A stretch of 64,000 nucleotides of DNA from Candidatus Poribacteria bacterium. Lineage in GTDB: Bacteria > Poribacteria > WGA-4E > WGA-3G. Under the pieces are notes generated by a model. It was not told the DNA's origin. It saw only the letters and a program-made list of their open reading frames with translations, and ran no database searches. The position numbers and the translations under genes were made by a program. The stretch lies in contig JAJEIE010000005.1 in assembly GCA_022827625.1 (NCBI GenBank), forward strand, positions 1 to 64,000, given 5' to 3'. Below are positions 1 through 64,000 of the stretch, piece by piece (positions within the stretch are counted from its first letter, which is position 1; each line of letters begins with the position of its first letter).

Positions 1-58
1 GGGCCTCAAGCACAACTTCTGCTTTAAACTTAGGTGTGAACTTTCTGCGTTTCGCCAT
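1..58 (-). CDS. IS3-family transposase OrfA, N-terminal fragment
   Basis: The ATG is at 58-56 and the peptide begins MAKRRKFTPKFKAEVVLEA, the usual start of IS3-family OrfA proteins (helix-turn-helix DNA-binding subunit that recognises the IS ends). AAAGGAG lies about 8 nt upstream. Only 19 codons are inside the window, so frame and start are clear but the subgroup cannot be assigned. Confidence 0.75.
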   Translation of the reverse strand, partial: MAKRRKFTPKFKAEVVLEA

Positions 59-140
59 CGGAATGCTCCTTTGAAATATAGATTATCATTGTAGCACAAT
101 CTTATATTAGAGAGTGGTCTAAATTTCCGGTGGCAGTACA
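1..140 (-). mobile_element. Left part of an IS3-family insertion sequence, cut by the window edge
   Basis: Read on the minus strand, the terminus starts TGTACTGCCACCGGAAATTT at position 140, which resembles IS3/IS150-type terminal inverted repeats. About 80 nt further in, an orfA start follows with a good AAAGGAG ribosome site. The open frame of the neighbouring methylase stops looking like a methylase exactly at this point, so I place the insertion junction at 140/141. The rest of the element, the second inverted repeat and the target duplication lie outside the window. Confidence 0.75.
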
Positions 141-1596
141 GCCAATTACTGTCTCCTGTCCGTTCATTCCAACGCTCATAATCCAGTGTATTGAGTTCCA
201 GCACGTTTGATTTCCCGTCACCAGCGATTAAGTTCAGTGTTCGGGCAACTCTGACTGTTTTTTCATCAAAATCAATGCCAAACACTCTTAGAATATCCTC
301 TTTATATTCATCTGGTATTTCTGTGTTTGTAAAAAGATTACCGGTAAGTTTGAAAATAGTATGCACAGGAAATCCACAACTCCCCGCAGCCGTGTCAATC
401 ATATATTCCCCGCGCTTTGGATTTAGCATTAGCACAGCCATATCAATAACGTGACGTGGCGTAAAGTATTGCCCTTTTTCACCTTTTGCTGATTTATTAA
501 CAAGATATTCAAATGCCTCGTCTAAAATAATGAGATTTGAGTTGAATAACTTGACATCTTGTAAACTGGAAACACATATCGCTAAATGGCTATCTGTAAG
601 TTCAAACTTTGCTCCATTGGAAAAAACACCTTGCCATAAATCCATTGCTTTTTCAAGAAGTTCCTGAATCTTCTCTTTAAGTTCAGACTCGCTTTGTCCT
701 GTATTTCTGAACTTCATTACTCTAAAAGTATCATTGGGAATATCAACTATATCAACATTCTCGCCTTGGCGGCGTTCAATATACTCTTTATCCCTACGGC
801 TTTCGTATTCATCATAGAGTTTTGTAAAGATAAGCTTAAAAACTTCTTCAAAAACATCTACTCCGGCATTGGCAAGCACTTCGTCTTCAAGTTCCAAGAT
901 AACTTCTTTCAAGGTCTTGCGTTCTTGAGTCAATTTATCCTTGAGGATAAGTTCTTTAATTGTAAATCGTTCCTTGAGTATATCTTCCAATTTATGGTCT
1001 GCATCAGGGATATTAGGAATATCCTCAAAATAATTAGGAGGTTTGCGGTGGTAGTAAGAAATTTGTTCACCATTTGTCCAGACTCCCATAGGTGCACCTG
1101 TTGCGTTACAATAGGAACGTAACTGATCCTTGCCATCTTTGAGATTAGGCTTTTTTACTTCAATGACAATATCTATAGCATCAGATTTCTTATCATTTAA
1201 TATGACAATATCAGCACGCTTCTTTTGCCGACCTATAGAAATTGTATGTTCAACCTTCAGCCGTTTTTTAGAATAGCGGTATTTATCCTCATTCATGAGT
1301 TGTCTTAAATAAAGTTGACGGATAAGTTCCTCTGGTTTTAAATTGATTCGTCTCTCCTGAATAGGACAGTAAACTAAATACTTTCTCTTGCCTTCTTGCT
1401 GAATTTCATATTCAGTTTCAGACTCGGTGAACATTGCAATTTGATTCGTTTTCTCTATATCATCACCTTCTTGTATAAAAACGTCTTTGCCGAAATTTTG
1501 AAGTTCATCGTCACTGAATAAAGCACAGCTATAGTTGCTATCTCTTATGACTTCTGCAATAACTTCCCTGATATTTAGCGTGACTTTTTTATTCAC
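141..1596 (-). pseudogene. N6-adenine DNA methylase with HsdR-like nuclease domain, truncated by the IS3 element
   Basis: Continuous frame from GTG 1596-1594 to the IS3 junction, about 484 residues. Residues 75-180 resemble the HsdR N-terminal PD-(D/E)XK nuclease fold, with RADIVIL (D129) and DIVIEVKKP (E146, K148). Residues 370-410 carry the HsdM-type SAM region, GQYFTPRHVI followed by DTAAGSCGFP (motif I). The catalytic NPPF/NPPY motif would come next and is lost, because IS3 sequence starts at 140. It therefore resembles single-chain nuclease-methylase restriction enzymes but should be dead for methylation. The start overlaps the end of the upstream transposase gene by 8 nt, and its ribosome site (AAGGAG) lies inside that gene. 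Because the frame runs off the window it is easily overlooked. Confidence 0.8.
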
Positions 1597-2512
1597 TATA
1601 ATTGTTCTCCTTCGGTAGTATCATGCTCTGTCTAATAAATTTCCAAAAGATAGTTTCACGGTGTCGGTTGTTATAGACATAACACCTTTCAGCAACGTAA
1701 AGCGGTGTATATTCCACAGAATAATGGTGGTGCTGTCCATACCAAGCACGCTTCAGTAGTGACCAAAAGCCTTCAATGGTGTTTGTATGGGTATCACCGT
1801 CAACAAACTGGACTTGGTGATTGATAACTTCGTGCTTCATTTGACTGCTAAGTGCATTATAGGCGTGGTATTCGTCCGTCATAAGTTCGGATTCTCTAAC
1901 ATTCACGACTCTACGGATAAACTCAAGGATAGCACGTCCGGTAAGTCCCTTAGCAACTTCGGCAACGACTTGACCGCCACGCTCTACTGCTCCGATAACG
2001 GCTGTTTTATCCGTGCCACGTCCGCGTTTAGAAGGCTCAAAATCTTCACGCTTATTCGGCTTACGAGGTTTACCGCCAATATAGGTTTCGTCGGCTTCTA
2101 TAATGCCTTGTAAGACGATAGGGTTCGTTTTATTCGCCATTTCAGCACGGATACGCGTTAGTATATACCAAGCTGTCTTTTGATTCAACTGCAAATCACG
2201 GGAAAGTTGGTAGCTGGATAAGGACTTTTTAGCATTCAAGATAAGAGCAATTGCGACAAACCATTTTTGAAGCGGTATTTTCGTGCCGTGAAAGACTGTG
2301 CCACAGGTTACTTTGAAACTTGCTTGGCAAGCATGACAATTATAGCGTCCGGTGCGTCCTGTTTTGTCTTTCTCTTGCGTTTCATTCTTATGTGCTACCT
2401 CTATACTACCACAATGCGGACAAACGGGCTTATTTCCCCAACGTATGCGTTCCAGATGGGCAATACATGCCTCTTGGTCGGGAAAACGCTCCATAACCTC
2501 TATGAGATTCAT
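1589..2512 (-). CDS. IS1595-family (ISXO2-like) transposase
   Basis: 307 residues, apparently intact. It has an N-terminal zinc ribbon (CPHC near residue 31, CHAC near 59) and then the ISXO2-like DDE domain with EADETYIGG, TDEYHAYN and NTIEGFWSLLKR, giving the D, D, N/E catalytic residues expected of IS1595 enzymes. It would cut and join the element's ends. The ATG at 2512 has AAAGGAG six bases upstream, but that site is one arm of a 9-bp hairpin (2517-2542), suggesting the message is normally poorly translated. The stop codon lies inside the start region of the N6 methylase, so the two genes are overlapping and co-oriented. Confidence 0.9.
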   Translation of the reverse strand: MNLIEVMERFPDQEACIAHLERIRWGNKPVCPHCGSIEVAHKNETQEKDKTGRTGRYNCHACQASFKVTCGTVFHGTKIPLQKWFVAIALILNAKKSLSSYQLSRDLQLNQKTAWYILTRIRAEMANKTNPIVLQGIIEADETYIGGKPRKPNKREDFEPSKRGRGTDKTAVIGAVERGGQVVAEVAKGLTGRAILEFIRRVVNVRESELMTDEYHAYNALSSQMKHEVINHQVQFVDGDTHTNTIEGFWSLLKRAWYGQHHHYSVEYTPLYVAERCYVYNNRHRETIFWKFIRQSMILPKENNYSE

Positions 2513-2516
2513 AAAA

Positions 2517-2542
2517 AACTCCTTTGTGTTTCAAAAGGAGTT
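2517..2542 (-). promoter_or_regulatory. Hairpin that buries the transposase ribosome-binding site
   Basis: AACTCCTTT (2517-2525) and AAAGGAGTT (2534-2542) form a perfect 9-bp stem with an 8-nt loop. On the minus strand the 3' arm contains the AAAGGAG ribosome site and is followed by TTTTTT directly before the ATG, so the same hairpin could also act as a terminator. The segment GAGTTGCT (2539-2546) has a perfect partner, AGCAACTC, at 2595-2602, giving an alternative pairing that would free the ribosome site. RBS masking is a known way for IS elements to limit transposition after read-in transcription. The switch itself is inference. Confidence 0.55.
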
Positions 2543-2618
2543 GCTTTTTTCTGCTTAATTTTGATATAATACAAAATACCTACTACAGGAAAATAGCAAC
2601 TCAATTTTTCTGTATCGT

Positions 2619-2642
2619 ATAGGGAGGTTGCCGCCTCCCTAT
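2619..2642. terminator. Hairpin, possible bidirectional terminator
   Basis: ATAGGGAGG (2619-2627) pairs with CCTCCCTAT (2634-2642) around a 6-nt loop. It is GC-rich but lacks a clean T-run on either side, so it may instead be part of the IS1595 end. Confidence 0.4.
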
Positions 2643-2865
2643 TAACTCACTTATATTATATCAAATTATAGTGTCTTAAATCAAGCAAAAAGTCAATAAA
2701 ATCAAGGGTTTATGGCACTTTTTCAAGAACTTTTTTCAAGCCCAAAACTACTTATTGCGTTAAATTATAGCATATCTTCAACGATTTCTCAAATTAAAGA
2801 ATAGAGACTTTATGGTGAATCAGGAAGTTGATAACGGAGGTTGGTGACTGACGTTATATACAGAT

Positions 2866-3786
2866 ATGACTATGCGATCAACAAACCAAACCCTCACTGC
2901 GATTGAAGGCATTACGGTCGGTCATGCCATGAATACAGCTGCCCGAACGGGTTGTACGGTTATCCTCTGCCCTGCGGGTGCAACTGCTGGCGTTGATGTA
3001 CGGGGTGCGGCACCCGGCACACGTGAAACAGATGCACTCCGTTCGGGACGTTTAGTCCAGAAAGCACACGCCGTGTTACTCACAGGGGGTAGTGCCTTTG
3101 GATTGGATGCTGCAGGTGGAGTTGTCCAATATCTTGAGGAAAGGAACGTGGGTTTTCCAGCAGGACCCGTTCGGGTGCCGATTGTTCCAGCAGCTGTTAT
3201 TTTTGATTTGCGTGTTGGCGATGCGAAGGTACGTCCGGATCGGGAAATGGGGTATCAGGCGTGTCAGAACGCTACCGATGCACCTGTCGAAATGGGGGCT
3301 ATCGGGGCAGGGACGGGTGCCACTGTTGGGAAGGGTCCGGGTGTCACGCCTGCTCCGGGGGGTGTTGGTTCGGCGTGTGTCTGTCTCGATTCTGGGTTGA
3401 TTGTCGCTGCGATTACGGTTGTCAACGCACTTGGGAATGTTGTAGATCCGACAACAGGGGAAATCCTCGCAGGTGGTACGGAAAATGGCAACCTCGTGGA
3501 CATCACTGAACGGCTGTTAGATGCGAATAATATAGTTCGCGGAACAAATACGACTATCGGTGTTGTGGCAACGAATGCAACGCTCACCCCCGCCGAAGTG
3601 AATCGGGTTGCTGAGGTGGCGCATGACGGGATGGCGCGTGCGATTCGTCCGGCACATACGATGTTCGATGGCGATACCCTCTTTGCTCTCGCTACGGGAG
3701 CGCATACTGGCAGCAGCATGAATACTGTCGGCATTTTAGCTGCAGAAGTTGTGGCGGAGGCAATTGTTAACGCCGTGACTGCCTAA
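2866..3786 (+). CDS. P1-family (S58) peptidase, DmpA/aminopeptidase-like
   Basis: 306 residues, full length for the family. P1/DmpA proteins are Ntn-type hydrolases that cut themselves into two chains and then act as aminopeptidases or D-esterases on short peptides. The family landmarks are RGAAPGTRETD (46-56), LTGGSAFGLDAA (72-83), GAGTGATVGK (147-156) and NTTIGVVATNA (228-238). Self-cleavage is expected between N228 and T229, making T229 the N-terminal nucleophile. There is no signal peptide, so it is probably cytoplasmic. ATG occurs at 2866 and again at 2872, and no good ribosome site precedes either. The stop overlaps the convergent phosphatase gene by 4 nt. Confidence 0.88.
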   Translation: MTMRSTNQTLTAIEGITVGHAMNTAARTGCTVILCPAGATAGVDVRGAAPGTRETDALRSGRLVQKAHAVLLTGGSAFGLDAAGGVVQYLEERNVGFPAGPVRVPIVPAAVIFDLRVGDAKVRPDREMGYQACQNATDAPVEMGAIGAGTGATVGKGPGVTPAPGGVGSACVCLDSGLIVAAITVVNALGNVVDPTTGEILAGGTENGNLVDITERLLDANNIVRGTNTTIGVVATNATLTPAEVNRVAEVAHDGMARAIRPAHTMFDGDTLFALATGAHTGSSMNTVGILAAEVVAEAIVNAVTA

Positions 3787-5186
3787 ATCGGTTGTCCTTG
3801 CATTGCTTCAGGGATGTCTATACCAAATTCCTGTAGGACGGTGGGTGCGATGTCATATATACTTTTAGTGGGAACGTTTCCGATGTGTCGCGACTCGGAA
3901 GTCGCTCCTACAGAAGAACCTGATGCGGACTTAAGTATGAAGAGCCCCATCTCTGCGTGATTGCAGTCGTCAGGACCGGTGTCATTCTCGTAGGTATAGA
4001 TGCTGTTGTATCCGACGCTTCCCACTGAACGCCAGAAGAGATCACCGAAATAAACAATAAGATCCGGTGGAATGTTTCGACATTCCCGATAAACTGCTTC
4101 GGGCTTGAAAACGCGTGTGCCGATGTTGCGTCCTTCTTCGTCTACGATCGCTTCGAGTTGCGCCTTCAGTTCATGACGGATGCTCTCATAATCCCGTGCG
4201 GTGACGATCCCGTGCGGTTCCCTACCTTCAACGTTTATGAAGATTCGTGCATAGTACCCACCTTCTCCCCATGCCTTTGTATTTTTCCAGTCTACTAAAT
4301 CTGAAGACCACCGTGTAATCCCTTGCGGTTCGGTTTTAAGCGTCAGGTAGCCGTGCTGTTTGAGCCATTCGTTGACGCAAATACCACCGTCCATCCGTTT
4401 CGCGCCGTGGTCGGAGACAACCATGATCGTGGTGTTTTCGTCTACACAGGCTAACGTCTCTCCGAGTTCGGTATCAAGAGTGCGATAGTAGTTCCGCATC
4501 GTCTCCGAAAAGGGCGAGTTAGGTTCATATTCTCGGTGTGTTTTATCCCAAAACCGCCAGAAAGCGTGGTGGAGCCGATCAGACCCCATTTCAACCATGG
4601 TGAAGAAATCCCAATCCTTTGTCTCCAGCAGATGACGTGCAAGTTTGAAGCGTTCAGTGGTCATTTTGAGGAGTTGTTGTTCCAATTCGGCGCGCCGATC
4701 CGTTCGGAAATTGGGGATGTCAATCATATAATCGCTGGCGACCTGATTGATTTCCCGCGTCAGTCGTCTCGGAAAGGTCCAGTGGGTATTGCGGTTGGGT
4801 GTCAGGAAGCTCGTGACCATCCATCCTTGAAACGGTCTGGCGGGATAAGTGAGCGGTACTCCCAAAACGACAGATTTCTTTTTCGCCTGTCCTAATAGGT
4901 CCCAGAGGGTTGGGACTTTTATGGCGTGTGCGTTGGCGATAGCCAGAGAATCGTAGGAATAATCCTTGCGGTTGCGGAATCCGTAGACACCGAGTTCGCC
5001 GGGGTCCCTGCTCGTCATCATACACATCCACGCAGGCACAGTGATAGGGGGGATCGTGCTTTCCAATTCACCATAGATGCCTTCTGCCATCAAACGACGC
5101 GTATTGGGCATATCGTCTTTGAATGCGTCGAAGACGAGTTCGGGTGCAGCACAATCCCAACCGATAATAAGGACACGTTTTTTCAT
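3783..5186 (-). CDS. Alkaline-phosphatase-superfamily phosphodiesterase/pyrophosphatase-like hydrolase
   Basis: 467 residues without a signal peptide. Metal-site and nucleophile motifs of type I phosphodiesterase/nucleotide pyrophosphatases are present: GWDCAAPE (D11), ITVPAWM (T49 as nucleophile), MGSDRLHHAFW, VVSDHGAKR and DCNHAEMG. It probably hydrolyses a phosphodiester or phosphomonoester, but the substrate cannot be told. About residues 423-434 are encoded by a dispersed palindromic repeat (3889-3913) that reads through in frame between FILKS and NVPTKSIYD, so the C-terminal region carries an inserted loop. No clear ribosome site precedes the ATG. It converges on the P1 peptidase gene. 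Confidence 0.85.
   Translation of the reverse strand: MKKRVLIIGWDCAAPELVFDAFKDDMPNTRRLMAEGIYGELESTIPPITVPAWMCMMTSRDPGELGVYGFRNRKDYSYDSLAIANAHAIKVPTLWDLLGQAKKKSVVLGVPLTYPARPFQGWMVTSFLTPNRNTHWTFPRRLTREINQVASDYMIDIPNFRTDRRAELEQQLLKMTTERFKLARHLLETKDWDFFTMVEMGSDRLHHAFWRFWDKTHREYEPNSPFSETMRNYYRTLDTELGETLACVDENTTIMVVSDHGAKRMDGGICVNEWLKQHGYLTLKTEPQGITRWSSDLVDWKNTKAWGEGGYYARIFINVEGREPHGIVTARDYESIRHELKAQLEAIVDEEGRNIGTRVFKPEAVYRECRNIPPDLIVYFGDLFWRSVGSVGYNSIYTYENDTGPDDCNHAEMGLFILKSASGSSVGATSESRHIGNVPTKSIYDIAPTVLQEFGIDIPEAMQGQPI
3889..3913 (+). repeat. CTAC-tailed palindromic repeat inside a coding region
   Basis: GCGACT (3890-3895), CGGA loop, AGTCGC (3900-3905), then TCCTACAG. It has the stem-loop-stem-CTAC architecture of the repeats listed elsewhere in this window. 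Here it lies within the phosphatase gene and keeps that frame open. Confidence 0.7.
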
Positions 5187-5244
5187 ATTTTTAGGCTTTG
5201 CGATAACCTGTTTGCAAAGCAGGCTGCGTAAGTCCTACGTATAA

Positions 5245-6744
5245 TTAGAATGTCCAAGCAAATGATGCCCGCGCTTCAACCATCTGTAGTGTAAACGGCG
5301 TTTGCGCGATGTCGAGAGCCTTGTAGCCCGGAATGCCAAGTGTTCCCCAAATGGAGCGATGACCAACATAGAGAGCAACATTCCCTTTATGATCCAAAAA
5401 ATGTTTCTGATAACCAATACCAATGCTTCCCTTATTAATAGTAGCATCTTCATGTCTGCTATGTCCATAGATTCCGGTAATGGATAGGGTTTGGGTGATG
5501 GCGTGTTGAATTCCGAGTTGGGCAACCGTGGCTCGCTGCTGCAAGAACCTTGAGCTTAAGCCGAATGGATTTGTGGCAGCGCCGGTGGTAAACGCAATTT
5601 TGGTTTTATGCTTGCTGAAGACAAGCCCAATCTCTCTTTTGTCGCTTTCGATACTGTGAAAGAGATCAAATCCTTCTTTCTTAGCGGTGGTCACTGCTTT
5701 TTCAAGCGCAACATCTTCTGGCAAGCAGAACGCCAAAGACTGTTCCAACCGCTTCACTGCCCTACCCCAGATAATAGGATGATGGACATTGATGAGCCCC
5801 CATCCGAACTCCTCATCGACACCGGGCTCTCCGATGTCAATTGCGGTTTCCTGCATTATCTCAAGTACCGCTTCAGTAGTGTTCCACAGCTGACGCAAGT
5901 AAAAAGCAAACGCCGCCACATGCGCGGAAGCCTCGGCAGTCCCGAATGCGTATGTTTTTTTACCCCAACGCATAGATCTGTTTTGCGCAAGCACCGTGAA
6001 GCCGTATTCCTTCAAATCACCGAAACTCGCAACCAAAGGATGGTGTATATATTCAGCAGTGGCGTTTTCATACACTGTTCTTAAGTCCTTCTTATTCCTC
6101 TGGTTCCCTGCCCATTCCGCGAAATCTTCAAAAGTTGAAGGTCTCTTTATGGCATAAGTCGCCATAATTGCATGACCACTCTGAAATAGTTGTTCAACCT
6201 CTTGATACGTTCTTCTTCTTGCCCATTTTTCGTTCGGTCTGCTACCCCAATAGGGATCGTCTGAACGATATATATCAACATGGGGCAGGACCCCAAGGTT
6301 TCCTGCTGCGTAGACAACAAGCATGTCTAAACTTTTCAACGCTTGTATCTTACCTTCCCTCTCAGCAGATATAGCGGTATGATGCCAATAGCTCGGTGCG
6401 TGGATAACACGCACACTATTCTTTTCCATCTCTTTTTCGTAATAGCCAGATGCCCACCCCTGTTTTTTTATTTTAATCCCTGCAACTTTTTTTGCTTCTC
6501 GCACACCTTCAAATGCTATGATGTTGTTCCTTGGAACTGATTGCTTTAACGTAAACAACATTCTTTCCTCATGCGTTGAGGCATCAGGAGAATCGTGCAA
6601 AAAAATCTTTCCATGAAAACCGCCGCTGCGTTTCAACAAAATGGAAAGACCTTTTTGTCCGGGAAAAACCTCTTCTTGAGCACTAATATCTTCAGTCAAA
6701 GAGAAACAAACAACAGCGAGAATCAATAACACCCAAAACTTCAT
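5245..6744 (-). CDS. Subtilase-like protein with C-terminal barrel, catalytic Ser replaced by Ala
   Basis: 499 residues from ATG 6744 (GGAGGG upstream; a longer frame starts with TTG and is less likely). The signal peptide is MKFWVLLILAVVCFSLTEDISA. The S8 fold is visible as VVYAAGN (oxyanion N149), the serine-loop GTAEASAHVAAFAFYL (268-283) and AIDIGEPGVDEEFGWGLINV. In the serine loop the normal GTS reads GTA, so A270 replaces the nucleophile and the DHG histidine motif is changed to THE (H58). Residues about 385-499 look like beta-hairpins ending in aromatic-alternating VEARASFAWTF, as in outer-membrane or autotransporter barrels. It is a tandem paralogue of the next gene and probably a non-catalytic copy. 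Role unknown. Confidence 0.75.
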   Translation of the reverse strand: MKFWVLLILAVVCFSLTEDISAQEEVFPGQKGLSILLKRSGGFHGKIFLHDSPDASTHEERMLFTLKQSVPRNNIIAFEGVREAKKVAGIKIKKQGWASGYYEKEMEKNSVRVIHAPSYWHHTAISAEREGKIQALKSLDMLVVYAAGNLGVLPHVDIYRSDDPYWGSRPNEKWARRRTYQEVEQLFQSGHAIMATYAIKRPSTFEDFAEWAGNQRNKKDLRTVYENATAEYIHHPLVASFGDLKEYGFTVLAQNRSMRWGKKTYAFGTAEASAHVAAFAFYLRQLWNTTEAVLEIMQETAIDIGEPGVDEEFGWGLINVHHPIIWGRAVKRLEQSLAFCLPEDVALEKAVTTAKKEGFDLFHSIESDKREIGLVFSKHKTKIAFTTGAATNPFGLSSRFLQQRATVAQLGIQHAITQTLSITGIYGHSRHEDATINKGSIGIGYQKHFLDHKGNVALYVGHRSIWGTLGIPGYKALDIAQTPFTLQMVEARASFAWTF

Positions 6745-6850
6745 TAAAAAAATCCCTCCAAATAGCAAAACTTTCTATTATAGCGAATTCCGTGCCCGCA
6801 AACTATGGTAAAGCTTACAATTAAGGAGACACCTGCTTCTTAGCAAACAA

Positions 6851-6878
6851 CGGTTTGTAGTAGTGCGATTCATCGCAC
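6851..6878 (-). repeat. CTAC-tailed palindromic repeat, GTGCGAT type
   Basis: On the minus strand: GTGCGAT, loop GA, ATCGCAC, then TACTACAAACCG. The + strand arms are 6863-6869 and 6872-6878. Nearly identical copies lie at 13631-13652 and 34206-34232. It sits between the two subtilase genes, in the leader of the downstream one. Confidence 0.75.
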
Positions 6879-6935
6879 GTTCTGCTAAAGGGTGCCCAGA
6901 TATTTTTAGACTTCACTATAAATGAAAATGATGAA

Positions 6936-8432
6936 TTAGAAAAGCCAACTCAACGATGCCCGCGCCTCAACCATTCGCATCGTAAACGGTGTTTGCGCGA
7001 TAGCAAGTGCTCTATAACCGAGAAAACCAATGGATCCCCAGACGGATCTATGACCAACATACAAGGACAGATTGCCGCTGCTATCAGAAAAGTGTTTTTG
7101 GTAAGCAGCACCGATGCTTCCCTTATTGACACTGAAATCTTCATGCTTGCTACGTCCATATATTCCGACAACAGAGATGCTCTCTGTGAGGCGATGCCGA
7201 ACACCGACTTGTGTGATCGTGCTTTGCTGTTGCAAGAATTGTGAGCTCAAACCAAATGGACTCACAGCAGCCCCTGTGGCGAATGCCATTGTCGTTTCAT
7301 TTGCCCTGAACGTAAGACCGATTTCTTTTTTCCCACTGTCGATATGGTGAAATACATCAAGATTTTCTTTCGCGGCAGTTACTGTCTGCTCAAAAGCGAC
7401 ATCTTCCAGTAAGCAGAACTGCAAGGACTCTTCCAATCTCTTCGCCGCCCTGTTCCAGATTATGGGGTGGTTGGCGTTGATAAGACCCCATCCGAATTCT
7501 TCATCAACACCAGACTCGCCGATGTCAATAGCGGTTTTTTGCATCACCTCAAGAACTTCCGCCGTGGTGTCCCAAAGCTGGTACAGGTAGAACGCGAATG
7601 CCGCCACATGCGCAGAAGCGACGGAAGTTCCCGGATTCCAATCGCCAAAAAGGACTGTGAAGCCGTACTCCTTTAAGTCACCAAAACGAACATTCAAGGG
7701 GTGACGGATATATTCACCGGAATTTTGGTACACACGTTTGAGATCTTCTTCGCTTCTTTTGCCGTAGGCAAGATGAGCAAACTCGCTCAGTGTCTCCGGC
7801 TTCTTTACGACATGTGCCGCCATAATGGCGTGGCCACTCTGAAAGAATTGTTTTATCTCATGGTATTCCGCTACTTTTGCCGTTATCCTGCCAAAGTCAA
7901 CTTTACTGCCCCAGTAGGGATCACCCGGCTGGTATATATCAAGATGAGGACCTGAACTAAAATTTCCTGCCCCACATACAATGAGGATGTCATGGTTTTT
8001 CAATATTTGCGCTATGCCTTCTCTGGAAGAAGTCCCGGGTGAACCGGCCATGTGGTAATTCACAGTTGGCATATGAATCACCCGCACAGAACCTCCATCT
8101 TCAAGCTTTTTTCTTTCTTCCTTGTCGTAAAAACCGGGAGAAAAGTTCGGATCCGGTTTCCCTGCCTGAAGCGGCGCTTGACGGAAGAAATACACATCTT
8201 CATGTGTTAGAATACTCTCCCTTGGAACTGATTTGGTCAGCATAGACAGCATGTTCTTTCCGTGATCGCCATTCGGACTGTCATGCAAGAACAGCTTTCC
8301 TTTAAAACCTCCGGCTGCATTCAGCAGTACGGAAAGCGGAGATTGTCCGAAAAATATTTCTTCTTGCTGCCCATTCGCATTCGCAACAGAGCAGGTGGCA
8401 GCAAATACTACCAGCAATGCTAAAAATCGCAT
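6936..8432 (-). CDS. Subtilase-like (S8) protein with C-terminal barrel, catalytic Ser present
   Basis: 498 residues from ATG 8432 (AGGAGG 8 nt upstream). The signal peptide is MRFLALLVVFAATCSVANA. It has the same architecture as the neighbouring gene (5245-6744) and is clearly a tandem duplicate. GTSVASAHVAAFAFYL keeps the nucleophile S270, DHGKN keeps H57 in a normal HG context and GAGN supplies the oxyanion Asn (N157). The acidic member may be D51 or D56, unusually close to the histidine (subtilisins have about 30 residues between them), so activity is not certain. The C-terminus VEARASLSWLF resembles an outer-membrane barrel end. A secreted or surface-exposed, possibly autoprocessing, peptidase is likely. 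Confidence 0.78.
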   Translation of the reverse strand: MRFLALLVVFAATCSVANANGQQEEIFFGQSPLSVLLNAAGGFKGKLFLHDSPNGDHGKNMLSMLTKSVPRESILTHEDVYFFRQAPLQAGKPDPNFSPGFYDKEERKKLEDGGSVRVIHMPTVNYHMAGSPGTSSREGIAQILKNHDILIVCGAGNFSSGPHLDIYQPGDPYWGSKVDFGRITAKVAEYHEIKQFFQSGHAIMAAHVVKKPETLSEFAHLAYGKRSEEDLKRVYQNSGEYIRHPLNVRFGDLKEYGFTVLFGDWNPGTSVASAHVAAFAFYLYQLWDTTAEVLEVMQKTAIDIGESGVDEEFGWGLINANHPIIWNRAAKRLEESLQFCLLEDVAFEQTVTAAKENLDVFHHIDSGKKEIGLTFRANETTMAFATGAAVSPFGLSSQFLQQQSTITQVGVRHRLTESISVVGIYGRSKHEDFSVNKGSIGAAYQKHFSDSSGNLSLYVGHRSVWGSIGFLGYRALAIAQTPFTMRMVEARASLSWLF

Positions 8433-8798
8433 TGGAAAATCCTCCTGTAACGTGAGTTTGAAAATCAAGCGTAGTCAACTGTTAACCGGTGAAGCGAATG
8501 TTTTATATCCGCTTCGCACGGGTCCTCGCGACGCATCGCAGGGCAATTGGTCCACTTACTTAGTTATTATAGGTCAGTTTTTATTTTTTTTAAATAAAAA
8601 ATTGAAAAGTCTATATGTGACTATAAATTATAGGATATTTTCAGGGAAAAGCAAAGGATAGCCATAAAAATGGCTAATTTTGCTTGAAAATACTTTTGGG
8701 GATAAGGGGTTGGTTAGAGAAATTAGGAAACTCCGCCTACCGGGCTTAGGTGGTTGCTGAAAGCGCGTAGCGAAGGTCCCGACTGCTGATCGCTATTG
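8433..8798. other. Gene-free spacer between subtilase and sulfatase
   Basis: No credible gene. It contains an AT-rich stretch (8570-8640) suitable for the subtilase promoter, a small hairpin TAGCCAT/ATGGCTA (8659-8665 with 8670-8676), and a GC-rich segment around 8510-8550 resembling degenerate repeat sequence. Confidence 0.5.
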
Positions 8799-10160
8799 TT
8801 ATGCCCAGCGCGGGTTTCTTCCGCCGAACCGTTGCTCACTGATGTTCCAGAGTTCGGATAGACCGAGTTGTCGGATGTGTTCCACTCCCGGCAAGAATGG
8901 ATCGTTTACCCGGGTGATCCACTCTTGAAGTTCTACTTCAAGTTCTGCACGGAGGTCTTGTGAATCTGCGTTGTCAATGAGGTTGTTCAACTGATACGGG
9001 TCGTTGTCGTTATCGTAAAGGAGCCATCCTGTGCCGTCGTAATGACGTGCGTAGGTGTGACGGTGCGTTCGGACACCACGCCACTCGCGGATACCGAAGT
9101 TAAAACCCTCGCTGCCGTGTAGTGGGACGCCAAGGAACACAGACTGCGGCTCGTCAATTGTCTGGTTTCCGAGCATCGCCTCCGAAAGATCAATACCTTC
9201 GACACCTTCTGGAATCGACAAATCGCACAAGGACAGCATTGACGGCATGAAATCCACGAGGCTGAGCAAAGTGTCGCGGGTAACACCTGCTGGGATTCTA
9301 CGGGGCCAACGCATCATAAAGGGTATACGGGCGGATTCCTCCCATGGACGTTCTTTTCTGACGTGTCCGTGGCTACCGAGCATATCGCCATGGTCGGACG
9401 TGTAGACGAGGATTGTGTCCTCAGCAATACCCATTTCGTCGAGGGCAGTCATCAAACGTCCAAGGTTTTCATCGAGTGCGGTGATATGTGCGTAATAACC
9501 AGAAATATCCTCCCGTGTGGCGGGTGTGTCTACGGCGTTCGGTCGTAGTTGGATATCTTCTGGCGGATACATCGCTTTATAGCGTTCTGGTACATGCTCG
9601 TAAGGGTTGTGTGGTGGTCCCCAGCTCATATAGAGGCAGAAGGGTTCATCGACGTGGTTTTGGCAGTATTCAATTGCTTTGTCGGTCTGAAATTCGGGTT
9701 CGTAACCGTCAATCTGGAACTCGTTTCCGTCGGAATCGTGGTACGGAGCGTTAAAATAGTTGTGGTGGCAATTCCAGCCGATCCAATGGTCGAATCCGAA
9801 CCGCATCTCAGGCGTAATGAACTTGTCTCTCGGCATGCCACCAAGATGCCATTTCCCGATATAACCGGTTGCATAGCCTGCGTCTCTGAAGACCTCGGCG
9901 ATACCGGTTTCTGTTAGCGGCAGCGGTAGATCGTTGGAGACGGCTTTGTGGTTCAACGGGTATTTGCCTGTCATCAGGCATCCACGCGCAGGCACACAGA
10001 TCGGGACGTTGGTGAAAGTGTTGGGAAAGAACACCCCATCTTGTGCGAGTTGATCCATCGCAGGCGTTTGGACTTGCGGGTTTCCTGCGCATCCGACATC
10101 GCATTGGCGGTGCTGGTCGCCGAAAACGAAGATTAAATTGGGTTTGCGAGTAGTTTCCAT
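8799..10160 (-). CDS. Type I sulfatase (formylglycine-dependent)
   Basis: 453 residues. The N-terminal metal motif FVFGDQHRQ (D15) and the sulfatase signature CVPARGCLMTGKY (C55-V-P-A-R59) show a Cys-type sulfatase whose C55 must be converted to formylglycine. TSDHGDMLGSHG supplies further metal ligands. Such enzymes remove sulfate esters from polysaccharides or small molecules. No signal peptide is seen, so it is probably cytoplasmic or uses another export route. The start has no Shine-Dalgarno sequence and is preceded directly by a TAACTGATAACTG-type repeat. Its maturase could be encoded elsewhere; the formylglycine-enzyme-like gene at 61.2 kb is broken. Confidence 0.92.
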   Translation of the reverse strand: METTRKPNLIFVFGDQHRQCDVGCAGNPQVQTPAMDQLAQDGVFFPNTFTNVPICVPARGCLMTGKYPLNHKAVSNDLPLPLTETGIAEVFRDAGYATGYIGKWHLGGMPRDKFITPEMRFGFDHWIGWNCHHNYFNAPYHDSDGNEFQIDGYEPEFQTDKAIEYCQNHVDEPFCLYMSWGPPHNPYEHVPERYKAMYPPEDIQLRPNAVDTPATREDISGYYAHITALDENLGRLMTALDEMGIAEDTILVYTSDHGDMLGSHGHVRKERPWEESARIPFMMRWPRRIPAGVTRDTLLSLVDFMPSMLSLCDLSIPEGVEGIDLSEAMLGNQTIDEPQSVFLGVPLHGSEGFNFGIREWRGVRTHRHTYARHYDGTGWLLYDNDNDPYQLNNLIDNADSQDLRAELEVELQEWITRVNDPFLPGVEHIRQLGLSELWNISEQRFGGRNPRWA

Positions 10161-10163
10161 ATT

Positions 10164-10305
10164 TTTATAGTTGTCAGTTATCAGTTATTGGTTAAAAAGA
10201 CACTTTGTAACAATTTTCGCAAACTCGGAGTATTCCAGAGAGGGGTGGATTGTTACCAGAAACCTCTTGTTACCGACGACTAACAACTGATAACCAATTA
10301 ACCGC
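10164..10305. repeat. MITE-like element with CAGTTATCAGTTA arms and inner GTAACAA arms
   Basis: Outer arms resembling GTTGTCAGTTATCAGTTA and TAACAACTGATAACC face each other. Inner arms TTGTAACAAT (10205-10214) and ATTGTTAC (10249-10256) flank a unique centre. The spacer at 17454-17614 has the same plan. No coding capacity. Confidence 0.6.
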
Positions 10306-11320
10306 TCCTCTGCATCCATGTGTAAATTTGGCGAAGTGCGCCTTCGCTTCGAGTCCACAGTTCTCTTTTCAACGGTGAGGTTACCTTTGTATAACTGGCG
10401 AAATCTGTGCGAACGGCGCGGTACTGCTCCTTGTGTGCAATTAGTCCTGTGTTCTCTGGCGGTGATGCGCCGAAATCCACCCATTCGTATTTTTTATGAC
10501 ACGCCTGTGTGATGATATAGTGAAAAATTGCGTTATTCGGGCGGTATTTTAAGAATTCTGGCACGGATGCCTCACACCACAACGTTACGGTCTTATTGAA
10601 ACACAAGTAGAGCAGCCCGGCGATAATCGTTCCACGATACGTCGCAATAGCGAGTTTAGCGACTTTTTGCTGGAGGAGTGTCTGCATAAGCGAGCGTGGC
10701 TTCGGCGTGCCACCTAACCGTCGGACGGTCATGAGATACATGTCGTAGAATGTAGATAATGCTGCATCACTGTTGCTATCGGTAATCTCCACGCCTGATT
10801 TTTCTGCCTTTCGGACTGCACCACGTACTCGCTTGTTGTAGGCGTGCCAAAGGGTATCAACATCCTCATCCGTTTTCAAGAGGTGTGTGAAATGATCTGT
10901 GTGATCGTAGCCTATTTTGGTGAAATAACCGCCATAAGTTGCGGTCTGTTCTGGCGTTAGCGTCCAGCGAATCTCACACCATCCGTTCTTCATTGCTGCT
11001 GTCTCAATCGACGTTACCAAGGTCTCAGGGCCCACATCTACTGAATTCATCAGATGGATGCCGCCGAAGAGGTTCCACGGCATTGATTGCCAGAGACGGA
11101 TACCCGGTATCGGTTGAAATACAAACGCTGGTATTCCGCCTATCACGGAATCTTCTTCTTTGATGAGCAGATAGTCCGGCGTGAGTTGTTTGAAGGCACT
11201 GGCTAATGCATCGCGCCACGCAAGGCTTTGGAAGGCAGTCGTATTTGGACACTGCTGGATCATAGCCTCCCACTCGTCCTGATTCCGATGGGTGAGGGGT
11301 TCTACCGTGTACACAAGCAC
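10298..11320 (-). CDS. FemAB/GNAT-type aminoacyl- or acyltransferase
   Basis: 340 residues, two GNAT-like halves in FemAB arrangement: N-terminal AFQSLAWRDALASAF, then YNKRVRGAVRKAEKSGVEI (typical FemAB helix region) and GTIIAGLLYLCFNKTVTLWCEAS, ending YEWVDFGASPPENTGLIAHKEQY. FemAB-like proteins transfer amino acids to peptidoglycan precursors or modify exopolysaccharide in export systems. The substrate here is unknown. The start is GTG at 11320, 7 nt after the stop of the upstream TIM-barrel gene, suggesting one transcript. No good ribosome site is visible. Confidence 0.75.
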   Translation of the reverse strand: MLVYTVEPLTHRNQDEWEAMIQQCPNTTAFQSLAWRDALASAFKQLTPDYLLIKEEDSVIGGIPAFVFQPIPGIRLWQSMPWNLFGGIHLMNSVDVGPETLVTSIETAAMKNGWCEIRWTLTPEQTATYGGYFTKIGYDHTDHFTHLLKTDEDVDTLWHAYNKRVRGAVRKAEKSGVEITDSNSDAALSTFYDMYLMTVRRLGGTPKPRSLMQTLLQQKVAKLAIATYRGTIIAGLLYLCFNKTVTLWCEASVPEFLKYRPNNAIFHYIITQACHKKYEWVDFGASPPENTGLIAHKEQYRAVRTDFASYTKVTSPLKRELWTRSEGALRQIYTWMQRSG

Positions 11321-11327
11321 ATCGAGA

Positions 11328-12266
11328 TTACGCTACTAACGCCGCGAAGAGTGCCTTGATATAGCCGATGGAATAGGCTAATCCGACATCACCTTCTAAT
11401 TTCGGGATGTGATCGGCGTTAATACATCCGTCGAACCCAACCTTTTGGAGTTCTTGGATAATTTTGAAGACGTTCATATCGCCGTCATCAAGGAGGACTT
11501 CCTCAAACGCCCCGGCTGTTGCGAGGCTGCCACGGACGTTCCGTAGGTGAACCATGAAGATGCGTCCTTTGCGTCCGTAGTTATTGAGTTCGTCGAGGAC
11601 GATAGCACTGCCGCCGGCTTCGGCACGGGTGCCACAGCAGTAGAGATAGCCAACATTTCTGCTTGGGAAGGCGTCGATGACACGATGAAAACCGAGACCT
11701 CCTAACGGCGTGTCTGGGTTCGGTACGTCTGATGGATGGATAGCGAGTTTGATGTCGTGTTCATCGGCGATAGGAACGAGCGCGCCGTAGATTTCACTGA
11801 ATCGTTTCCACCATTCGTCGAGTGCCTCCATTGTGGGAGTGTCCGGCGGATTCTTAGTGGCGGCACGGCTTTCGCCCCGTGAGGTATACCCACCCCTATG
11901 AACCGAGGAATAACGCGTCATGAGATAGTCGAACGTATCTCCCCAGAACCGCTGGCGTGCGATAGGCACACCGGCTTCGGCGAAGACCCGAAGCGCGTTA
12001 CACGTGTTTTCCAGTTCCTTTTCGCCGTCGGGTTGTCCGGTCATGAACTTTTCTGTGATGTTCGGGAGCGTTACGCGGTTGATGTCGAGTCCCCATGAAC
12101 GGATCTGTTTCTTTATTTTTAGAACTTCGTCCAAGTCGGGGTAACCTTGTTCGTCGACCCCAGGGAAAGCGTTACCGCTTCCGAAGTCGATGCAATCTGC
12201 ACCGAGTTGTGTAACCTGTTTGAGGTAGCTCTCTGAAAGCCCACCATCCCAAACTGAAATTTTCAT
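11328..12266 (-). CDS. Mannonate dehydratase (UxuA)-like TIM-barrel protein
   Basis: 312 residues from ATG 12266, chosen because GAGGAG lies 12 nt upstream; the frame remains open to 12332. UxuA-like features are AIHPSDVPNP, GGLGFHRV, CCGTRAEAGG, MVHLRNVRG and LDDGDMNVFKII. These match the metal-binding and active-site loops of mannonate dehydratase, which dehydrates D-mannonate to KDG in uronate breakdown. It is shorter than E. coli UxuA (about 390), so another sugar-acid or xylose-isomerase-like activity is possible. A structured repeat (12289-12353) sits in its leader. It is likely cotranscribed with the FemAB gene. Confidence 0.72.
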   Translation of the reverse strand: MKISVWDGGLSESYLKQVTQLGADCIDFGSGNAFPGVDEQGYPDLDEVLKIKKQIRSWGLDINRVTLPNITEKFMTGQPDGEKELENTCNALRVFAEAGVPIARQRFWGDTFDYLMTRYSSVHRGGYTSRGESRAATKNPPDTPTMEALDEWWKRFSEIYGALVPIADEHDIKLAIHPSDVPNPDTPLGGLGFHRVIDAFPSRNVGYLYCCGTRAEAGGSAIVLDELNNYGRKGRIFMVHLRNVRGSLATAGAFEEVLLDDGDMNVFKIIQELQKVGFDGCINADHIPKLEGDVGLAYSIGYIKALFAALVA

Positions 12267-12288
12267 TTTTTTAACGATCTCCTCTGGG

Positions 12289-12353
12289 CATTGCTCCAAA
12301 TGTAAAGCTAAGACAAATTGCTCGCTAATCACTCACAATTTCATTTCGCAATG
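12289..12353. repeat. Structured 65-bp repeat in the leader of the UxuA-like gene (copy 1)
   Basis: Bounded by CATTGC (12289-12294) and GCAATG (12348-12353), with conserved TCCAAATGTAAAG and TTTCATTTCG inside and an inner stem AAATTG (12315-12320) / CAATTT (12336-12341). The same element with different but still paired stems is at 49604-49670. Both lie 22-26 nt before a start codon on the minus strand. Confidence 0.65.
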
Positions 12354-12454
12354 GTTTCCGGTAAAGTCAGCAACCGCTCATAACCTAAAGCGGGTTCTCA
12401 ACTTAGACGGAGACCGTTGTGGAACGAAGCGGAACAACACCCATACTCAATAAA

Positions 12455-13462
12455 TTAAAAAGGGAGCGGAACGGGTTGGCGGCTCTCAACGGATTGGTAT
12501 GCCGCCAATGCGATTTCGACTGCAGCACGACCGTCTAACCCTGTGATCGGTGGCGATGTATCGTTGCGGATTGCATCCACAAAGACGCGAATTTCCTCTT
12601 GAACTGGTGGTGGAACTTCAATGTCTGAAATTTTGATCTGCCGTCCTTCACCTTCAAAGGGTTTAATCTGGATCGTTGCATCGCCACCCCAAGTTTGCGG
12701 GAAATATATGGAACCGCCTTCACAATCGACCCGTCCGCCGTATCCACCGACAGCGGAAATGTGACTGGAATGGAGCAGCCCTACTGCGCCGTTTGCAAAA
12801 CTCAAGGAAGCCAGCACGACATCGGGATAATCACTCTCTTTCTGAACGTACTGCCCACCGGCGGCGTAGACGGAGGTAACATCCCCACAGGTCCAGCGCA
12901 TGAAGTCAATTTCGTGGGCGTTGATTTCCATGAGACTTCCACCGGATTTTGCGCGTTCTAATCGCCACGGAACATAGCTGCCGCCGCTACGCCACGGGCC
13001 GCCGATGCGATGCACCATCATGCAGGCGGGCGCGCCGAGTTCACCGCTTTGTACAATCTCACGTACTTTGGAATGCGTTGCATGGTAGCGACAGACCAAG
13101 CCGATCGTGAGTTTGACACCGTTCCCTTCCGCGGCGGCAATCATCGCGTCGCAATCTTCCAACGTCGGTGACATCGGTTTCTCAGAAAAGACGTGTTTGC
13201 CAGCGTTCGCCGCATCAACTGCCATCTGCGAGTGCAGAAACGGCGGCGACGCTATCAACACCGCACGAATCTCATCATTGGCGAGGAGTTCATGGTAATC
13301 CAGTGTATAGGATGTCTCAAGGTCTGTCGCAAGTTTCGATGCCAATGCTTCTTGGACATCACTCACGGAGATAACCTCTATCCCCTCAACGGCGTGTGCA
13401 CTGGTGGCAAGACTCCTGCCCATACCACCGCATCCGATAACGCCAACTCCAATTGTGTCCAT
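12455..13462 (-). CDS. Gfo/Idh/MocA-family oxidoreductase
   Basis: 335 residues. N-terminal Rossmann motif GVIGCGGMGRS (7-17), the NAD(P)-site lysine region HVFSEKPMSPTLEDC and a C-terminal Gfo/Idh alpha/beta domain with GGSLMEINAHEIDFMRW. Members oxidise or reduce sugars, inositols or sugar derivatives using NAD(P). The substrate is not determined. GGAG lies 10 nt before the ATG. The neighbours (UxuA-like, sulfatase, lyase, TIM-barrel isomerase) suggest a role in sugar-acid or polysaccharide breakdown. Confidence 0.88.
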   Translation of the reverse strand: MDTIGVGVIGCGGMGRSLATSAHAVEGIEVISVSDVQEALASKLATDLETSYTLDYHELLANDEIRAVLIASPPFLHSQMAVDAANAGKHVFSEKPMSPTLEDCDAMIAAAEGNGVKLTIGLVCRYHATHSKVREIVQSGELGAPACMMVHRIGGPWRSGGSYVPWRLERAKSGGSLMEINAHEIDFMRWTCGDVTSVYAAGGQYVQKESDYPDVVLASLSFANGAVGLLHSSHISAVGGYGGRVDCEGGSIYFPQTWGGDATIQIKPFEGEGRQIKISDIEVPPPVQEEIRVFVDAIRNDTSPPITGLDGRAAVEIALAAYQSVESRQPVPLPF

Positions 13463-13759
13463 AATTTTTTCTCCATACAGAACTTACGCAAAATTGATCT
13501 AAGGCACATATCTGCGGACAGCAAAGCTGCTGAGCATTATGGAATCGTTGGGAGTTACATGAAGATTAAAAAAATAAATTAAGTAATTAACGGGCAATGA
13601 ATGGTTTCCCTACTACAAACAGTCTGGTTCGTAGTAGTGCGATTCATCGCACGTTGAGAGATTACCGAATTAAATACTTAAACTTCATCAAACCGCACCT
13701 ATCAGTTTTTTAGTCCGTAAGTCCTATCGTTACCGAAATGTAACTGTAGAATTGCTTAT
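13463..13759. repeat. Spacer with two CTAC-tailed palindromic repeats facing each other
   Basis: Copy one on the + strand: GGGCAAT (13592-13598) to TTTCCC then TACTACAAAC. Copy two on the - strand: GTGCGAT/ATCGCAC (13637-13643, 13646-13652) followed by CTACTACGAACC. The CTAC tails face each other, so the whole unit can also fold as one long hairpin. No gene is seen. Confidence 0.65.
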
Positions 13760-14635
13760 CTATCTCCGTCTCGCCTTGATGTGTCCCCATGTAACGCTGA
13801 GATGGTCAGCAGAAGGACTCACATCAAGCCCAGTCGCTTTCATGTTATTCTGGACTTCTGCTGAAGTCAGGACTCGGTCGTAGATACGGAATTCGTCGAT
13901 GTATCCCTGAATCGTATCACAGTCGCATCCATCCGAGCGGTCGCCGATACCGAGAAGCAGTCCACCTTTCGGAAGCTTCCCACCCTTCATGGCGTACTTT
14001 TTCTCTAATTTCCCATTTACATAGTAGTGGACCGTTGAGCCGTCGTAGGTCCCGGTGAGGTGTAACCACTCCTCAAGCGGAATATCCTCCAACACGTTGT
14101 CCTGTGCGGCTTGTGTTGACTGACCTCCCGCTCGAACGAAAAAGCCGTGCTGGTTGTCGTCGTCATCATAATAGAGGCTTGCCACTGCGGTATTGGCAGG
14201 CATATCGTCGAGTGAGATAATGCGATTCCAACTATCGTCTAAAGCGTTGATATAGACCCAGCACTCAAGGCTAATCTCCTCCCAATCGCGATCAATTGTT
14301 GGTGGATCTGAGTCTTCAACGAGGAAGCGGTCAACACTCCCGTCGAAAAGGATACACTCGCCGACTTTGCAATCGCCTGCGGGTGCGAGTTCAGGGTCCC
14401 CGTGGACGGCAGCAGCTAATCCTGATAAGAGGTCTACTGCTTCGGTTTTTATCTTTACGGTGTCCTTATCGAAAGTCCAGTAGGCGACTAAACCGTCCTC
14501 GACTGCGCCGATAATCGCGTTAACAGGTTGCACATTCCACACGAAACAGGTTAGCAGGAGGCAGGTTATTGTGAAAAATCGCAAGCTGTTTACAAAACAT
14601 CTCTGTTGGCAACGGGTGCTATCTTTTCTTAACAT
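13760..14635 (-). CDS. Secreted LamG/concanavalin-A-like protein
   Basis: 291 residues. Signal peptide with a long n-region and hydrophobic core FFTITCLLLTCFVW, cleavage probably after VNA (residue 40). Residues about 50-270 form one LamG-type jelly roll: GLVAYWTFDKDTV, SLECWVYINA, EEWLHLTGTYDGSTVHYYVNGKLE and GYIDEFRIYDRVLTSAEVQNNM. Such domains bind carbohydrate or protein. No catalytic domain is attached and the protein ends in HIKARRR soon after the domain. A very good AGGAGG lies 6 nt before the ATG. The role is inferred as surface or secreted glycan binding. Confidence 0.82.
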   Translation of the reverse strand: MLRKDSTRCQQRCFVNSLRFFTITCLLLTCFVWNVQPVNAIIGAVEDGLVAYWTFDKDTVKIKTEAVDLLSGLAAAVHGDPELAPAGDCKVGECILFDGSVDRFLVEDSDPPTIDRDWEEISLECWVYINALDDSWNRIISLDDMPANTAVASLYYDDDDNQHGFFVRAGGQSTQAAQDNVLEDIPLEEWLHLTGTYDGSTVHYYVNGKLEKKYAMKGGKLPKGGLLLGIGDRSDGCDCDTIQGYIDEFRIYDRVLTSAEVQNNMKATGLDVSPSADHLSVTWGHIKARRR

Positions 14636-14639
14636 GATG

Positions 14640-14804
14640 TCCTCCTTTGATAGTTGTCAGAACGTTCGCTTTGCTCACTTTCAGTTATCAGTTATCGGTA
14701 AAAGAAAGAGATGTCTGTGGCATAAAAGCAAAACGCGACTGCCAGAAGACTTGACTGACAACTGAAAGGTTTGCGTAGCAAACCGCACTGAGAACTGTTA
14801 ACTA
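14640..14804. repeat. Spacer of CAGTTATCAGTTATCGG-type repeat
   Basis: Carries CAGTTATCAGTTATCGG on the left and reverse-oriented GACTGACAACTGAAAGG on the right, like the spacers at 10164 and 17454. TTTGCGTAGCAAA (14770-14782) is a small internal palindrome. No gene. Confidence 0.5.
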
Positions 14805-16199
14805 TTAAGACAGGTCGCGCATGGCGCGTTCCCGCCGGTCGGCTCTTCGACGTTCACGTTCCTCGTCAGAGATTTGACCGTGCTGCTCAGAGACAATGGG
14901 TCGATATTCGGCGACCTCGTGTCTCCGTTTGAATACTCGGAAAAAGTCGAAGCGGGTGAGGGTCCGCGGGATATTCCCCGGACAGAGCGCGTGTAGTCCG
15001 ACATGCACCGACCTACCCATGCCGACGTTCGTTTGACCGCAACTTTTCCACTGAATGCCATCCTCACTGGCGAAAGCGGAAAATTGGTTACCTCTTCGTT
15101 CCATACGTAGGAAGAGTTCTCGGACATCTCTGAGTCCACGGCTCCGTCCGCGGAGATGGAGAACGCGGTTAACGTGCCGTTCAAATCGGACATCGCCTCT
15201 GAAAGCGTGCGGACCTGAGGTTTTTTCCAAACGCAGGAACCTGTTCGGGTTCTTCCATATCAGTATACCGCCGTGTTCTCTGAGTTGTGGCGTGATTCGC
15301 ATGCGGGTTTCGACGGCGAAGTCTCCCGGTATTTCCGTAAGGAGGCGTGGCGCGCTCATATCACCGCTGTTGCCATCCGCACCGTGCCAGAGGTCTTGCC
15401 CGGGATCCGTTCGCATTTCGAGGTAACCTTGGCGTTCTGCCCAGGCGCCGCCGCCTTTTGGGTCCTCCCATCGCCATTCTGGACGCATACGGTTCCCAAT
15501 GAACTCATCTTCAAACACCATCTCCGTGAACTCACCAGAGGATGCCCAGCCTTCAACCTTAATAGCAGAGATAGAATCCCCGAAACTCTGAGGGAGTAGG
15601 TGGAGGTTGGGTAGTTCCTTCTTAAAGTCCATCGGCTCCATACGAATCATTAGGCTTTGCCCTTCAAATTCAGGGTGTTCGTAAAAGACGACATCTGCGC
15701 CGTCTGGTGGGAAATCGGGCCCTTTAAAAATGCGAATCGAAGAGATACGGTCTTCAAACCAAGAGCGACCTTGTGCATCCCGTAGGTTAGCGATGTCGCG
15801 TAGGATTGTGATTTTCCTGCCTCGGAAATTAACGTGTTCATAGCAGTCTACAATCAATGGAATCGTCCCCCACTCCGGTCCGACGACTTCTAAACTGGAG
15901 CCGAAGTTGATTGATGAGATTCTGTCGGCGAAGTTGTAAGCCACATCGTGCAGGTTCGGATAAAATCCTGGACCGAGTGCTAACTTCTGACCGCGGAAGT
16001 GACGATGCTGGTGAAGGATAACCTTATAGTTCGGGTTCGACGAGAAGTTGGGTCCCTTATAAACGCGGACAGAAGATATATTGTCTTGAAATCCAATATC
16101 TCGCGTAAAGGGAACGGGTTCTACAACATACCCCATTCTGCCCCGGAAGTTTGTATGCTGGAACACTTCGACAACCAGGCGCGGTATGACAATTGGCAT
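14805..16199 (-). CDS. Four beta/gamma-crystallin motifs fused to a DUF1349-like domain
   Basis: 464 residues with no signal peptide. Residues 8-212 hold four Greek-key motifs: FQHTNFRGR, HQHRHFRGQ, YEHVNFRGR and YEHPEFEGQ. Each ends in a calcium-site-like stretch (DNISSV, DRISSI, DRISSI, DSISAI), the usual N/D-x-x-S-S pattern of microbial beta/gamma-crystallins. Residues about 225-415 match DUF1349/GH-associated ConA-like domains (MVFEDEFIGN, GYLEMRT, DFAVETRMRI, GGILIWKNPNRFLRLEK). The tail is strongly charged (residues 440-460). Calcium-stabilised glycan or matrix binding is plausible. The lack of an export signal is odd. AAGGAG precedes the ATG. Confidence 0.82.
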   Translation of the reverse strand: MPIVIPRLVVEVFQHTNFRGRMGYVVEPVPFTRDIGFQDNISSVRVYKGPNFSSNPNYKVILHQHRHFRGQKLALGPGFYPNLHDVAYNFADRISSINFGSSLEVVGPEWGTIPLIVDCYEHVNFRGRKITILRDIANLRDAQGRSWFEDRISSIRIFKGPDFPPDGADVVFYEHPEFEGQSLMIRMEPMDFKKELPNLHLLPQSFGDSISAIKVEGWASSGEFTEMVFEDEFIGNRMRPEWRWEDPKGGGAWAERQGYLEMRTDPGQDLWHGADGNSGDMSAPRLLTEIPGDFAVETRMRITPQLREHGGILIWKNPNRFLRLEKTSGPHAFRGDVRFERHVNRVLHLRGRSRGLRDVRELFLRMERRGNQFSAFASEDGIQWKSCGQTNVGMGRSVHVGLHALCPGNIPRTLTRFDFFRVFKRRHEVAEYRPIVSEQHGQISDEERERRRADRRERAMRDLS

Positions 16200-16355
16200 T
16201 TTTTGCTCCTTGTTTATAGCAGTTAGCAGTCAGGGTGCTGCGCTTTCAGTAGTCAGTGATTTTGTTTATATTTCGCAAGGGTCATTTACAAGTTTCGCGT
16301 GTGTTTTTCTTTTTAATCTGGAAACGTAGAAACAGTCCTTTATATCTATCTCCCT

Positions 16356-17453
16356 CTATGCCGGAGTAACAGTCGCCTCGTAGATTTGGGCGTATCCACT
16401 TCGGTCTGATGTAAATACCACATATTTCCCGTCTGGACTGAAAGACGGGTGCGGGTGTGTATGTTGAGGGGCGTAAACCGGAACCGGACCCGCTGCGTAA
16501 GGAAAAGGTCCATTCCAATGCTCACCGATAGATGAAGCGGACGGATAGCATAACGTCTCCGGTTTACCGATACCGTCACAAGCGTCAAAAATTTGGATGC
16601 CGATATCCGGGAAATTCGTATCTGCGACCATGCGTGTACCGGTGTGATTGCTAATGGCGTGCCAAGCATTGACTGTTGTTACCTGTCGTTCTATGCCTGT
16701 ATCAACATTGACGCATCGTACCCCGTGGGGCCAATCAACAAAGGCGAGTTCACGCCTCCCTGGAATCCATGTTTCGTGCGTAATCCATTCTTTCTTTTTA
16801 ACGTTTTGTCTGTAAAGTCGGCGATTTCCACTCCCATCTCGATGAATAACCCACACTCGATCGGTGAGCGGACCGGCATAGTAGAGCAGGTTGGCATCAT
16901 CGGGACAGAATTGGAGATGCCCGATGTTGTCTCTGTGTAAGATGATATTATGTTTGCCGGTGTCCGTGTCTACGATAGCGAGTGCGGATTCCTTACCGAT
17001 GTTGAACCGAACAGCCCACCACCGATCGTCATGGCTCACGGAGGTTGTCCCCATGGCGGCGTAGACCATACCCTCCTCTTGCATCGTTGTTGTGGCGAAA
17101 TTAACCAACTCTCGCTCTTCGAGCGTCTCCAGATCGAGCCGCCAACCGCTTGTGCCTGCTGTGAAAAAGACTGCCGTTCCGTTTCGTCCCGGATGCACTG
17201 ACCATTCGCTGATGTCGGGTCTGTCTGTTAATTGGCGGAGTTCACCTGTGGCGCGTTCTTCTGCAAATATCTGTGCGGTTCCGGTTCGATATGAAATAAA
17301 AATCATCCGTTGCATCGCATTATCATAGGCGGGTATGATAAAGAACGGATGGTGGTGGAGTGCAGACGCAGTCGTTACTTGCCGGATGTGCGTCCCTGTA
17401 CATCGGTCGTAAAAGCTCCGAGATTCAGAGGGGTAAACGCTGCCTTTTGCCAT
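16356..17453 (-). CDS. Oligogalacturonide lyase (PL22)-like seven-bladed propeller
   Basis: 365 residues starting MAKGSVYPSESRSFYD, as PL22 oligogalacturonate lyases do. WD40-like PD40 blades occur throughout (RMIFISYRTGTAQIFA, LRQLTDRPDISEW, GRRELAFVDWPHGV, SFSPDGKYVVFTSDRSGYAQIY). PL22 enzymes split unsaturated digalacturonate in pectin breakdown with a Mn-binding His cluster; candidates here are H34/H35 and THPHPSF near the C-terminus. No signal peptide, matching the cytoplasmic family. With the UxuA-like gene it suggests uronate use, but a TolB-like protein of unknown role is the alternative. Confidence 0.7.
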   Translation of the reverse strand: MAKGSVYPSESRSFYDRCTGTHIRQVTTASALHHHPFFIIPAYDNAMQRMIFISYRTGTAQIFAEERATGELRQLTDRPDISEWSVHPGRNGTAVFFTAGTSGWRLDLETLEERELVNFATTTMQEEGMVYAAMGTTSVSHDDRWWAVRFNIGKESALAIVDTDTGKHNIILHRDNIGHLQFCPDDANLLYYAGPLTDRVWVIHRDGSGNRRLYRQNVKKKEWITHETWIPGRRELAFVDWPHGVRCVNVDTGIERQVTTVNAWHAISNHTGTRMVADTNFPDIGIQIFDACDGIGKPETLCYPSASSIGEHWNGPFPYAAGPVPVYAPQHTHPHPSFSPDGKYVVFTSDRSGYAQIYEATVTPA

Positions 17454-17614
17454 GGTTGTGTTCCCAGTTGTCAGTACGGGTTGCTACGCAACCCTTTCAG
17501 TTATCGGTTGTCAGTTAAGAGCCTATTTGTAACAAAACAATCATCTCCAACTTGGCGTAGTAAATTGTTACATGAAGACCTCTTAACCGACGACTGATAA
17601 CCGATGACTGACTA
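17454..17614. repeat. MITE-like element, second clear copy with GTAACAA inner arms
   Basis: Outer arms resembling CAGTTATCGGTTGTCAG and ACGACTGATAACCGATG. Arms AGTTAAGAG / CTCTTAAC follow inward, then TTTGTAACAA (17526-17535) and ATTGTTAC (17564-17571). The plan is the same as 10164-10305 with a different centre. No coding potential. Confidence 0.6.
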
Positions 17615-18613
17615 CTATTCCTCAAATGCGGCATCAAAAGCCACAGCAGAGGGTTCAAAATCGTAGCCTTTAACAGCACTGCAGGACTCACGGGCACCGT
17701 GTTCCCGGTCCATACCACTGTCTTCCCATTCGATGGAGAGCGGTCCGTCATATTCCATGTGGTTTAAGGCACGGATAATCTCTTCAAAATTGATACTCCC
17801 GCGGCCAATAGATCGAAAATCCCAATATCTTTGGGCATCACCAAAGTTTAAGTGTCCACCGAATACACCGGCTAATCTTGGTGTGTCTGACCACCAGACA
17901 TCCTTCATGTGGACGTGGTAAATCCGATGACTCAACCGTTCGAGAAAAGCGACGTAATCAACACCTTGATAGCCGAGGTGGCTCGGATCGTAGTTGAATC
18001 CGAAGGCTTCCCTGCCGTTGACTGCCTTGATCGCGCGTTCCGCAGTGACGATGTCAAAGGCGATTTCAGTCGGGTGGACTTCGAGTCCGAACTTGACGCC
18101 GACTTCATCAAAAATATCGAAAATCGGGTTCCAACGGTTGGCGAAATCTTCAAAACCGGCATCAATCTGCGCAGGATCGTTTGGTGGAAAAGAGTAGAGG
18201 AGATGCCATATAGAGCTCCCGGTAAAGCCGTTGACAACGCTCACGCCGAGTTTTGCGGCGGCGCGCGCTGTGTTCTTCATCTCTTCGGCGGCACGTTCTT
18301 GGACACCTGCGGGGTCTCCATCCCCCCAAATTGCTTCTGACAAAATGCCCTGATGGCGACTGTCGATATTATCGCAGACGGCTTGTCCGACGAGGTGGTT
18401 GCTAATCGACCAGACCTTCAGTCCGTACTTCGCGAGGAGATCGTGTCTGCCCTGACAGTAGCTATCGTCCGAGAGTGCTTTATCGACTTCAAAATGGTCG
18501 CCCCAGCAGGCGAGTTCTAAGCCGTCATAGCCCCATCCACTCGCTTTTTCTGCTAATGCTTCTAACGTTAAATCTGCCCATTGGCCTGTAAAGAGTGTTA
18601 CAGGTCTTGCCAT
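17615..18613 (-). CDS. Sugar phosphate isomerase/epimerase-like TIM-barrel protein
   Basis: 332 residues of the xylose-isomerase-like/AP-endonuclease-2 fold: [39 protein letters not shown] (metal-site E and H), [22 protein letters not shown] and LSIEWEDS (terminal metal-site E). These residues form the divalent-metal site of sugar epimerases and isomerases. It has a strong AAGGAG before the ATG and is followed upstream by a Gfo/Idh/MocA gene, a pairing common in bacterial inositol or unusual-sugar clusters. Substrate unknown. Confidence 0.85.
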
Positions 18614-18756
18614 AGTTGGTCTCCTTTTTCTTAGCGGTCAGCGGTCAGCCATCGGCGGTCAGATAAGAGGTAGTTGTGGCGGTTAAACATTATATATTCG
18701 ATTTTCACAAGTATTCACTGATAGCCGATAGCCAATAGTTGATGGTCAATATAAAA

Positions 18757-19929
18757 TTACGCCGGCGGTGTATAACTCGCGTCGATCCAGGCGCGCTGTT
18801 TGCCGCTCTCTACGGCAGCGTTGATAAAATGCACCCCGCGTGCACCGTCTTGGACGGTTGGGAAGTCTGTATCAAATTCGCCTGGTGCCTCACCGGCGAG
18901 TTTCGCTGATATTGTGCGTGCAGCGTTGAGATAAATATTTGCGAACGCTTCAATGAACGCTTCGGGATGTCCGAAGGGTATCCGTGAGTTGTGTTGAACG
19001 ACCTCTGCCAGGTAGTCGTTACCCCGTTTGTAAACCTGTTCAGGACCATCGGGGAAGCGGACGTAGAGGTAGTTTGGGTTCTCCTGATGCCATTCCAGCG
19101 AAGCGTCGGTGCCGTAAACACGGATGCGTAAATTGTTCTCCTCACCTACCGAGACTTGTGAAGCATACAGCACACCGCGGACACCGTTTTCATAATGCAC
19201 CAATAGATTTCCGTCGTCTTCTAACAGCCGTCCTTCTACAAAGGTGGTCATATCGGCACAGATCTCTTCGATGTCAAGTCCTGTGATGTAGTGTGCCAAG
19301 TTCTCGGCGTGAGAACCGATGTCGCCGATACATGAAGATGCCCCGGCTTGCTTCGGATCTGTGCGCCAGACGGCTTGTTTTGCGCCTTCGTCTTCCAAGA
19401 ATGTGGCGAGCCAGCCTTGTGGGTATTCAACAACGATTTTGCGAAGCGTGCCGAGTTTTCCGTCTTTCACGAGTTGGCGTGCCTGCTTCACCATCGGGTA
19501 GCCTGTGTAATTGTGTGTAAGCGCGAAGACGACATCGTGATCTTTCACGAGTTGGCAGAGTGCCTCTGCATCCGCCACTGTTGTCGTCATCGGTTTATCG
19601 CAGACAACGTGGAAACCGGCTTCGATAAAGGTTTTGGCGACATCGAAATGGACATGGTTCGGTGTTACGATTGAGACGAAGTCGATACGTTCGCCTTCAG
19701 GAAGTTGGCTCTCCTTTTCTGCCATCTCTTTATAAGAGCCGTAGACCCGATTTGGATCCAGGAAGAGTTCGGCACCTTGCTGGCGAGATTTTTCGGGGGA
19801 TGATGAAAAAGCACCGGCGACGAGGTCTATTTCTCCGTCAAGTGCGGCGGCTTTACGATGGACGGCACCGATGAACGCATCGGGTCCACCGCCTACCATG
19901 CCGTAACGGACTTTTCTACCAAGTGGCAT
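18757..19929 (-). CDS. Gfo/Idh/MocA-family oxidoreductase
   Basis: 390 residues. The Rossmann start RYGMVGGGPDAFIGAVH, the catalytic-lysine loop HVVCDKPMTTTVADAEAL and a C-terminal domain with GASSCIGDIGSHAENLAHYITG are typical. A NAD(P)-dependent sugar or polyol dehydrogenase is likely. AAAGGAG lies 12 nt upstream of the ATG. It is the first gene of a probable pair with the TIM-barrel isomerase (17615-18613), the spacer between them being another short inverted-repeat region. It differs from the Gfo/Idh gene at 12455. Confidence 0.87.
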   Translation of the reverse strand: MPLGRKVRYGMVGGGPDAFIGAVHRKAAALDGEIDLVAGAFSSSPEKSRQQGAELFLDPNRVYGSYKEMAEKESQLPEGERIDFVSIVTPNHVHFDVAKTFIEAGFHVVCDKPMTTTVADAEALCQLVKDHDVVFALTHNYTGYPMVKQARQLVKDGKLGTLRKIVVEYPQGWLATFLEDEGAKQAVWRTDPKQAGASSCIGDIGSHAENLAHYITGLDIEEICADMTTFVEGRLLEDDGNLLVHYENGVRGVLYASQVSVGEENNLRIRVYGTDASLEWHQENPNYLYVRFPDGPEQVYKRGNDYLAEVVQHNSRIPFGHPEAFIEAFANIYLNAARTISAKLAGEAPGEFDTDFPTVQDGARGVHFINAAVESGKQRAWIDASYTPPA

Positions 19930-20509
19930 TTTGCGTGTGTTCTCCTTTGTTATTGGCTGTCGGGACGTTTGTTCTGCTAACGCTTCTCAGCAGTCGGTAA
20001 GGGAATTGTGCAGCAGGCGACGACGTTTTGTCTGCCACAACGCGTAACCGATAGCCATCTATGATATTTTGATTCCACTATAGATTATCTCATATTCTAT
20101 TGTTTTTTTCAAGGTTTTTTGTCGGGGCATTCAGAATGCGTTGTTAATTGCCGTTGCTAAAATTTCATAGTTAAATGGGTTGTCGGTTATAAGTTAACGT
20201 CAGTTCGACTTAAACACTTCGTCAACGCTAAAGGTTCTATTTTCCCTGTCAACGCCGTAAATTGTAGCACGATGCACATCGCATGAATCAGAATCAGAAT
20301 AAACGGTATGAAGCCCGTGTGGGCTTCACCGGGGCATGAACCGGGGCGAGTACGCCACAAAATTGTTAGTTTGTGGTGTGTTTCGCAAACTAACAGTTTG
20401 CGGTACAAGTCAGCTTTTTATCGAGCTCACGTTAAGTTATAAGTTAAGAGGGGCTTCGTAACGATCTTCCGATTTGTTAGTATATTTGGTTTTTTAGCGG
20501 TCAGCGGGA
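19930..20509. repeat. Gene-poor spacer packed with palindromic repeats
   Basis: No convincing gene. It holds an ACGGTATGAA-type hairpin (20302-20356: GAAGCCC 20310-20316 with GGGCTTC 20321-20327), two CTAAC-loop palindromes (CCACAAA...TTTGTGG 20355-20376 and GCAAACT...AGTTTGC 20385-20401, then GGTAC), and GTTATAAGTTAA-type arms near 20189 and 20443. An AT-rich region at 20080-20130 may carry the promoter of the Gfo/Idh gene. Confidence 0.6.
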
Positions 20510-21310
20510 TTAGGTTGGGGATGTTAGCAGGGCGGCGATGTCTTCTGGTAGTTTAACACCATGTTTCTGCTCAAAGTCGGCAACGTTTTTGTATTCTTTG
20601 CGAAACTGTTCAATGATAATATTTGTTTGATTGTCTTTGGCAGTCGTAAGGTCTTCTTTGGCTTTTTCCCATTCTCGCAAGTGTAAAAATGCCATACCGC
20701 GATTGTAATATGCTTCAACCAAATCGGGTTTAAGTTGTATTGCCGCGTTATAGTCTTCAATTGCTCGTTGATACTCGCCTTTTTGCGAATAGGCGTTACC
20801 CCGATTGTTATGGGGATGGACAAGGTTAGGTCTCAGTTCTATTGCCTTGGTGTAGTCTTTGATGGCACGATCAAACTCGTCTCTTTCGTGGTAGACAATA
20901 CCGCGGTTGTAATAGCCGTAAGCAAAGTTCGGATCAAGTTTTATGGCTGTGTTATAGTCTTCAATGGCGCGATCTGTCTCACCTTTGAGTTTATAAACTA
21001 TCCCACGGTTGTTATATGCCACTGGCAAATCAGGATCTAATCTTATGGCTGTGTTACAATCTGTGATGGCGCGATCGTAATCACCTTTGATACGGTATGC
21101 ACTGCCACGATTGCTGTAAGCTTCGGCATAGTTTTCTTGGCGTCTAATTGCTGTGTTGAAGTCTTCAATGGCGCGATCAATTTCACCTATATTGCCATAA
21201 GCAACGCCACGATAGTTATAGGGCCTGGCAAAACTGGGTTTTTCCATAATGAGTTTGGTAAAACGTTGGATGGCGTTTTCGTTAGGATCCTGTACAACTT
21301 CGGTCTTCAT
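20510..21310 (-). CDS. TPR protein, split-off partner of the FRG protein
   Basis: 266 residues with six TPR units (consensus AYxNRGxxYxxKGxxDRAIxDYNTAI, residues about 28-235) and a C-terminal tail VADFEQKHGVKLPEDIAALL. The same tail (IANFERISGIQLPKDIAALL) ends the fused FRG-TPR protein at 22656-25229. GGAGG precedes the ATG and only 34 nt separate it from the FRG gene upstream. The TPRs should serve as a protein-binding scaffold. The enzymatic or sensing part, if any, would be the FRG neighbour. Confidence 0.85.
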   Translation of the reverse strand: MKTEVVQDPNENAIQRFTKLIMEKPSFARPYNYRGVAYGNIGEIDRAIEDFNTAIRRQENYAEAYSNRGSAYRIKGDYDRAITDCNTAIRLDPDLPVAYNNRGIVYKLKGETDRAIEDYNTAIKLDPNFAYGYYNRGIVYHERDEFDRAIKDYTKAIELRPNLVHPHNNRGNAYSQKGEYQRAIEDYNAAIQLKPDLVEAYYNRGMAFLHLREWEKAKEDLTTAKDNQTNIIIEQFRKEYKNVADFEQKHGVKLPEDIAALLTSPT

Positions 21311-21344
21311 GTTTATGCCTCCGTTATGTTTGGTGTTGCGTGTG

Positions 21345-22028
21345 TCAAGTCTTTGAAGTATCTTCGATCAACTCCATTTCGGCTTGATAAATTTCTATAG
21401 CGGTTTTCTGATGGCTGCTCTGGTCTCTAATAAACCCATGGAGATCGTTGTAGACGTTTCGTGTTGAGATACCGTGCTGTTTTTGCAGGTGATCTAATAT
21501 CGGTTCTTTAAGCAATCCGGGAATATCAATTACGTTGTACTGTTTTGATTCAAGATAACCGTTAGGCGGTCGAACGAAGACACTTTTTTGCGCTATGATA
21601 CGATTTTGAGGATTTCGAGGTTCTTTGATCTGATATTTTTTGTTTATTTCTTCATTTCTTTCCAACAAGATAATCCTGCCGGGTTTTCCAAGTGAACCAG
21701 CACATGCAAAGAAAAGGGCTATGTGGTTGTCGGTTGTAAAGTCTATTAGATTGGTATGACCGCCGTAGTGTTGAAGTTCCGTCAAGATTTCAAAATTGTC
21801 TTCTTCGTGGGTATAGCCTTTAGCTAATTCCAGCATCCGCGCTTGGATGGCTTCTATATCGAATTCCTCTGTCCCCATCTCTTTCCGACATTCACGCCAG
21901 AGACTTGAGGATACTTGCTCATAGTGTTCAGATTCGCCACGATAGATGAAGTCACCATCGGCAGTTGTCTCGGCTATCCTGCCGATTATCTCTAAAATCC
22001 TGTTTAGTTCGGTTGTCCGTGTGTTCAA
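21345..22028 (-). CDS. FRG-domain protein
   Basis: 227 residues. The FRG domain is recognised by FIYRGESEHY (about residues 27-36), ILTELQHYGGHTNLIDFTTDNHIALFFAC, IAQKSVFVRPPNGYLE and VYNDLHGFIRDQ. FRG domains have no firmly established biochemistry. The start is TTG at 22028, overlapping the stop of the mini-ORF upstream (TTGA), with GGAG 7 nt upstream, so translation is probably coupled. It aligns throughout with residues 10-230 of the fused FRG-TPR protein next door. Confidence 0.82.
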   Translation of the reverse strand: MNTRTTELNRILEIIGRIAETTADGDFIYRGESEHYEQVSSSLWRECRKEMGTEEFDIEAIQARMLELAKGYTHEEDNFEILTELQHYGGHTNLIDFTTDNHIALFFACAGSLGKPGRIILLERNEEINKKYQIKEPRNPQNRIIAQKSVFVRPPNGYLESKQYNVIDIPGLLKEPILDHLQKQHGISTRNVYNDLHGFIRDQSSHQKTAIEIYQAEMELIEDTSKT

Positions 22029-22138
22029 ACTTTGCGCTCCACGATGTGAATTTCCTCTGATGTTAAATCGTATAAGGAGTAGACAATAAGCATTGCGTCT
22101 AATCCGCGTTCGGCGAATTGATCAGAAGATAAGGTCAT
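22025..22138 (-). CDS. Mini-ORF resembling a methylase C-terminus
   Basis: 37 residues from ATG 22138 to TGA 22025. It overlaps the AbrB gene's end and the FRG gene's TTG start. The peptide contains LIVYSLYDLTSEEIHIVE, which resembles TLVYELYNLTEKEIAIVE at the end of the large methylase (25645-29244). Either it is a leftover 3' end of a deleted methylase gene that now acts as a coupling ORF, or a small peptide in its own right. Confidence 0.45.
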   Translation of the reverse strand: MTLSSDQFAERGLDAMLIVYSLYDLTSEEIHIVERKV

Positions 22139-22349
22139 CACCGCTCACCTCGGACAAGTCTAATGCCGACGGGGTCCCCATTTTGAGTTTCTCGGCGTAA
22201 ACCTCGTCCCACGTTTGGGCAGTGTAGGGCCGGATGAGGATGCCGTCGTTTGTCTTTTCAAGCACGACCCCTGATTTTAACCCTAATGCTTTCACCCGGT
22301 CGAGGGGCAATTTGATTTTATGATCAGTCTCTAACGAAAGTGTTTTCAT
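22122..22349 (-). CDS. AbrB/MazE-like DNA-binding protein (antitoxin-type)
   Basis: 75 residues. The swapped-hairpin AbrB fold is suggested by KTLSLETDHKIKLPLDRVKALGLKSGVVLEKTNDGILIRPY, followed by TWDEVYAEKLKMG. Such proteins usually pair with a PIN or MazF-type toxin, but none follows; the next genes are a mini-ORF and FRG/TPR. It may be the autoregulator of this four-gene overlapping operon. AAAGG precedes the ATG. Confidence 0.75.
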   Translation of the reverse strand: MKTLSLETDHKIKLPLDRVKALGLKSGVVLEKTNDGILIRPYTAQTWDEVYAEKLKMGTPSALDLSEVSGDDLIF

Positions 22350-22655
22350 AGTATCTACCTTTCCCTACAAATAATTGAAAAAAGTATACCACAATTTGAA
22401 TCAATTCGCAATTGTTTTAGGGGATTTGGAGTTTTTGTGAGATAATGGATTTCTCTATGGTTAGAATCTCGGATTTACGTGGATGACACGGATTTCGCGA
22501 ATTTTAAGCATCTCATATTGAGGCAACCAATGCACAAGCCTACATGCCATCCCAGCAACCTTAAACGATACAGTTTGATGACGCGAGAACCAATAATCCG
22601 CGTTAATCTGCGTAATCCGTGATAATCTGCGATTCAGATATTTTCCGTTTCACTG
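22350..22655. repeat. Spacer bounded by inverted CCGCGGAT-type repeats (copies A and B)
   Basis: GAATCTCGGATTTACG (copy A, from 22464) faces AATCCGTGATAATCTGC and GATTCAG (copy B, to 22637). This is an inverted pair of about 40-bp arms around an 90-nt unique centre. The left part (22350-22463) is AT-rich and probably contains the AbrB operon promoter. No gene. Confidence 0.6.
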
Positions 22656-25229
22656 CTATGTCTGTGGAGGTGTTAGCAGTGCGGCGATGTCTTTTGGTAA
22701 TTGAATGCCGCTTATCCGTTCAAAGTTCGCAATGCTTCCAAATGCGCTTTGAAACGTAGCAATGATATCCATTCCCATGTCTCTTGCTGTAGTCAGATCT
22801 GCTTTCGCTTTTTCCCATTCTTGCAGGCAGAACCATACTTCACCACGATTTCTATAAGCATTAGCATAGTCTGGCTTGAGTTGTATTGCTTGGGTATAAT
22901 CTCGGATAGCTTGGTCAAAATCGCCTTTTTTCATGTAAGCAACCCCACGATTGTTATATGCCTTGGCATAATCAGGATTAAGTTGTATTGCTTGGGTATG
23001 ATCCGTGATAGCCTGGTCAAAATCGCCTTTTTCCTGATAGGCGTTCCCACGATTGTCATAGGCTTCTGGAAGATCCGGTTTCAATCGTATGGCTTGGATA
23101 TAATCTTGGATGGCGCGGTCAAGATCACCTTTTTTCTGGTAAGTGTTCCCACGATTGTTACGGGCTGCGGCATCATCAGGTTGAAGTTTTATAGCGGTGT
23201 TGTAGTCATTGATAGCACTATCAAAATCTCCTTTTACTTGGTAGACACCACCTCGATGGCGATAGACCATAGCAAGAATATCTGGCTTCAATTCTATCGC
23301 CTTAGTATAGTCTCTGATGGCATTATCAAGTTCGCTTTTGGCAGCGTAAGCATTACCACGATTGTTATAGGCATTGGCAAAATTGGGTCGCTGCTGTATT
23401 GCTGTGGTATAGTCTCTGATGGCATTATCAAGTTCACCTTTGTCAGCGTAAGCACTGCCACGACCATTATAAGCATCGGCAAGATGGGGTTGCAGTTGTA
23501 TTGCTGTGGTATAGTCTCTGATGGCGTTATCAAGTTCGCCTTTATCAGCGTAAGCAATACCCCGATTGTAATAGGCTTCAGCATAATTGGGATTAAGTTG
23601 TATCGCCTTATTATAGTCCGTGATAGTGCTATCAAGTTCACCTTTGTCGGCGTAAGCATTACCCCGATTGTAATAGGTTTCAGCATCATCGGGTTGATGA
23701 AGTTTTATAGCGGCATTGTAGTCGTTGATAGCGTTATCAAGTTCGCCTTTTTTATCATAAGCAATGCCACGATTTTTATATCCTTCCGCATAATCAGGTT
23801 TCAATTCTATTGCTTGGGTGTAATTCTGGATGGCCTGGTCAAAATTGCCTTTGCTCTCGTAAGCAAGTCCAAGATAGTTATAGGCTTCAACATAATTCTG
23901 TTTAATCTGTAACGCTTGGGTACAGTCTCGGATGGCCTGGTCAAAATCACCTTTTTGTATGTAAGCCATGCCACGACCAATATATGCTTCGGCAAGATTC
24001 GGATTCAATTCTATTGCTTTGGTATAGTCTTCAATAGCACTATTAACATCACCTTTGAGTAAATAAACATTGCCGTGACCAATATATGTTTCAGCAAGTT
24101 CTGGTTCCAATTCCGTCGCTTTGGTATAGTCTTCAATAGCACTATTAACATCACCTTTGAGTAAATAAACATTGCCACGATTAAGATAGGCTCCAGCAGA
24201 TTCTGGATCTAATTCTGTCGCCTTATTAAGATCCTCAATAGCCTTGTCAGTTTTGCCTGTTCTACCGTAAGCGGTACCACGACTGCAATAAGCCGTTCCG
24301 TTATCCGGTTCCCAGTCCAACGCTTGATTAAAGCAAGCAATGGCAGCGTCAAAATCTTCCGACTTGTCATAAACGATACCGCAGCGAATATGTGCCATAA
24401 TAAGATTTGGCATCAGTGCTATGGTGTCTTTATAGAACTTAATAGATTTTTTATAGTTTTCCTGTCTTGCTTGTGGAGTTCCGGTTGTATCTCCATGTTT
24501 TTCATAGTCGTGTGCTATGTAAAATTTCACAAAAGCATCTCGATATCGGCTCTGTAATCGGATAAACCCATGGAGATCGTTGTAGATGGTTTTGTGAGTT
24601 ATAGGTGGATCTTGCCGCACCAAGTGCTTTAGAAGGGGCACTTTGAGATTTTTCGGAATACGGATAATATCCTCTGAGTTTGGTTGAATAAAGCCCTCAA
24701 GAGGTCTAACAAAAACGCTTTTCTGGGCTTCAATGCGATGAGTAGGTTCAGTAGGATTCCAAATTATGGAGTTCATCGCTTTTTGGTCTTGTACAATAAC
24801 CCTACCGTCTCTGTTGTAAGAACCATCACAAGCAAAAAATAAAGCCACGCGATAATCTGTTGTAAAATCTATCAGATTGGTTTCTCCGCCCCAATGTTGG
24901 AGCTCAGCAAGGATTTCAAATTGCCTTTCTGTATACTCAAGAGGATTGTAACCACCACCCCACATCCAGTAAAATTGCTGGCTCCGACTTTGTCCTAATC
25001 TATTGATGTCGTAATCTTGAGCTGCATACAACATTTGTTTTTGGATGCTATCCATGCCTACGTCCGCTACCTCTTGACATTTCCGGTAGAGCGTTGAGGA
25101 CACTTTCTTATAGTATTTATTTTCACCGCGATAGATATAACCGCCCCCTTTCGATTTTGCCTCTATCTCGTGGATGATGTCTTCAACTGTCTGTGGTTTA
25201 TCATTTGGTGTGCTGGATTGATTTGACAT
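22656..25229 (-). CDS. Fused FRG-TPR protein
   Basis: 857 residues. The N-terminal FRG domain (about 25-235) has YIYRGENKYYKKVSSTLY, ILAELQHWGGETNLIDFTTDYRVALFFAC, IEAQKSVFVRPLEGFI and IYNDLHGFIRLQ. After a linker, 16 TPR units occupy about 270-815, several nearly identical at the DNA level (for example at 24040-24190), so the array has expanded recently. The tail IANFERISGIQLPKDIAALL is shared with the separate TPR gene at 20510. GGAGGTGAAC precedes the ATG. It is a single-chain version of the neighbouring split FRG + TPR pair. A sensor-scaffold role in a defence island is inference. Confidence 0.85.
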   Translation of the reverse strand: MSNQSSTPNDKPQTVEDIIHEIEAKSKGGGYIYRGENKYYKKVSSTLYRKCQEVADVGMDSIQKQMLYAAQDYDINRLGQSRSQQFYWMWGGGYNPLEYTERQFEILAELQHWGGETNLIDFTTDYRVALFFACDGSYNRDGRVIVQDQKAMNSIIWNPTEPTHRIEAQKSVFVRPLEGFIQPNSEDIIRIPKNLKVPLLKHLVRQDPPITHKTIYNDLHGFIRLQSRYRDAFVKFYIAHDYEKHGDTTGTPQARQENYKKSIKFYKDTIALMPNLIMAHIRCGIVYDKSEDFDAAIACFNQALDWEPDNGTAYCSRGTAYGRTGKTDKAIEDLNKATELDPESAGAYLNRGNVYLLKGDVNSAIEDYTKATELEPELAETYIGHGNVYLLKGDVNSAIEDYTKAIELNPNLAEAYIGRGMAYIQKGDFDQAIRDCTQALQIKQNYVEAYNYLGLAYESKGNFDQAIQNYTQAIELKPDYAEGYKNRGIAYDKKGELDNAINDYNAAIKLHQPDDAETYYNRGNAYADKGELDSTITDYNKAIQLNPNYAEAYYNRGIAYADKGELDNAIRDYTTAIQLQPHLADAYNGRGSAYADKGELDNAIRDYTTAIQQRPNFANAYNNRGNAYAAKSELDNAIRDYTKAIELKPDILAMVYRHRGGVYQVKGDFDSAINDYNTAIKLQPDDAAARNNRGNTYQKKGDLDRAIQDYIQAIRLKPDLPEAYDNRGNAYQEKGDFDQAITDHTQAIQLNPDYAKAYNNRGVAYMKKGDFDQAIRDYTQAIQLKPDYANAYRNRGEVWFCLQEWEKAKADLTTARDMGMDIIATFQSAFGSIANFERISGIQLPKDIAALLTPPQT

Positions 25230-25644
25230 TTTCGTTCACCTCCATAATGGTAACTTCTTTGCGGTTGGAACCTTGCAATCTTCTGAATCGCGGATTATCG
25301 CGGATGACGCAGATTTCTCGGATTATTGACTTTGGTATCATCAAGTTGTATTTTCATGTTTGCTAATATAACGCAAGTTGTTACCTGTTTCACACATAGC
25401 ACTCCAAATCAACGGTATGAATGCCTTAATGGCATTCCCCGGGAGTGCAAGAGGTTAAATACGCCGTTTTCTATAGACATTTCACCCCTCTGGGGTGGGG
25501 AAGTGTCTGAAAAACTGTGTTGGGACGTGCGAAAGCTGTTAGTAGCAACTTGGGTTAATATAGCATGTTGACGCGCCCGTAGGTTGTGCGGATGCGCTGC
25601 TCTTAAAATCCGCGTTAATCCGTGTCATCCGCCTAATCCGCGAT
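25230..25644. repeat. Spacer bounded by inverted CCGCGGAT-type repeats (copies C and D) with an inner hairpin
   Basis: Copy C (25283-25326, GAATCGCGGATTATCGCGG) faces copy D (25606-25648, AATCCGCGTTAATCCGTG). Between them is an ACGGTATGAA-type hairpin (GAATGCC 25419-25425 with GGCATTC 25431-25437) enclosed by GCACTCC/GGAGTGC. Copy D runs into the methylase gene and provides its stop codon. No gene. Confidence 0.65.
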
Positions 25645-28600
25645 TCATTCGCGTGCCTCCACAATCGCAATTTCCTTTTCCGTTAAATTATACAATTCAT
25701 ACACCAGAGTATCAATCTCATTTTCAAGGTCGGAGGTGTCCGAATCGGGGTCGGTGTGTTTAGCAGTAATAATTTTTTCAACCAGCGTTTCCATTTCTGT
25801 AACAAAGCGTTGATTTGCTTCCGTGATAGGTGGAACAGGAAAGTTTTTCATAAACTCACTTTTAAACCTGACTCCTTTTGCACCTAAATAACCACCCGCA
25901 TAGTAATTCTTGAATGCGAAAAGAAAGAACTGTGAGTTTAATATACCGAGCAAGTAAGGCAGATTTTTGCCTGTCAACATCCGAGTTGTATCAAGTGAAT
26001 AGAATTTGTTTTTATCAATAATAAAACTCCCTTCCTTTGCCATTTCTTGCCACACAATCTTTTCCTTTTCAAATTCGGAGTAGTAAGCACAAGCTCTGAG
26101 ATTCCACCAATTTTCACCTTGATCATCTCTGTTCAAGAGCCCTTTACCTTTCGTTTTTATAATTCCCGAGTTCATCTGTTTTGCTAAGGTTTCAAGGTGG
26201 TTGAAGATAGCAGGATAATCTCTTGGAATATCCAGATCGTAACCCGTTGCAAGTAAGTATAATCCTGCTTGCTTAGTATGGTAGCGTTCAATATCACGTC
26301 CGCGTAGGAGTGGTTTGATGATTTCAGCAGACTTTGGGTCTTGTGTTATGAGCTCTTTACGTTTTGTCTCGTCTATGATGAATGCCTCATTACAACCTGT
26401 CACAATCCCACGATAGATGTTTATATCCCAGTCCTTAAGGAGTATACCTATATCCTCTATTTTGCGTTTCAAGTTAAGTTCAGCAGATGAGAGTATCGCC
26501 CACGGTTCACCCTTAGCGGGCATCTCCATCGTCGCGCCATTATCGGTCAGATACTGCGAAATGTCATCAGTCTGTTTGTCAAAGTCTGCTCTGATAGATA
26601 CACCGCTAAAGGTATCAGGGACATCAGAAACGGCGTTTTGGAATAGCAAGATGTTCGTGTCTACAGTGGCATCAAACACATCTGGTCCCATATCCAGTAA
26701 TTGAACGGGTTGGGTGTGTGCGATAAAATAGTCTCTCAACTTTTTGCCATACCCGGCGCGCATCCATTTATTGGAAGTGATAAAACAGACATATCCGTTG
26801 TTTTTCAAAAGTTGATTCGCTTTTTCATAGAACAGACAGTAAATATCACCTGTACGGGCGAAGGTATCAAAACCTTTATCTTGGTAAAGATTTCCAAGTC
26901 TACCACCTTCCTTTTGCAATTGTATATATGGCGGATTGCCAATCACTACATCAAAACCTTCCGAGACTCCAAACATCCATTCAGCGTCAAACCAACCAGC
27001 AGTAGCGTTCTGGTCGTAGGGATCCCACTTAGCAATCTTCTGGGCATCATCGGCGGGCATGCCGATACTCTTTAATTCGATTGCCAATTCGCTACGGAGT
27101 TCCGTATCCTTCTGCTTGCATGTGCGTTTCTGCTGGCGAGTGGTGGCGTGGAAATGTCGTTCGCGGTTGTCGCTCAATTCACGTTCCAAATTCTGTGCTT
27201 TTTGGCTCGTCAGTGTCCGTTCCCCTTTAAGCCCTATCAGTGTGTTTGCAGCAATAAAGCGCGTCTCCAAATTCGGCAACGGTTTTATACCGAAGTTCTC
27301 TGCGTTTCTGTCAGGTTCCTGCTCAATGGCAAGGGAGATGAAAAAGCGGAGTTTGGCGATTTGGCACGCCACGGATTGGATGTCTACACCGAAGATGCTG
27401 TTCTGAATCAGGTACAACTTCCGTCCGAAGTCAGAATCCCGGTAGCGTTTGAAGGTCTCGTCAATTTCAAGGAGTTCCTCACGCCGGGTTTGGTCGTCTT
27501 GCGTATCATACGCGACTTCGGTTCGCTGAAGTGCGCGTTCCTTCTGAAGTCGTTCCCATCGGGTGTTATCCGGGTCAAGTCGCCGTAGTGCGAGCGTGAG
27601 TTTGTGGAGCATCCCCATAGGAAACGCACCGGAACCGACTGCGGGATCCAGTATCTTGAGTTCGGAAATGGCGCGAACAATTGCGTCCGTCTCAACATCG
27701 TCAAACCATTCACTGGCATCATCAAAGGCTTGGGCATAGTCGAGGAGGTAGTGTAACCGTTCATCCCAGAGTTTTGCATCACTATCAGTTGGGTTACACT
27801 TTTGGGAGAGCGTAGCGACTAACGCTTCCTCTACCATATAGTCGACGATGGCGCGTGGGGTGTAGTAGGAACCCGTCTGTTTGCGGACGGTTGCGCCGGT
27901 TTCGGGGTTGTAGGCGGCGAGTAGGTTTTCAAACACCCTACCGAGCAGTTCGGGGTCTAATGCCACCTCCTGCTCTATCGGTGTGTTCTCCTCAACGGTG
28001 AATTTGTAGTGTTCCAGTAGGGGAATCAAGCCTTGCTGTGTATCAAAAAAGAGACGGTTGGGGATGGATAACTTCTTGTACTGATTATCCGAAAAACAGT
28101 CGATTCGGTAACTCTCGTCACCTGTCGCTTCCCAACTGTCCAGACAATCGAATAAGCCGCCGTTGATGAACGGCGTTTTGGCAAAGAGTGCCAGCAGTGT
28201 ATCAGGATCGCGCATCTGTGTTTTGTAGCGGTAGCGTGAGAAATCGCGATTTGTGGCGTAGTTTTCCCTGCTAAAACTACGTTTGTCGATTTCGGTGTTG
28301 AGTGTAGCGAAAAAGAGGTTTTGTAGGACGGCGCGGTAGTAGGCATCGCCGTCATCAAAGTCGTTTTCTGTCAGTAGGTCTTGGATTTGTGATTTGTTGA
28401 ACAAGGCATCTGCTACCAATCCTTTTTCTTTAATAAACCAGATAAAGAGCAGACGCGTGATGAGGCGGATGATATGCTCCTCCGGTTTTATGACGCGGTT
28501 TTCGTCTGTTGGGAACTTGGCTTCCGCGACTGCCCATTCAAACCACGCAAACAGTTTTCGATAGAACTGCTTGTTGAGTTCTTCGGTGTCGAGTTTGGCG

Positions 28601-29244
28601 AGCCATGCTGCAAGCAGACCGTCGAAGTTTTTCGGTTTGTTGTTGGCATCCATCCACGCTGCGCATACTTCCAGTGAGAGTTCGGAGAGGATGTCGAGAT
28701 GTGCGCGATGCGGATTGTTAAGGCGGATGTCCTTGATGAGGGTGACTTGTCCGAGGACATCAAGATTCAGGTCGTTTTGGTTTGGACGGCGATCGGTAAA
28801 GCCTATCGTCAGGTGATTTGCAACACGGAATAAAACGACAGTGGGTGCTAAGAGTCGTTTGTTGATCTCTCGTGTGAACTCGGCGTATTGGGTTCGCGAG
28901 TAGGTGTTATCTTTGAGTTCGACTGTGCAGAAAAGAAAACTGTCTGTCCAGCCTTTATCGAAAGCGTCTGACTCGAAAAGCGTTTGCCGTGCGTCATCTG
29001 TGATTTCGTCGCTTGTAAACTGGAAGACGAGCTTTACGGATTCGACGTTGTTTCGGAATGCTTGTTCTGTTTTGGTGTTAGGGGTGGGTGCCGGAAATTG
29101 TTGAATGAAATCGTCTACGGAGCCGGAGAGTTTGAGGGTGCGTTCGCTTTGGTAACCGAGTGTCGCTAAGAGATTTTTTGATTTTTCTAAGAGGTCGCCG
29201 GTGGGCATTGTCGCGAGAACGTATTTGATTGTCTCTTTGTTCAT
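25645..29244 (-). CDS. Eco57I/PglX-type N6-adenine methyltransferase, large single-chain
   Basis: 1199 residues from ATG 29244 (GAGGAG just upstream; an upstream GTG at 29280 lies in a repeat and is unlikely). SAM motif I LDPAVGSGAF at about 532-541, SYYTPRAIVDYMV before it, catalytic NPPY (GNPPYIQL) near 770, and then a TaqI-like target-recognition region (GNLYQ through IVTGCNEAFI and YYAGGYLGAKGVRFKSEF). The N-terminal 450 residues have no obvious nuclease motif. This is the methylase class used by Type IIG and BREX-like systems. The adjacent PLD/SNF2 protein could supply cutting or translocation. The last codons and the stop come from a repeat arm. Confidence 0.88.
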   Translation of the reverse strand: MNKETIKYVLATMPTGDLLEKSKNLLATLGYQSERTLKLSGSVDDFIQQFPAPTPNTKTEQAFRNNVESVKLVFQFTSDEITDDARQTLFESDAFDKGWTDSFLFCTVELKDNTYSRTQYAEFTREINKRLLAPTVVLFRVANHLTIGFTDRRPNQNDLNLDVLGQVTLIKDIRLNNPHRAHLDILSELSLEVCAAWMDANNKPKNFDGLLAAWLAKLDTEELNKQFYRKLFAWFEWAVAEAKFPTDENRVIKPEEHIIRLITRLLFIWFIKEKGLVADALFNKSQIQDLLTENDFDDGDAYYRAVLQNLFFATLNTEIDKRSFSRENYATNRDFSRYRYKTQMRDPDTLLALFAKTPFINGGLFDCLDSWEATGDESYRIDCFSDNQYKKLSIPNRLFFDTQQGLIPLLEHYKFTVEENTPIEQEVALDPELLGRVFENLLAAYNPETGATVRKQTGSYYTPRAIVDYMVEEALVATLSQKCNPTDSDAKLWDERLHYLLDYAQAFDDASEWFDDVETDAIVRAISELKILDPAVGSGAFPMGMLHKLTLALRRLDPDNTRWERLQKERALQRTEVAYDTQDDQTRREELLEIDETFKRYRDSDFGRKLYLIQNSIFGVDIQSVACQIAKLRFFISLAIEQEPDRNAENFGIKPLPNLETRFIAANTLIGLKGERTLTSQKAQNLERELSDNRERHFHATTRQQKRTCKQKDTELRSELAIELKSIGMPADDAQKIAKWDPYDQNATAGWFDAEWMFGVSEGFDVVIGNPPYIQLQKEGGRLGNLYQDKGFDTFARTGDIYCLFYEKANQLLKNNGYVCFITSNKWMRAGYGKKLRDYFIAHTQPVQLLDMGPDVFDATVDTNILLFQNAVSDVPDTFSGVSIRADFDKQTDDISQYLTDNGATMEMPAKGEPWAILSSAELNLKRKIEDIGILLKDWDINIYRGIVTGCNEAFIIDETKRKELITQDPKSAEIIKPLLRGRDIERYHTKQAGLYLLATGYDLDIPRDYPAIFNHLETLAKQMNSGIIKTKGKGLLNRDDQGENWWNLRACAYYSEFEKEKIVWQEMAKEGSFIIDKNKFYSLDTTRMLTGKNLPYLLGILNSQFFLFAFKNYYAGGYLGAKGVRFKSEFMKNFPVPPITEANQRFVTEMETLVEKIITAKHTDPDSDTSDLENEIDTLVYELYNLTEKEIAIVEARE

Positions 29245-29571
29245 GTTCTCCTCAATTTTTTCTGAATCTCGGATTAGCACGGATTTGTCAGATTTCGCGG
29301 ATTATAGGGTTTTTGTGTAATGGCGTTTTGTTGTCTGCAGTCAAACCGATTTACAGTGAAATCTGAGCACTTCTTGGTACGACGGGCAATGAATTGCCCT
29401 ACTACGAACGGATGTTTGTTAACGGATAAGTGTCTACATAATTCTAAGTTTTACTGTAATAAACGAGGATAAAATCCGCGAAATCTGGGTCATCCGCGTC
29501 AATCCGCGATTCAGACAATACGCATAGTCTTCATTCGTAAAAAAACACGTTGACTGTGCTTATATTGACAC
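29245..29571. repeat. Spacer bounded by inverted CCGCGGAT-type repeats (copies E and F), containing a CTAC-tailed palindrome
   Basis: Copy E (29262-29305, GAATCTCGGATTAGCACGG) faces copy F (29471-29515, AATCCGCGAAATCTGGG ending GATTCAG). Within lies GGGCAAT (29384-29390), GA, ATTGCCC (29393-29399), TACTACGAACGG. No gene. Confidence 0.65.
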
Positions 29572-29925
29572 CTATGAGGCAATTGCGGAACTCTCTTTAG
29601 TATCTTCAAGATGTAGATTTGTAGTTGACAGTAGTGCCGATAGTTGACATCCAAGCGCATTAAGAATGGTCATAAGCGTGTCAATCTTTGGTATTTCCGT
29701 TCTATCCAACACTTTCGATAGGAGGCATGGTTCAATGTTTATTTTTTTGGCGAGTTCGGAAATTCCGCCCTGCGCTTCAGCGACATACTGGAGAGCCAAC
29801 TGAATTGTGGTGAGATTCCCGTGAATCTGATACTCTTCCATGACTGCGTCGAGAAAACCGATCACATCTTCTTTTTCGGTGAGTTGTTCAATGAGAAAAG
29901 CATGCCATGTTCCGTAAACTTTCAT
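29572..29925 (-). CDS. HigA-like addiction-module antitoxin (HTH)
   Basis: 117 residues from ATG 29925, chosen because GGAGAGG lies just upstream; the frame is open to 29955. The region LTTIQLALQYVAEAQGGISELAKKINIEPCLLSKVLDRTEIPKIDTLMTILNALGCQLSALL is the XRE-type helix-turn-helix of the COG3636 antidote family. Its ATG overlaps the stop of a short upstream reading frame whose peptide looks like the end of the matching toxin, so the normal toxin-then-antitoxin order is preserved but the toxin is lost. It may now regulate the island. Confidence 0.8.
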   Translation of the reverse strand: MKVYGTWHAFLIEQLTEKEDVIGFLDAVMEEYQIHGNLTTIQLALQYVAEAQGGISELAKKINIEPCLLSKVLDRTEIPKIDTLMTILNALGCQLSALLSTTNLHLEDTKESSAIAS

Positions 29926-29991
29926 CGTTTGTCCCTCTCCTTGTATTCCTTCCAATAGTTTTTTGCGCGTTCAATATAGAGTTCAACAGAA
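29922..29991 (-). pseudogene. C-terminal stub of a RelE/HigB-type toxin
   Basis: The frame directly upstream of the antitoxin reads YIERAKNYWKEYKERDKR then TGA, overlapping the antitoxin ATG as toxin genes usually do. AKNYWKEYKER resembles the end of COG3657-type killer proteins. Upstream of it the sequence changes to a CTAC-tailed palindrome (29992-30014), so the remaining roughly 80 codons are gone. This is inference from a short stretch. Confidence 0.5.
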
Positions 29992-30014
29992 CACAAACTA
30001 ACAGTTTGTGCTAC
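29992..30014 (+). repeat. CTAC-tailed palindromic repeat, AACTAACAGTT type
   Basis: CACAAACT (29992-29999), AAC, AGTTTGTG (30003-30010), CTAC (30011-30014). It lies exactly at the broken edge of the toxin stub. A sister copy with altered stem is at 20385-20406. Confidence 0.7.
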
Positions 30015-30098
30015 ATAAGAGAGGTATACAATCAGAAATGGTAGAATCAAGACCTGTACAAAACTTTGGAATATGATACCATACGTGAGAATGAAAAG

Positions 30099-33000
30099 TC
30101 AAGATTGTTGGTTTGTGATGATTAGCCATGTTACTAATTCAAAATCGCTGGCGTCTCTGGGAGTTTCGGAGGCGACTGGCAATCTGAAACCGCGGGTGCC
30201 ATCTCGTCCTATGCTTTTGGTTTGGGTTTTTTGATGGGAGCGTGTGATGTGCGCAATGACGGCGTTCAGCAGTTTGTTGTAGACTCCCATGTTCTTGCCG
30301 TGTTGGGTCTCTTGGTCGAATTGGAGACACAATTCTGACAACGTATGGCTTTTTCCGACAGCGGACGCTTCAAATAGGTCTAACACCTGTTTGGCGTTTG
30401 TGCAACCGTAACGGATGTCGCCGTTTTTGCGGATGTAGACTGTGTAATAGGGATAGATTGGACTGGGTGTCTTTTTCTCTTTATCCGTTGTGGTGTTAAG
30501 CTGCTGAAGGAAGAAGATAATCCCGGTTTCTGTTGGATTGTTTTCGTTGGTGGTGACGGCGTACGCACCCTTTGGTGTGGCTTCTAATTCAGCCCTGTTC
30601 CTTTCGAGATACTTTAGGAGCTGCGCGAAGAAGTAGTCGAACGTAAAATCGCTCATAACGACACCATCAGAGAGGTCGTCAAGGTCTAAGACATCTTCAC
30701 GGAGCTGCTTCAATTGCGCGTCACGAAAATTGAGTTCCATCTGTGCTTGTTCGTAGGTGAAGTCGTTCAACGGATCGTCATCGCCACTGGCGGCTGCGTC
30801 TGCGAGTGCCATGCGAGATTCTACACGGGTCTGTAAACGGAGATACACCTCCATGTCTTCGGTGGGCCAGTAGTTAATCATCTTTATAGAAGTGTTACGA
30901 CTCCCAATGCGATCTATACGACCAAAGCGTTGGATAATACGGACAGGGTTCCAGTGGATGTCGTAGTTGAGGACGGTATCACAATCCTGAAGGTTTTGTC
31001 CTTCTGAGATACAGTCCGTGGCGATGAGAAGGTCTATTCCATCAGCGGTATTGTCAGCACCGATTCGCGCCCGTGGGGCGAAGTTGTTCAAGATAGCGTT
31101 AAAGTTGTTTTGTCCGCAGGTGGTTTGTGTACTGTCTCCAGAGACCATCGCCGTATTCAGATTTAATTCCGTCGCGAGACCCAACAGTTCTTTGTAAAGA
31201 TAGACAGCGGTATCCTTAAAGGTCGTAAAAACCAGCATCTTACGGTTGGCATTTTGTGCTTTTGTGCGAATATGTGCCTTGATTGAATCGAGTTTACCGT
31301 CTCGTTCAGGCGTGATGGCTCTGACTTTATCCCACGCAGCGGTTAACGTCTGTTTGTCCTTGAGGAGATCTTGCTTCCAGCCGGTACAATCCAACTCACG
31401 GAGATGATAGGGATTGCGGGCGCGATTGATTAGAAATTCTTCATCGTCATCGTCTTCATCGGGTAAGATGTCGGCTTGTGCGTCCTGTATACGCGGGTGC
31501 TGTTGGTACTTCTCGATCTTTTCCAGCATATCGTCAATTTTGCCGACAGTGCGTTCAAGCGTCTCCGAGAGGGCGTGTGCGGAACTCTCCAAACGCTTGA
31601 GGAAGTTGGTTTGCATCATCCCGATGAGGAACCGTTCACGGTCTTCTTGGTTGAAACGGAATTTCTGTTTCTCAACCGCCAATCGCTGTTTCGCTTTCTC
31701 ACTGGTAACGTAGCTGGACGGTCTATAGATAGAAAGTGCGAATTCACCAATCTGATCCGCCAACGCTTTATAGGAGAGTTCACCTGTCAAATCGGTGGGT
31801 GGATGGCAATTCTCCGGTTTTTCTGGTGTCGGAAAGTCACCAATCCGTTCAATTTCGTCGGCATAGAATTTCTTAATGTGCCGTCGGGAACGGGCAATAG
31901 AGACACCGCCGAGGAGTTGAAAGAAATCGGCACCGAGTGCCTCCAACAACTTCGCTTTGTCTCTTTTGGCATTTCCGTTGCTGTCTTCTTCCCATGTTTT
32001 AAACGCCTTTTGTGCTTGTCGGAGCAGTGAACCGATATTACCGATGCCCAGACTATCCCTGAAGACGTCCTCTCGCTTTTCGGTCATCAGATAGATTTGA
32101 TTGCGGAGGTCTATGAGTGAAGTGTTGACAGGGGTCGCCGATAGCATTAGGACCTTTGTTTTTGTGCCTTCCTTGATAACCTCTTCTAAGAGACGAGAAT
32201 AACGGGTATGGCGGCGGTTGCCATCTTTGTCCTCACGAGGTTTGCTGTCGTTTCGGAAGTTGTGGGATTCGTCAATCACGATCAGATCGAAATTCCGCCA
32301 ATTGAAATTTTCTAAATTGACCCCACCAGCGTCACCGGTGTAGCGCGAAAGGTCGGTGTGTGCAAGGAGTGTGTAACCGAACTTGTCATCAAGGAACGGG
32401 TTGGTGTCTTGCGAATTGTATGCGGGATAGCGTGCCCAATTGTCTTGCAGTTTCTTGGGGCATAACACCAGCACGCGCTCATTTCGTAACTCAAAGAATT
32501 TAATAACGGCGAGTGCTGTGTAGGTTTTTCCCAATCCTACGCTATCTGCCAATATACAGCCGTTGTGACGCAACAGACGGGCGATTACGCTTTTGGCACC
32601 CTCTTTCTGGAAATCGTACAACGTTTTCCAAATTTCCCTGTCGTACAGATGTGTATCCTCAAGGGTCTGTTCGTTGGTTTTTCGGGTTTCAATCTCATCA
32701 CGGAAGAGTTCGTAGAGGGTTTTGTAGTAGATGCGCTCAGGTGCGTGGTCTCTTCCTATCTGTTCTAACTTGGCAAGGACTTGCTCCTTGACATCTTCAA
32801 CGAGTTTATCGTTATGCCAGAGTTCGTCAAACCACGCCTTGAGGTCGGTTCGGTCGCGATCGTCACGCACCTCAAGATTAAGTTCAATGTTGCTGTTATT
32901 TGAACTGAGTCCGAGTCCGCGCATCGTAAAGTTGGAGCTGCCGAGAATTGCTTTGTCAACGCCGTTGTTGGTGATATGGTACATTTTCCCGTGTATCAGA

Positions 33001-33365
33001 TTTGATTCGCGGGTTGTGCGGATTTCTACCTTCTCTTCTATCCATTTGGCGCACGCTTTGGCAATCGGTTTCTGTCGGAGTTGCTGGTTGAGTTGTAAGC
33101 CTGTATCTGTTATATCAAACGCTTTTGTATCTGTATTATTCGGATCCATACGTTTGACAAAATCAGGGTCACCAAAGAGAAAACGGAGTTCCTCTATTTT
33201 GTTGAGGGAGTGTTGCATCTTTTCATAGGCATAGATGGTGAAGTAGGCGGATACGATGGAGAGTGCGGAACCGTTCTTAATTTCCTGTTCTAAGAAGTCG
33301 TGGACTGTTTCACGGAGCAGGTTATCTCTAATACCAGATTTTATGGATGCGTTTTTGTTTGACAT
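30099..33365 (-). CDS. PLD-nuclease/SNF2-helicase fusion (HepA-like)
   Basis: 1088 residues. An N-terminal phospholipase-D-like module has HGKMYHI (near 124) and GSSNFTMRG (140-149), one HKD-type half site. The SNF2/DEAD-like ATPase follows: ADSVGLGKTYTA (Walker A, near 275), VIDESHNFRND (DESH, near 363), LSATPVNTS and the C-terminal RecA motifs ATDCISEGQNLQ and RFGRIDRIGS (near 815). The order is PLD, RecA1, helical insert, RecA2, long C-tail. Such PLD-SNF2 proteins occur beside Eco57I/PglX methylases in defence islands. It should translocate on DNA and perhaps cut it. The ATG lacks a strong ribosome site. Confidence 0.88.
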   Translation of the reverse strand: MSNKNASIKSGIRDNLLRETVHDFLEQEIKNGSALSIVSAYFTIYAYEKMQHSLNKIEELRFLFGDPDFVKRMDPNNTDTKAFDITDTGLQLNQQLRQKPIAKACAKWIEEKVEIRTTRESNLIHGKMYHITNNGVDKAILGSSNFTMRGLGLSSNNSNIELNLEVRDDRDRTDLKAWFDELWHNDKLVEDVKEQVLAKLEQIGRDHAPERIYYKTLYELFRDEIETRKTNEQTLEDTHLYDREIWKTLYDFQKEGAKSVIARLLRHNGCILADSVGLGKTYTALAVIKFFELRNERVLVLCPKKLQDNWARYPAYNSQDTNPFLDDKFGYTLLAHTDLSRYTGDAGGVNLENFNWRNFDLIVIDESHNFRNDSKPREDKDGNRRHTRYSRLLEEVIKEGTKTKVLMLSATPVNTSLIDLRNQIYLMTEKREDVFRDSLGIGNIGSLLRQAQKAFKTWEEDSNGNAKRDKAKLLEALGADFFQLLGGVSIARSRRHIKKFYADEIERIGDFPTPEKPENCHPPTDLTGELSYKALADQIGEFALSIYRPSSYVTSEKAKQRLAVEKQKFRFNQEDRERFLIGMMQTNFLKRLESSAHALSETLERTVGKIDDMLEKIEKYQQHPRIQDAQADILPDEDDDDEEFLINRARNPYHLRELDCTGWKQDLLKDKQTLTAAWDKVRAITPERDGKLDSIKAHIRTKAQNANRKMLVFTTFKDTAVYLYKELLGLATELNLNTAMVSGDSTQTTCGQNNFNAILNNFAPRARIGADNTADGIDLLIATDCISEGQNLQDCDTVLNYDIHWNPVRIIQRFGRIDRIGSRNTSIKMINYWPTEDMEVYLRLQTRVESRMALADAAASGDDDPLNDFTYEQAQMELNFRDAQLKQLREDVLDLDDLSDGVVMSDFTFDYFFAQLLKYLERNRAELEATPKGAYAVTTNENNPTETGIIFFLQQLNTTTDKEKKTPSPIYPYYTVYIRKNGDIRYGCTNAKQVLDLFEASAVGKSHTLSELCLQFDQETQHGKNMGVYNKLLNAVIAHITRSHQKTQTKSIGRDGTRGFRLPVASETPRDASDFELVTWLIITNQQS

Positions 33366-33397
33366 AGATGCTTCTGTTTATGGTGTTGTCTATAATG

Positions 33398-34015
33398 CTA
33401 ATCAGAAAATGTGACGCGTTCGTAGATTTCCCGTAAAGGCAGTTCGCATTGGATGGAGGGGAGTGATAAAATTTCCTCAAGCTCTCGGCAGTCGGTGAAA
33501 ATCCAGCCCTTTCCAGTAACGGGGACACTTTCCTGTTTTTCTTGGCGGCGGTAGTGTTCAACAAGGACTTTGTCTTGGGCGACGAGGACATATTCCTGCA
33601 ACGACGCGAGTTGTCGGTAATGTCCGAATTTTTCACCGCGATCATAAGCCTCGGTTGAGGGTGAGAGGACTTCTACGAGAATAATGGGGTTAAGGAGTAT
33701 GTCAAAGACATCGTCTTCAAAACGAGGTTCTTCACAAACGATGACGACATCTGGATAAAAATAAGATTTTGCTGCGGGAATACTAACACGCATTTCGTTA
33801 GCGAAAACAGAATTTGTAGTGCCTTTCAAGCGCGTGTGGAGTTCACCAGCGATATTGCCTGTAATAAGATTATGTGCCCGGTTAGGACTGGACCTTGGGA
33901 TTATTTTACCATTGACGTATTCACTCCTGACTGTTTCAGCGTCAGGAATTGCTTTGCGTTCAAAAGTAATGTATTCCTCGGGTGTGAGGCGTGTTTGTGC
34001 TGCAGGGGTTGCCAT
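33398..34015 (-). CDS. Uma2-family (DUF820) putative endonuclease
   Basis: 205 residues. Uma2 family signature: RSEYVNGKII, HNLITGNIAGELHTRL, SYFYPDVVIVCEEP (PD of the PD-(D/E)XK core), PIILVEVLSPSTEAYDRGEKFGHYRQLASLQEYVLV. The ExK-like element is E-V in LVEVLS followed by the conserved R-x-x-K stretch, as in the family. The function of Uma2 proteins is uncertain; they are abundant in cyanobacteria and Poribacteria and show a restriction-endonuclease fold. GGAGG precedes the ATG. It is 32 nt upstream of the helicase gene and may be cotranscribed. Confidence 0.87.
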   Translation of the reverse strand: MATPAAQTRLTPEEYITFERKAIPDAETVRSEYVNGKIIPRSSPNRAHNLITGNIAGELHTRLKGTTNSVFANEMRVSIPAAKSYFYPDVVIVCEEPRFEDDVFDILLNPIILVEVLSPSTEAYDRGEKFGHYRQLASLQEYVLVAQDKVLVEHYRRQEKQESVPVTGKGWIFTDCRELEEILSLPSIQCELPLREIYERVTFSD

Positions 34016-34342
34016 GATTGTCCTCCGAGAGTTTACTGAATAATTTGCATTATAGCGTAATTCTGAAAGGATGTCAAGGCGGGCAGGGCATTCTTAGGAT
34101 TATTCGATTTTGTGATTTTTGGCACGTTGTATGAATAGGAAGGTTGTGAACGGGAGGTTGATCGGATAGTAAAGCGCGCGAAACCGAAATCCTGGAACGC
34201 ACAACGTGCGATGAATCGCACTACTACAAACGGTTTCGATTGCCACAAAGATTTTACTGCACGGAACTGCTCAATTTGTGCTATACTATCTACAGAAACT
34301 GAAAGCATTCTGCTGTTTGCAGCGTAATTTGGAGGAGGCTAT
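34016..34342. repeat. Divergent spacer with a CTAC-tailed palindrome nested in longer arms
   Basis: GTGCGAT (34206-34212), GA, ATCGCAC (34215-34221), TACTACAAACGG, enclosed by CGAAACCG (from 34179) and CGGTTTCG (to 34238). The left part serves as leader of the Uma2 gene, the right part carries the lactonase promoter. No gene. Confidence 0.65.
34279..34287 (+). promoter_or_regulatory. Extended -10 promoter for the SMP-30 gene
   Basis: TGCTATACT is an extended -10 (TG-n-TATACT). No good -35 box sits at the usual distance. Transcription would start near 34294 and leave a 50-nt leader ending in GGAGGAGG before the ATG. Confidence 0.45.
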
Positions 34343-35317
34343 ATGCGTACACCCTCAGAAAGAAAGTGGGACGGGTCGATTGTCCGGTATCCTGATCCGG
34401 CAATTGAGGTATTAGATCCCCGTTTTAATAAATATACAATCGGTAATTCCGTTGTCGAGCGGTTGTGGACAGGGTCACGCTGGGCAGAGGGACCCGCCTG
34501 GTTCGGCGATGGCGGCTATCTGCTCTGGAGTGATATTCCGAACAATCGGATTCTGAAATGGGAGGAATCCACGGGCGACGTAAGCACCTATCGCAAACCG
34601 TCGAACTATAGCAACGGACATACTCGCGACCGGCAGGGACGACTTGTCAGTTGTGAACACGGGGCGCGACGGGTTACACGCACGGAATATGACGGAACGA
34701 TTACCGTACTAATGGATAGCTTCGACGGTAAACCGCTCAATGCCCCGAACGATGTGGCGGTACACCCTGATGGGCATGTCTGGTTTACGGATCCGGGATA
34801 CGGCATTATGCTCAACTATGAAGGGCATGTCGCGGAATTTGAACTGCCGACCTGCGTCTATCGCCTTAACCCAGAGACAGGGGAAGCAACCGTCGTGACC
34901 GACGCACTCGAAAAACCGAACGGTATCTGTTTTTCGCCTGATTATGAGAAACTCTATCTCGTTGATACTGGGGTTACGCATAATGAGGGAACGCCACGGC
35001 ATCTCTTCGTCTACGATGTCGTAGATGGTGAACGATTGGGCAAACAAGAGGTCTTTTGTGATACGGCGCCCGGTATTGCGGATGGGATTCGGTGTGATGT
35101 TGATGGAAACCTCTGGGCAAGTGCGGGATGGGCTGGCGACGGCTACGACGGTGTACACGTCTACGCACCCGATGGGACACGCATTGGACAAATCCATCTC
35201 CCTGAAATTTGCGGGAATCTCTGCTTCGGCGGTGTGAAACGGAATCGACTGTTTATGATGGGTAGCCAGTCGCTCTACTCGGTTTATGTGGAAGCGCAGG
35301 GGGTTCCGTATTTTTAG
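34343..35317 (+). CDS. SMP-30/gluconolactonase-family protein
   Basis: 324 residues of the six-bladed SMP-30/LRE fold. WAEGPAWFGDGGYLLWSDI (metal ligand E), LNAPNDVAVHPDGHVWFTDPGYG (N and D ligands), EKPNGICFSPDYEKLYLVDT and ADGIRCDVDGNLWAS are the calcium-site loops of lactonases. It probably opens a sugar lactone such as gluconolactone, giving an acid that could feed the uronate/aldonate enzymes at 8.8-19.9 kb. No signal peptide. GGAGGAGG is placed optimally before the ATG. Confidence 0.9.
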   Translation: MRTPSERKWDGSIVRYPDPAIEVLDPRFNKYTIGNSVVERLWTGSRWAEGPAWFGDGGYLLWSDIPNNRILKWEESTGDVSTYRKPSNYSNGHTRDRQGRLVSCEHGARRVTRTEYDGTITVLMDSFDGKPLNAPNDVAVHPDGHVWFTDPGYGIMLNYEGHVAEFELPTCVYRLNPETGEATVVTDALEKPNGICFSPDYEKLYLVDTGVTHNEGTPRHLFVYDVVDGERLGKQEVFCDTAPGIADGIRCDVDGNLWASAGWAGDGYDGVHVYAPDGTRIGQIHLPEICGNLCFGGVKRNRLFMMGSQSLYSVYVEAQGVPYF

Positions 35318-35385
35318 TCGGGATTACAAAATGGCTATCCGCAATTGGGGCGTTCCGCTGCGCTCCACTCTTAGCGGTCAGTAAG

Positions 35386-35452
35386 AGTCGGGATTTGGAA
35401 ATCCGTCCTACAGAATCAGTAAGAGTCGGGATTTGGAAATCCCTCCTACAGA
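35386..35452 (+). repeat. Two tandem CTAC-tailed palindromic repeats, GGATTT type
   Basis: Both units read AGTAAGAGTCGGGATTTGG, then AAATCC, then GTCCTACAGAA or CTCCTACAGAA. Unit one stem is 35390-35404, unit two 35428-35443. They end 3 nt before the methyltransferase ATG and keep its frame open upstream, so they could be mistaken for an N-terminal extension. Confidence 0.8.
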
Positions 35453-35454
35453 AG

Positions 35455-36273
35455 ATGAACACAGAGAATCTCGAACATATCAATTGCCCTATATGTGAAC
35501 AAGATGAGACGCAACTGCTTTTTGATAAGGATTCCTTGTCGGTGGTTACGTGCAAGCGGTGTCGGCTGCGATATGTGAATCCGCGTGTCAGCCAACAGAC
35601 GCTTGAGGAAGGCTACGTTGAAACTTATTATCCGCCGGACAAAGTGGAACGTATCCATACGGATAGCATGGAATGGTTGCAGATGACGGAGCGTCTCACG
35701 GAACTGGAGAAACACTGTGAAGATAAAGGGAAGTTGTTGGATGTTGGATGCGGCATTGGCACATTTCTCCATCTTGCCCGCGAACGCGGTTGGCAACCTA
35801 ACGGTGTTGACCCGTCCAAGAGTGGCATCACTTTCGCGCAAGAGATACATCAATTGGATGTGAAGTGTGGAGAGGTCTTTGATGCGAATTTCCCGGATGC
35901 GCATTTCGACGCAATCACGCTCTACCACGTGTTAGAGCATATCCCCGACTTAAATCCATTTCTCAGTGAGTTGCGGCGGATACTGAAGCCACAGACGGGG
36001 ACGCTTGTGATAGAGGTGCCGAACGGTGAGAGTCTGCAAAGTCATCTTCAGAAAGCAGATTGGCCCTACGTCCATCCGCGCGACCATCTCTACTATTTCT
36101 CTGCGCGCTCCTTGCCGCAGCTGCTTCAGAAACACGGTTTTCGCGACATTACATTGGGCAAGCCGAGGCGCGTGAGTCCGACTGCTAACTTGCGTTTCAG
36201 GCTCCGCCGAGCTGCGACTTCCGCTTTAGTTCGACTCCATTTAGGCACAGTCATTCGGGTCTATGCGAGTTAG
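35455..36273 (+). CDS. Class I SAM-dependent methyltransferase with N-terminal zinc ribbon
   Basis: 272 residues from ATG 35455, chosen because everything upstream in frame is repeat sequence. A zinc knuckle CPIC...CKRC (residues 11-35) precedes the Rossmann SAM site LLDVGCGIGTFLHLA and the acidic loop NGVDPSK; YHVLEHIPDL and ILKPQTGTLVIEVPN complete the Methyltransf_11/23 core. Related proteins methylate sugars or glycan ends in cell-surface polysaccharide pathways. The substrate cannot be read from sequence. Ribosome site weak (AGAAG). Confidence 0.83.
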   Translation: MNTENLEHINCPICEQDETQLLFDKDSLSVVTCKRCRLRYVNPRVSQQTLEEGYVETYYPPDKVERIHTDSMEWLQMTERLTELEKHCEDKGKLLDVGCGIGTFLHLARERGWQPNGVDPSKSGITFAQEIHQLDVKCGEVFDANFPDAHFDAITLYHVLEHIPDLNPFLSELRRILKPQTGTLVIEVPNGESLQSHLQKADWPYVHPRDHLYYFSARSLPQLLQKHGFRDITLGKPRRVSPTANLRFRLRRAATSALVRLHLGTVIRVYAS

Positions 36274-36332
36274 ATAATGGTTATAAGTTATAAGTTATAA
36301 GTTAAGTTGATTGTTCCCGGAAATCTCTTAAC

Positions 36333-36791
36333 TTACTGCGAATAAGAGAATGTTTGGATAACGTCGTTCATAAGGAGGCGTCGCGCAATCGTTTCAAGTC
36401 GTTCGGCGTTCAGGTTACCTGTGAACCAATACTTATGTCCTGTGCGGACACCGGTGATGCCTGCAATGCCTAAGTCTTTGATGCCTTTGACGGTGCTATC
36501 GCCGACGGCATCGGTGACACCAGGCTTGAATTGCACTTCAAGCGTCCAACGCTTCACAGCATCGGTTTCGGGTCTGAAGGTGTAAACTTGTGTGATTGGA
36601 TCGGCGAGAAGTTCGGCACCGATTCGGTCAATCGCCTGATCATCGAGTGTGCCTTCAATCCAGTAAACTGTGGCTGTGCGGACGGAATCGACACCGCTGA
36701 TGCCGAGGTCGGTTATATCTTCAAGAATACCTTGTCCTACGGTATCGGGGACTTCAGGTTTATAGGAGACTTCAACTTTCCAGTTTTTCAT
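36333..36791 (-). CDS. Tandem PurS-like protein
   Basis: 152 residues made of two PurS-like halves: 1-75 (WKVEVSYKPEVPDTVGQGILEDITDLGISGVDSVRTATVYWIEG, ADPITQVYTF) and 80-152 (WTLEVQFKPGVTDAVGDSTVKGIKDLGIAGITGVRTGHKYWFTG, NDVIQTFSY). PurS is normally a single 80-residue subunit that bridges PurL and PurQ in FGAM synthase. Fusing two would give a covalent dimer. No pur genes are nearby, so a purine role is inferred from the family only. It stands alone, convergent with the methyltransferase. Confidence 0.8.
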   Translation of the reverse strand: MKNWKVEVSYKPEVPDTVGQGILEDITDLGISGVDSVRTATVYWIEGTLDDQAIDRIGAELLADPITQVYTFRPETDAVKRWTLEVQFKPGVTDAVGDSTVKGIKDLGIAGITGVRTGHKYWFTGNLNAERLETIARRLLMNDVIQTFSYSQ

Positions 36792-37001
36792 GGTTTTATA
36801 ATTGCTATTTCTGTAGATAGAAATTCCTCTGTCTTTTTAGGACTTTTTCTCAATTGTATGAAAAATCTCGATAAAGTCAAATTAAAATTGTGTTTCCCTG
36901 TAAAAAACACTATAATGTTAACTTATGTGCAGGCAGTGTTTTGTAACAAAAAATGAACTGTATTTTGGTGATGCCCTTAATCCGATACAGAGGTAAGAAT
37001 C

Positions 37002-37325
37002 ATGCTTTCTATCACGTTAGATGTCCCAAGCGAACTTTCAACCCCACTTTCTATCTCCGGTTATAATAGAGAGAAACTGACTGAGGAGGCAGAACGGTTA
37101 CTTGCGATTTCGCTCTTCGAGCGTAATATTCTCTCTTTAGGACAAGCTGCAAAATTGACAGAACTACACTTATGGGATTTTATTAAGATTTTGAGTCAGC
37201 AGAACATTCCGATTGCTGAATATGATGATGAAGAAATCCAACAGGAATTGAAGACGGTTGAATGCTTAATACGCGGTAGACTGATCGACGCGGTGCTTGA
37301 AGAAGCAGGCGAAACACTTTTGTAG
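37002..37325 (+). CDS. UPF0175-family protein (antitoxin-like)
   Basis: 107 residues. The core LTEEAERLLAISLFERNILSLGQAAKLTELHLWDFIKILSQQNIPIAEYDDEEIQQEL is the UPF0175 helix-turn-helix-like region. Members usually sit before a PIN-type DUF3368 toxin. Here a PIG-L deacetylase follows at 11 nt, so the partner is missing. AGAGGTAAG precedes the ATG. Confidence 0.82.
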   Translation: MLSITLDVPSELSTPLSISGYNREKLTEEAERLLAISLFERNILSLGQAAKLTELHLWDFIKILSQQNIPIAEYDDEEIQQELKTVECLIRGRLIDAVLEEAGETLL

Positions 37326-37335
37326 GAAACGTGAA

Positions 37336-38160
37336 ATGTCAAAAAAACAGATAAATGTTTTAGTTTTCGGGGCGCATCCCGACGATTGTGATATTAAAGC
37401 TGGCGGTGTCGCTGCGCTGTATGTACAACAGGGACATCGCGTTAAATTCGTCTCTGTTACAAACGGCGATGCTGGACACCACGAGATGGGTGGCGGTCCC
37501 TTGGCACAACGCCGATATGCTGAAGCACAAGCCGCCGCTGAAGTTATCGGTATTGAATATGAACTGCTGGATAATCACGATGGCGAACTGATGCCGACCT
37601 TGGAAAACCGTTACAAGATTATTCGTACAATTCGTGAATTCCGTCCAGACCTGATTATGACGCATCGTCCGAACGATTACCATCCCGATCATCGGTATAC
37701 CTCAACTTTGGTGCAGGATGCGGCGTATATGGTGACCGTCCCTAATATCTGTGCGCTGACACCGCATTTAGAGACGAACCCGGTTATCGCCTATCTGAGC
37801 GACGGTTTCATGAAGCCGTACCCGTTTACACCCGATGTTGTTGTCGGTATTGACGCTGTGATCGAACAGAAGCTCGATATGCTCCACTGTCATGTATCAC
37901 AGTTCTACGAATGGCTGCCTTACAATGGCGGCACATTGGAGAGTGTGCCTACGGATGCCTCGGAACGCCGCGCATGGCTCGCCAAAGGCCGTTTAGGTCG
38001 TTTTCGCGACACAGCCGACAAATACCGTGATTTGCTGATAGCGCTCTACGGTGAAGCGTCAGGTACCCAGATCCAATATGCTGAGGCGTTTGAAGGATGT
38101 GAGTACGGTTCATCACTGACAGCAGAAAATATCCCGACCCTCTTTCCGTTTTTTGAATAA
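37336..38160 (+). CDS. PIG-L (LmbE)-family deacetylase
   Basis: 274 residues from ATG 37336 (GGAAAC upstream). The metal-site motif AHPDDCDIKAGG (A-H-P-D-D) and the distal HRPNDYHPDHRYTSTLV are those of zinc-dependent LmbE-like N-deacetylases, which remove acetyl groups from GlcNAc-containing substrates such as mycothiol or bacillithiol precursors or glycans. Downstream it abuts the diheme cytochrome gene. No signal peptide. Confidence 0.88.
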   Translation: MSKKQINVLVFGAHPDDCDIKAGGVAALYVQQGHRVKFVSVTNGDAGHHEMGGGPLAQRRYAEAQAAAEVIGIEYELLDNHDGELMPTLENRYKIIRTIREFRPDLIMTHRPNDYHPDHRYTSTLVQDAAYMVTVPNICALTPHLETNPVIAYLSDGFMKPYPFTPDVVVGIDAVIEQKLDMLHCHVSQFYEWLPYNGGTLESVPTDASERRAWLAKGRLGRFRDTADKYRDLLIALYGEASGTQIQYAEAFEGCEYGSSLTAENIPTLFPFFE

Positions 38161-38179
38161 GGAGTCTCATTTTAGCCAC

Positions 38180-38440
38180 ATGCCAACGGAACAAGCCAGT
38201 GCCAAAACGCTTATGGTTATTGTGAGCGTGATCGGTCTTATTTTTGCGATTGTTATGGTCATTCTCTTTTTCAACGCTGCGCCAGCCCGCTCTAACATTG
38301 AAGTGCATCGCGCTTCAGAGGAAAACGTTGAATGTCTAAAGTGCCATCTCATAGGGGACGAAACATCACCGACAATGCCACACTTGAATCTCGGTAGGTG
38401 TGTCCTCTGTCATGGACTCTCGAAAGAGGAACCCGAATAG
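38180..38440 (+). CDS. Small membrane-anchored diheme cytochrome c
   Basis: 86 residues from ATG 38180. One N-terminal membrane helix (TLMVIVSVIGLIFAIVMVILFF) anchors it with the C-terminus outside. Two haem motifs follow, CLKCH and CVLCH, with MPHLNLGRC between; the arrangement resembles half of a NapB/NrfB-like carrier. It likely passes electrons in the periplasm. AAGGAG lies 17 nt before the ATG; a TTG at 38153 is an alternative. It converges with prmA (3-nt gap). Confidence 0.72.
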   Translation: MPTEQASAKTLMVIVSVIGLIFAIVMVILFFNAAPARSNIEVHRASEENVECLKCHLIGDETSPTMPHLNLGRCVLCHGLSKEEPE

Positions 38441-38443
38441 ATG

Positions 38444-39340
38444 TTATAGTGCCGCTGCGGATTCAGAAACCGCTTTGATGCCGACCCACGTCAGATCGTC
38501 TTCTGTTTCACGTACAACCTGTAAGCATCGAAACTGATTCGCTGCTAAAACCGATTTAACCTGCCCCAATTCTGTATCAAGTATCCCTGAAAAGATGACG
38601 GTTCCCGCTTCGTGAAGCCGTGGCGCGCAATATGGGATAATAGGTAAAACCACTTTCGTTAGGATATTCCCGATGATGAGGTGGTATTTGCCTGCTACGT
38701 GCTTGAGTCCATCGCCTTCGGACAAGCGGACTTGTCCTGCGACGCTATTTGCTTCAAAATTCGCTGCGGCAACCGGAATGGCTGTCGGATCTAATTCAAT
38801 TGCGTCAACCCGTTGTGCCCCTAACTTCACAGCGGCGATGGTTAAGATACCCGACCCAGTGCCGATGTCGGCGACGTGGTTGTGTGGTTCAACCGAGTCT
38901 TCCAATAATTCGAGGGAGAGTCGCGTGGTAGGATGTTGCCCTGTCCCGAATGCCATACCCGGATCAAGTCGGATGACAACGTCTGTTTCGTTGTGAGGTG
39001 CGTTGCGCCACGTGGGTGTGATGAGAATCTGTTTTCCGATGCGCTGCGGTGGAAAAGCGGCTTTCCAGGCTTCTTCCCACTCCTCAGATTTGACGGGTTG
39101 TAGGTCGATGCTGGCGGGGTGCGCCGAAATTCCCCAGGTCGATAGTTCTGAAAGGAAATTACGGAGCCGCTGCATACGTCCACCGACACGGTCATCTAAG
39201 GGATAATAGGCAATCAGGTTGACCGTAGACACGTCCCTATCCTTGAGTTCAACGCCTGTTGCGCTCAATTCAAGGAGAAAATTTGCGACTGCCTCAGAAG
39301 CCTCTGGGGAGGTGGTTACCGTGATTTTCGCCCATTGCAT
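38444..39340 (-). CDS. prmA: Ribosomal protein L11 methyltransferase
   Basis: 298 residues. PrmA layout: an N-terminal substrate domain (AKITVTTSPEASEAVANFLLE) and the C-terminal SAM domain with LDPGMAFGTGQHPTTRLSLELLE, ADIGTGSGILTIAAVKLGA and GNILTKVVLPI. It trimethylates lysines of L11. It directly follows dnaJ, the common grpE-dnaK-dnaJ-prmA order, here without dnaK. Confidence 0.93.
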   Translation of the reverse strand: MQWAKITVTTSPEASEAVANFLLELSATGVELKDRDVSTVNLIAYYPLDDRVGGRMQRLRNFLSELSTWGISAHPASIDLQPVKSEEWEEAWKAAFPPQRIGKQILITPTWRNAPHNETDVVIRLDPGMAFGTGQHPTTRLSLELLEDSVEPHNHVADIGTGSGILTIAAVKLGAQRVDAIELDPTAIPVAAANFEANSVAGQVRLSEGDGLKHVAGKYHLIIGNILTKVVLPIIPYCAPRLHEAGTVIFSGILDTELGQVKSVLAANQFRCLQVVRETEDDLTWVGIKAVSESAAAL

Positions 39341-39410
39341 TACATCTAACCCCCCTAACCCCCCTTATCAAGGGGAATTCACGCTGCCTGAAAATTGAAG
39401 GGCTTATCTA

Positions 39411-40532
39411 TCAAGGAGCTTCGTCATCCTCATGGCGACCGAGGAGTTTATCCCAAAATCCGCCATTTTCGTTCTGATACGACTCGCTTCGCAATTTTGC
39501 GAATTCTGCTAACTTCTCGCGTTCCGCTGTAGTGAGGTTTTTCGGTGTTTCGATCTCTATGGTGACAATCAGATCGCCTGAATAGGAGCGTCTGTAATGT
39601 GGGACCCCTTTGTTCGAGATACGTAACTGCGTGCCGTATTGTGTACCGGGTGGAATTTGCAACTCTTCAATTCCATTGATGCTATTGACTTTGATTTTTG
39701 CGCCGAGTGCGGCTTGCGCGAACGAAATCTTGGCTGACGTAATCAGATCGTTTTGATCGCGTTGGAAGCGATTATGTGGGGCAACATTGATAACAACAAA
39801 CAGGTCGCCCGGAGGCGCGCCATTCGTGCCTGCTTCACCTTCGCCACGTAAGTGATACTTGAACCCCGTGTAAACACCTTTCTCAACCTTCAATTTGAGG
39901 TCAGTCATATTTCGGACGAAACCCTTTCCGGCACAAGGTGGACACGGTTCTTGAATAATCTCACCTTCACCACGGCAGTTCGGGCAGGTTCGGGACATTG
40001 TAAAAAAGCCCTGCGTTTGGCTGACTTGACCTCTGCCATGGCATTGCGGACATGTTACAACCCGCGTCCCCTGCTTTGCGCCGCTGCCATCACACGTCGC
40101 ACAGGATTCCACGCGTGGCACTTGAATCCTGACCTCTCTGCCATAGATGACATCTTCAAGTGTGACATCGAGGCTGTATTGTAAACTCCGCCCGCGTTTA
40201 GGTGTGCGTTGGGTTGCACCGAAGCCTCCCAATAGATCGCCAAAGACATCTCCGAAGATGTCGTCAAGATTCACGCCGAACCCGCCGAAGTCCTGCCCGC
40301 TCCCCTCTAATCCGGCGTGTCCGAACCGATCATAAACTTGTCGTTTTTCAGGCGTACGCAGCACCTCATAAGCCTCTGTCGCTTCTTTGAATTTGTTCTC
40401 TGCTTCTTTATCCCCAGGGTTTTTATCTGGATGGAATTTGATAGCAAGTTTGCGGTAAGCCTTTTTTATCTCATCGTCATCGGCATCACGATCCACATTC
40501 AGAATGTCATAATAATCGCGTTTTTGCGTCAT
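39411..40532 (-). CDS. dnaJ: Chaperone DnaJ
   Basis: 373 residues, normal length. J domain with HPD ([10 protein letters not shown]) at about 33-35, Gly/Phe-rich linker ([22 protein letters not shown]), four zinc-finger repeats ([32 protein letters not shown]) and the substrate-binding C-domains. It stimulates the DnaK ATPase. Twenty nt after grpE, AGGAAGG precedes the ATG, so cotranscribed. Confidence 0.96.
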
Positions 40533-40552
40533 GAATTTACCTTCCTCTTGTG

Positions 40553-41389
40553 CTATTCGGCTTCGTCAGTCGTATCGGTATCGTTTGAATCTTCGTTCAC
40601 TTCTGCTTCTGTAGAGCCTTGCGAAACGACTACTTGTGATGCGCGTAGAACACGAGTATGCAGCATGTACCCGCGTCGAAATTCTTCCATCACTTCACCT
40701 TCTGGGACTTCGTCTGACGCGACAGCCATCAACGCCTCATGTCGGTACGGATCGAACGTTTTACCGACGGCTTCAATGGGTGTAAGCCCATGGTTACTGA
40801 GCGCAGTGAGCAACTGTTTATGAACAAGTTCTACCCCTTCACTGAAGGTAACCAGCTCGGGTGAAGTGTCGTCGGTTTCGACTTTCTCGGTTGCACTCTT
40901 GATGGCGGCTTCAAGGCTATCAAGCACCGGTACCATGCCTTCCAAAATTTCTTCGTTGGCGTACTTGAGCTTGCGTTGGTAGTCGGTTTCCATACGTTTC
41001 TTGGTATTCTCCGCCTCGGCGGCTGTCCGTAGTAGGAGGTCGCGTTCGGTTTTATATTCGGCGTGAACGTGTTCTACCGCGGCTTCCACCTCTTTTTCGA
41101 GTTCAGTCCGAAACAGTTCTTCACGTTCCGTTTCATATTGGTCATGCACGCGTTGGACAGTTGCTGCAACCTCTTCTTTGATTTTTGAACTAAGATTCGC
41201 AGCTGTTTCTTCGACGGGTGCGATGTGCGCTTCTATCTCTTTTTTGACTTCTGATTTAATGGTGTCAAGTGCTGTTTCTGCGATCTCCCGCATACGGGCG
41301 ACAAATGTTTTTTCTTCGGGATCGTCAGGATCGTTTTCTGGGTTCGGTTCTATTTCCGTTTCTAAGTATATTTCTTTAACGTCAGACAT
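40553..41389 (-). CDS. grpE: Nucleotide exchange factor GrpE
   Basis: 278 residues, about 80 longer than usual because of a highly charged N-terminal coiled coil (residues 20-130, many E and K). The conserved beta-wing region is [55 protein letters not shown] (about 205-262). GrpE releases ADP from DnaK. Located between pcrB and dnaJ. No CIRCE operator seen upstream. Confidence 0.92.
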
Positions 41390-41425
41390 AATAAAATCCT
41401 TTTTTCTACAAATTCAGTTCCAATG

Positions 41426-42256
41426 TTAGCTATTTTGACCGTGAACGGCGTCCGCGAACGCTTTCATCAGTTCAAAAGAACCATTTTTCTCAAGAACATT
41501 GCCTGTTACGACGAAATCCGCGCCCGCTGTTACCTTTTTCGCAGCGATTTCCGGCGTGCGGATACCGCCGCCGACGATGAGCGGGATGTTGATTTGCGCT
41601 TTCACTGTAGAGATCATTTTGTTTGGAACGGGATGTGCTGCGCCGCTGCCGGCTTCTAAATACACCATCTGCATGCCGAGATATTCGGCGGCTAATGCGT
41701 GGGGTCCCGCAATATCGGGTTTATCGCGCGGGATAGGTATGGTTCCGCTCATAAATTCAACGGCAGTGCTGCTGCCACCCTCGATGAGCATGTAGCCCGT
41801 TGGGATGGCTTCAAGCCTGTAGCGTTGTATCCACGGTGCAGCTTTCACTTGTTCGCCGATGAGATAGTTTGGGTTACGTCCACTGATAAGACTGATATAG
41901 AGAATAGCGTCGGCGTGAGGCGTCAGATGCATCGAATCGCCCGGGAAGAGGACAATTGGGAGGTTTGTCTCCTGCTTCAGTGCTGTTGCGATCGGATGCA
42001 AATCGCTCGTTAAGAAGCTGCCGCCCAGTAAAATCGCATCTGCACCAGCCTTCTCGACCTCACCTGCAAGTTTGGCGCACCTCCCAAGTTCACACTGCTC
42101 CGGATCAATTAGGACGAAATAGCCAGCGTTATATTTTTTTAGTACCTCGTTAAAGTGATTCAGAACCCAATGTGATCTCAAATGCGATGTGTCCTTTTTT
42201 AGCCGTCTTAGATCTCGGTTTGCAAACTGTCCTTTTTTGACAATCTTGCGCGCCAT
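41426..42256 (-). CDS. pcrB: Geranylgeranylglyceryl/heptaprenylglyceryl phosphate synthase
   Basis: 276 residues with an N-terminal extension of about 30 over the family. Motifs: YFVLIDPEQCELGRCAKLAGEVEKAGADAILLGGSFL, IVLFPGDSMHLTPHADAILYISLISGRNPNYLIG, IPTGYMLIEGGSSTAVEF, MVYLEAGSGAAHPVPNKMIS and IPLIVGGGIRTPEIAAKKVTAGADFVVTGNVLE. It joins an isoprenyl diphosphate to sn-glycerol-1-phosphate, the first ether bond in archaeal lipids. A DGGGP-synthase-like UbiA protein lies two genes upstream, making the pair noteworthy. No glycerol-1-phosphate dehydrogenase is in this window. Confidence 0.9.
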   Translation of the reverse strand: MARKIVKKGQFANRDLRRLKKDTSHLRSHWVLNHFNEVLKKYNAGYFVLIDPEQCELGRCAKLAGEVEKAGADAILLGGSFLTSDLHPIATALKQETNLPIVLFPGDSMHLTPHADAILYISLISGRNPNYLIGEQVKAAPWIQRYRLEAIPTGYMLIEGGSSTAVEFMSGTIPIPRDKPDIAGPHALAAEYLGMQMVYLEAGSGAAHPVPNKMISTVKAQINIPLIVGGGIRTPEIAAKKVTAGADFVVTGNVLEKNGSFELMKAFADAVHGQNS

Positions 42257-42298
42257 CTACCCTTTAAACAGAAATTTTACCATATTTACGGTGATTTG

Positions 42299-43522
42299 TC
42301 AAATTCTGTGCTGTCGTGTCAGTTCATAGAGCAGGACACCCGCTGCGACTGCTACGTTGAGTGAAGATTGTCCGGATGCCATCGGAATTCGGACGAGTTC
42401 TGTGCAGCAGTCGCGTACTTCTGGGGAGAGCCCTGTATTTTCGTTACCGACAACGATTGCCGTTGGGCGTGAGAAACTTGTGGTCTGTAGCTCTTTTTCT
42501 GCGCTGGATGTACCCCCTAAGACCTGCCAACCCGATGCCCGGAGTCGCGTAACGACTCGGACAATATCTGTTGCAGCATACAACGGCAAACGTCCAACTG
42601 CCCCGCGTGACGCTCGGATGCAGTTTTTGTGGAATGGACTTGCGCCTACACTGCTGAGTAAGACAGCAGACACTCCCGCAGCATCTGCTGTCCGTAGTAT
42701 CATGCCTAAATTGTCTGGGTTCGCGACGTTTTCGGCGATGAGCATTGTACATTCGGAACTAAAGTGAAAATTAGGTTCACCGGCATCTGACAAAAAGTGT
42801 TTGAACTGGAAATGTACCGATGCGATAGCCGATGGCACCGGACGGGTTGTGGTGACTGAACCCATCACACCATCGCTGACCTGATAACAGGAGATATTAT
42901 CTGCGAACGCCCGTTTGAGTAGATGCTTCCCGTCTGGTGTTGCAAGTAGCGCGGGGGTATAAAAGAGTGCCGCAGTGGGCAGTCCGTCACTAAGGGCGCG
43001 TTCTATCATCAGATCGCCTTCGACAACAAATTGTGAATGCTCAAGTTTGCCCTTCAAGGTCGCCAGTTTGCGCATGTGTGCGGCAATTGCGTCTTTGCGT
43101 TTGGAGACGGTTCGCTGCGCTGCGACTGCGCCGCTGCCGCGTTTAACGCCGCGATAAAATCTGCCAGCGTCTGTATGGATAACCTCACCTTCTAAGATGT
43201 CATGAAGTCCATTGTACATCCATTTCTCTGTTAGGTGGAACATTCCAACGCAGCGTCTCGGAAAAGCGAGAAGGAGTTCTCTCAAGCTGCGTTCAGTTGC
43301 AGCGGAGAGATAAACCCGATAGTCAACATCGGATAGATTTTCTTCTGGGATCATCAATAGGACCCCGTCGAGTGTTTGCCAACCTGTGGTGTGGACCTGA
43401 TAGGTCGGATGCCATTCTCCAGTCTCCAAAAAGGTCTGATATGCCTGTTTAAAGTGTGAGACCGCCTCGACATCGGGGTTTTCTCTTTCCAGGAAAGCGA
43501 TGACTTCATCGTAGTTTATCAT
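42299..43522 (-). CDS. SpoU/TrmH-type RNA methyltransferase with extra N-terminal domain
   Basis: 407 residues from ATG 43522, which overlaps the UbiA gene's stop (ATGA), so translation is coupled; the longer frame up to 43696 is just read-through of that gene. SPOUT motifs: AENVANPDNLGMILRTADAAG, ASRGAVGRLPLY, IVVGNENTGLSPEVRDCC and IPMASGQSSLNVAVAAGVLLYE. An RNA substrate-binding part (YQVSDGVMGSVTTT) precedes. Residues 1-130 (INYDEVIAFLERENP... FHLTEKWMYNGLHDIL) form a separate domain I do not recognise. Methylates ribose 2'-O of rRNA or tRNA. Confidence 0.85.
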   Translation of the reverse strand: MINYDEVIAFLERENPDVEAVSHFKQAYQTFLETGEWHPTYQVHTTGWQTLDGVLLMIPEENLSDVDYRVYLSAATERSLRELLLAFPRRCVGMFHLTEKWMYNGLHDILEGEVIHTDAGRFYRGVKRGSGAVAAQRTVSKRKDAIAAHMRKLATLKGKLEHSQFVVEGDLMIERALSDGLPTAALFYTPALLATPDGKHLLKRAFADNISCYQVSDGVMGSVTTTRPVPSAIASVHFQFKHFLSDAGEPNFHFSSECTMLIAENVANPDNLGMILRTADAAGVSAVLLSSVGASPFHKNCIRASRGAVGRLPLYAATDIVRVVTRLRASGWQVLGGTSSAEKELQTTSFSRPTAIVVGNENTGLSPEVRDCCTELVRIPMASGQSSLNVAVAAGVLLYELTRQHRI

Positions 43523-44367
43523 GAAAATGTCCCGAGATAGATTGCACCGAGTCCCACGAATATATCCCACTTCATCCAGTGCTGGATGGAGGCACAACTT
43601 TCTTTGGAAGTGTCCCGTAAGAGCCGAATTGCTAACCCAATGAGGACTACATCGACACCGATGACGACGGCAAACAGGTAATACCATGAGTACCATCCGA
43701 ACAGATACGGGATAGGACTAAATAGGACAACGAGTGCCATGAAACTGAGTGCTATTGCGACTGCGAACCGACGGTTGAGAATCGCGAGCGTCCTAACGCT
43801 GTTTTTCATATCGCCTTCTGTATCTTCAAGGTCTTTGATGATTTCTCTCGCTGCTGTGAAAAGGAACGCGAAGATCGCTGGCACAAGTGTGCCTTGTACC
43901 GAGTCTATCGCTACGCCGCCGCTCATGAAGGTTACACCGGTTAATCCGCTGACGACCAAATTTCCGACAAAGACGGTGCGTTTTAACCAGAAGGCATAAC
44001 TGACAAGCGCAGCGGATACGAGGATCGCGATGCCTGTCGCATTTCTATTAATAAGGGTTCCGAGATAGATGCCGATAACGATAAGAACTGTTGCGAAAAT
44101 TAGGGCGTGTCGTCTCTGAATACGTCCAGAGGGGAGGGGTCTTTGGGGACGGTTAATCCGGTCTATGTTGTAATCACAGTAATCGTTTATGGCGTTCCCA
44201 GCAGATAGCAGCAGTAACGCAGCGGTAGAAACTAACAGCAGCCGTGTATCTAACAGATTTTCTGTAGTGCCTCGACTGGCGAATAGCCCGCCAAGCCATG
44301 CGGAGATAAAAGCGATAATTCCGTTCAGAGGACGTGCCAGTTCAACATAGGCTAACACCTTTTTCAT
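43519..44367 (-). CDS. UbiA-family prenyltransferase, DGGGP synthase-like
   Basis: 282 residues, about eight membrane helices. The two Asp-rich sites are NDYCDYNIDRINRPQRPLPSG and REIIKDLEDTEGDMKNSVRTLAI. The first, with NRPxRPLPSG, is typical of archaeal digeranylgeranylglyceryl phosphate synthases and their bacterial relatives rather than of UbiA or MenA. It would add a second prenyl chain to GGGP. Being in the same operon as pcrB supports that role. Alternatives are other aromatic prenyltransferases. It lies 8 nt after lpxD. Confidence 0.82.
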   Translation of the reverse strand: MKKVLAYVELARPLNGIIAFISAWLGGLFASRGTTENLLDTRLLLVSTAALLLLSAGNAINDYCDYNIDRINRPQRPLPSGRIQRRHALIFATVLIVIGIYLGTLINRNATGIAILVSAALVSYAFWLKRTVFVGNLVVSGLTGVTFMSGGVAIDSVQGTLVPAIFAFLFTAAREIIKDLEDTEGDMKNSVRTLAILNRRFAVAIALSFMALVVLFSPIPYLFGWYSWYYLFAVVIGVDVVLIGLAIRLLRDTSKESCASIQHWMKWDIFVGLGAIYLGTFS

Positions 44368-44375
44368 CAGGGTCC

Positions 44376-45422
44376 CTACGGTGCCTCCTCCAACGCTTGA
44401 ATTTTTGCTTCAAGTTCGGCAACCCGCTTTTGGAGTTTAGAGAATTCGGGGAGCAATTCAGGCAATTTACGGGTTGCGGCGTGAATTCGCAATTCCTGTT
44501 TATGCGGACGCGCTGGGAATCCAGAAAGATGACTTCCGGGCGGCATGTCCTTTGTGACAGCCGACTTCGCGTAAACGACGCTGTCCTCGCCAAGTGTTAG
44601 GTGCCCTGCAGCGCCCCCGTGTCCTGCGATGTTTACCCGATCACCGAGGATCGTGCTCCCAGCAATACCGACTTGCGCTGCGAGACAACAATCTTCTCCA
44701 ATGACGACGTTGTGTGCGATTTGAACGAGGTTATCCAGTTTGGTGCCGCGTTTAATAAGTGTTTCAGAAAGCGTTGCTCTGTCAATGGTGGTATTCGCGC
44801 CGATTTCAACATCGTCCTCAATGACGACAGTACCAATCTGAGGGATTTTATGGTGCCGGTTGCTAACGGGCGCGAACCCGAAACCGTCACTACCGATAAC
44901 AGCACCGCAGTGGATAATTACACGTTCACCGATAGTTACCTCTTCACGGATACTGACATGTGGGTAGATGAGTCCGTTCGCACCGATTTTAGAGCCTTCG
45001 CCGATAAAAACAAAAGGTTGGATGACGGTGTCATCTCCGATTTCGACGTTGTCTGCGATATAGGTAAACGCTTGGATTGAGACGCGTTCACCGAGTTTGA
45101 CGTTTTTTCCTATAATTGCTGTTTCATCGACCCCTGGCAGCGCGCCGGGGTTTTTGTCCCATGAGAACATTTCCAAGACTTTTACAAAAGCCCAGTATGG
45201 GTTTTCAACACGAATCGTCGGCTTTCCGTTACCATTGACACCTTGACCGATGATAATCGCGCCGGCTTGCGTCGTTGCAATAGCGGCGAGGTATTTCGGG
45301 TTGGCAACAAAGGTAATGTGAGTCGGAAGTGCCTCATTGATTCCAGAAACGCCTGTAATTTCAATGTCCCCATCCCCTGAGAGATCACCATTGAGGCGTT
45401 CACAAATTTCCTTAAGTTTCAT
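44376..45422 (-). CDS. lpxD: UDP-3-O-acylglucosamine N-acyltransferase
   Basis: 348 residues. The N-terminal uridine-binding domain (ISGVSGINEALPTHITFVANPKYL) precedes a left-handed beta helix of hexapeptide repeats (IGKNVKLGERVSI, IGDDTVIQPFVFIGEG...), with the catalytic-His region NRHHKIPQIGTVVIEDDVEIG and a C-terminal coiled coil (SKLQKRVAELEAKIQALEE). Adds the third acyl chain in lipid A synthesis. Lies in the usual bamA-ompH-lpxD order. Confidence 0.95.
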   Translation of the reverse strand: MKLKEICERLNGDLSGDGDIEITGVSGINEALPTHITFVANPKYLAAIATTQAGAIIIGQGVNGNGKPTIRVENPYWAFVKVLEMFSWDKNPGALPGVDETAIIGKNVKLGERVSIQAFTYIADNVEIGDDTVIQPFVFIGEGSKIGANGLIYPHVSIREEVTIGERVIIHCGAVIGSDGFGFAPVSNRHHKIPQIGTVVIEDDVEIGANTTIDRATLSETLIKRGTKLDNLVQIAHNVVIGEDCCLAAQVGIAGSTILGDRVNIAGHGGAAGHLTLGEDSVVYAKSAVTKDMPPGSHLSGFPARPHKQELRIHAATRKLPELLPEFSKLQKRVAELEAKIQALEEAP

Positions 45423-45462
45423 ACCATTTAAGCCATAATCCTTTCTCCGTAGAACTATAGCA

Positions 45463-45482
45463 GGGTTATAAGCCCCTCCTAC
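45463..45482 (+). repeat. CTAC-tailed repeat between lpxD and ompH
   Basis: GGGTT, loop ATA, AGCCC, then CTCCTAC, enclosed by CTCCGT (45445-) and ACGGAG (-45488). It lies in the 82-nt gap between ompH and lpxD. Confidence 0.55.
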
Positions 45483-45504
45483 ACGGAGTTTAGGCAGTGC
45501 TGCG

Positions 45505-46065
45505 TTATTCAGAGGTTTCGCCTTTTGCTTCGTTCATCAAGCCGATTAACCGCTGTGTCAAATCGAATTCTTCTTTCACATAAAGCGTAATGAGTCGTTT
45601 TTCGAGGATAATATCAAAATTTTCGGATTCACCGACTTTGATGATGAGTTCTTGAAGGTTGTTGTAAAGCGGTTCCATGAGCTCTTGCTCTTTTTCAAGC
45701 AGTGCTTGTTGCCCGATTTCGACCTCACGTTGGTATTCCTGTTGTTTAAGGCGAATTTCGTTATCCAAATCCGCTGTCTGTGCCTGCTCGACGAAGAGTT
45801 CGGTTTTTGCCTTCTTCTCTTGTAATGTCCGTATGTCTTCACCAAGTTTGTCCAACTTCGCCCTCAAGCGTTCACTTGCTGCTTTGAGTATCTCGGTAGC
45901 ATCCGTTGCTTGTTGAGAACCTTCCAAAACCTGTTGTGTGTTCACGACTCCGATTTTGAAAGATTCCTGCCCGATACTTCCGGGATTGAAACAGAAAGCG
46001 GCGAGAAAAACGAGTAATAATATAGTTAGGCGTGCTTTGCAAGCACCCAACTGAAATAATTTCAT
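45505..46065 (-). CDS. ompH: OmpH/Skp-like periplasmic chaperone
   Basis: 186 residues. Signal peptide LTILLLVFLAAFCFNPGSIGQ, then IGVVNTQQVLEGSQQATDATEILKA and a long coiled coil (LRAKLDKLGEDIRTLQEKKAKTE... RLKQQEYQREVEIG), the Skp tentacle. Guides unfolded outer-membrane proteins to BamA. Directly follows bamA. Confidence 0.9.
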   Translation of the reverse strand: MKLFQLGACKARLTILLLVFLAAFCFNPGSIGQESFKIGVVNTQQVLEGSQQATDATEILKAASERLRAKLDKLGEDIRTLQEKKAKTELFVEQAQTADLDNEIRLKQQEYQREVEIGQQALLEKEQELMEPLYNNLQELIIKVGESENFDIILEKRLITLYVKEEFDLTQRLIGLMNEAKGETSE

Positions 46066-46090
46066 AGTTTAAATTCCTTTCTCTTAACTA

Positions 46091-48556
46091 TTAGAAACCC
46101 GGTCCAACGGTGAAGTGGAACTTACCGGCGGGTTCTCCGGTAATTCGATCTAAGCCGTAACCCCAACCGAGTCTAACTAACATACCGAGCATAGTGAGGC
46201 GTGCCTCGACACCGAGTCCGCGTTTCATGTTGATTTGGCTAAAGACGTTCCTTGTGTTTTCATCCCATACTTGCCCTATATCGAAGAACAGCGCGGCTGT
46301 GAGCTGCTGGGAGATAGGGACGCGATACTCCAAGTTCGCGAAGAAGACTTTATCGCCACCGTAAGGATTGATAACACCCGATTCATCTGGATCGGGATAA
46401 ATTTCCCAGTCCTCATAACCGCGAATAGAGTCTACACCACCGAGGAAAAAGCGTTCGTAAAATAGAAAATAGGAATCGGTGCTTTTGCTACGCATGAGAC
46501 CGGCACGTCCGTGGAGCGCGACGACGTGATTCCACCAAGGGTTGTAGAACCAGCTCGTATCGGCGTAGTATTTCTGGAATTGGTTGTCCGCGCCTAAAAT
46601 ACCGCCTGAGTACTCGTAAGAGAGTGTATTGAATGAACCGCCTGCTGGATCGAAGAGCGAAGTCCGGTAGTCTCGCGTATCCCGTCCCAAGGTGAACCGG
46701 ATGCTGCGTGTGGAACGGTTGTACAACGAAGATTCTTCGTTATTGAGCGTCTGACTACTCGTTTCAACGTGTTCGTTACGGAAGCTCACTGAAGCGTCAA
46801 TATCTTGTCCGATAGGGTGTCCGAGTGTCAAGGACGCGCCCCGCCGACTCCACATATAACGATCGGTATTGTAAAAGCCGTAGGCACTCCGGCTGCGAAG
46901 CGCCGAGCCTACCGTTCCGTAGTATCGACGGAAGCGACGATTGTTGTAAAGGCGTGCATTCAACCGGGTGGGTGTCCCCAAAATCCATGGCGTTCCAAAA
47001 CTGAGTTCAGCCGTATGGTGATCCCGAGTTCCTAATTCCCCTTTTAAATGGAGGCGATAGGCGCGCCCCCGGAAATTGTTTTGTCCTACTTCCGCAACAC
47101 CGAAGATACCGCCTTCACTCCCGTAGCCGCCGCCAAGGCTTAGCATACCTGTCCGAGGGGTCTCAGCGATATTTACCTTTAATTCCTGCCGATTTTCCTC
47201 TTCAGTCGGGCTTGGTACAAAATCGACAGCACGAATGAAGGAACCCATCTGGAATAACCGTTGCCGCGCTTTACGTAGGGATTTTACATCCAATAATTCA
47301 TCGGATTTAATGCCCAACCAATCCAATTCGCGTCTGACAACGTACTCCTTCGTTTTTTCTAACCCCGTAATGGTTACGTTATCGATGATTGTGACATCAC
47401 CTTCGTTGATTTGCAAGGTAATGTTGACCACGCCGTTCTCTTCATCAAAAACAGGGGTCGGTAAGACCGCTGAGAGCAGATAGCCTTTATCGAGATAAGC
47501 CTGCTGTAATTTTCCGATGGATTCATCAAACGTGGCGCGGTTAAAAATCTCACCTTCTGCCGGATCAAGCATATTGCGTATTTTCTTTTCCGAGAAGAGC
47601 GTTTTTGCCCCGGCTTCCAATTCCAGTGTATAAGTGCCGATGATGAATTCAGGACCTTCATCGACCGTAATATCAAGCATCAACCCTGTTTTGTCTTCCG
47701 TAAATTGTTTCTCATAGCCGAGAATTTTCACCTGTGCAAAACCGAGATCTTGATAGTAATTGCGGAGGTTCAATGATAGGTCTTCTTCTTCAAACAACAT
47801 CTGGTCGAACGGTTTACCAATACGGGTTTTCAGCTTCTTTCGCAGCTTATTACCGTCGACTTGATCGTTTCCGACAAAGTTGATTTCTTCGATCCGCACC
47901 CTGGGACCTTCATTGATCTCAAACGTAACCTGAACGGCGTTTTCCTCATCCGTGTTTGTCTCTTCGAGATGCGTTTGGAGACCGACGAGATAGTATCCCT
48001 TTTCGTGGTAAATCTGCTTAAGTGCGCGTTCGCTTTCCCATCTCCGCCGATCGCTATAAATCTCAGAGGGTCGGAGTATAAGTTCGTCCTTGAGTTTCCC
48101 GACGCCGATATTTTCGTTTCCGATGATATTGATACCGGAGATTTTTGGACTTTCGACAACTTTATAAACGATTTCAAGCCCACCGTCTTCAAAGGGCCTC
48201 ACGTCAATCTCAAGTTCAGAAAAGAAACCGGTGTCTTTGTAAAGACTCTTTAGGTCGTCCGTGAGAAGTTCTTCAGAGACTTCAGAACCGATCTGTGTCT
48301 GAATGAGCGTGCGGAGCATATCTTCGGAAGCGGTTTTCACACCTTCAAACGAGATTTTCTTCACGATGAACATAGCATCGACAGATGGTGTGGTTACGCT
48401 TGTTGAAGGATCTGGGTTTGTCGCAGTCTCTTCAGACTGTTCGGTGATGTTCGCAGGTTGCGGCCCCAATACTGTGTCTGTCTGTTCTTGTGCGTGGGCA
48501 GAGATTGCCGTCAGTCCAATGATTATAAGAGCAAGAATGTTTTTTAGCGCATCCAT
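46091..48556 (-). CDS. bamA: Outer-membrane assembly factor BamA
   Basis: 821 residues from ATG 48556 (GGAGGACATTTAA upstream); the frame open to 48643 is not used. Signal peptide MDALKNILALIIIGLTAISAHA. Five POTRA domains follow, for example FIVKKISFEGVKTASEDML, EIVYKVVESPKISGINIIGN, VRIEEINFVGNDQVDGNKL, GPEFIIGTYTLELEAG and VTIIDNVTITGLEKTKEYV, then the 16-strand barrel with GGVDSIRGYEDWEI (VRGF-like motif) and the terminal aromatic F of HFTVGPGF. Central insertase for beta-barrel proteins such as the barrels in this window. Confidence 0.95.
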   Translation of the reverse strand: MDALKNILALIIIGLTAISAHAQEQTDTVLGPQPANITEQSEETATNPDPSTSVTTPSVDAMFIVKKISFEGVKTASEDMLRTLIQTQIGSEVSEELLTDDLKSLYKDTGFFSELEIDVRPFEDGGLEIVYKVVESPKISGINIIGNENIGVGKLKDELILRPSEIYSDRRRWESERALKQIYHEKGYYLVGLQTHLEETNTDEENAVQVTFEINEGPRVRIEEINFVGNDQVDGNKLRKKLKTRIGKPFDQMLFEEEDLSLNLRNYYQDLGFAQVKILGYEKQFTEDKTGLMLDITVDEGPEFIIGTYTLELEAGAKTLFSEKKIRNMLDPAEGEIFNRATFDESIGKLQQAYLDKGYLLSAVLPTPVFDEENGVVNITLQINEGDVTIIDNVTITGLEKTKEYVVRRELDWLGIKSDELLDVKSLRKARQRLFQMGSFIRAVDFVPSPTEEENRQELKVNIAETPRTGMLSLGGGYGSEGGIFGVAEVGQNNFRGRAYRLHLKGELGTRDHHTAELSFGTPWILGTPTRLNARLYNNRRFRRYYGTVGSALRSRSAYGFYNTDRYMWSRRGASLTLGHPIGQDIDASVSFRNEHVETSSQTLNNEESSLYNRSTRSIRFTLGRDTRDYRTSLFDPAGGSFNTLSYEYSGGILGADNQFQKYYADTSWFYNPWWNHVVALHGRAGLMRSKSTDSYFLFYERFFLGGVDSIRGYEDWEIYPDPDESGVINPYGGDKVFFANLEYRVPISQQLTAALFFDIGQVWDENTRNVFSQINMKRGLGVEARLTMLGMLVRLGWGYGLDRITGEPAGKFHFTVGPGF

Positions 48557-48700
48557 ATTTAAATGTCCTCCTGTATCGCAAGAAAATAAAGTTGAGAAGT
48601 GTGCTATAGTTTGCAAGTATGAGAAAGTTGAAGGCACTCGCAAGCAACTTTACAACCTTAGAGATTTTAGAACACTTTACTGACTTGACGCCTGAAGGTC

Positions 48701-49582
48701 TTATGCCTCAGCGGGATAGATTAGCGTTCCGTAACTATTTGCGTACTGCCTGAATGCATCGATAAGTTTCTGTGTAATCTTCCCGGGTTGCCCATCTCCA
48801 ATGGAGCGTTGGTCGATTTTCACGACGGGGATGACCTCGGCGGCAGTGCCGGTCAAGAAGCATTCGTCGGCGATATAGAGATCGTGCCGTGTAAAGACGC
48901 GCTCTTCGACTCGCATCCCCGCCTCACGGGCGAGATCGATGACGCTGTTTCGCGTAACACCCTCCAGGATCCCCATGTGGACTGGCGGTGTGACCAACAC
49001 TTCGTTTTTTATCCAGAAAATATTATCGCCACTACATTCAACAACATAGCCTTCAGCATTCAGCATCAGTACCTCTTCTGCCCCGGCTTGTTTTCCCTCG
49101 ATTTTCGCTAAGATGTTATTTAGATAGTTCAAGGACTTAATCCGTGGGTTGATGGCTTCGGCATAATTCCGTCGAATCGAGACGGTTACAATCTCAAGTC
49201 CTTCTTCATAGAATTTCGGTGGATAGAGGGTAATCTTATCAGCGATAATAATGATAGTCGGTTTTGGGCATTTATCTGGGTCCAGCCCAAGATCCCCAAC
49301 CCCGCGGGTGACGATCAGTCGAATATAGGCTTCCGTGAGATGGTTAAGACGGAGTGTTTCCAGGACCTTTTCCTTCATTGTTTCGATAGGAATAGGAATC
49401 TGTAGCATAATTGATTTCGCAGAATCGTAGAGGCGTTCAAGATGCTCGTCAAGTTTAAAAACTCTACCGTTATAGGAGCGGATGCCCTCAAAAACGCCAT
49501 CACCATAGAGCAAACCGTGGTCAAACACCGAGACTTTCGCCTCTGCTTTGGGTAAAAATTCTCCGTCAATATAAATCAACAT
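48701..49582 (-). CDS. ilvE: Branched-chain amino acid aminotransferase
   Basis: 293 residues, class IV PLP fold. VFDHGLLYGDGVFEGIRSYNGRVFKLDEHLERLYDSAK, the PLP lysine in RIKSLNYLNNILAKIEGK, EVLMLNAEGYVVECSGDNIFWI and GVTRNSVIDLAREAG are IlvE markers. It interconverts Val, Leu and Ile with their keto acids. AGGAGG precedes the ATG by 17 nt. Its leader contains the structured 65-bp repeat (copy 2) shared with the UxuA-like gene leader. Confidence 0.92.
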   Translation of the reverse strand: MLIYIDGEFLPKAEAKVSVFDHGLLYGDGVFEGIRSYNGRVFKLDEHLERLYDSAKSIMLQIPIPIETMKEKVLETLRLNHLTEAYIRLIVTRGVGDLGLDPDKCPKPTIIIIADKITLYPPKFYEEGLEIVTVSIRRNYAEAINPRIKSLNYLNNILAKIEGKQAGAEEVLMLNAEGYVVECSGDNIFWIKNEVLVTPPVHMGILEGVTRNSVIDLAREAGMRVEERVFTRHDLYIADECFLTGTAAEVIPVVKIDQRSIGDGQPGKITQKLIDAFRQYANSYGTLIYPAEA

Positions 49583-49604
49583 TTTTTAATTATGGCCTCC
49601 TGAG

Positions 49605-49833
49605 CTGCCCTCCAAGTGTAAAGCAAAGACAAATTCCTCGCTAATCACTCAGAATTTCATTTCGGGCAGATTTCTGGTCACCCTGGGCGGATATTTTAGA
49701 GTTGTGCTGTTAATAAGAAAGAAAAAACCGTTCAGTTCCTTAATATAATTGAAATTTATTGGAAACCCCGCGAAATGAAATTATGCCTTAAATGGCATGA
49801 TTTGTCTTCAGTTTTACATTTGGAGCGGTGCCC
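49605..49833. mobile_element. MITE-like element between lolD and ilvE with inverted structured repeats
   Basis: Copy 2 (49605-49669) is bounded by CTGCCC and GGGCAG and has inner stem AAATTC (49631-49636) / GAATTT (49652-49657). Copy 3 (49771-49833) is the same element in reverse, with core ATGCC/GGCAT. Together they flank an AT-rich centre without genes, giving a 229-bp unit with 60-bp inverted ends. Whether it moves is unknown. Confidence 0.55.
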
Positions 49834-49837
49834 ATAG

Positions 49838-50521
49838 TTAAAAAATCTTTCCATCAACGAGTCGGACAACCCTGTCCACTTGCTGGGCAAGTTTCTGATT
49901 GTGCGTTACGATAACAAACGCCTGCCCAGATTTCGCGTTCAAATCCCATAAGAGTTCGAGCACCATTTCACTGCTGCGGCGATCAAGATTCCCTGTCGGT
50001 TCGTCAGCGAGCACAACTCTTGGTTGATTAATCAGGGCGCGTGCGATTGCGACGCGTTGCCGTTCGCCACCGGACAACTGGCTCGGATAATGTGTGCATC
50101 TTTCGGCAAGTCCGACGTAATCGAGCAGTGCCTCAGCCTCTTTGTAAACCGTTTTATGATTCGGTGTTGTGATTAATGCAGCCATTGCGACGTTTTCAAG
50201 CGCGGTGAATTCCGGTAATAGATGATGAAATTGAAACACAAAACCGATTTCTTTGTTCCGAAATCCTGCGAGTTCCTTATCGGGCAAAGTGAAGACATCG
50301 TCTTCGCTGTATAAAACACTGCCGGCTGTCGGTCGATCGAGTGTCCCAATAATATGGAGGAGCGTGCTTTTTCCGACCCCCGATGCGCCTACGACTGCGA
50401 GTAACTCTGATGTGTATATGTCGAAATTTATGCCTTGAAGGACTTGAAGTTCCGTCTCACCGTCATAATAGGACTTGTGTAAATCTACAACACGGATAAG
50501 CACTTCTGTCGAATTTTTCAC
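49838..50521 (-). CDS. lolD: Lipoprotein-releasing ABC transporter ATPase
   Basis: 227 residues. Walker A GASGVGKSTLL, Q-loop FVFQFHHLLPEFTALENVAM, signature LSGGERQRVAIARAL, Walker B VVLADEPTGNLD. These and the length match LolD/MacB-type ATPases. It powers extraction of lipoproteins from the inner membrane with the permease encoded 35 nt upstream. Start is GTG at 50521. Confidence 0.93.
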   Translation of the reverse strand: MKNSTEVLIRVVDLHKSYYDGETELQVLQGINFDIYTSELLAVVGASGVGKSTLLHIIGTLDRPTAGSVLYSEDDVFTLPDKELAGFRNKEIGFVFQFHHLLPEFTALENVAMAALITTPNHKTVYKEAEALLDYVGLAERCTHYPSQLSGGERQRVAIARALINQPRVVLADEPTGNLDRRSSEMVLELLWDLNAKSGQAFVIVTHNQKLAQQVDRVVRLVDGKIF

Positions 50522-50556
50522 AAAGATCTCTTTTTGTATTATACCCCTACCAGGGG

Positions 50557-52017
50557 TTATTCATGTTGCAATGCTTCAACAGGCTTCAGGTTTGCTGCTT
50601 GCCATGCCGGGTAAAGCGTCGCAAGCCAACAGATTAAGAGTGAAAGGACATTGATAAAGATAACAAAAAACCAGTTCACTTTTATCGGCATTTGATTCAT
50701 CTGATAGATATGACTGAGTCCGAGTTCTGCGAACGAAATCGGTCTAACAGCGCAGTAGAGTGCGAAGCCGATGCCGATAATCCATAAAGCCGCGGCTGCA
50801 AACTTCCACCCGTCTCTGTTTGGCAGTGCCCGCCACAATGCGATAAGTACCTGTAAAGCGATCGGCACAGCGAGGACAATGATGTACCAGTAAGCCGGAC
50901 GCTCGGCATTGGAACTCAGCAGCCAACAGAATGCCAGTCCCAAGGTGGTTCCCAGCATCGTCCCAAGCGTCCCAATCACACTCCCTTGAATCATGAAGAT
51001 TCTCATAATATTGCCGCGAGAGGACCCCAGTGTTCTCAGTGTGCCGACGTCCTTCGTCTTTTCCATGACCGTCATAATCAATGTGCTTGCGATATTGAAG
51101 GAGGCAACCAAGATGATAAGGGTCTCAATGATAACAGTTGCTATTTTTTCCAATCGGAGTGCTGAGAAAAGGGGTGCCTGCAGCTCCATCCATGTTCTTG
51201 CGTCGGGTATCCCCTCCAAAACCGTAAATTGAACAGTGTCCTCGATCTTTCTGGCGATCTGTGGTGCCAGTTCGGCATCACGTAATCGGACAAAAATCGT
51301 ATTGATTCGGTTCGCTTTATTATACAACTTTTGGGCATCATTTATATGGATAAATCCAAAGTTGTTGTCGTAAACTGCCATCTCGGACTCATAGAACCCA
51401 ATCACAACGAAGTTTGCTAAGTCGGGTATGAGCATTGATTCATTCACCGGATGCTTCGCAAGTGTAACGACGAATCGTAAAAGATCACCCTTGATAACAC
51501 CGAGACGGGCTGCCAGTCGTCCTCCGAGAACAATACCGCCTGTGATTGTTTCATTTCTGATGAGACGGGCGTTTTTAATATATTCTGAGTCTTGGAAGTC
51601 GGTTGACCCGGACACTAATTTTGAGAAACCTGTGACTCTATCTTCCGCAACGGGATCGATGCCTTTAATATAGATGACATCTTGAATGGCCTCGCTATGT
51701 TCCGGAAAAACTGCAGTCTGTGACAAAATGACGGGTGATGCAGCGACGACTTCATCGATCGCCTGAATCTGTGTTATGCGTTTTTGATAATCACGAAAAA
51801 AACTGTGATCATGTAAGCGGAAAACGACGTGTGCCTCGTTTGCGAGAAATCGGTCTCTGAGTCCATATTCGACGCCGTCTAACACGGCGATGACGAGAAT
51901 CACTGTTGCAACGCCGAGGGCGACACCTCCAATAGAAATGAAACTGATAATCGAGATAAAGGACTGTTTTCGTCGAGAACGCAGATAACGAGAAGCTACA
52001 AACCATTCAAATCCCAT
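50557..52017 (-). CDS. LolC/LolE-type lipoprotein-releasing permease with added membrane segment
   Basis: 486 residues. N-terminal FVASRYLRSRRKQSFISIISFISIGGVALGVATVILVIAVLDG, a large periplasmic domain (about 50-275), then the FtsX-like helices (IETLIILVASFNIASTLIMTVMEKTKDVGTLRTLGSSRGNI). Between FtsX helices 2 and 4 about 75 residues are inserted (WYIIVLAVPIALQVLIALW, AAALWIIGIGFALYCAV), giving two extra helices beyond the usual 400 residues. The last helix and tail (YPAWQAANLKPVEALQHE) are normal. Only one permease gene is present, so it may work as a homodimer. The leader shares GCAGCTCAGGAG with that of ilvE. Confidence 0.88.
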   Translation of the reverse strand: MGFEWFVASRYLRSRRKQSFISIISFISIGGVALGVATVILVIAVLDGVEYGLRDRFLANEAHVVFRLHDHSFFRDYQKRITQIQAIDEVVAASPVILSQTAVFPEHSEAIQDVIYIKGIDPVAEDRVTGFSKLVSGSTDFQDSEYIKNARLIRNETITGGIVLGGRLAARLGVIKGDLLRFVVTLAKHPVNESMLIPDLANFVVIGFYESEMAVYDNNFGFIHINDAQKLYNKANRINTIFVRLRDAELAPQIARKIEDTVQFTVLEGIPDARTWMELQAPLFSALRLEKIATVIIETLIILVASFNIASTLIMTVMEKTKDVGTLRTLGSSRGNIMRIFMIQGSVIGTLGTMLGTTLGLAFCWLLSSNAERPAYWYIIVLAVPIALQVLIALWRALPNRDGWKFAAAALWIIGIGFALYCAVRPISFAELGLSHIYQMNQMPIKVNWFFVIFINVLSLLICWLATLYPAWQAANLKPVEALQHE

Positions 52018-52094
52018 TTTTTAAACTATTGCTCCTGAGCTGCTGCGTCCGTTGTCCTTGCAGTATTTCAATTGATAAGGAACCTTTGATAACC

Positions 52095-52661
52095 TCACAG
52101 CGGTTTTTTAGCAACTTTGGGGTCGAAGTCCACTTTTAAGATACCGTATCCGATTGAGTCTTCAAAGGTTCCCCATTTTTTTGTATGTTGTCGGCGGCAC
52201 CCTTCGTAGCGCATCCCGATTTTCTCCAACACCCGACCAGAGGCAGGGTTCCGTGTGAAGTGGAAGGCGTAAATTCGGTTCAACTTCAACACTTGAAAAC
52301 TGTATGCGACAACAGCCTTTGCTGCTTCTGTCGCGTAACCCAGATTCCAATAAGGTTTGCCTATCCAATAGCCGAGTTCACCCCTCTGGTGCTCCTGCTC
52401 GAGTTCAAGCCCTATTACACCGATTAAATTCTTATCTGCACTCAGTGTAATTGCGAAGTTTAGTGCCTCGTCTTTTTCAAACCTTTCGGAAGAGGCGCGA
52501 ATCCATTCCTCCGCCATACCGTCTTCGTAAGGATGTGGGATGGCGACGGTCATTAGTGCGATATCGCGATCGCCAACGAGGTGTTGTACATCAGTGGCAT
52601 CTTCAAGCGTAAGCGAGCGAAGCACCAATCTTTCTGTAAGCAGGGGCGGTGCGGTTCTCAT
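52095..52661 (-). CDS. GNAT-family N-acetyltransferase (RimJ/RimL type)
   Basis: 188 residues of the RimL-like GNAT family: TERLVLRSLTLEDATDVQHLVGDRDIA, LNFAITLSADKNLIGVIGLE, GELGYWIGKPYWNLGYATEAAKAVVAYSFQVLKLNRIYAFHF (acetyl-CoA site) and NPASGRVLEKIGMRYEG. Probably acetylates an amine of a protein or small molecule. A tandem duplicate lies directly upstream (52742-53305), similar over its whole length. Confidence 0.87.
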   Translation of the reverse strand: MRTAPPLLTERLVLRSLTLEDATDVQHLVGDRDIALMTVAIPHPYEDGMAEEWIRASSERFEKDEALNFAITLSADKNLIGVIGLELEQEHQRGELGYWIGKPYWNLGYATEAAKAVVAYSFQVLKLNRIYAFHFTRNPASGRVLEKIGMRYEGCRRQHTKKWGTFEDSIGYGILKVDFDPKVAKKPL

Positions 52662-52741
52662 TTTTCCATAAACTCACATTTTAGTATTCTGTACTGGATT
52701 GTATCTTCAAAAAATATCTTTCTGGAGCGGTTTTCACTTTT

Positions 52742-53305
52742 TCATTTATTCGGTGCTGCTAAATTGAAATCTGTTTTTAGGATCCCGTATACCATTAAAT
52801 CCTCAAAGTTTCCCCATTTTTTGATACTTTGTCGGTGACACCCTTCGTAGCGCATCCCGACTTTTTCCAGCACCTGTCCGGAGGCGGGGTTCCCAGTGAA
52901 GCGACCCGCTTGAATTCGGTTCAACTTCAACACCTCAAAGCAGTATGCGATAACAACCTTTGCTGCCTCAGTGGCATAACCCAAATTCCAGTAAGGCTTA
53001 CCTATCCAATAAAAGAGATCAGCTTTCTCATGTTCTCGGTAGAGTCCGCACCCTATGATCCCAATGAAGTTCCCATCTGTTCTACGTGTAATGGCGAGGA
53101 TCAGAGTTTTACCTTTTTCATTAGTCTGCCAACAGTCCCGGATCCATTCTTCCGCCATCCCATCTTCATAAGGATGTGGAACGTGAAGCATCTGTGATGC
53201 TATATCGCGATCGCCGGCAAGGCGTTGTATATCAGCGGCATCTTCAAGGATAAGCGAACGAAGTCGCAATCTTTCTGTATCAAGGGTTGGTGCCGTTTCC
53301 ATCAT
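52742..53305 (-). CDS. GNAT-family N-acetyltransferase (tandem paralogue)
   Basis: 187 residues, near-duplicate of the previous entry (same motifs: TERLRLRSLILEDAADIQRLAGDRDIA, IGKPYWNLGYATEAAKVVIAYCFEVLKLNRIQ, NPASGQVLEKVGMRYEGCHRQ). Its ATG overlaps the lysS stop by one base (TAATG), with a second ATG following at once. Translation is coupled to lysS. Confidence 0.87.
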   Translation of the reverse strand: MMETAPTLDTERLRLRSLILEDAADIQRLAGDRDIASQMLHVPHPYEDGMAEEWIRDCWQTNEKGKTLILAITRRTDGNFIGIIGCGLYREHEKADLFYWIGKPYWNLGYATEAAKVVIAYCFEVLKLNRIQAGRFTGNPASGQVLEKVGMRYEGCHRQSIKKWGNFEDLMVYGILKTDFNLAAPNK

Positions 53306-54777
53306 TAATTCTCTGGACGCATCTGTGGAAATAGGATGACATCCCGGATGGAGTATTGGTTCGTCAGTAGCATCGTCAGCCGGTCGATTCCGATACCGAG
53401 TCCACCTGTCGGGGGCATCCCGTACTCCAAAGCGCGTAGATAGTCTTCGTCTACCATGAAGGCTTCGTCGTCGCCAGCCTCTAAATTGCTTGCCTGCTCA
53501 AGAAAGCGTTGCCGTTGATCAATAGGATCGTTGAGTTCACTAAAAGCGTTTGTGACCTCCATCCCACAGATAAAGGATTCAAAACGTTCGACGAACTCTG
53601 GATTTTCGGGTTTCTTTTTCGCAAAGGGTGAGACCTCAATCGGATAATCCAGTATAAATGTCGGTTGAATCAGTTTTGATTCCGCGAATGTGTCAAAGAG
53701 TTCAGCAATAATTTCCCCTTTCGTTTCATCCCCTGCTAAATCGACACCGGCGTTGGCTGCTGCTTTGTATAATGCGTCTGCTGATAACGGGACCGGATCA
53801 ATGCCGCTGTGTTCTCGAACTGCATCCACCATGCTCAGTCTCCGCCACGGTGGTGTGAAGTCGAGTTCATGCTCCTGATACTGAACCTTGGTTGTTCCAT
53901 GAATTGCTTTTGCCGTCTCAGCGATTAAAGTTTCAGTTAATTCCATTATCTGATGATAGTCGGCATAGGCTTGGTAGAGTTCGAGCATCGTAAATTCAGG
54001 GTTATGATCCCTATCCATCCCTTCGTTTCGGAAGTCGCGCGAGAATTCATAAACCCGTTCAAACCCTCCAACGATCAGACGCTTGAGGTATAACTCATTT
54101 GCGATTCGTAAGTAGAGGGATTGTTCCAAGGTATTGTGATACGTTGTGAACGGACGTGCGTTTGCGCCGCCATAAATCGGTTGAAGAACAGGTGTTTCGA
54201 CTTCAATAAAATTTTGCGCATTGAGTCTGTCGCGAATCGCCTGGACGATTTGTGTCCGCTTCAGAAAAACGTCCTTGACTTCAGGATTCATGATGAGGTC
54301 GGCGTAGCGTTGTCTATAGCGTGTCTGTTTATCTTGTAAGCCGTGCCATTTTTCTGGGAGCGGTCGGATGGATTTCGAGAGGAGTTGTATAGAATCCGCA
54401 AGCACGGTAAGTTCTCCCGTCCGCGTTCGGAAAACTGTCCCTTCGACACCGATAATGTCTCCGTTATCGAAGCGTCGATAAATGATGTAGGGTTCCGCGC
54501 CGACTTTATCGCGTCGGACGTAAATTTGGATCCTACCTTCACCGTCTTGAAGGTGAGCAAAACTGCTTTTCCCGTGGTCCCGCTTCGTCATAATCCTACC
54601 TGCGATTCGGACCATCTGCGTTTCATCGGGTGTCTCTTGGACATCGCCAAAATCTTTATGAATGTCGACTGTCGAATGTGTCGGTTCGTACTTATGCGGA
54701 TACGGCTCTACACCCAACTCTCGAATCTCTTTCAGTTTCTGGCGACGTTGCTGCATTAAGTCTTTTGTTTCTTCCAT
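53305..54777 (-). CDS. lysS: Lysyl-tRNA synthetase, class II
   Basis: 490 residues. An OB-fold anticodon domain (VRIAGRIMTKRDHGKSSFAHLQDGEGRIQIYVRRD) precedes the class II core: motif 2 FRNEGMDRDHNPEFTMLELYQAYADY and motif 3 GMPPTGGLGIGIDRLTMLLTNQ. Lys-binding residues are as in LysS. It follows prfB with a 226-nt spacer that contains repeats. Confidence 0.96.
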   Translation of the reverse strand: MEETKDLMQQRRQKLKEIRELGVEPYPHKYEPTHSTVDIHKDFGDVQETPDETQMVRIAGRIMTKRDHGKSSFAHLQDGEGRIQIYVRRDKVGAEPYIIYRRFDNGDIIGVEGTVFRTRTGELTVLADSIQLLSKSIRPLPEKWHGLQDKQTRYRQRYADLIMNPEVKDVFLKRTQIVQAIRDRLNAQNFIEVETPVLQPIYGGANARPFTTYHNTLEQSLYLRIANELYLKRLIVGGFERVYEFSRDFRNEGMDRDHNPEFTMLELYQAYADYHQIMELTETLIAETAKAIHGTTKVQYQEHELDFTPPWRRLSMVDAVREHSGIDPVPLSADALYKAAANAGVDLAGDETKGEIIAELFDTFAESKLIQPTFILDYPIEVSPFAKKKPENPEFVERFESFICGMEVTNAFSELNDPIDQRQRFLEQASNLEAGDDEAFMVDEDYLRALEYGMPPTGGLGIGIDRLTMLLTNQYSIRDVILFPQMRPEN

Positions 54778-55003
54778 GATTTACCTGTTCTTTTAGCGTC
54801 TGTTAGAGGGGTTGCTCAGATATTTGCTTTTAACAATTATACTCCACTTTTGCGCATAAAGCAACCTAAAATAGCGAATAGCGAACCGCAGATCGCTTTT
54901 GGTTAATAGTTAATAGTTTTTAGTCCAGAGTCCGTTGTGGGTATTACCCACGCGTGTAACAGCCACACGCCTTAACTAACAACCAACAACTAACAACCAA
55001 CAA
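54778..55003. repeat. lysS-prfB spacer with direct and inverted repeats
   Basis: GTTAATAGTTAATAG on the left and the tandem pair of ACAACCAACAACTA (54980-55010) on the right form imperfect arms; GTGGGTATTACCCAC and GCGTGT...ACACGC are two palindromes inside. Same style as other spacers. No gene or tRNA. Confidence 0.5.
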
Positions 55004-56111
55004 CTAATTGCTAACATGTGCCTTCATTTTCAGATAGGCTTCGATGAATGGGTCTAACGCCCCATCTAATACAGCGTTAACGTTCCCGGTTTCGACGTTT
55101 GTGCGTAAATCCTTGACGCGTTGATACGGGTGTAGCACGTAAGACCGGATTTGACTGCCAAAGTCGATGTCGAGACGTTCACTGCGTTGTTTTGAAATTT
55201 CTGCTTCACGTTCTGCTCTGTATTTCTCATGAAGGCGCGAACGGAGGAGTTTCATTGCGATCTCCCGGTTCTTGTGCTGAGAACGCTCGTTCTGGCACTG
55301 GACAATAATTCCAGTAGGCTTGTGTGTAATCCGAACGGCTGAGTCCGTGACGTTGACGTGCTGCCCGCCCGCCCCACTGGCTCGATAGAAGTCTATCCGG
55401 AGGTCTTCTGATTGAATATCGACCTCGACGGAATCGTCGATTTCAGGCATAACGTCAATAGCGGCGAAGGAGGTGTGTCGGCGTTTGTTGAAATCGTAGG
55501 GTGATAATCGGACAAGCCTATGCACGCCAGATTCAGCCTGTAGATAGCCGTAGGCTGAGGCACCTTTAACGAGGATGGTCGCGCTTTTGATACCGGCTTC
55601 ATCTCCGGCGGTGAGATCGACAATTTCGGTCTGATAGCTGCGCTGGTCGCACCAACGGAGGTACATCCGCATCAGCATCCCTGCCCAATCTTGTGCGTCG
55701 ATGCCGCCAGCGCCAGAATGTATGTTGAGAATCGCGTTATTTTTATCAAACTCACCCGTCAGCATTAATTGGAGTTCCATCTGCTCAAGGTGGCTTGCGA
55801 TACGCTCTAACCCGTCTGCAATTTCGGTCTGTAGACTGGCGTCGTTTTCTTCGCTGGCGAGTTCGAGTAAAGTCTGGACATCTTCAATTTTGAGAGTGAG
55901 TGCTTGGTAAGTGCCGATTTTATCTCGAAGTACAGAGATACGCTGATTAACTTCTTGTACCCGTTGGGAGTTACCCCAAAAGTCTGGTGCGGTCGTCGCT
56001 TCTTCGAGTTCAGTGAGTTCTTTTTGTTTTTCCGCCAGGTCAAAGATAACCTCCGATTTCTAAGAGACGGGTGTGCATCTCTTCGACCTGGGTTTTTAAA
56101 TCTACAAGCAT
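55004..56111 (-). CDS. prfB: Peptide chain release factor 2, with programmed +1 frameshift
   Basis: Two reading frames joined by the classical RF2 frameshift. Frame one runs from ATG 56111 (GAGGA upstream) for 23 codons to CTT at 56045-56043, followed by the in-frame TGA at 56042-56040; reading resumes at GAC 56041. Joined product 368 residues, close to the usual 365. GGQ catalytic motif: YRASGAGGQHVNVTDSAVRITH. The stop-codon recognition tripeptide region reads VHRLVRLSPYDFNKRRHTSF, so SPF is replaced by SPY. RF2 reads UGA and UAA, and the UGA in its own gene autoregulates it. Taking only the second frame (from 55780) would drop about a third of the protein. Confidence 0.95.
56036..56056 (-). 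promoter_or_regulatory. RF2 programmed +1 frameshift site
   Basis: Minus strand GGAGGTTATCTTTGACC: an internal Shine-Dalgarno-like GGAGGT three nt before the slippery CTT TGA C. This is the canonical RF2 autoregulatory frameshift arrangement. Confidence 0.95.
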
Positions 56112-56129
56112 ATTAGTCCTCATGAGTCG

Positions 56130-57806
56130 TTAGGCATCTCTACGGCGAAATCGAAGAACGATTTGACTGCCGAACCATCCAATACAGATGATCGCACAGA
56201 GCATTGGGAACCAATCGCCATAGTGTGTATAAAGTGTCTGTTTGCGGTCCGAAGATGAAAAAATTGGGACGGATGCCATAAGCACCTGTTGCGTCGTGTC
56301 TGGTGTTATCAACGGCGTTGCTATCCTACCGAACGGGTCTACGACGCATGTAAATCCACCATTAGCGCAACGAAAAACTGTGATTCGGTTCTCAACGGCA
56401 CGAAAGGGTGCCATTGACAAGTGCAATTCAGGGAAAGCGGTTCCTTTGAACCAAGCGTCGTTTGTGAAGATTCCCATCACTTGCGCGCCTTTTTGGACGG
56501 GTCTACGAAATTCGTCCGGAAATACCGACTCAAAACAGATCGACGCACCAATTTCTATTTTCTGATCTTCTTTATTGTTTTTAACGTTAGACACCGGTAA
56601 AAGGTTTACTGATTTTCCAAAGGCGAAGGGTTTAAATTGGATAAAGTTCGGAATGAAGTCGGGAAGCAGGTTTGCGAGTGGTACATATTCACCAAACGGA
56701 ACGAGGTGCTTCTTTGCATATCCACCGGTTATCTTGCCGTCTGGGGATATTGACAAAACCCGGTTGTAGATGTTGGCATTCTTCTCTTCATCTGGGTCTT
56801 TCTCTGGTGCGCGTCTGTAGAATTTACCGATCGTCTCATCTATTTCGTCCCCTTCAATGGCCGTCCCAATGAGTATTGGGAGTGCTATATCGCGCAGCAT
56901 GAGGAGGAATCTTCTATAGTAGGTCGGCCACTCGCCTGTGAGTGCTTCACTTCTTATGGCTGTTTCGGGCCATACAATGATATCCGGGTTTTCCTGACCT
57001 GCTGTATGTGTTAGGTTGATATAGCGTTGCAATATCTGTGGAAATTGACGGACATTCCATTTCTCGAGTTGTGAGATATTGCCGGGGATGAGTGCAATGT
57101 TTAAAGTTTGAGAGGCTTCGGAAGCAATGATATCCGAATCTCTGTTTATAGATGGAGCATCTCGGAGTTGGAAGGCGCCGTAACCCAAGCAGAGGATCGC
57201 CAAAATTACGGGTAGAACGCAGGCGGGTATCTCCTGTCGCCACCGGTGGCGATTGCAAAGCATCGTGGCAATACCGGCGTTGAAAAGGACAATGACGAAA
57301 CTAATGCCGTGTACACCCACAAGCGACGCGATTTGTATGCCAAGCGGGTTGTTCCATTGCGAGTAACCGATACTCCCCCACGGAAATCCTGTGAACAGCC
57401 AACTCCGCACCCATTCGAGGGCTGTCCAGATAACGGCGGCTGCGACGGGAAATAGGAGACCCGAACGCCACGGCACCCTTTGCATTAGAATCGAAAAAAC
57501 ACCAAAATAGAGGGCGGTATAACCCACAAGTAGCAAGTAACCGACCAGCGTCGCGAAGATATTCGCATACGGATAGAGAAGCGCGATAGCGGTAAGCAAC
57601 CCACCGAAGAGTAGAAAACCTGTGAGGTAACCGATCCAGAAAGTGGGTTTTCCATTCGCTGTATGTCTGAGGGCGATGAAAAATGGGACAAGCGCAACCC
57701 ACGCCAGCGGGAAAAGGTTGGCGTTGGGGAAACTGAGAAATAGCAGGATTGCTGAGAGGACCGCCAGCATCCAATGTTGGTGGCGTTTTAGAAGGTTTTC
57801 TGTCAT
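56130..57806 (-). CDS. lnt: Apolipoprotein N-acyltransferase
   Basis: 558 residues: about seven N-terminal membrane helices, then the nitrilase domain with the catalytic triad E (VWPETAIRSE), K (KKHLVPFGEYVPL) and C (ASICFESVFPDEF). It adds the third acyl chain to lipoproteins before Lol export, which fits the LolC/D genes downstream. The ATG overlaps the stop of the DUF5916 gene by one base (TAATG). Confidence 0.95.
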   Translation of the reverse strand: MTENLLKRHQHWMLAVLSAILLFLSFPNANLFPLAWVALVPFFIALRHTANGKPTFWIGYLTGFLLFGGLLTAIALLYPYANIFATLVGYLLLVGYTALYFGVFSILMQRVPWRSGLLFPVAAAVIWTALEWVRSWLFTGFPWGSIGYSQWNNPLGIQIASLVGVHGISFVIVLFNAGIATMLCNRHRWRQEIPACVLPVILAILCLGYGAFQLRDAPSINRDSDIIASEASQTLNIALIPGNISQLEKWNVRQFPQILQRYINLTHTAGQENPDIIVWPETAIRSEALTGEWPTYYRRFLLMLRDIALPILIGTAIEGDEIDETIGKFYRRAPEKDPDEEKNANIYNRVLSISPDGKITGGYAKKHLVPFGEYVPLANLLPDFIPNFIQFKPFAFGKSVNLLPVSNVKNNKEDQKIEIGASICFESVFPDEFRRPVQKGAQVMGIFTNDAWFKGTAFPELHLSMAPFRAVENRITVFRCANGGFTCVVDPFGRIATPLITPDTTQQVLMASVPIFSSSDRKQTLYTHYGDWFPMLCAIICIGWFGSQIVLRFRRRDA

Positions 57807-60001
57807 TAAAAAAGATCCGTTTTCAGCAGATGAGAGACTTTGATAAATACGATGCGTTCCGTGTCTCCTTCGACATCACGGTTATCATTGTAGACGATAA
57901 AGAAGTTGCTTTCAGGACGATACTCATAAGCGAAGAGTGCGAAAACTCTGCGTTCGCTTTCGATGGTAAATTCTGCGCTTGCTCTTGCGTACATGCGCTG
58001 TGCGAACTGGTAATTCACAACAAAACGCCGTGTCCATTCCGCAAGCTGCCATCCTATTGCGTCTGGATCCTTTTCATGGAGTCGTTGCAAGATGAATTCA
58101 AAGCTCAGTTTAGCAGTCGGACGGATTGTGATTTCCGGTCGGATAAAGAAGATGTTTTTGTCATTACGCAAACCGAAGTTCCCGGTGTTTCGGATTTGCA
58201 CGTATTTCGGTGGAAACCACCCGACGAAGAAACGCGCCGTTCTGTCCTCATAGAATTGATTGTCATCGTCGTCGATATGGTTGTACCATTCGGGTCCGAT
58301 AAGGAAAAAGAAATTGTAAACCCCGAAGAGTCCACTAAAACCCGCCCTGTGGTTCGTGAGTTCGCCTGCGTGATTAACGAGGCGTTCGTATTCGACTTCA
58401 CCGCGCAGCCTTTCGATTGCGCCTTTGTACTGCTTATTATAGCGGCTTCTAATAACCACGCCACGTCTATCTATACGCGGGACGAAACCGGTTTCGGGAT
58501 TGAAATATTCTCCGATGTCTGCATAGATGGCATCTATTGAGAACACGTTCGTGCGTCGTGCAAGTTGCACAAAAATCAGGTCATCAGCGGTGCTTTCTGG
58601 CATGTCGAGTCCACCGGCTTTCCACTCTCTTGCGTATTCCAAGTTAAGACTCGTCGCAGCCGGCAGTTGAATGCGTGCATCAAGCCCTCCCGCTCGGTCA
58701 TACGTGCCGCCGCGTTGTTTGTTCACGCCTAAAAATCCGACAGATGATGTTTTGCCGACTTCGCGTTGCAACCGGAGCACAGAATAGTTGTAGTTCGCGA
58801 GTGGCAGTTCGCCTGCTTCTATCTCTTTATCTGGGTCTTCTGGTCCCGCAACTGCGCCGACGAAGGCGAGGTTATATTTATTGTATTTCCCGATAACCTT
58901 GCCGCCACCGAGTAAGGCTTCGACACGCCTGCTATAGAACAGGTCGAGCGGCATCTGGAAGAGCTCGTTGCCTTCGAGGAAAAACGGACGTTTTTCAGGG
59001 AAACGGAGCGGAATGTCAGTAAGGTTCACGAGATCCGGATCCGCCTCAATTTGTGCGAAATCTGGATTTAAGGTCAAGTCGATTGTGAAATCAGCGATCG
59101 GGTACCGAAGGTCTAACCCAGCGTCTGGTTGTAGTGCAGTGGTTGTCTCACCTTCTGCGGGTTGCAGCACTTGGGGTCTTAGCGTGGCATAAGGTTTGAA
59201 CTTCACCGGTCGCTTTGTAACAAGATCTGCGATAGGTAAATCTGTTAGCTGCCCGAATTTTGACACGGCATACTGGCGTTCTCCCAAGTCTGCCCACGTC
59301 TGTTCTTCTGCCGGGACCTCATCATTGCGCCAGAAGTTGATGCCCCACGTCGCCATGTCCATCGCTTTTGGAAATCGGAGTTCGGCAAACGGAATAGCGA
59401 ATTCTGCCGTCCATTTGTCCGCCTCTTCGCTGGCTTGACCTTGCCAATCACAATCCCATGAAATCGCAGTGCCGATCCTGGACTGCCCGGTACGCCTGTT
59501 TGAACCTTCGTTGATGAGTCTTCGGTCGGTTTGGGTGCCGAGCGGGTTCAGGGCAAAGGCATAGCAATTCCTGCCATCAAGGAAGGTGTCAATGAGGACC
59601 TCGACATGGTCATCGGAGAAGAAAAAGGAATCGCGTCGTGTCAGATTTGCAGCGAGTTGATCCATGTCGGTTTTGAAACATTCAAATGCGACATAAAGAT
59701 TGTTAGCGTCATAGCCGACGTAAATCGTCGTTGGCTGCGTTGCCGGTTCCCCACGCTGCGGTTCAAATTGCAGTAGTTCACCGGTTTTGGCACTCTTTTG
59801 CCAACATGGGTCATCCAATTTTCCATCGATGTTTGGCGGCGTTTCAATACGGACGGCTTTAATCGTTCGGTGCGTTGGGATTTCGGGAACCTCATCATTT
59901 GCGTCTGCAGGCGATACGCTGAGGCTCCGCAGGCAGAGGATGAGGTAGATTGCTAATGTTAGTAAATATGGGCTTACAAGTCGCGCCCTAATTGTTCGCA
60001 T
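57806..60001 (-). CDS. CBM9-like + DUF5916 outer-membrane barrel protein
   Basis: 731 residues. Signal peptide LVSPYLLTLAIYLILCLRSLSVSPADA. Residues 45-250 resemble the family 9 carbohydrate-binding domain (IDGKLDDPCWQKSAKTGELLQFEP, VYIGYDANNLYVAFECF, VEVLIDTFLDGRNCYAFALNPLG, WTAEFAIPFAELRF). The rest is DUF5916, beta-strand rich with RFPEKRPFFLEGNELF and the C-terminal aromatic residue (HLLKTDLF), thus an outer-membrane barrel. DUF5916 proteins may bind or import glycans; function is unknown. No gene partner suggests a substrate. Confidence 0.85.
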   Translation of the reverse strand: MRTIRARLVSPYLLTLAIYLILCLRSLSVSPADANDEVPEIPTHRTIKAVRIETPPNIDGKLDDPCWQKSAKTGELLQFEPQRGEPATQPTTIYVGYDANNLYVAFECFKTDMDQLAANLTRRDSFFFSDDHVEVLIDTFLDGRNCYAFALNPLGTQTDRRLINEGSNRRTGQSRIGTAISWDCDWQGQASEEADKWTAEFAIPFAELRFPKAMDMATWGINFWRNDEVPAEEQTWADLGERQYAVSKFGQLTDLPIADLVTKRPVKFKPYATLRPQVLQPAEGETTTALQPDAGLDLRYPIADFTIDLTLNPDFAQIEADPDLVNLTDIPLRFPEKRPFFLEGNELFQMPLDLFYSRRVEALLGGGKVIGKYNKYNLAFVGAVAGPEDPDKEIEAGELPLANYNYSVLRLQREVGKTSSVGFLGVNKQRGGTYDRAGGLDARIQLPAATSLNLEYAREWKAGGLDMPESTADDLIFVQLARRTNVFSIDAIYADIGEYFNPETGFVPRIDRRGVVIRSRYNKQYKGAIERLRGEVEYERLVNHAGELTNHRAGFSGLFGVYNFFFLIGPEWYNHIDDDDNQFYEDRTARFFVGWFPPKYVQIRNTGNFGLRNDKNIFFIRPEITIRPTAKLSFEFILQRLHEKDPDAIGWQLAEWTRRFVVNYQFAQRMYARASAEFTIESERRVFALFAYEYRPESNFFIVYNDNRDVEGDTERIVFIKVSHLLKTDLF

Positions 60002-60214
60002 TGTTTTATGTATTCAGACCTCCTTTTGTTATCAATCTATTTTGCGATTTTAGCAGCGATGCGTTTTTATGTCAAGGTGAAAAAGTGAGCGTTTATTTAC
60101 ACCTGCTTGACTTCCTTCTTTGAACTATGATAAAATACCATATTCAGATTTTTTGTCCCAAAACAATTTTTGGCAATTTTATTTTTCTTGTTTGCTAAAT
60201 TGGGGGCTTGGTTC

Positions 60215-61114
60215 ATGTTAGAAAAAGAGTTTAGGAATGAAGAACCATCGGGTAAGATTCTTATCTTTGTGGTGCTTATCGTTTCCCTTATAGGTGGGGG
60301 ACCACTCGCTGTTAAAATCGGTTTGCAAGGCTTCCCGCCGTTGAAGATGGCGCTTCTTCGTTGTATTTTAGGGGTTATTGCTGTTGGTGGCATAGGATTT
60401 TACTATGGCATGTCGATGCGGATGCGCTTTGAGGAGTTGCGCCGGTTACTCCTGATTGCCGCACTTTACACATTGCATACGATTACGTTGAACGTCGGCA
60501 CCCAACTTACCACAGCCTCTCGTTCAACCATCTTTTTTACGCTTTACCCAATTTTTACTGTGATATTCGGACATTTTTGGCTGCCAGACGATCGGCTCTC
60601 TGTTAAAAAGATATTAGGAGTTCTCGCCGCTTTCGGTGGTGTTTTTGTAGCACTGGCACCGAATCTATAAGGGACTGGTGCCACAGCATACTTCATTGGC
60701 GATTTGATTGTAATACTGGCTGCGTGTTCTTTGGCGCTCCGCATAACGCTAACAAAGGTATTCGTTCAAGAGATTTACCCGCACCGACTCCTCGTCTGGT
60801 TGTTAGGTTTAAACATTCCGTGTTTTTGGGTTTTAAGTTACCTATTTGAGCGTGGAAAGCCGATAGAATGGACATTCACAAGCGGGGCAGGCTTGCTTTA
60901 TCAGGGATGGGTTGTCACGGGTTTCTGCTTTTTGGGGTTGACATCGGTCCTCAGAACATACAGGGCGAGCAAACTGGTCGTCTTTTCATTTTTGATGCCT
61001 GTGTCCGGCGTGTTGTTTAGCTACCTGTTTTTAAGCGATGAATTGACCTTGAGTGTGTTGGTAGGGACTGGGTTGGTGGCAGCTGGGATTTATCTTGTAA
61101 ATATGAGGCGCTAA
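60215..61114 (+). pseudogene. EamA/DMT-family transporter interrupted by an in-frame stop
   Basis: About 299 codons from ATG 60215 (GGGGG upstream). The first EamA domain (VLIVSLIGGGPLAVKIGLQGFPPLKMALLRC ... GVFVALAPNL) ends with TAA 60668-60670. The same frame continues with GTGATAYFIGDLIVILAACSLALRITLTKVF through the second EamA domain to VNMRR. The two halves together match a ten-helix DMT transporter, so CAA to TAA or similar created a nonsense mutation. It may be inactive, or translated as two halves. Confidence 0.8.
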
Positions 61115-61160
61115 AGCAGGCGCGCGGGTTTGGCAACAGGTGGAAAGGGGATCTCATATA

Positions 61161-62014
61161 ATGATTCAAAAAGGCATTATTTTTTTCTTAGTTTTCACAC
61201 GCTTCTGGCACTACGGCGCGCTGGGTGCCTCTTGGGCCGATGAAGTGGTTCCGGGCATGGTGCTGATTCCGGCGGGTGAATTTGAAATGGGACGTGCGGA
61301 TGGTATTTCTGACGAGAAGCCAGTCCATACTGTCTACGTAGATGCTTTCTACATGGACATACACGAAGTGACGAACGCAGAATATAAGAAGTTTATTGAT
61401 GCGAATCCACAATGGCAAAAAGATCGCATTGCGCGAAGGCTCCATGATGGGACCTATCTCAGACCTTGGAGTGGAAACGACTATCCGCCCGGCCGAGGCG
61501 ACTATCCAGTGAATTATGTGAGTTGGTACGCAGCAATGGCTTACGCGAAATGGGCAGGGAAGCGTTTGCCGACAGAGGCGGAGTGGGAAAAGGCGGCACG
61601 GGGCGGTTTAGTTGGTAAGGGATATCCGTGGGGAGGATTGAGGCTACAGACGCAAACCATGCCAGATATATCAACGATATTGCCGCCGTTGGGCGGTATG
61701 CGCCAAACGGATATGGTCTATACGATATGGCGGGAAATGTCTGGGAGTGGTGCTTGGATGAATATGATTCGGATTTCTATGTAAAATCTCCACGCGCAAA
61801 CCCGTTTTCAGGTGGGACGCCGACAGATATAATCAATAATTTCCTGAGTGTTGATATTGATACCGATCGCGTGTTTCGGGGTGGGTGCTGGAGTGACAAC
61901 GGTCTGTTCATTCGCGTGGAAAATCGAGACGCTGGAATCCCGATGTATGCCAGCGTCTTCGGTGGTTTTCGTTGTGTGAAAACTGTTCCGAGTCAGCAGA
62001 AACAGTCCGAGTGA
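61161..62014 (+). pseudogene. Formylglycine-generating-enzyme-like protein with one-base frameshift
   Basis: From ATG 61161 (AAAGGGGA upstream) the protein has a signal peptide (IIFFLVFTRFWHYGALGASWA) and the FGE/SUMF1 core: VPGMVLIPAGEFEMGRADG, VDAFYMDIHEVTNAEYKKFI, YPVNYVSWYAAMAYAKWAGKRLPTEAEWEKAARGG. At TGGGGA (61629-61634) the frame is lost. The other frame continues RIEATDANHARY ... GYGLYDMAGNVWEWCLDEYD ... FGGFRCVKTV. One extra G in the G4 run restores a 284-residue protein. FGE-type proteins oxidise sulfatase Cys; this exported subfamily may do something else. Confidence 0.82.
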
Positions 62015-62164
62015 AAAGAACTTTCCGACAACTGGCACAAATCTTCTGAAGTGTTGGTGTAAACCGAATGAAATGGATTTGCGTTTCTATAGCCAATTGC
62101 GTTATCATATTAAGTGTCAAACGCATCAAATTAATGAAATTAGGTAAAGAGGAGCTACAATTCA

Positions 62165-63289
62165 GTGGGCTGTTTTATACGCAAAATCTTCATACTACTT
62201 TTGTCGACCGCCATTTTTCTGCCAGTCACCGCACTCGCTGGACCTGGACGGACGGGTGCGCAGATCTTGAACCTCGGCGGCGGGGCAAGGGCAAGGGCGC
62301 TTGGAGATGCTTTTTCTGCGATGTCTGGTGATGTGACGACATCGCTCTGGAATCCGAGTGGGCTTGCCGATATGCCTGAGAGCAAACTCCGCTCCGGTAA
62401 GGAAGCCGGGCAAGCATCTATGTTTTATACCGATTACAGCGCACCTTTCGGAGAGGCAGGCGAAGGACTATACTACACTTTCATCTCTGGTGCGATGCCC
62501 CTCGGAGATATTGGAACTGTCGGTGCAACCCTTCAGATGCAAGGGCAAGGGACGATCGCGGTGACAACGGATTCCCCGGATGTGCTGCGTGAGGAGAGTC
62601 TCGGTACGAACTTTGCTTTAACATTCTCTTATGCCGATCGGGTTACGGAATCCTTATCGGCAGGTATCAACGGCAAGATGATTCGGATGGTACTTGGCCG
62701 CGAAAGCGGAACTTCTTATGCCGTTGATCTCGGTATGCAATACCTCCTTCCTTTCGATCTTATACCGACAACGATAGGGGCGGCAATCCAGAACGTCGGA
62801 CCGGGTATCTCTTTTATTGACGAGAACCAAGCGGATCCATTACCTCGATTTTTACGGATCGGTACTGCGATGAGTCTCTACCAAGATAGGTATAATCATA
62901 TTCGCCTTGTCAGTGGTATTACAGCATATATTGATAAGTTGACGGAAGATGAACATGAATTAGCTGTAGACTTGGACCGGCTTAACGCTGAAAGGGAGGA
63001 GAAACTCACGCAGGAGCAGTTGCTTTCCGATCGCGGCGTCGGTATCCGGGCATTTGAGTGGCGACATCTGCAAAAAAATCTCGGTCTGGAGTACTGGCTC
63101 GGTGGGATTCTCGCATTACGGATCGGTTACAAGTCTGAACCCGGTATTCACTTGCCTGAATGGACAGATTACATTACTGCCGGTATCGGTGCCCAGGTCT
63201 ATCTATTCAATATCGACTTTACAATCGGGCCGAGTTTTGGTCCAAGCCGGGCGCGACTCTATGAAACCACTGCGATGTTCATCTTTTAG
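62165..63289 (+). CDS. PorV/PorQ-family outer-membrane protein
   Basis: 374 residues from GTG 62165 (GAGGAG upstream). Signal peptide IFILLLSTAIFLPVTALA, then NLGGGARARALGDAFSAMSGDVTTSLWNPSGLADMPESKL, the PorV/FadL-like hallmark near the start of the barrel, and a beta-rich body ending in an aromatic MFIF. In Bacteroidota PorV works with the type IX secretion machine; in Poribacteria the family role is not established. The next gene (DUF5683) often accompanies such genes. Confidence 0.82.
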   Translation: MGCFIRKIFILLLSTAIFLPVTALAGPGRTGAQILNLGGGARARALGDAFSAMSGDVTTSLWNPSGLADMPESKLRSGKEAGQASMFYTDYSAPFGEAGEGLYYTFISGAMPLGDIGTVGATLQMQGQGTIAVTTDSPDVLREESLGTNFALTFSYADRVTESLSAGINGKMIRMVLGRESGTSYAVDLGMQYLLPFDLIPTTIGAAIQNVGPGISFIDENQADPLPRFLRIGTAMSLYQDRYNHIRLVSGITAYIDKLTEDEHELAVDLDRLNAEREEKLTQEQLLSDRGVGIRAFEWRHLQKNLGLEYWLGGILALRIGYKSEPGIHLPEWTDYITAGIGAQVYLFNIDFTIGPSFGPSRARLYETTAMFIF

Positions 63290-63306
63290 AAGGAAAACAA
63301 GGAAAA

Positions 63307-64000
63307 GTGAAATTTAACACCTACATTTTAATACTCCTGCTGATATGCTGTTCAGGCTCTGGTGTCTGTTTAGCGTCCGAAACTCCGCACGCCCAGTTGT
63401 TCACGGCTTTCTATCTGGATTCCGCGCTCGGAACTCGCTCACTCGCCGACCAATCCACTGTTACAATGGAGGCGACACAAGGGCTACAACCGCGGAAGTC
63501 TCCGAGCGAAGCGTTCCTCTACTCACTCATCGTTCCCGGTATGGGGCAACTCTATACCGGTGCCAAACGTGGATACGTTTATATGGCTGCGGAGGTGGGA
63601 CTGCTTACAACCTATTTTGTGCTGCGAAACAGTGCCTCGAACACGCGCGAGGACTACCGCGATCTCGTTAGACAGCATGTAATCTTTGACGGTCCTGGCT
63701 CCTTTGAGGATTGGGACCCGATTGAAGATTTTGAGCACGCTACGCAATATGAGAATTGGAACCACGTTTACGATTCAGAGGCGACTCGGAAGCGCACTGG
63801 CAAATGGTACTGGGACGATGCGAGATCCTTTAAAGATGAAGTCGATGTAGACATCGAATTTGATTCACCACATCGCTTGGCGGCTTTCGACTTACGGCAG
63901 CAAGCGAACGATACCTTTCAACTCGCTCGGACGGTATTAGGCATGGCAATCTTGAACCATGTCGTCAGTGCTGTGGAGGCACGCATTACAACCAAACGTT
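63307..64000 (+). CDS. DUF5683-family protein, runs off the window
   Basis: 231 codons visible from GTG 63307 (AAGGAAAA upstream), no stop inside the window. Signal peptide FNTYILILLLICCSGSGVCLA. KSPSEAFLYSLIVPGMGQLYTGAKRGYVYMAAEVGLLTTYFVL (about residues 76-118) is the DUF5683 motif (PGxGQxYxG with a membrane segment). Function unknown; such proteins sit in the envelope and often accompany PorV-like genes. The C-terminus is missing. Confidence 0.8.
   Translation, partial: MKFNTYILILLLICCSGSGVCLASETPHAQLFTAFYLDSALGTRSLADQSTVTMEATQGLQPRKSPSEAFLYSLIVPGMGQLYTGAKRGYVYMAAEVGLLTTYFVLRNSASNTREDYRDLVRQHVIFDGPGSFEDWDPIEDFEHATQYENWNHVYDSEATRKRTGKWYWDDARSFKDEVDVDIEFDSPHRLAAFDLRQQANDTFQLARTVLGMAILNHVVSAVEARITTKR

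Follow-up and report, generated by a model that had tools for sequence, protein, structure and literature searches.

Fused and split forms of a predicted anti-virus FRG-TPR protein recur in many copies in sponge-symbiont Candidatus Poribacteria

The window, a stretch of 64,000 nt of Candidatus Poribacteria DNA, carries on its minus strand a run of genes in which FRG and TPR modules occur both in a single protein and in two adjacent genes (Table 1). An earlier sequence-only reading had described one chain with FRG and 16 TPRs beside a separate FRG gene and a gene for 6 TPRs, the latter two 34 nt apart, and Pfam bears out this gene content. The fused protein matches TPR_1 in 15 stretches and TPR_2 in 16, and PF08867 scores 52.0 and 48.3 bits in the two FRG proteins, compared to a Pfam gathering cut-off of 25. 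Profiles of the PADLOC candidate family PDC-S15 also match both (E 1.2e-21 and 5.6e-13).

Table 1. Features of the FRG-TPR locus, in window coordinates
Feature	Coordinates	Strand	Evidence and remarks
TPR gene of split pair	20510..21310	-	6 TPRs + tail, 266 aa; TPR_1 in 6 stretches (Pfam)
Tail module, split TPR protein	20516..20710	-	53% to fused protein's tail, E 1e-15; model helices 231-263
Ribosome-binding site GGAGG of split TPR gene	21318..21322	-	within 34-nt spacer 21311-21344
FRG gene of split pair (clade A)	21345..22028	-	227 aa, TTG start; PF08867 E 1.3e-13; PDC-S15 E 1.2e-21
Possible remnant of the C-terminus of a type IIG enzyme, immediately upstream of split FRG gene	22031..22087	-	19 aa, 58%, E 0.003 to last residues of 25645-29280 (tblastn); suggestive only
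Fused FRG + 16 TPR + tail protein	22656..25229	-	857 aa; PF08867 E 2e-12; PADLOC
Tail module, fused protein	22659..22856	-	sequence match to split protein's tail
FRG domain within fused protein	24486..25214	-	~40% identical to split FRG
Type IIG-like restriction-modification enzyme (Eco57I + TaqI_C)	25645..29280	-	415 nt upstream of fused gene
HTH, addiction-module-antidote-like protein	29572..29955	-	PF21716 E 3e-8; island neighbour
PLD + SNF2 helicase, defence type	30099..33365	-	PADLOC C3a139 HKD+Snf2 E 1.3e-111; island neighbour
Uma2 family putative endonuclease	33398..34015	-	PF05685 E 3.9e-30; final island gene, metabolic genes beyond

Both split genes are under purifying selection. When compared to L127, the closest pair, dN/dS is 0.11 for FRG and 0.17 for TPR, and three ortholog comparisons for each gene, all within clade A, gave 0.10-0.20; for this clade we therefore reject the possibility that they are pseudogenes. 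The GGAGG motif sits 7 nt ahead of the ATG of the split TPR gene. A small frame between the split and fused genes (22122-22349, searched as 22125-22349) matched no Pfam family. The two FRG copies are only ~40% identical and lie far apart in the FRG tree, and we therefore reject a recent fission of one gene inside the window. Fused and split forms thus stand side by side as two lineages, and these comparisons indicate that the window holds two old FRG lineages within one defence island rather than a gene caught splitting.

To place the locus among its relatives, we surveyed FRG genes in 30 genomes of the genus. The genus listing summed to 152 FRG matches, from which some contig-edge or very partial ones were left out; the loci retrieved yielded 139 FRG ORFs, and exclusion of 12 partial ones (fewer than 180 of 239 columns) left the 127 near-complete genes on which the genus counts rest. 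FRG was fused to TPRs in 76 of them, and 37 were members of split pairs, the TPR gene lying -80 to +34 nt away. Our own TPR profile under-detects, since 12 of the 14 remaining proteins, which it scored as having few or no TPRs, match Pfam TPR_1. TPRs therefore accompany 125/127 FRG genes, either within the chain or in the adjoining gene. The 37 pairs have the features of two-gene operons, being co-directional and close, with a ribosome site of their own for the TPR gene and, in clade A, constraint on both genes. Nine of ten inspected split TPR genes are preceded by GGAG; the tenth (L123) reads GGGGA.

Split pairs occupy three clades of the FRG tree, within which the split state is constant: it changes three times on the tree, compared to a mean of 32.3 for shuffled states, and none of 500 shuffles gave a value as low. 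Constraining all 37 split FRGs to one clade, a grouping named after the tree was seen, gave p-AU 0.028, so that a single origin of the split pairs is weakly rejected on the tree. Exactly three independent splits are likewise unsupported, as joining clades A and B raises the likelihood by 13.5 units (p-AU 0.671); two of the three split clades may be one.

The sequence-only reading had also proposed that both window TPR chains end in a shared tail outside the TPR units. An alignment of the two C-termini covers 64 residues, 53% of which match (E 1e-15, taken for one genome). In the model of the split TPR protein, the tail forms three short helices (231-239, 243-250 and 256-263; block pLDDT about 86-91) that come after the last TPR-like hairpin, and it is therefore not a canonical TPR unit, as had been suggested. 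A fold search with this model returned TPR proteins and was uninformative on the tail. Across the genus, the tail is present in 36/37 split TPR partners and in 51/76 fused genes. The proposal that FRG, TPRs and tail act as one unit, in one or two chains, is upheld by these counts and by co-occurrence across the phylum, where 64 of 84 genomes have both FRG and tail, 16 neither and only 4 one without the other. For a putative complex of the FRG and TPR chains, which the sequence-only reading proposed, the evidence is the existence of fused and split forms.

The tail is not, however, specific to FRG. Six near-closed genomes contain 39 tail proteins, of which 18 are linked to FRG, 6 bear TIR (Pfam TIR_2 being verified in two of these) and 15 show neither; certain tail proteins terminate in UPF0175 or a TaqI_C specificity domain. 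FRG is thus absent both from the chain and from the position directly upstream in 21/39, and the sequence-only reading's own ground for doubt, a tail common in proteins lacking an FRG neighbour, is half borne out. By these sequence comparisons, FRG and TIR effectors have a TPR-tail module in common. The same 21 proteins would suit the view that FRG-TPR adjacency is a by-product of ubiquitous TPR genes, the tail being a generic C-terminal cap in TPR proteins of the order. We disfavour this view and regard it as most improbable, given the near-universal presence of TPRs in or next to FRG genes, the clade-constant split state and the co-occurrence of FRG and tail by genome.

We then considered the FRG part, whose family has as its mark a conserved (F/Y)RG close to the N-terminus. 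R30 and G31 are invariant in 24 FRG sequences and at least 90% conserved in 75, and R30 and H87 are conserved in the FRG alignment. The catalytic residues of ADP-ribosyltransferases (ARTs) are of the R-S-E or H-Y-E type. The FRG alignments (24 and 75 sequences) contain no invariant Glu, and the spot resembling the ART (Q/E)xE motif reads QxS (Q147, S149), so that catalysis by FRG is not assured. The model of the split FRG protein (pLDDT 92.2) was compared to known folds with VIA-align, and among the matches listed, 50/50 were entries that we take to belong to the ART superfamily or to be ART-like, at Z 5.2-7.4, all below 8 and at a level that the tool calls middling. Foldseek gave no match at E <= 0.001, and a profile search of PDB sequences with FRG did not find an ART; one marginal match, at E 0.019 to the entry of a protein kinase, was judged to be chance and rejected as a solved relative. 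By the VIA-align matches, the FRG model resembles the ADP-ribosyltransferase fold at this middling level. The resemblance fits a published prediction that presents Frg as an ART-superfamily antiviral effector, possibly an NADase (PMC9503650); candidates such as PDC-S15 are termed uncharacterized (PMC12482510). The earlier statement that no such system had been described was accordingly too strong.

FRG-TPR genes are in part linked to restriction genes. A type IIG, type III Mod-like or HsdR_N-like gene lies within 700 nt of 22/127 genus FRG genes, on the same strand in 22/22, and in the six genomes, which have 11 strong type IIG genes, an FRG-TPR gene follows 96-415 nt downstream of five. None of the 37 split FRGs has such a restriction gene within 700 nt. 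Relatives of FRG occur in other phyla, and in Entotheonella, Dehalococcoidia and Chloroflexota MAGs a type IIG gene lies 275-690 nt upstream of FRG. We conclude that some fused forms of FRG have an operon-like linkage to restriction-modification genes, with few lineages behind it. In viral_contigs, 0/95 pattern matches were confirmed as relatives, and phage records gave four weak matches, none covering 80%.

A different setting is seen for split clade B, which lies at a chromosomal site adjoining sulfatase-like genes in 16/17 cases, outside any defence island (for the seventeenth, the available stretch contains no upstream gene). This conserved site, together with the abundance of TPR proteins in Poribacteria, could indicate that the FRG-TPR unit is a resident enzyme of signalling or metabolism in the symbiont, unrelated to immunity, with the TPRs as scaffold. 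We find this distinctly unlikely. These sponge-symbiont bacteria bear many copies of the predicted anti-virus protein, and FRG copy number varies from 1 to 10 in the genus sample and from 0 to 11 across the phylum; further points against a resident enzyme are the restriction genes close to FRG, the match to the candidate family PDC-S15 and the relatives in other phyla.

With a probability of roughly 0.6, we favour the reading of FRG-TPR-tail as a predicted effector-sensor that acts against phage inside the cell. FRG would be an ADP-ribosyltransferase-like enzyme head, going by the modelled fold, and the TPR array, usually ending in the three-helix cap, the sensor. The TPR-tail part would keep the enzyme inactive and would sense infection, either through a phage protein or through upset of a neighbouring restriction system; FRG would then attack NAD+ or ADP-ribosylate a host target, and the cell would be stopped. 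Were enzyme and sensor to bind each other, they could be joined either by a peptide bond or through protein-protein contact, and for this reason one-gene and two-gene forms could both persist.

The split pairs could also be toxin-antitoxin modules, in which a TPR-tail antitoxin neutralises an FRG toxin with no phage sensing and the fused forms are self-inhibited relics. Two short, tightly coupled genes fit such an arrangement, as do other TPR-tail proteins of the same genomes that are fused to UPF0175, a family that we presume to have an antitoxin role; in locus L040, the gene after such a protein presumably resembles a PIN toxin. We nevertheless hold this to be unlikely, because the toxin-then-inhibitor gene order is unusual for toxin-antitoxin pairs, the fused form is in the majority and the same TPR-tail also bears TIR. 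Moreover, TPR number in clade B ranges from 6 to 18, unlike an antitoxin with one fixed partner, although collapsed repeats in draft assemblies may distort these counts; TPR number is near constant in the two other split lineages.

The effector-sensor reading can be set against known systems. By Pfam and PADLOC profiles, the domain is that of the FRG/Frg proteins, from which the present proteins differ in that FRG is tied to a TPR array and a special tail, in one or two chains, and is partly restriction-linked; no description of such an arrangement was found in the literature searched. Bacterial TIR-TPR proteins have the same layout, a predicted NAD+-using domain and a TPR array, and in these genomes they have the same tail and at times the same C-terminal TaqI_C domain; their effector head is TIR instead of FRG. 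Two likenesses are of working only. PrrC/RloC-type effectors guard restriction systems, PrrC being an anticodon nuclease of type I loci. The scheme in common would be a killing effector whose gene adjoins a restriction-modification gene; in the present case the neighbours are type IIG, type III Mod-like or HsdR_N-like genes, and the effector is a predicted ART enzyme. NLR-like/STAND sensors combine an N-terminal effector with a C-terminal repeat array of variable length; no STAND NTPase family is among the Pfam matches listed for the scanned FRG proteins.

What appears new is the TPR-tail module common to FRG and TIR effectors, with its split and fused forms, and the operon-like linkage of FRG-TPR to type IIG, type III and HsdR-like restriction genes. 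More speculatively, and with well under even odds, Poribacteria and some other phyla might possess a family of modular immune proteins whose TPR-tail sensor carries interchangeable NAD+-attacking heads (FRG or TIR), as one chain or as a complex encoded by two genes, and which would form the suicide arm of restriction-modification loci. Versions that terminate in a type IIG-like TaqI_C target-recognition domain would then read DNA sequence directly, as a sequence-specific trigger of NAD+ depletion. Since some FRG effectors are tied to three kinds of restriction gene, the idea of a restriction-guarding NADase is directly testable. FRG proteins are common and are predicted to be antiviral effectors; the literature searched offered no tested mechanism for them. 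The 37 split pairs, beside the 76 fused genes, amount to a natural dissection of effector and sensor, and they name the partner with which FRG should be co-expressed.

All 30 sampled genomes of the genus contain FRG. Loci were scored against profiles derived from the genome to which the window belongs and from an alignment of the tail, and the census took in FRG genes covering at least 180 of the 239 profile columns (n = 127), leaving out twelve partial FRG ORFs. Sixty-six genes were fused to TPRs, ten were fused with an additional downstream TPR gene, and 37 formed split pairs with intergenic gaps of -80 to +34 nt; the other 14 had few or no TPRs by our own profile, and Pfam TPR_1 matched 12 of these. 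The sequence-only reading had proposed that FRG, TPR and tail form a functional unit of one or two polypeptides, and the census bears out a one- or two-chain unit of FRG and TPR, with or without the tail, with 76 fused and 37 split genes. The tail was carried by 36 of the 37 split TPR partners and by 51 of the 76 fused proteins. A third layout was seen at L160, L096, L183 and L216, where the gene after a fused FRG-TPR-tail gene encodes TPR and tail on their own (278-295 aa, gap -4 to +33 nt).

Genes of the window island that holds the fused and split forms
Feature	Position	Strand	Remark
TPR + tail, 266 aa	within 20510-25229	minus	one of three genes there
FRG, 227 aa, TTG start	within 20510-25229	minus	one of three genes there
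FRG + 16 TPR + tail, 857 aa	within 20510-25229	minus	one of three genes there
type IIG-like enzyme	25645-29280		island member with the three FRG/TPR genes
HTH protein			island member
PLD-SNF2 helicase			island member
Uma2 gene			island member

In the window, the split TPR-tail gene has its own GGAGG and is separated from the FRG gene by 34 nt. The dN/dS values of this pair against its nearest relative, L127, were 0.11 for FRG and 0.17 for TPR. Metabolic genes flank the island, with a Gfo/Idh/MocA dehydrogenase and a xylose-isomerase-like gene at one end and SGL, PurS and PrmA genes at the other. Among named genomes, close relatives come from Candidatus Poribacteria MAGs, on which the placement of the window rests. 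An open frame of 403 aa runs antisense to the TPR array (22701-23912, plus strand) and is most likely an artefact of the TPR repeats.

In a quick IQ-TREE analysis of the FRG domain (127 rows), the 37 split genes fell into three clades, A (n = 10, including the window's pair), B (n = 17) and C (n = 10), each 100% split, and the split state required 3 changes, compared to a mean of 32.3 after shuffling. Joining A and B in one clade was not rejected (p-AU 0.671), and a single clade for all 37 genes was weakly rejected (p-AU 0.028). Because of these results, we consider the split form ancient and stable, and the number of conversions between forms as probably two or three. TPR partners in clade A measured 265-267 aa in 9 of 10 cases. 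An alignment of 16 partners from named contigs, in which several of these loci recur, gave this length for 13 and 263, 264 and 324 aa for the other three. TPR number was 10-11 in clade C and ranged from 6 to 18 in clade B, where FRG stayed at 219-255 aa and 16 of 17 loci shared a chromosomal site adjoining genes that read as sulfatase-like from their sequence.

The FRG model (pLDDT 92.2) gave no match at E <= 0.001 with Foldseek alone. All 50 structural matches listed for it (Z 5.2-7.4), including Tpt1/KptA and bacterial ADP-ribosylating toxins, were ADP-ribosyltransferase-superfamily or ART-like entries. Conserved residues were R30, G31, H87, T92, D96, R143, Q147, K174 and D195; no glutamate was invariant in the FRG alignments. 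One paper describes Frg as an ART-superfamily domain and potential antiviral effector that might be an NADase (PMC9503650).

The tail, modelled as a three-helix cap, was found in 66 of 84 phylum genomes, almost all from one order, and FRG likewise in 66. Both were present in 64 genomes, the tail alone in 2, FRG alone in 2 and neither in 16 (Fisher p 3e-13, relatedness ignored). G038, a genome from another family of the class, had eight tail and three FRG matches, and its five searched family mates have neither, which suggests joint transfer. The idea that the tail is special to the FRG unit did not hold: among 39 tail proteins of six near-closed genomes, FRG was in the chain in 13 and encoded directly upstream in 5, 6 carried TIR and 15 had neither. 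Twelve loci outside Poribacteria comprised five with FRG, TPR and tail, five with FRG and TPR lacking the tail, and two with no TPR by our own profile.

Other domains follow the tail. UPF0175 was seen C-terminal to it in six proteins; at L040:6200-7613, one such TPR-tail-UPF0175 protein precedes a gene that we take to resemble a PIN toxin. In some proteins about 350 aa behind the tail resemble the C-terminal end of the type IIG enzyme: 14 of 16 tail proteins with extensions above 100 aa matched that part, and Pfam TaqI_C was found in both of the two tested. The 14 include five FRG proteins (L091, L092, L101, L167, L196) and five single-chain TIR-TPR-tail proteins (L039:3920-7849, L088, L114, L119, L220), each a possible DNA-sequence-reading TIR protein.

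In the genus census, a restriction-type gene lay within 700 nt of 22 FRG genes, on the same strand in 22/22: type IIG upstream of seven, type III Mod-like near ten and HsdR_N-like near five, with Pfam confirming one Mod and one HsdR_N representative. Conversely, 5 of the 11 type IIG-like genes in the six genomes (E < 1e-30) were followed by an FRG-TPR gene at a distance of 96-415 nt. In loci from Entotheonella, Dehalococcoidia and Chloroflexota, FRG was preceded at 275-690 nt by a type IIG gene. No type IIG, Mod-like or HsdR_N-like gene lay within 700 nt of any of the 37 split pairs; for seven of them, a type IIG gene was no more than 4.5 kb away. The genome of the window has its third FRG gene on contig C29 (L043:7320-8672), where it shares 38 nt with a type III Mod-like gene. 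At L101:5395-10371, L092:8686-11346 and L196:2336-7612, effectors of FRG, TPR, tail and type IIG-like C-terminus lie directly downstream (218-371 nt) of a full type IIG gene; in L092 and L196 this C-terminus shares only 25-26% identity with that of the neighbouring enzyme.

Beyond the composition, conservation, linkage and fold likeness of FRG-TPR-tail documented here, the most economical account is a predicted effector-sensor immune protein whose halves would bind each other, so that the peptide bond between them would be optional. TPR-tail would inhibit FRG until infection, or damage to a neighbouring restriction system, acts as trigger; FRG might then attack NAD+ or ADP-ribosylate. Burroughs and Aravind 2020 is reportedly the key earlier paper on Frg. 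The literature searched, in part accessible only as excerpts, yielded no description of FRG with TPR as a system.

A P2-like phage record (LR595870.1:30979-32343, L300) contains a hypothetical FRG-like gene that runs in the opposite direction to the genes around it, in this respect like cargo.

Follow-up and report, generated by a model that had tools for sequence, protein, structure and literature searches.

Archaeal-type ether-lipid genes conserved across Candidatus Poribacteria and a probable selenocysteine geranylgeranyl reductase in related families

The ubiA and pcrB genes of the window (the whole 64,000-nucleotide stretch of Candidatus Poribacteria DNA analysed here) probably encode the two core enzymes of a diether-lipid pathway of archaeal type that is ancestral to Candidatus Poribacteria. 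We put the probability of this reading at about 0.77. The best-known habitat of these bacteria is sponges. The source genome is 5.02 Mb in 41 contigs and is 95% complete. Genomes (G..), families (f..) and genera (g..) carry arbitrary handles below, and L.. denotes individual sequences or loci. The gene order on the minus strand was bamA, ompH, lpxD, ubiA, spoU, pcrB, grpE, dnaJ, and prmA. The features that matter here are the following.

44376..45422, minus strand: lpxD, lipid A biosynthesis, upstream neighbour (TIGR01853, 373 bits, above the cut-off)
43519..44367, minus strand: UbiA prenyltransferase, DGGGP synthase type, predicted to form the second ether bond (PF01040, 150 bits)
42299..43522, minus strand: SpoU-family RNA 2'-O-methyltransferase with an N-terminal extension (PF00588, 125 bits)
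42274..42302, minus strand: promoter-like site TTGACA-17-TAAAAT upstream of pcrB (11/12 match)
41426..42256, minus strand: PcrB, group-II GGGP synthase, predicted to form the first ether bond (PF01884, 160 bits; TIGR01769)
40553-41389, minus strand: grpE, downstream neighbour of pcrB
39411-40532, minus strand: dnaJ, downstream neighbour of pcrB

The annotated order agrees with the preliminary description in placing ubiA and pcrB downstream of lpxD. The same description set the two genes two genes apart, which is corrected here: the single gene spoU (42299-43522) separates them. The 4-nt overlap with SpoU holds for UbiA and consists of ATGA at 43519-43522. Each of the 26 named poribacterial contigs kept the order lpxD-ubiA-spoU-pcrB-grpE-dnaJ over the stretch that it covers, so the arrangement is not due to chance. 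The UbiA protein shared 92–95% identity with the nearest named poribacterial contigs. LpxC is present in the source genome, and by gene content lipid A synthesis in the source organism is real.

The profile search showed that PcrB matched the GGGP synthase equivalog TIGR01769 with 226.7 bits (cut-off 161.6), and the heptaprenyl model (Bacillus-type, HepGP synthase) with only 30 bits. The PDB matches were 4mm1 (187 bits) and 4jej (184 bits). The YLE motif (Y199, L200, E201), Y155, and the phosphate-binding glycine regions G203-A206 and G229-G231 were invariant in 22 poribacterial sequences with identity down to 50%. The N-terminal 20 residues or so varied among relatives and showed no conservation, so the annotated start is uncertain. 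These features indicate that the window PcrB is of the C20 group-II GGGP synthase type and not of the heptaprenyl type, with the activity predicted from this assignment. Bacillus PcrB is a group I enzyme, is C35-specific, and works without a DGGGPS. The poribacterial system resembles the heptaprenylglyceryl phosphate pathway of Bacillus in its PcrB superfamily and in being a bacterial ether-lipid system, but it differs in its group II PcrB, its GGGP equivalog match, and its UbiA partner. The closest solved structures are the archaeal MtGGGPS and the Bacteroidota FjGGGPS, both of group II (PMC9385802). Viral contigs yielded no reference sequences, and plasmids yielded no PcrB.

UbiA scored 228, 219, and 182 bits against the DGGGPS-type models. 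All three scores were below the strict equivalog cut-offs (219 vs 296 bits for PRK12882, 182 vs 353 for PRK12883), and the protein is therefore labelled DGGGPS-type and not a formal equivalog. The next-best model was an unspecified prenyltransferase with 123 bits, and the EboC, ChlG, heme O, and quinone models reached at most 89 bits. Against the PDB, the score was 140 bits for MjDGGGPS (6m31) and 31 bits for chlorophyll synthase (ChlG). The DGGGP-synthase signature named in the preliminary description was found in the UbiA sequence, which contains both motif 1 (NDxxDxxxD) and motif 3 (KDxEDxxGD) of DGGGPS. Residues N61, D65, D69, D179, D182, and D186 correspond to N62, D66, D70, D180, D183, and D187 of MjDGGGPS, all of which the archaeal enzyme requires (PMC9385802), and they were invariant in 19 poribacterial sequences. 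In the phylogenetic trees, the window protein grouped with archaeal DGGGPS and was separate from ChlG, MqnP, and CyoE, and from the MqnP-like and heme O synthases of its own genome, with 84–92% support. The archaeal sampling comprised haloarchaea and one methanogen, and several branches were long. Because of this moderate support and the long branches, we read the tree as agreeing with the profile evidence. Models and active sites thus bear out the proposal that these are ether-lipid enzymes of archaeal type, and trees and profile margins place UbiA with DGGGPS and not with the quinone or heme prenyltransferases.

The distribution of the two genes was surveyed in 85 poribacterial genomes. PcrB was present as a full match in 73 genomes, UbiA in 74, and both in 72 (Fisher p = 2e-10, a statistic that ignores relatedness). 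In G045, lpxD, spoU, and grpE retain their order and lie about 100 bases apart, and both ubiA and pcrB are gone. Five genomes of genus g9 have neither gene though lpxD is present, and the sixth has both. Four further genomes (G071, G072, G033, and G010) were not accepted as losses; these bins also have no lpxD and may contain assembly gaps. Two independent co-loss events are secure, and only two. Joint loss that spares SpoU is the pattern expected when two enzymes serve a single pathway, and SpoU is then a bystander. Membership of SpoU in the pathway was rejected, since G045 keeps the gene and several families have ubiA and pcrB without it in between.

It had been proposed that the lipid A and ether-lipid genes are made from one transcript. 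This was not supported, because pcrB has its own promoter-like site, which is kept where pcrB was lost, and because the lpxD-ubiA spacing varies among relatives, up to about 2 kb. TTGACA-17-TAAAAT at 42302-42274, just upstream of pcrB, is the best promoter-like match in 38300-49700, and a TG precedes its second hexamer. A similar site was found in 18 of the 28 loci tested, including the pcrB-less G045, where grpE follows it. The scan as a whole gave no more sites than shuffled sequences, so the argument rests on conservation of the site. The pcrB gene probably belongs to a pcrB-grpE-dnaJ unit with a shared predicted promoter, and ubiA probably to the lpxD side.

The pathway needs glycerol phosphate and GGPP. 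No EgsA/AraM G1P dehydrogenase over the curated cut-off was found in the 85 poribacterial genomes, and a 2016 survey lists Poribacteria as having no G1P dehydrogenase (PMC5059525). The G1PDH homologue of the source genome (L029) scored 112 bits against a cut-off of 413, and its alignment showed three apparent metal ligands kept. Homologues of this type occur in G071 and G072, in which no ubiA-pcrB pair was found; no genome of genus g4 has one, and most of the g4 genomes do have the pair. L029 was not accepted as a dedicated G1PDH, because this distribution is independent of pcrB and ubiA. A clear AraM-like protein occurred in two genomes of family f5 only. The preliminary description named a lack of G1P dehydrogenase as a refutation of its reading. 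This lack was half found: no EgsA/AraM protein exceeds the cut-off, and the one distant homologue does not track the pathway. It does not overturn the ether-lipid idea, since the Cloacimonetes precedent also has no G1PDH (PMC7852524). The source genome encodes two polyprenyl synthases, L061 and a long-chain one. L061 carries the signature of archaeal type-I GGPPS, with a W five residues before DDIED and no FARM insertion, following a published rule (PMC9385802). Its best PDB match was the T. thermophilus GGPPS 1wmw, and its scores were below the equivalog cut-offs. L061 is a plausible candidate for the GGPP synthase of the source genome.

In families outside the window's family (f1), the gene before pcrB is a geranylgeranyl reductase (GGR) where the cluster is intact. 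A dicluster ferredoxin precedes this GGR or is fused to it. The order ubiA-spoU-ferredoxin-GGR-pcrB was seen in L087, L089, and L139, with a short SpoU frame in L089. The GGR proteins scored 215–242 bits against TIGR02032 (cut-off 158.8) and contained the GGR_cat domain. Their best solved relative was the Thermoplasma digeranylgeranylglycerophospholipid reductase (PDB 3oz2) with 271 bits. Judged by its gene content, UbiA-(SpoU)-ferredoxin-GGR-PcrB is an archaeal diether-lipid cluster. In Methanosarcina, too, a ferredoxin adjoins GGR, and it makes the GGR more active in E. coli (PMC9385802). The arrangement in family f1 is ubiA-spoU-pcrB, and no GGR over the family cut-off was found anywhere in the window genome, in a search that read through stops. 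L042 was rejected as the GGR of this genome; it is halogenase-like (PF04820, best model CmlS) and has no CAEG motif at the flavin. We infer that GGR was lost in the f1 lineage after the cluster arrangement arose.

In the proposed pathway, PcrB would join geranylgeranyl diphosphate to glycerol phosphate, and the stereochemistry would depend on the source of the glycerol phosphate, as in Cloacimonetes (PMC7852524). The membrane enzyme UbiA would then attach the second geranylgeranyl chain to give DGGGP. The ordinary CDP-lipid and head-group enzymes of the bacterium could complete the phospholipid. The product, beside the normal G3P ester lipids and lipid A, would make a mixed membrane. This mixed-membrane reading is plausible and is not new in kind, given the precedent of 2021. 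The alternative that survives best, which we regard as possible if rather unlikely, is that PcrB and UbiA produce some minor, specialised ether lipid, for example an anchor or a modified diether resembling the HepGP lipid of Bacillus, and not bulk phospholipid. The missing dedicated G1PDH, the loss of GGR from the window genome, and the dispensability of the pathway, which G045 and most genomes of g9 have lost, fit such a role. The C20 GGGPS type of PcrB speaks against it, as do the second-chain enzyme in the cluster and, elsewhere, a phospholipid-type GGR with its ferredoxin.

GGR genes of a second type were found in eight genomes (loci L079, L087, L088, L089, L139, L140, L141, and L142), spread over six genera and three families of the window's order. 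Each contains exactly one in-frame stop, a TGA aligned with Cys45 of TaGGR. Seven GGR orthologues from deeper families have Cys at this position. Cys45 of TaGGR equals Cys47 of SaGGR. Archaeal GGRs share this conserved cysteine, which is essential to the S. acidocaldarius enzyme (PMC10821996, PMC6309074). A SECIS-like hairpin lies 3' of the TGA, with 95.8% of cells paired across the eight sequences and three pairs changed on both sides (T-A/C-G, G-C/A-T, C-G/A-T). The signal collapsed in a control in which the pairing partners were slid. The consensus apical loop is G[G/U]C, about 20–21 nt after the UGA, and the energies were −10 to −18 kcal/mol. Loop, spacing, and energy agree with the published bacterial SECIS model. 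L141 folds differently when folded singly. A tRNA-Sec above the cut-off was detected in seven of the eight genomes (G013, G014, G015, G016, G023, G025, and G026), and none over the cut-off was found in the eighth, G024, which is 80% complete. ARAGORN called tRNA-Sec in all four of the Sec-GGR genomes tested. The selA and selB genes adjoin tRNA-Sec in G023, G013, and G016; selA was profile-scored in G023 and G013 (601 and 590 bits) and selB in G023 (371 bits), and the remainder were assigned by sequence likeness. The window genome itself carries tRNA-Sec and selB.

The GGR of these eight genomes is probably a selenoprotein, because a TGA at the essential Cys coincides with a covarying hairpin and with tRNA-Sec in seven of eight genomes. 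The competing explanation, a pseudogene stop or a sequencing error, is very improbable. Selenocysteine is predicted here from sequence and the single-sequence hairpin z-scores were modest (−2.9 to +0.5), but a TGA that is the sole in-frame stop and always falls at the essential cysteine in six genera, doubly compensated pairs, a loop that starts with G 21 nt after the UGA, and selA and selB beside the tRNA-Sec of three genomes argue against decay or error. A list of 119 selenoprotein families of prokaryotes, dated 2026, contains no mention of geranylgeranyl. A partial literature search found no report of a Sec-containing GGR, which means "not found" and not "never seen".

It is likewise very improbable that UbiA prenylates a quinone, heme, or chlorin and lies near pcrB by accident: the UbiA superfamily is large and the three further UbiA proteins of the source genome include the unassigned fourth paralogue L037, but the other two are a separate MqnP-like protein and a heme O synthase, the DGGGPS-type models score more than 90 bits above the quinone, heme, and chlorin models, and clustering, joint presence and loss with pcrB, and tree placement also speak against this explanation. 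For the diether-lipid pathway, we suggest that in the ancestral cluster the ferredoxin would hand electrons to GGR, which would saturate the chains. GGR may have turned selenocysteine-dependent in the window's order, and the window genome would later have lost it. Its lipid product would then stay unsaturated unless another enzyme acts. A wider reading is somewhat favoured: Poribacteria may make archaeal-type diether lipids phylum-wide, in addition to bacterial lipids, from a dedicated UbiA-ferredoxin-GGR-PcrB cluster, part of them saturating these lipids with a Sec-GGR, and the window lineage may make unsaturated archaeol-type lipids.

In 2021, bacteria of FCB phyla were proposed to have archaeal-type lipids (Villanueva et al., PMC7852524). 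In that study, GGGPS and DGGGPS of Cloacimonetes gave an archaeol phospholipid in E. coli. Its main text does not mention Poribacteria and describes bacterial co-localization as seemingly restricted to Cloacimonetes. Poribacteria resemble Cloacimonetes and other FCB bacteria in having GGGPS and DGGGPS close together in a bacterium with bacterial lipid genes and in having no G1PDH. They differ in belonging to another phylum, in the SpoU between the pair, and in the families that add ferredoxin and GGR to the cluster, the GGR having a probable Sec form. The Cloacimonetes/FCB genomes have a GGR; some poribacterial families have one and the window genome does not. The poribacterial GGR belongs to the same family as the archaeal TaGGR (3oz2) and SaGGR and shares their active-site motif, and as in Methanosarcina it has a ferredoxin partner (PMC9385802). 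Unlike in these archaeal enzymes, the essential Cys45/Cys47 is replaced by TGA with a SECIS-like hairpin in eight poribacterial genomes. New in the present analysis are the phylum, the joint loss, the ferredoxin-GGR in the cluster, the absence of GGR from the window genome, and the probable Sec-GGR of sister families.

Proposals of natural mixed membranes that bridge the "lipid divide" have so far drawn on the genes of a single superphylum, and no organism with a demonstrated natural mixed membrane was found in the literature. The conserved cluster, the near-complete co-occurrence of the enzymes, and the GGR with its ferredoxin make the question testable on sponge material and in E. coli. A Sec-GGR, if true, would be, to our knowledge, the first selenoprotein in membrane-lipid synthesis, and it would tie selenium to lipid saturation. 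The series of Cys and Sec GGR orthologues would provide naturally occurring variants with which to examine the debated function of Cys47.

The fourth UbiA paralogue of the window's genome (L037, G000:C11:38578-39279; L040:9417-10340) was closer to DGGGPS-type models than to quinone models (128 bits). It is adjoined by a sulfatase-like gene and occurs widely across the phylum. A distant G1P-dehydrogenase homologue (L029/L046, G000:C30:368363-369424), next to a peptidase-M19-like gene, is conserved across most of the genomes in the genus to which the window belongs; its distribution showed no relation to that of pcrB.

In the window, the SpoU methyltransferase has an N-terminal extension of ~150 residues (42910-43522), which is conserved within the window's family and had no Pfam match. 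The small protein at 36333-36791 comprises two copies of a single domain, NWKVEVSYKPEVPDTVGQGILEDI and RWTLEVQFKPGVTDAVGDSTVKGI, and by eye its sequence resembles PurS.

The essential-cysteine codon of the geranylgeranyl reductase (GGR) is an in-frame TGA at eight loci, with a covarying hairpin 3′ of the TGA. By sequence, these GGRs are a candidate new selenoprotein family.

GGR genes with in-frame TGA (locus label:positions)
L079:7545-8732
L087:8137-9324
L088:8256-9443
L089:9759-10946
L139:7808-8995
L140:4584-5771
L141:4980-6167
L142:4724-5911

In genome G023, genes resembling a two-subunit 2-oxoacid:ferredoxin oxidoreductase (L079:3505-6200) directly adjoin ubiA-ferredoxin-GGR upstream and are a possible electron source. 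No GGR was found in the window's own genome, which nevertheless carries the following genes on G000:C11:
L147:9546-9639, tRNA-Sec
L147:9779-11755, selB

Since both are present, selenocysteine decoding should be expected there despite the absence of GGR.
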